DNA from: an uncultured Lachnospiraceae bacterium
Lineage (GTDB): Bacteria > Bacillota > Clostridia > Lachnospirales > Lachnospiraceae
Length of the DNA: 10,587 nt
Reading direction: 5' to 3'
Assembly (NCBI GenBank): GCA_947068385.1
Contig: CAMTBF010000080.1
Span: 1 to 10,587 of the forward strand
Shown: one piece after another, positions 1 to 10,587 of the stretch
How positions within the stretch are numbered: the first letter of the stretch is position 1
Layout: every line of letters starts with the position of its first letter
Notes under the pieces: generated by a model
Seen by the model: only the letters and a program-made list of their open reading frames with translations
Databases searched by the model: none
Told to the model about the DNA's origin: nothing
Made by a program: the position numbers and the translations under genes

Positions 1-69
1 GTCTACTAAATGAACTCCGTGACCATACCAAGCGCCATCAGCTCTTGATACACGGTACACATTTTTATC
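1..69 (-). other. Open +1 frame continuing the kinase extracellular repeat (possible frameshifted 3' part)
   Basis: Directly after the kinase frame stops at 65-67, the +1 frame on the same strand is open for 23 codons to the window edge. It reads DKNVYRVSRADGAWYGHG and onward. This looks like the next strand pair of a DUF5050/propeller-type repeat (a pattern of I/V-Y-R/K-V then a DG turn), which is what would be expected after the kinase residues DDYFVIYC. The switch of frame falls at the bases TGC-GGA-TAA, read here as TGC-G-GAT-AAA. I infer a one-base insertion (or two-base loss) in the gene or in the assembly. The stretch is short, so a chance open frame is possible. Confidence 0.5.
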
Positions 70-1774
70 CGCAATAGATTACAAAATAGTCGTCAAGCAC
101 GAACAATTTCAGAATACCACTGAAACCCTCCAGGACAGAAACCGTCTCCAATGCGCCGGTTTCTACCTCGTGGACATATGCTGCCCCCTCATAGAGGAAA
201 TATAGTCTCCCATCTGTGGCAGACAGCCCTGAAAATACCCCTTCCTCATCCTCATACACATATGCATAGCTTTCGGAATCCAAATCATGGTACTGCAATG
301 CATGGCCTTCGTGCACAATCTGATAGTCCAGCCCATCCATAGTGGCGCAGATTCCGCCATTCATCAGATTCTCCGGAGTATTGCCCCTGACAGCAAAGCC
401 CCCTGACGGGACGGCAGTCGGCTCTACGGTAGGTATGGGCGTTGGCTCTGGCGTAGGCTCCGGGGTCGCCGCCACCTCCGGGGTGGGCTCCGGCGTGAAG
501 ACCGGCGGCTGCACCGTCCCCTGGGGCTGCGCGCCCTCTCCCATCGCCACGGAGGCGGATTCCTGGCTCTCACTGCCGGAAGCGCCCGCAGGCTCCGCGT
601 TCCTTCCCGTAAGCGCCAGCACCAGGATTCCCACCAGGAGAACCGGGACCGCCACAGCCGCGCCTATCAGCAGCCCCTTCTTTCGGGAAGCCCTTCCCCC
701 GTCTGCCTCTCCCTCCGCCGCCGGAAAGGACATGCCGTTGCCATCTGCTGTCCGGCCAGTGGGCGGAACCGCTCCCCCGGCCGGGGACGCCCCCGGCGAC
801 GCCTCGCCCTGCACGTTCCCCGCCTCCGGCGCGGAAAAGAACCGCTGGGCCACGGCGGGGGCGCTCTCCGGAGCCGGCCGGGACGCTTCCCCCTGTACCA
901 CGTTCAGCATCGCGTCCTTGAATGCCGCCATGCTCTGGAAGCGCTCCGCGGGCTGCACGCTGAGGGCCAGCAGGATGGCGTCCTCCGCGGCCTTGTCTAT
1001 CTGCACCCCCAGGGCGCTCGGCGGCACCAGATCGTCCTCGTCCATCCTCTCGATGGAATCCGGGGGCCGCTTTCCGGTCAGCGCGAAATAGAAGGTCGCC
1101 CCCAGGGAATACACATCCGTGAAAGGCCCCTGCTTCCCCCGGCGGGCATACTGCTCCTTGGGCGCGAATCCATGCTTGAGCACGATGTCCAGGCTCCTGC
1201 TCTTGTCTCCAAGGCTGTATCTGGCGGCGCCGAAATCCAGCAGCTTGACCCCTCCCTCCTTGGTGATATAGATATTATCCGGCGTCACGTCGCGGTGGAC
1301 GATCCCCCTGCTGTGCACGATGCTGAGGGCATCCATCACCGGGATCAGGATCCTTGCCGCCTCCTCGAAGGACACCTTCCCGCCATGCTGCCTCAGGTAC
1401 TCGTCAAAGCTGGTTCCCTCCACGAAGTCCATCACGAAATAAGCCGTTCCGTTTTCCTCGAAATAGCTGTGTATGCGGACGATGTTCTCACTTCCGATGA
1501 ACTGCGCCAGGGTCTCCGCTTCCTGGAGGAAGCAGGTCTTCCCATAGGCATAGCTGTCGCCCCGTTCCCCGGTAAAGGGCACCACTGTAGTCTGTCCGGT
1601 ACGGGTGGCCATGGCATCCGGGAAAAATTCCTTTACGGCTACCTTCGCCCCGGTCTTATGGTCCGTGGCCGCATAGGTAATGCCGAACCCGCCCTGCCCC
1701 AGAACCTTGTCCACGATATACTGCCCCGCCAGAACAGTGCCCTCCGGCAAGGCAAGCGGAAATCTGTCACTCAT
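65..1774 (-). CDS. Transmembrane Ser/Thr protein kinase with extracellular DUF5050-like domain (569 aa, probably truncated)
   Basis: Hanks-type Ser/Thr kinase, expected to phosphorylate cytoplasmic proteins in response to an outside or envelope signal. Visible motifs: glycine loop GQGGFG (26-31), invariant Lys in VAVKEFF (K48), catalytic loop HRDVTPDN (D162, N167), DFG (180-182), and APKEQY in place of the usual APE (204-209). A low-complexity linker follows, then one membrane helix (about 367-388), a Pro/Thr/Glu-rich stalk of PTPEP-like repeats (about 427-457), and a C-terminal outside part. That part begins GNTPENLMNGG and carries YFLYEG- and YFVIYC-type strands, as in DUF5050/propeller regions of clostridial kinases. 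The start at 1774 was chosen because GGAGGG lies 6 nt upstream and the kinase fold starts there. An in-frame ATG at 1915 would add 47 unconserved residues and lies inside the invertible segment. No leftward promoter of good quality lies upstream in this orientation. The stop interrupts a repeat unit (see the open frame at 1-69). Confidence 0.88.
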   Translation of the reverse strand: MSDRFPLALPEGTVLAGQYIVDKVLGQGGFGITYAATDHKTGAKVAVKEFFPDAMATRTGQTTVVPFTGERGDSYAYGKTCFLQEAETLAQFIGSENIVRIHSYFEENGTAYFVMDFVEGTSFDEYLRQHGGKVSFEEAARILIPVMDALSIVHSRGIVHRDVTPDNIYITKEGGVKLLDFGAARYSLGDKSRSLDIVLKHGFAPKEQYARRGKQGPFTDVYSLGATFYFALTGKRPPDSIERMDEDDLVPPSALGVQIDKAAEDAILLALSVQPAERFQSMAAFKDAMLNVVQGEASRPAPESAPAVAQRFFSAPEAGNVQGEASPGASPAGGAVPPTGRTADGNGMSFPAAEGEADGGRASRKKGLLIGAAVAVPVLLVGILVLALTGRNAEPAGASGSESQESASVAMGEGAQPQGTVQPPVFTPEPTPEVAATPEPTPEPTPIPTVEPTAVPSGGFAVRGNTPENLMNGGICATMDGLDYQIVHEGHALQYHDLDSESYAYVYEDEEGVFSGLSATDGRLYFLYEGAAYVHEVETGALETVSVLEGFSGILKLFVLDDYFVIYCG

Positions 1775-1780
1775 AAGAAA

Positions 1781-1786
1781 CCCTCC
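1781..1786 (-). promoter_or_regulatory. Kinase ribosome binding site
   Basis: GGAGGG on the minus strand ends 6 nt before ATG 1774. It lies outside the invertible segment, so the kinase keeps the same start and binding site in both promoter orientations. It fixes the start at 1774 rather than the longer frame from 1915. Confidence 0.75.
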
Positions 1787-1794
1787 ATGAAACG

Positions 1795-1818
1795 CATAAA
1801 AAAGTGTACTTTTCTGCC
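1795..1818 (+). repeat. Left recombination site (inverted copy) of a promoter switch
   Basis: A 24-bp site whose inner half is ACTTTTCTGCC (1808-1818) and whose centre is the dinucleotide GT (1806-1807). Bases 1800-1818 are an exact reverse complement of 1951-1969, giving 19 contiguous matches; over the full 24 bp, 20 positions match. The outer half (1795-1805) is degenerate, sharing the A-tract and AGT but not the outer GGC. Serine recombinases bind two half sites around a 2-bp crossover core, which fits this layout. It lies 21 bp upstream of the kinase start codon. Confidence 0.82.
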
Positions 1819-1950
1819 GTGGCCTGAAACGCACATGGCAAATTTCTACACAGGTCGGCACAATTCGGGCAAAAATAACTTTTTGCTGTAGAATTATTGA
1901 CTTTTGTGCATCCATACGTTACAATTCTGTCAGATTGGTTTGAGGGAATG
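1819..1950. other. Invertible promoter segment (132 bp)
   Basis: The DNA between the two inverted sites holds no plausible gene and carries one good promoter, on the plus strand. Site-specific recombination at the GT cores would flip it (position x maps to 3769 minus x). The promoter would then face left toward the kinase, with a predicted start near 1837 and a leader of about 63 nt. In the orientation given here, the kinase has no good promoter reading into it. The segment is more AT-rich than its surroundings. The inversion itself is an inference; only one orientation is visible. Confidence 0.8.
1897..1932 (+). promoter_or_regulatory. Sigma-A promoter inside the invertible segment, pointing away from the kinase
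   Basis: The -35 box is TTGACT (1897-1902), then a spacer of exactly 17 bp, then the -10 box TACAAT (1920-1925); predicted start is near 1932. An A/T-rich stretch (about 1871-1896) lies just upstream of the -35, as in UP elements. As sequenced it transcribes rightward through the site at 1951-1974 and antisense into the recombinase gene. After inversion the boxes would lie at 1867-1872 and 1844-1849, driving the kinase. Confidence 0.8.
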
Positions 1951-1974
1951 GGCAGAAAAGTACACTTTTCTGCC
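1951..1974 (-). repeat. Right recombination site, perfect dyad with asymmetric core
   Basis: On the plus strand the arms GGCAGAAAAGT (1951-1961) and ACTTTTCTGCC (1964-1974) are perfect reverse complements around the dinucleotide AC (1962-1963), which reads GT on the minus strand. Two 11-bp arms flanking a 2-bp non-palindromic core match the expected crossover site of a serine recombinase. The core has the opposite orientation to that of the site at 1795-1818, which predicts inversion rather than deletion. The last base of the site is also the last base of the recombinase stop codon. As RNA it could form a 10-bp hairpin, but there is no U tract, so I do not call it a terminator. Confidence 0.85.
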
Positions 1975-2600
1975 TATTTGAAATTGGATAGATACAGAGA
2001 ATCCTGATGTGCCTTTGCCCGATACCGGAAGCTTGCGACAGGCATATCGCACATCCTGGCAGCTTCCGCATTTGTCAGCTTCCCGGCCTTCCACCGTTCA
2101 TATATTTCATGGAAATTATCCGGCAGGGGCGCTGCCGGACGTCCGAACTTCACCCCTCTGGCCCTGGCGGCGGCAATCCCCTCTGCCTGCCTTTGCCGGA
2201 TATTGACGCGCTCATTCTCTGCCACAAAAGATAAGACCTGTAATACGATGTCGCTCAGGAATGTCCCCATCAGGTCTTTTCCACGCCGTGTATCCAGAAG
2301 CGGCATATCGATTACATAGATGTCAACTCCCCTTTCCCTGGTGAGCGTGCGCCACTGGTTCTGTATCTCCTCATAATTCCGGCCCAGGCGGTCTATGCTT
2401 TTGATGCAGAGCAGGTCGTCCTTTCTCAGTTTCCGCATCATGCGCCTGTAGGCCGGACGCTCGAAGTCCTTGCCCGACTGCTTGTCCATGTAGATATTCG
2501 ATTCAGGGACCCCGACCTCGTAAAGGGCCATGCGCTGCCTGTCCTCATTCTGATCCTTTGACGATACTCTCATATAACCATATACCCTTGTCTCTCCCAT
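1974..2600 (-). CDS. Serine recombinase, resolvase/invertase family (208 aa), likely the dedicated invertase
   Basis: Catalyses strand exchange through a 5'-phosphoserine link at short dyad sites. The N-terminal catalytic domain has YMRVSSKDQ with nucleophile S13 and R11, then the typical DKQSGKDFERPAY (about 39-51) and SIDRLGR (R71, R74). A long E-helix follows (about 117-150, LQVLSFVAENERVNIRQRQAEG), and the hinge GVKFGRP leads to a C-terminal helix-turn-helix (about 168-196). Size and order match the small Hin/Pin-type invertases and resolvases, not the large phage integrases. The start at 2600 is preceded by GGAGGT with 8 nt spacing; a longer frame to 2657 would run into the terminator of the upstream operon. 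The gene ends exactly at one recombination site, which strongly suggests it acts on the adjacent switch. A weak promoter may lie at 2657-2629 (TTGTCC, 17 bp, TTTTAT). There is no terminator after it, so some read-through toward the kinase is possible. Confidence 0.93.
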   Translation of the reverse strand: MGETRVYGYMRVSSKDQNEDRQRMALYEVGVPESNIYMDKQSGKDFERPAYRRMMRKLRKDDLLCIKSIDRLGRNYEEIQNQWRTLTRERGVDIYVIDMPLLDTRRGKDLMGTFLSDIVLQVLSFVAENERVNIRQRQAEGIAAARARGVKFGRPAAPLPDNFHEIYERWKAGKLTNAEAARMCDMPVASFRYRAKAHQDSLYLSNFK

Positions 2601-2638
2601 GCCATTACCTCCAAGTCCGGCTTTCTCCATAAAAATCC

Positions 2639-2668
2639 AAAAAAAGGAAGCGGACAAAGACCGCTTCC
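2639..2668 (-). terminator. Rho-independent terminator of the glycosyltransferase-ABC operon
   Basis: On the minus strand, GGAAGCGG (2668-2661) pairs perfectly with CCGCTTCC (2653-2646) around a 7-nt loop, followed by seven T (2645-2639). It lies about 70 bp after the stop of the last ABC gene and just upstream of the recombinase. It therefore separates the two transcription units. Confidence 0.9.
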
Positions 2669-2739
2669 CAGCTACATATGATCCTTCTTCATGCTCCTGA
2701 TGCTCTTGGTTCGTTCAGGGCATGATGCGTTCCGGCCAA

Positions 2740-4512
2740 TCACTCTTTTCCATCCACGCCCCCGCGCCGCTGGCTCTCATACAGCTCCCAGAACCGCCCC
2801 CGGCGCTTAAACAGCCCGTCGAAGTCCCCCTCCTCCACGATCCTGCCGCCCTCCATCACCAGGATCCTGTGGGCATTCCGGATGGTGGAGAGCCTGTGGG
2901 CCACGGTGACGGTGGTCAGGGAATCCGCGATCCTGTCCAGGCACTGCTGCACCTCCCGCTCCGCCCCGGAGTCCAGGGCGGCGGTGGCCTCGTCCAAGAG
3001 GAGTATGGGCGCGCCTTTCAGGATGGCCCGGGCGATGGCGATGCGCTGCCTCTGGCCGCCGGAGAGCTGGCCGCCCTGCTCCCCTGCCTGGGACTCATAG
3101 CCCCTGGGGAGGCTTACGATGAAGTCGTGGATGTCCGCCATCTTCGCCGCCTCCTCTATCCGGGCCTGGCTGGCATCAGGGCTGCCCAGCGCGATGTTCT
3201 CCCGGAGGGTGCCGTCGAAGAGGGTGCACTCCTGGGGCACATAGGCGAAGAGCTCTCGGATCGCCGCCAGGGAGAGCCCTGCGCCCTTTTGGCCGAAGTA
3301 AAGGATCTCCCCCTCCGTGGGCGCATAGAAGCCCTCCATCAGCTTGATCACCGTGGACTTCCCGCCGCCGGAGCCGCCTACGATGGCCAGATGCTCTCCC
3401 CTGTGCAGGACCAGGTCAAGGCCCTTTATCACCTCATCCGTCCCTGTGTCATAGGAAAACCCCACATCCCTGAATTCCACCGCGATGTCCCCGTCCCCTG
3501 GAATCTCCCTGCTGCCCTCCTCCAAATCCTCCAGTGGCTCATCCAGCAGCTTGAAGACCCGCTCCATGGCCACCAGCCGGGACTGGGACAGCAGCAGGAA
3601 GGTGCTCAGCCGGAACACCGAATCCGCCATCATGCTCATCAGGCTGGCATGGAACACCGCTTTCCCCAAGGTCACCTGGCTGCCCGCCAGGACGATGCCC
3701 AAAATGAACCCCACCGCCTGGGCGGACTGGGCGAAGAAGTCCACGGTGCCATAGGTGATGCCCATGACCGTCTGGCTCTTCATGCGCTTCTCCCGGATCA
3801 CGCCGCAGGCGGCTCTATAGCGCCCGGCCAGGGCCGCCTGCAGGGCGAACACCCGTATCACGGGAATGGAGCGCAGGGCCTCTATCAGGAAAGAGGCTGA
3901 ACCGGCTATCTCCTCCTTCGCCCCTCTCTCCAGCCGTTTGGCCAGGGGATTCAGGTACAGGGACAATCCCATGTTGATGCCGCTGTACAGCACCCCTGCC
4001 ACCGCGATGTGCCAGTCTCCCATAAGCAGCATCACAAGGGTGATCGGAAAGATTACCGCGAACCGGATCAGGTTCACCACCAGAAAGGTATTGAATACCG
4101 ACATGGCTCCCTCCGCGTCGCTGGTCAGGCGGGTGATATAGTCGCCGACCTTGTACCGGGACACGGCCCCACTCGGCATGTGGAGGATATGGCTGAACAG
4201 GAGCTTGCGCAGCCGTACCGTGCCCTGGGCAGAGGAGATGGCCTGGAGGTACTTGCCATAGACCACCGGCGGCACGAACAGCAGGAACACAGCCAGCATC
4301 CAGAACAAAGTCGCCATGATGTCGCCCTGGCTGGCCCCGGTGACGATGTCGATCAGCTCCTGGTTGATATAAGGCATGGAAAACAGAATGGCCAGCTCGA
4401 AAGCCCCCAGTGCCAGGCCAAGGAGATATCTCTTCCGGGCCGGGCCCATGTAGGAGAAGCTCCTGCTATATAATCCGAACATCGATCTCTTCATAGATTC
4501 ATCCCCATTCAT
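2740..4512 (-). CDS. ABC exporter half-transporter, permease fused to ATPase (590 aa)
   Basis: A type I (MsbA/LmrA-like) ABC exporter subunit in the cytoplasmic membrane. The N-terminal part (about 25-330) has several long hydrophobic helices (for example 28-48, 66-85, 143-165 and 262-278) typical of the six-helix exporter domain. The ATPase half (about 340-580) has Walker A GGSGGGKST (379-387), Q-loop Q427, signature LSGGQ (483-487), Walker B ILLLDE with E508, and switch H539. All catalytic residues are present. The start ATG overlaps the stop of the upstream half-transporter by 4 bp (ATGA), indicating translational coupling. M7 (MKRSMFGLY) is an alternative start with GGGGA nearby. The pair probably forms a heterodimer. 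The substrate cannot be read from the sequence; the glycosyltransferase in the operon hints at a glycan, glycolipid or glycosylated product. Confidence 0.95.
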   Translation of the reverse strand: MNGDESMKRSMFGLYSRSFSYMGPARKRYLLGLALGAFELAILFSMPYINQELIDIVTGASQGDIMATLFWMLAVFLLFVPPVVYGKYLQAISSAQGTVRLRKLLFSHILHMPSGAVSRYKVGDYITRLTSDAEGAMSVFNTFLVVNLIRFAVIFPITLVMLLMGDWHIAVAGVLYSGINMGLSLYLNPLAKRLERGAKEEIAGSASFLIEALRSIPVIRVFALQAALAGRYRAACGVIREKRMKSQTVMGITYGTVDFFAQSAQAVGFILGIVLAGSQVTLGKAVFHASLMSMMADSVFRLSTFLLLSQSRLVAMERVFKLLDEPLEDLEEGSREIPGDGDIAVEFRDVGFSYDTGTDEVIKGLDLVLHRGEHLAIVGGSGGGKSTVIKLMEGFYAPTEGEILYFGQKGAGLSLAAIRELFAYVPQECTLFDGTLRENIALGSPDASQARIEEAAKMADIHDFIVSLPRGYESQAGEQGGQLSGGQRQRIAIARAILKGAPILLLDEATAALDSGAEREVQQCLDRIADSLTTVTVAHRLSTIRNAHRILVMEGGRIVEEGDFDGLFKRRGRFWELYESQRRGGVDGKE

Positions 4513-6320
4513 CCCTTTTCACCCGCCGCCCGGCGCGGACAGCCCGCAATAGACGCGCCTGAGAGGTTCTGCAATCTGCACATCTCATAGTACATCCCCT
4601 TTTTCGCCAAAAGGTCCTCCGGCGTCCCCTCCTCGGCCACCCGTCCCCTGTCCATGCAGTAGATATAATCCGCATCCTGCACGGTGCTCAGCCTGTGGGC
4701 TATGATGACGGCCGTCCGGCCCGCCAGCAGCTTATCCAGGGCCTCCTGCACCTCCCGCTCCGTCTGGAAGTCCAGGGCGGAGGTGGCCTCGTCCAAAAGC
4801 ACCAGATCCGCCTTCTTCACCATGGCCCTGGCGATGCACAGCCGCTGCTTCTGGCCTCCGGACAGGGAATTCCCGCCCTCGCCTATGCAATGGTCCATGC
4901 CCTCCGGGAAGCCGTTCACGAAATCCCACAGGGCCACCTGGCGCAGGGCGTCCTCGCAGTCCTGCCTGGTGGCGGCAGGGCTGCCGTAGGCCACGTTCTC
5001 ATAGATGCTGCCGTCGAAGAGCACCGCGTCCTGGGTCACGATGGCCATATGGGCCCTCAGGGCCGCAGCCTCCCACTCCGCGGACTCCGCCCCGAACAGC
5101 TTCAGGCTCCCCTTGCCCGGCAGATAGAACCGGCAGATGAGCTTGATGAGGGTGGACTTCCCGCAGCCGCTGGCCCCCACGATGGCCACCTTTTTCCCTC
5201 TGGGGATCCTGATGTCCAGTCCCGCCAGGGCAGGCACCGTGTCATAGCCGCCGTTCCCATGCCCGCCGCCGGATTCCCGGCCGCCGTCAGCCCCATAGGC
5301 AAAGTGCAGCCCCGAGGCCTCGCAGGGCATCTCTCCCTGGGCCTCCCGCACCACCCCCTGCCATTCCTCCGGGATGTCGATGGCCTCGTAATACCGGCAG
5401 GCGCAGGCAGCGGCCCTCCTGGCGCAGAGCAGCATATAGTCCGAGTGCTCGAAGGCCGTGGTGATATAGCCGCTCAATGTGACGAAAGAGATGAACGCCC
5501 CGGCGCTGAGCCTCCCTGCGGACACCAGGTAGGAGCCCACCAGAAACAGGCACATGGTCTGCATCACGGTGGCCACATATTTCACCCCCGTCATCTTCAT
5601 GGCCAGCTTCTCGGACTTCACCTTCTGGCCGTAGGCCCTGTCGATGGCCCGGTCGAAGCGCTGCCCCAGCACCTCCTCCCCCGCGAAGGCCTTCACCGTG
5701 AGGGCACCGGTTATCATGTCTGACGCCAGCCCCATGGCCGCGCCGGTGTCGTCCATGGAGCTCTTGGACTGGGCCTGGACAGGCCTGCTGATGACGTTTA
5801 CCATCCACAGGGAGAGGGGCAGGATCACCAGATAGGCCACGGACATCTGCCAGGACAGGAAGATGCAGGCCACCAGCCCGAACAGACCGGAAAAAATCCG
5901 TCTGGAGAAATCGCTGAGATGGTTGGCGGAGAAAATACTCAGGAAGTCGATGTCATCGTTGAGCCGCACCGCGATGTCCCCGGTGCGGAACCTCCTCTCC
6001 AGCACCGCCACGTCCCCCCTCATGATCTTCCCAAAGGCCCTGGTCCTGACCTCCAGGAACATGCTCTCCGTGACCCGGCCTATGATCGTGTAGTGCAGGG
6101 CCGTGCGGACGCAGTCGGCCAGGATGAAGGCCGCCATCAGGACCGCGCAGCAAAACATCTCCTCCACCAGCCCGGCGATGCCGTAGTCCACCGCCCGCCC
6201 CCAGTAGGTGGCCGACAGCATCTTCAGGATGCCTGAGAGCAGCGAGATGCCCACGATAAAGGCGATGCCGGGGAGATGTTTCTTGTTGTCTATATAAAAA
6301 CGTAAAAGCGTGTTTTCCAT
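4509..6320 (-). CDS. ABC exporter half-transporter, permease fused to ATPase (603 aa)
   Basis: Partner of the following ABC gene. The membrane domain spans about 15-310, with clear helices near 17-36, 55-72, 142-178 and 252-268. The ATPase has Walker A GASGCGKST (382-390), Q430, signature LSGGQ (486-490), Walker B LVLLDE (E511) and H542, so both ATP sites of a heterodimer would be canonical rather than one degenerate. An unusual Gly-rich insert (about 343-360, GADGGRESGGGHGNGGYD) sits between the first ATPase strand and Walker A, where the nucleotide-stacking loop normally lies. The start has GGAG 10 nt upstream, overlapping the glycosyltransferase stop region; the gap to that gene is 13 nt. 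The C-terminus is a short Cys/Arg tail running into the next gene. Export substrate unknown. Confidence 0.95.
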   Translation of the reverse strand: MENTLLRFYIDNKKHLPGIAFIVGISLLSGILKMLSATYWGRAVDYGIAGLVEEMFCCAVLMAAFILADCVRTALHYTIIGRVTESMFLEVRTRAFGKIMRGDVAVLERRFRTGDIAVRLNDDIDFLSIFSANHLSDFSRRIFSGLFGLVACIFLSWQMSVAYLVILPLSLWMVNVISRPVQAQSKSSMDDTGAAMGLASDMITGALTVKAFAGEEVLGQRFDRAIDRAYGQKVKSEKLAMKMTGVKYVATVMQTMCLFLVGSYLVSAGRLSAGAFISFVTLSGYITTAFEHSDYMLLCARRAAACACRYYEAIDIPEEWQGVVREAQGEMPCEASGLHFAYGADGGRESGGGHGNGGYDTVPALAGLDIRIPRGKKVAIVGASGCGKSTLIKLICRFYLPGKGSLKLFGAESAEWEAAALRAHMAIVTQDAVLFDGSIYENVAYGSPAATRQDCEDALRQVALWDFVNGFPEGMDHCIGEGGNSLSGGQKQRLCIARAMVKKADLVLLDEATSALDFQTEREVQEALDKLLAGRTAVIIAHRLSTVQDADYIYCMDRGRVAEEGTPEDLLAKKGMYYEMCRLQNLSGASIAGCPRRAAGEKG

Positions 6321-6333
6321 ATGTCCAAATCTC

Positions 6334-7350
6334 CTATTTTGCCCTCAGCTCCCCTTTCCCCATGTGCCAGTATTCCCTGACAGTGGCGAAATAGCTGGGC
6401 AGCTCCCCGGCCATGGGATCCTCCATCCAGCCCCTCAGGGCCTGGGCCAGCTCTGGCTCCGGAAGCCCGGTGGAGATGAAATAAGCTGCCATGACCCGGT
6501 ATTTTTCCAGAAGCCAGGGCAGGTGCGGATCCGTGGGGCTGATCTCCAGCATGGTGCGGCGGTACAGATTCAGGCAGTTGACGCAGTAATACAGACAGTT
6601 CATCTTCGCGAAGAACTCATATCCCTGCCCATAGCAGTAGCGTATCCTGTCCAGGTTGGCGTCCAGGGCGTCGTATCTGGCATAGGAGAAGCTCCCCTTT
6701 GTGATGCTGTCCGGATTGGTATAGTAACGGTATAGGGGCAGGTCGGTGGTCACCACTGCCTCCGCCCTGTCCATGATGCGGTGCATGACAAACTCGTCTT
6801 CATGAATCTTTCCTATGGGGAACCGAATGCCCTGCAGCATTTCCCGCCGGTACAGCTTGCCCGCCAGCATGACCCGCAGGGAAGAGTCGGCGCTCAGGAA
6901 CGCCACCATGACCTGCTCCCTGTCAGGATAGACCCTCTCGTCCGGATTGTCTATGTCCATGGGAGGCATGGCATCTTCGCTGGTGTGCCCCATCTTGCAC
7001 TGTACGATGTCCGCCCCATGCCGGACTGCCAGCCGGTACAGGGTCTCGATGGTCTGGGGATGTAGGAAATCGTCGGAATCCAGAAAGAACAGATACTCGC
7101 CCTTTGCCTGCTCCAGGAGCCTCTGCCTGGCATGGGACACGCCCAGATGCTCCGCCCTGCTCAGGCTCACAGGCATGGGGGCCTGCTCCACATAGCGCTG
7201 TCCGATTTCTGCGCTTCCGTCCGTGGAGCCGTCGTCCACCATGCAGATCTCCAGGTCGGGATAGGTCTGGGCCAGGACAGAGTCCAGGCATCTGCCCAGG
7301 TATCCCTCCACCTGATATACGGGAATCAAAACGGATATCAATGGTCTCAT
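6334..7350 (-). CDS. Family 2 glycosyltransferase (338 aa)
   Basis: A GT-A fold enzyme that transfers a sugar from a nucleotide-sugar donor to an acceptor, typically at the cytoplasmic face of the membrane. Motifs: ISVLIPVYQVEGYLGRCLDS at the N-terminus, VDDGSTDGS (38-46), the metal/donor-binding DSDD (91-94), and IHEDEF (182-187), which supplies the likely catalytic acid region in this family. There are no membrane helices, and the C-terminal 100 residues are of the variable acceptor-side type. GAGGGG lies about 6 nt before the ATG. This is the first gene of a three-gene operon with two ABC exporter halves. The context suggests that the sugar product, or something glycosylated, is exported, but the acceptor cannot be named. 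Confidence 0.93.
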   Translation of the reverse strand: MRPLISVLIPVYQVEGYLGRCLDSVLAQTYPDLEICMVDDGSTDGSAEIGQRYVEQAPMPVSLSRAEHLGVSHARQRLLEQAKGEYLFFLDSDDFLHPQTIETLYRLAVRHGADIVQCKMGHTSEDAMPPMDIDNPDERVYPDREQVMVAFLSADSSLRVMLAGKLYRREMLQGIRFPIGKIHEDEFVMHRIMDRAEAVVTTDLPLYRYYTNPDSITKGSFSYARYDALDANLDRIRYCYGQGYEFFAKMNCLYYCVNCLNLYRRTMLEISPTDPHLPWLLEKYRVMAAYFISTGLPEPELAQALRGWMEDPMAGELPSYFATVREYWHMGKGELRAK

Positions 7351-7398
7351 AGGCCGCCCCTCGCTTTCCAGGCGCTTTTGGTTCGCGCCTTAGTCAGC

Positions 7399-7426
7399 AG
7401 TATAGCAGACCTGGCAGGGATTACAA
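7399..7426 (-). promoter_or_regulatory. Promoter of the glycosyltransferase-ABC operon
   Basis: On the minus strand, -35 TTGTAA (7426-7421), 16-bp spacer, -10 TATACT (7404-7399), with a start near 7392 and a leader of about 41 nt to ATG 7350. A nonamer ACCGTTCAT (7445-7437), which fits the loose LytTR-type half-site pattern, lies 10 bp upstream of the -35. No second half-site at the usual spacing was seen. Confidence 0.7.
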
Positions 7427-7446
7427 CCCGTTTTGCATGAACGGTC

Positions 7447-7472
7447 AAAAAAGCGGCGGTTTTGGCGTCCGC
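7447..7472 (-). terminator. Rho-independent terminator of the two-component operon
   Basis: On the minus strand, GCGG, a bulged A and CG pair with CG-CCGC around a 7-nt loop (7472-7453), followed directly by six T (7452-7447). It lies about 40 bp after the histidine kinase stop. It partly overlaps the region just upstream of the next promoter, so the next operon starts anew. Confidence 0.7.
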
Positions 7473-7509
7473 AGGTTTGGCTGCAGCTTTTTGATAGCTT
7501 TTTCGGACA

Positions 7510-8502
7510 TCATTTCAGCAGTATCACCGTGTGGAACAGCTTCCCCTCCTCCTCGTAATACTGCCGCATGGTGCCCCCGTATTTTTCCACCGTGTCCCTG
7601 ATGCTCTTCATGCCTGTCCCATGGCCAGTTCCCGGTTCCTTGCGGGTCAGGAAGCCACCCCGGCCGTCGCTCTTCGGGGCCTCCCTGCAGGAGTTCACCA
7701 GCGTTATTACCAGCAGGCTCCCCGGCCTGGCATCCACCATCAGCTCCAGATATGGTTCCTTCGCGCCCTGTAGCCCCTGTGCCGCTCCCGCCGCAGCCTC
7801 CACCGCATTCTCCAGGAGGTTGCCGAAGAGCGCGGTCATGTCGCCGGGCTCCAGGAAGTCCACGGACTTGTCCCGCACGTCCACCAGGAAAGCGATCCCC
7901 TTTTCCTGGCAAATCTCCCCGTACCGGCGCAGGATCACGTCCAGGATCCGGTTGCCGCAGATGCGCACCTTGTTCTGCAGGGCCGGGGAGGCCTCCAGCT
8001 CGCGCACATACCGCGCCACTTCCTCCTCCAGCCCCTCCTCCGCCAGGTCCCGCAGGGTCTCCAGGTGCTTGCGGATGTCGTGGATGAGCACCCGCTGCCT
8101 GTCGTACTGCTCCTCCAGCGCCCTGTAATAGCCCACCTCCGTCTGGCGCTTCTGGAGGGCCAGTTGGTCCGTCAGGTTCGCCTGCTCCTTTCGCCTGCCG
8201 TACTGCCACCCGGCGAAGATCAGCAGGTCATCGAACGCCAGCAGAAGGGCTCCTGCCAGCAGCACGGAGCCTGTGCTGGGCGGGAGGTCCAGGAACGCCC
8301 CCATGTAAGCCATGACTAACAAAAGGAATATGGTGAACAGGGAAACTCCCGTCAGCACCAGGGCCAGGGGGCCGCAGTCCTGGGGGAGAGCGGAATCCGC
8401 CTTTGACAGGCGGATGCATATCTTCAGATAGAATCGGTACAGCAGCCTGCTGCCAAAGGCCAGCAGGGCAAATCCAAGCAGCAAACAAACCGTCTCTCTC
8501 AT
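7510..8502 (-). CDS. Sensor histidine kinase, HPK10/GHKL type (330 aa)
   Basis: Membrane sensor kinase of the AgrC/VirS-like class that pairs with LytTR regulators. About three hydrophobic segments are seen (2-22, 46-70, 78-99), then a coiled region (105-140). The phospho-acceptor is probably H141 in VLIHDIRKHLETL. The ATPase part has an N-box NLLENA (N228, N232) and a G-box GTGHGTG (291-297); it ends KLFHTVILLK, as GHKL domains do. The sensor part is shorter than the usual 6-7 helix AgrC sensor, so it may sense through the membrane or an extra partner. The start overlaps the regulator stop by one base (TGATG). A longer frame extending to 9147 is only a shadow of the regulator gene and is not part of this protein. 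The signal is unknown; no autoinducer peptide gene is seen. Confidence 0.92.
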   Translation of the reverse strand: MRETVCLLLGFALLAFGSRLLYRFYLKICIRLSKADSALPQDCGPLALVLTGVSLFTIFLLLVMAYMGAFLDLPPSTGSVLLAGALLLAFDDLLIFAGWQYGRRKEQANLTDQLALQKRQTEVGYYRALEEQYDRQRVLIHDIRKHLETLRDLAEEGLEEEVARYVRELEASPALQNKVRICGNRILDVILRRYGEICQEKGIAFLVDVRDKSVDFLEPGDMTALFGNLLENAVEAAAGAAQGLQGAKEPYLELMVDARPGSLLVITLVNSCREAPKSDGRGGFLTRKEPGTGHGTGMKSIRDTVEKYGGTMRQYYEEEGKLFHTVILLK

Positions 8503-9233
8503 CAGCGCATGGTCTCCACATACAGCATATAGGCATCCCTGAAGCCCTTGTACCTGCGCCTGGCCAGATAGGCGCTGTACTGTCCGCCGTCCGGGGCGGA
8601 AAGGGATATCAGGGTATCGGAAAAGGAACTGACGTACTTCATGTTCACGATGAAGCTCCGGTGGGGCCTGGCGAAGCACCCGATGTCTAAAAGCTTCTCC
8701 CACTCCCCCATCCTCTGGACGGACTCGTAGAGCCTGTCCACGGTCTGCACCGTCACCCTGCGCCCCATGGCCTCCACCATCACAATCTCGTCCGCGTACC
8801 TTGTGACGGTCTCCGTCTTGGTCTCTATGGCGATGGGCCTGGTGTAGACGCTGATCTGGTACAGGGCGTCCTTCACGTTGCGGAAGAGCCTCGCCTTGTC
8901 CAGGGGCTTGGAGAGGTAGCGGAACACATGGAACTTCATGGCCTCGTCCAGATAGTCGGCGTAGCAGGTGACGATGAAGATCTTGATATAGGGATTGCGG
9001 CTCTGGAGTCTCGCCCCCACATGGATGCCGCTGGTGCCGGGCATCTCCACGTCCAGGAAGGCCATGTCCGCCCTCTCGGCGTCCGGCCTGTCCTCCACCT
9101 CCAGGAGCCTGTCGCCGTTCACGTAGGCGGCGTACTCCGGCTGGCACAGGCCGTTTTGGTCGAAGTACTCCCGCAGGTAGTCCTGTAGCTGCACCAGAAT
9201 CCTTTCATCATCGTCGCAGAGCACTATGCGCAT
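8502..9233 (-). CDS. LytTR-family response regulator (243 aa)
   Basis: Two-domain transcription regulator. The receiver (about 1-120) has the acidic pocket D7-D8, phospho-acceptor D61 in MAFLDVEMPG, the conserved T89 and K109 in YLSKP. The LytTR DNA-binding domain (about 140-240) shows the family pattern, including CFARPHRSFIVNMKYV. The start at 9233 was chosen over 9266 because GGGAGG lies about 9 nt upstream and the receiver strand MRIVLCDDDE begins there. It is transcribed with the histidine kinase from the promoter at 9268-9296. Likely targets are its own region or the adjacent glycosyltransferase-exporter operon; this is inferred from position only. Confidence 0.94.
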   Translation of the reverse strand: MRIVLCDDDERILVQLQDYLREYFDQNGLCQPEYAAYVNGDRLLEVEDRPDAERADMAFLDVEMPGTSGIHVGARLQSRNPYIKIFIVTCYADYLDEAMKFHVFRYLSKPLDKARLFRNVKDALYQISVYTRPIAIETKTETVTRYADEIVMVEAMGRRVTVQTVDRLYESVQRMGEWEKLLDIGCFARPHRSFIVNMKYVSSFSDTLISLSAPDGGQYSAYLARRRYKGFRDAYMLYVETMR

Positions 9234-9267
9234 TTTTGCCGCCTCCCTTCCCGTGTGTCGTGGCAAT

Positions 9268-9296
9268 ATTATACTATAATGGCTACCCTTTTACAA
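9268..9296 (-). promoter_or_regulatory. Promoter of the response regulator-histidine kinase operon
   Basis: On the minus strand, -35 TTGTAA (9296-9291), 17-bp spacer, and a perfect -10 TATAAT (9273-9268). The start falls near 9261, giving a leader of about 28 nt to ATG 9233. The rest of the gene-free region up to 9451 holds the leader of the divergent isomerase gene. I could not pick a convincing plus-strand promoter there. Confidence 0.85.
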
Positions 9297-9451
9297 GGCG
9301 GGGGCAGACGGAGGTTTTTCTTTAAGCAAGATAGCAGAATCGTATGAATAAAACAGCAAAAGAAATCTATCATTTCCCGCCCGTTTCCTTTAACATAGTA
9401 GACAACAAAAGGATTGATTCCGCAAAAATATACCGAAAGGAGAACATTACT

Positions 9452-10255
9452 ATGAAAGAACGTCTTATCGCACTTCAGGTCTATTCCGTCCGCGATGCCG
9501 CCGAGGCAGATTTCGCGGGCACCATGCGCAAGGTGAAGGAGATGGGCTACGACGGCGTGGAGCTGGCCGGAACCTATGGCATGACCGCCGTGGAGGCGAA
9601 GAAGGTCCTGGACGAGGTGGGCCTGGAGCTGGTCTCCGCCCATGTGCCCATGGATCAGCTGGAGGACGATGCCGTCCTGGACGACTATGCCGCCACAGGC
9701 TTGAAGCACATCGCCATCCCCTGGCTCACCGGCCCCAAGACCAAAGAGGAGCTGGACGCCGCCATCAGCCGCATCCGCAGCGTGGGCGAGCGCTGCAAGG
9801 CCCGGGGCATGCAGCTTCTGTACCACAACCATGACTTCGAGTTCGAGAAGATAGACGGCAGGTACATCCTAGATGCCTATTACGCCGAGATCCCCTCCGA
9901 CCTGCTCCAGACCGAGCTGGACGTGTGCTGGGTCAACGTAGGCGGCGAGAAGCCTCCCGTGTACGTCCGCAAGTACAGCGGCAGGGCCCCCATCGTGCAC
10001 CTGAAGGACTTCTCCGGCCAGAAGAGCGAGAACATGTACGGCCTGATCGGCACCGACGGGAAGAAGGAGGAGGCTTCCAGCAAGTTCGAGTTCCGCCCCG
10101 TGGGCTACGGCCTCCAGGACGTGCCCTCCATCATCGCCGCCGCTGACGACGCGGGAAGCGCCTGGTTCGTGGTGGAGCAGGACATGCCCAGCATGAATCG
10201 CACTCCCATGGAATGCGCTGAAATGAGCATCCGTTACCTGAGATCCTTCCTGTAA
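9452..10255 (+). CDS. Sugar phosphate isomerase/epimerase-like TIM-barrel protein (267 aa)
   Basis: Member of the xylose-isomerase-like TIM-barrel (AP endonuclease 2) superfamily, which includes sugar isomerases, epimerases and inositol dehydratases (IolE). The usual metal and substrate residues are seen: E37 in GVELAG, H64 in VSAH, YHNHDFEF (H125, H127), ELDVCW (E155, D157), H183 in VHLKDF, and E242 in VVEQD. The length fits single-domain members. The start at 9452 has AAAGGAG with GGAG 9 nt upstream; an upstream in-frame ATG at 9344 would add 36 unconserved residues and lacks a site. It is followed by a Gfo/Idh/MocA oxidoreductase, a common pairing in catabolism of inositols, rare sugars or glycosides. 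The exact substrate is not readable. Confidence 0.92.
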   Translation: MKERLIALQVYSVRDAAEADFAGTMRKVKEMGYDGVELAGTYGMTAVEAKKVLDEVGLELVSAHVPMDQLEDDAVLDDYAATGLKHIAIPWLTGPKTKEELDAAISRIRSVGERCKARGMQLLYHNHDFEFEKIDGRYILDAYYAEIPSDLLQTELDVCWVNVGGEKPPVYVRKYSGRAPIVHLKDFSGQKSENMYGLIGTDGKKEEASSKFEFRPVGYGLQDVPSIIAAADDAGSAWFVVEQDMPSMNRTPMECAEMSIRYLRSFL

Positions 10256-10260
10256 GGAGG

Positions 10261-10317
10261 CTGCCTTCCGGCAGACGTTAGATTTTCTGAATCCGCCGCC
10301 CGGTCGGCAGAGCGGAT
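10261..10317 (+). other. Two small intercistronic hairpins between the isomerase and oxidoreductase genes
   Basis: CTGCC-TTCC-GGCAG (10261-10274) and a second stem ATCCGC (10291-10296) with GCGGAT (10312-10317) lie in the 91-bp gap. Neither is followed by a U run, so they look like mRNA processing or stability elements rather than terminators. The two flanking genes thus remain plausibly one operon. Confidence 0.4.
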
Positions 10318-10346
10318 ACAATTAATCGGAAAAAAGGAGAAAAACC

Positions 10347-10587
10347 ATGGCAGAGAATATTCTGAACCGTTTTGAACATATCTATGACGAAGAGCCCGAA
10401 ATCGACACCAACGTAAAGGTGAAGGTAGGCATCATCGGCACCGGCTGGATCGCCGAGGAGCACGCAAGGTGCTACAAGGAGATGCCGGACGTAGAGCTGG
10501 TGGCCGCCGCGGATCTGGTGCCCGGCAAGGCCGAGAAGTTCTGCAAGACCAACAAGCTGGAGGGCGTGCGCTGCTACGAGAGCGGCC
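10347..10587 (+). CDS. Gfo/Idh/MocA-family oxidoreductase, N-terminal part (cut by window edge)
   Basis: The first 80 codons of an NAD(P)-dependent dehydrogenase are visible. After about 24 leader residues, the Rossmann strand VKVGIIGTGWIAEEHARCY carries the dinucleotide-binding GxGxxA/H signature of this family, then VELVAAADLVPGKAEKF with the acidic D that follows strand 2. AAAGGAG with GGAG 7 nt before ATG 10347 supports the start. It lies 91 bp downstream of the isomerase-like gene, same strand, so it probably acts in the same sugar or inositol pathway, oxidising a hydroxyl of the substrate. The N-terminal extension before the Rossmann fold is slightly longer than usual. The C-terminal domain is outside the window. 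Confidence 0.9.
   Translation, partial: MAENILNRFEHIYDEEPEIDTNVKVKVGIIGTGWIAEEHARCYKEMPDVELVAAADLVPGKAEKFCKTNKLEGVRCYESG

Follow-up and report, generated by a model that had tools for sequence, protein, structure and literature searches.

The window analysed here is an entire contig (G000:C80, 10,587 nucleotides) of a draft genome of 581 contigs that is 89.5% complete. Near its start, two genes follow each other on the minus strand: a small serine recombinase of 208 amino acids that is probably an invertase (1974..2600; PF00239, E = 1.9e-30, residues 6-150) and a Hanks-type Ser/Thr kinase (65..1774; PF00069, E = 1.8e-33) whose 3' end is broken at the contig edge. The short region between them is bounded by two 24-bp putative recombination sites in opposite orientation, each with a GT core. 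The left site (1795..1818, plus strand) consists of an A-rich outer arm, the core and the inner arm ACTTTTCTGCC, and the right site (1951..1974, minus strand) is a perfect 11+2+11 dyad with its GT core on the minus strand. Their arms at 1800-1818 and 1951-1969 form a 19-bp perfect inverted repeat with 132 nt between, a length reached in none of 2,000 dinucleotide shuffles of 1700-2100, where the longest repeat was 16 bp. The enclosed 132 bp (1819..1950) form a putative invertible segment. An earlier note on this DNA had described such inverted sites, with the recombinase gene ending at one of them and the kinase starting just beyond the other, and coordinates, repeat and shuffles all agree with it: the recombinase stop codon (1976-1974) lies at the edge of the right-hand site and the kinase ATG (1774) lies 20 nt from the left-hand one. 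The locus displays two opposed dyad sites with an identical asymmetric 2-bp core, the configuration expected of an invertase.

When the rest of the genome was searched with up to 3 mismatches tolerated, the site pair was unique at up to 2 mismatches in this 89.5% complete assembly; the search also returned the right-hand site on the opposite strand (2 mismatches) and two matches with 3 mismatches on other contigs. A terminator-like hairpin (2645..2669, minus strand) separates the upstream ABC transporter genes from the recombinase, with 4 terminator-like sites found in 1-4000 versus 3.0 expected, and an Rfam search of the window gave no match at gathering scores. Elsewhere in the window, 8502-9233 encodes a LytTR response regulator, and the neighbouring reading frame (7510-8502) may encode its sensor kinase.

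In an alignment of 14 recombinase sequences, S13 and R11 were nearly invariant and R71 and R74 invariant; we take these four to be the active-site serine and arginines. A structural model built from the same 14 sequences (mean pLDDT 83.9) showed C-terminal helices at residues 163-171, 177-183 and 188-207, and Foldseek aligned it over nearly its full length with DNA-bound Sin and gamma-delta resolvase, at TM-scores of 0.43-0.62 whose low values we read as a different setting of the domains in the model; the alignment with Gin covered the catalytic domain. Model and alignments together point to a helical DNA-binding domain at the C-terminus, and a Pfam scan of the protein returned no helix-turn-helix family match. 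Sin, a resolvase, was also the best sequence match among solved structures, and the protein scored 45 bits with the NCBIfam Mpi model NF009949, below that family's cut-off of 272.

For the kinase, H160 R161 D162 and D180 F181 G182, which we take to be the HRD and DFG motifs of Hanks-type kinases, were invariant in an alignment of 32 sequences, and a hydrophobic segment followed by a proline-rich linker could be recognised by eye downstream of the kinase domain. A matching protein reported as 100% identical (P0001) is 798 amino acids long, and the window copy of the frame stops some 67 nt short of the end of the contig, so that the frame break near the contig start (1-70) is probably a contig-edge artefact. 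The score with the PASTA kinase model NF033483 was 152.5 bits, below the cut-off of 450. In a model of P0001 built on the 32 sequences (mean pLDDT 72.7), the kinase domain was closest to PpkA, at 33% identity, and a mostly beta, well-predicted outer domain, which may be propeller-like, began at about residue 460. The few kinase relatives with an organism name were all labelled Lachnospiraceae, and at E <= 1e-120 the kinase occurred in no more than 3 of 397 family genomes, its own included. No recombinase turned up beside the kinase in 16 further stretches that carry one, a few of which are short contigs, nor beside the kinase relatives of five further loci (L381-L385); such relatives without a nearby recombinase are numerous, which counts against a kinase switch. 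Upstream of one kinase relative (L255, 9469-9613, contig G053:C239) lies a 19-bp inverted repeat that resembles a repeat at another locus of the same genome (L051), and it was set aside.

The earlier note had also placed one promoter inside the 132 bp, with its direction unstated. We found it as a sigma-70-like TTGACT-17-TACAAT at 1897..1925 on the plus strand, pointing to the 3' end of the recombinase gene and hence, as assembled, away from the kinase. One sigma-70-like promoter was found in 1-4000 versus 1.1 expected by chance, so the promoter alone is weak evidence, and that it is known at this locus as a consensus match only counts against an invertible promoter. Flipping the segment in silico brings the end of the -10 box to 70 nt before the kinase ATG, which is preceded by a ribosome-binding-like GGAGGG (1781..1786, minus strand) recognised by eye. 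From this geometry, we infer that the assembled state is OFF and the flipped state ON for the kinase.

These elements suggest the following mechanism. The recombinase would bind the two inverted dyad sites beside its own 3' end, cut at the GT cores and invert the 132 bp between them. In the OFF state, transcription would run from the promoter into the recombinase 3' end, the direction opposite to the kinase; in the ON state, it would reach the kinase through a leader of about 60-65 nt holding the left site and the ribosome-binding-like sequence. Within one clone, some cells would then make a membrane Ser/Thr kinase and others would not. At the locus itself, both the inversion of 1819-1950 and its effect on kinase level are what we infer from this arrangement.

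If the recombinase is dedicated to such sites, they should accompany its relatives. Relatives at E <= 1e-60 were present in 103 of 397 family genomes, the window's own included, and in 96 of 334 genera; named genomes held at least 573, of which the best 80 were used, and a viral collection contained 110, of which 80 were kept. Three sets of loci, including some near-identical copies, were assembled: 80 from named genomes, 89 from the family and 20 from the genus and order (12 belonging to the window's genus and 8 to other families in that order), with 5, 5 and 1 recombinases, respectively, excluded at contig ends. We then searched for inverted 24-mers matching at 19/24 or better within 90 nt after the recombinase stop codon, using as control a stretch 900 nt downstream. 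Site pairs accompanied 38/78 named, 40/86 family and 9/19 genus-and-order usable recombinases, compared to 1/75, 1/86 and 0/19 of the control stretches, giving 87 of 183 usable copies versus 2 of 180 controls. That 96 of the 183 lacked a pair at this threshold counts against the proposed mechanism. Median site separations were 127.5, 137 and 154 in the three sets.

Among 114 switches with pairs of at least 18/24, the core dinucleotide was equal in the two sites in 110, an agreement that is partly built in since pairs were selected for likeness. The core was GT in 78 of the 114, the site consensus being TTaCaAAAAaGTGTACTTTTTTGcAA, and AT in 12, including L048, L378 and L379; AT is self-complementary and would not fix the direction of recombination. 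Recombinase distance correlated with site distance over 88 switches (Mantel r = 0.51, p = 0.001), as would be expected of dedicated recombinase-site pairs, although shared descent alone would account for part of this correlation. One cassette from the window's genus (L276 in G404) was identical over switch and flanks to that of L063, on a contig labelled uncultured Acetatifactor; the window's genus may thus be Acetatifactor, unless the likeness comes from transfer of the cassette. For the window's own switch, no match above 75% DNA identity besides its own genome was found among the main matches in 138 genomes of the genus (at most 3 candidates scored per genome), and no close copy of the switch DNA was found in 61 relatives. 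Two loci showed recombinases face to face: in L333 (G383:C1:1976800-1982600), two facing recombinases enclose a single common switch for which no target gene is apparent, and in L329 (G324:C75:123600-129300), two family members lie in facing orientation with about 3.4 kb between them.

Comparison between genomes then revealed an inversion at a relative cassette. A near-identical cassette is common to four genera of the family (G014, which belongs to the window's genus, G322, G409 and G441), which suggests recent transfer, and in the G441 copy (L277) the switch lies the opposite way round from the other three (L036, L273 and L314). L036 and L277 differ at 76 of 264 positions as they stand and at 1 of 264 once the DNA between the cores is inverted; the break points fall within 10 bp that include GTGTAC. 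Between L273 and L277, 124 bp are inverted at 100% identity, with flanks at 99.7% and 99.9%, and L314 gave the same inverted picture. By motifs, we take the gene behind this switch to be C5 DNA methyltransferase-like. The site pair of this cassette scores only 17/24 in the 24-mer comparison, showing that real switches fall below the 19/24 threshold. In a pair comparison with loose flank limits, 444 pairs comprised 8 inverted, 15 in the same orientation and 421 unclear. One of the eight (L333.0/L333.1) was dropped as a single locus read from both ends; three of the remaining seven are the L277 comparisons, and L272/L092 is weak (0.51 to 0.63). Other pairs seemed inverted at lower identity (L272/L068, L103/L104 and L116/L127), as did L037/L063. 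Many apparent inversions relative to L333, among the matches listed, are explained by its two facing recombinases and were disregarded.

Taking this together with the matching variation of recombinases and sites, we consider the locus to be, with a probability of roughly 78%, a self-contained phase-variation cassette in which an invertible promoter and its dedicated serine invertase would control the kinase. This was the central proposal of the earlier note, and the site pairs in relatives, the inversion at the relative cassette and the recombinase-site variation support it; the flip of 1819-1950 itself and its effect on the kinase are predicted, and we rate the proposal as partly supported given how other direct recombinase-kinase pairs turned out.

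Such pairs, with the recombinase directly followed by a kinase, also occur in two further species, G546 and G548. The earlier note had held that repeats missing from relatives of this kind would speak against a switch. The site-pair detector found no pair at either locus, and the presumed sites, read from GTATAC cores that align with the cores of G013, match at 15/24 and 16/24, no better than chance (shuffled maxima 18 and 17); the G013 pair reaches 19/24 versus a shuffled maximum of 17. Site-like cores are thus there and the pairs around them are at about chance level, which tempers the case for a switch. All three switches have AT cores and are aligned the same way round, so they may be locked.

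The orientation of switches in assembled genomes bears on the same issue. Scoring 96 distinct switches with a sigma-70 matrix (L333 counted from both sides), we found that the better promoter faced the recombinase in 46 switches and the target in 17, the two directions lying within 3 bits of each other in 33. A smaller set of 56 switches gave 33 to the recombinase, 5 to the target and 18 undecided by score. Assembled genomes lean to OFF, and the bias of 46 to 17 (binomial p = 3e-4, related switches not being independent) exceeds what would be expected of a switch without preference, which counts against free inversion.

The locus might accordingly be read as a remnant that once flipped and is now fixed in the OFF state, the kinase being expressed from elsewhere or silent. 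The excess of OFF-like over ON-like switches in relatives (46 to 17 of 96) and the weak sites and single orientation of the three kinase cassettes of one clade would fit; against these stand the perfect 19-bp inner-arm repeat at the locus and a recombinase frame that is open, with the residues conserved in relatives present, as selection may have kept it. We therefore regard fixation as improbable.

A second alternative is that the recombinase is the main output, the OFF promoter giving an antisense transcript to its gene and the kinase merely lying downstream. The promoter does point into the recombinase 3' end here, as it does in the 46 of 96 switches versus 17 mentioned above. However, 92 of 97 cassettes have a same-strand frame of at least 60 amino acids that starts no more than 500 nt from the switch (median 35 nt; switches at 19/24 or better, target frames picked mechanically as the longest frame, without a control), and these frames fall in 71 sequence clusters: the gene varies and the switch stays, which makes this alternative less credible still than a locked switch. 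Pfam matches among the genes in first or second place after the switches include flagellin, CsrA, TnpB-like proteins, helicases, restriction-system methylases, GGDEF/EAL proteins and TadZ, along with surface proteins, transferases of acyl and glycosyl groups and capsule genes, and the kinase is one among many targets of this type of cassette. The least credible alternative by far is that the recombinase acts as a resolvase or belongs to a mobile element, its repeats serving as cis sites for excision or dimer resolution. Although its best sequence match among solved structures is Sin, a resolvase, and relatives lie on contigs of the viral collection, an inversion was seen at a relative cassette and the sites here are inverted with asymmetric cores, an arrangement that leads to inversion.

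Kinases also recur as targets outside the direct pairs. The G013 switch precedes an operon encoding FHA, PP2C, trypsin-FHA and PP2C proteins and a kinase with MORN repeats. An 18/24 pair in G501 lies ahead of a run that, as read from the translations, holds FHA, trypsin-like, PP2C, kinase and VWA proteins, and a 20/24 pair in G277 lies ahead of FHA-like and kinase-like proteins, neither with a Pfam match (the FHA-like call was made by eye and by clustering with the G013 protein). On a Robinsoniella contig with a 22/24 pair, a DUF6273/fn3 protein is encoded first and the kinase second. Mapping the kinase label of seven recombinases on a tree of 98 required 5 changes, all 5 forced by well-supported branches, and 5 of 500 shuffles were as low; a single origin of the kinase link without loss is excluded on this tree, on which gains and losses are indistinguishable. 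Kinases as an enriched target were considered and rejected: among 269 loci gathered without regard to kinases, most with a few kb downstream, a clear kinase-like match was found only in L048, L110 and L342, while L060 has a weak match (E = 1.2e-6) over 3 kb further along. We thus claim recurrence of the kinase link and not its enrichment. The kinase-like protein of L342 is possibly a pseudokinase: it had no Pfam match, and visual inspection did not reveal the catalytic motifs.

If the kinase is phase-variable under an invertible promoter, only part of a clone would have a phosphorylation pathway, so that the population would hedge its signalling in place of a single surface structure, and a flip switch would also account for mixed behaviour in pure culture. 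More generally, a site pair beside a recombinase of this family marks the gene that follows as a candidate for phase variation, and with the site consensus orientations could be counted from reads in existing metagenomes. Interest in the locus rests on the repeated link with phosphosignalling and on how widely the cassette occurs; the weak sites of the other direct kinase pairs lessen it. As a speculation that we hold to be rather unlikely in its entirety, a portable kit of serine invertase and a promoter inverton of about 130 bp at its 3' end may have spread through Clostridia with OFF as default and an antisense, self-limiting feedback on the invertase, and may have inserted separately several times at Hanks-kinase/FHA/PP2C loci, so that phosphorylation states would be set by a DNA flip.

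Several known systems resemble parts of this arrangement. Hin of Salmonella and Gin of phage Mu are likewise small serine recombinases acting on inverted dyad sites with a 2-bp core, and Hin inverts a promoter. The Hin segment, about 1 kb long, includes hin itself, and its inversion depends on Fis and an enhancer, whereas the segment here is 132 bp and excludes the recombinase gene. Mpi of Bacteroides fragilis is a serine invertase that flips short promoter segments, as proposed here, but it acts on many promoters at a distance, while the present locus has a single site pair beside the gene (at up to 2 mismatches, in a genome 89.5% complete). RecV of Clostridioides difficile is a tyrosine recombinase that acts at several loci. 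Phase-variable signalling has been described in this Clostridia gut bacterium for CmrRST, which includes a sensor kinase, and for pdcB (PMC8844915, PMC9286219; reviewed in PMC11868660); the likeness lies in phase-variable signalling as such, the systems there being a response-regulator/sensor-kinase system and a c-di-GMP phosphodiesterase. Invertons in a defined gut community (PMC11892184) include two groups that share new repeat motifs and come mostly from Firmicutes_A; they are similar in being invertible segments of Clostridia-like gut bacteria, and the main text of that study has no mention of a kinase or of serine.

The closest parallel is the hin gene upstream of csrA-tldR loci, for which a recent paper reports inversions of about 120 bp in a promoter-bearing region immediately downstream of hin, with TldR, CsrA and flagellin as targets and a FliA-dependent promoter (PMC13418256, Nat Microbiol 2026). 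In layout only, with a recombinase directly upstream of a short inversion segment, that cassette is the same as the one described here, so the cassette type is already known; the present locus differs in its target, a Hanks-type kinase in place of TldR, CsrA or flagellin, and in a promoter that resembles the main sigma type. In our own set, TnpB-like genes lie behind the switches of L103, L104, L109, L118 and L127, with CsrA-like or flagellin-like genes near several of them, and these are probably the csrA-tldR loci of that study. The earlier note had held a serine-invertase switch dedicated to such a kinase to be undescribed, and this view needs to be narrowed: the layout and phase-variable signalling had both been published, and our literature search, which lay mostly outside subscription papers, found no serine-invertase switch of a Ser/Thr kinase. 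What is known is thus the layout of the cassette, and what seems new is a Hanks-type Ser/Thr kinase as its probable target.
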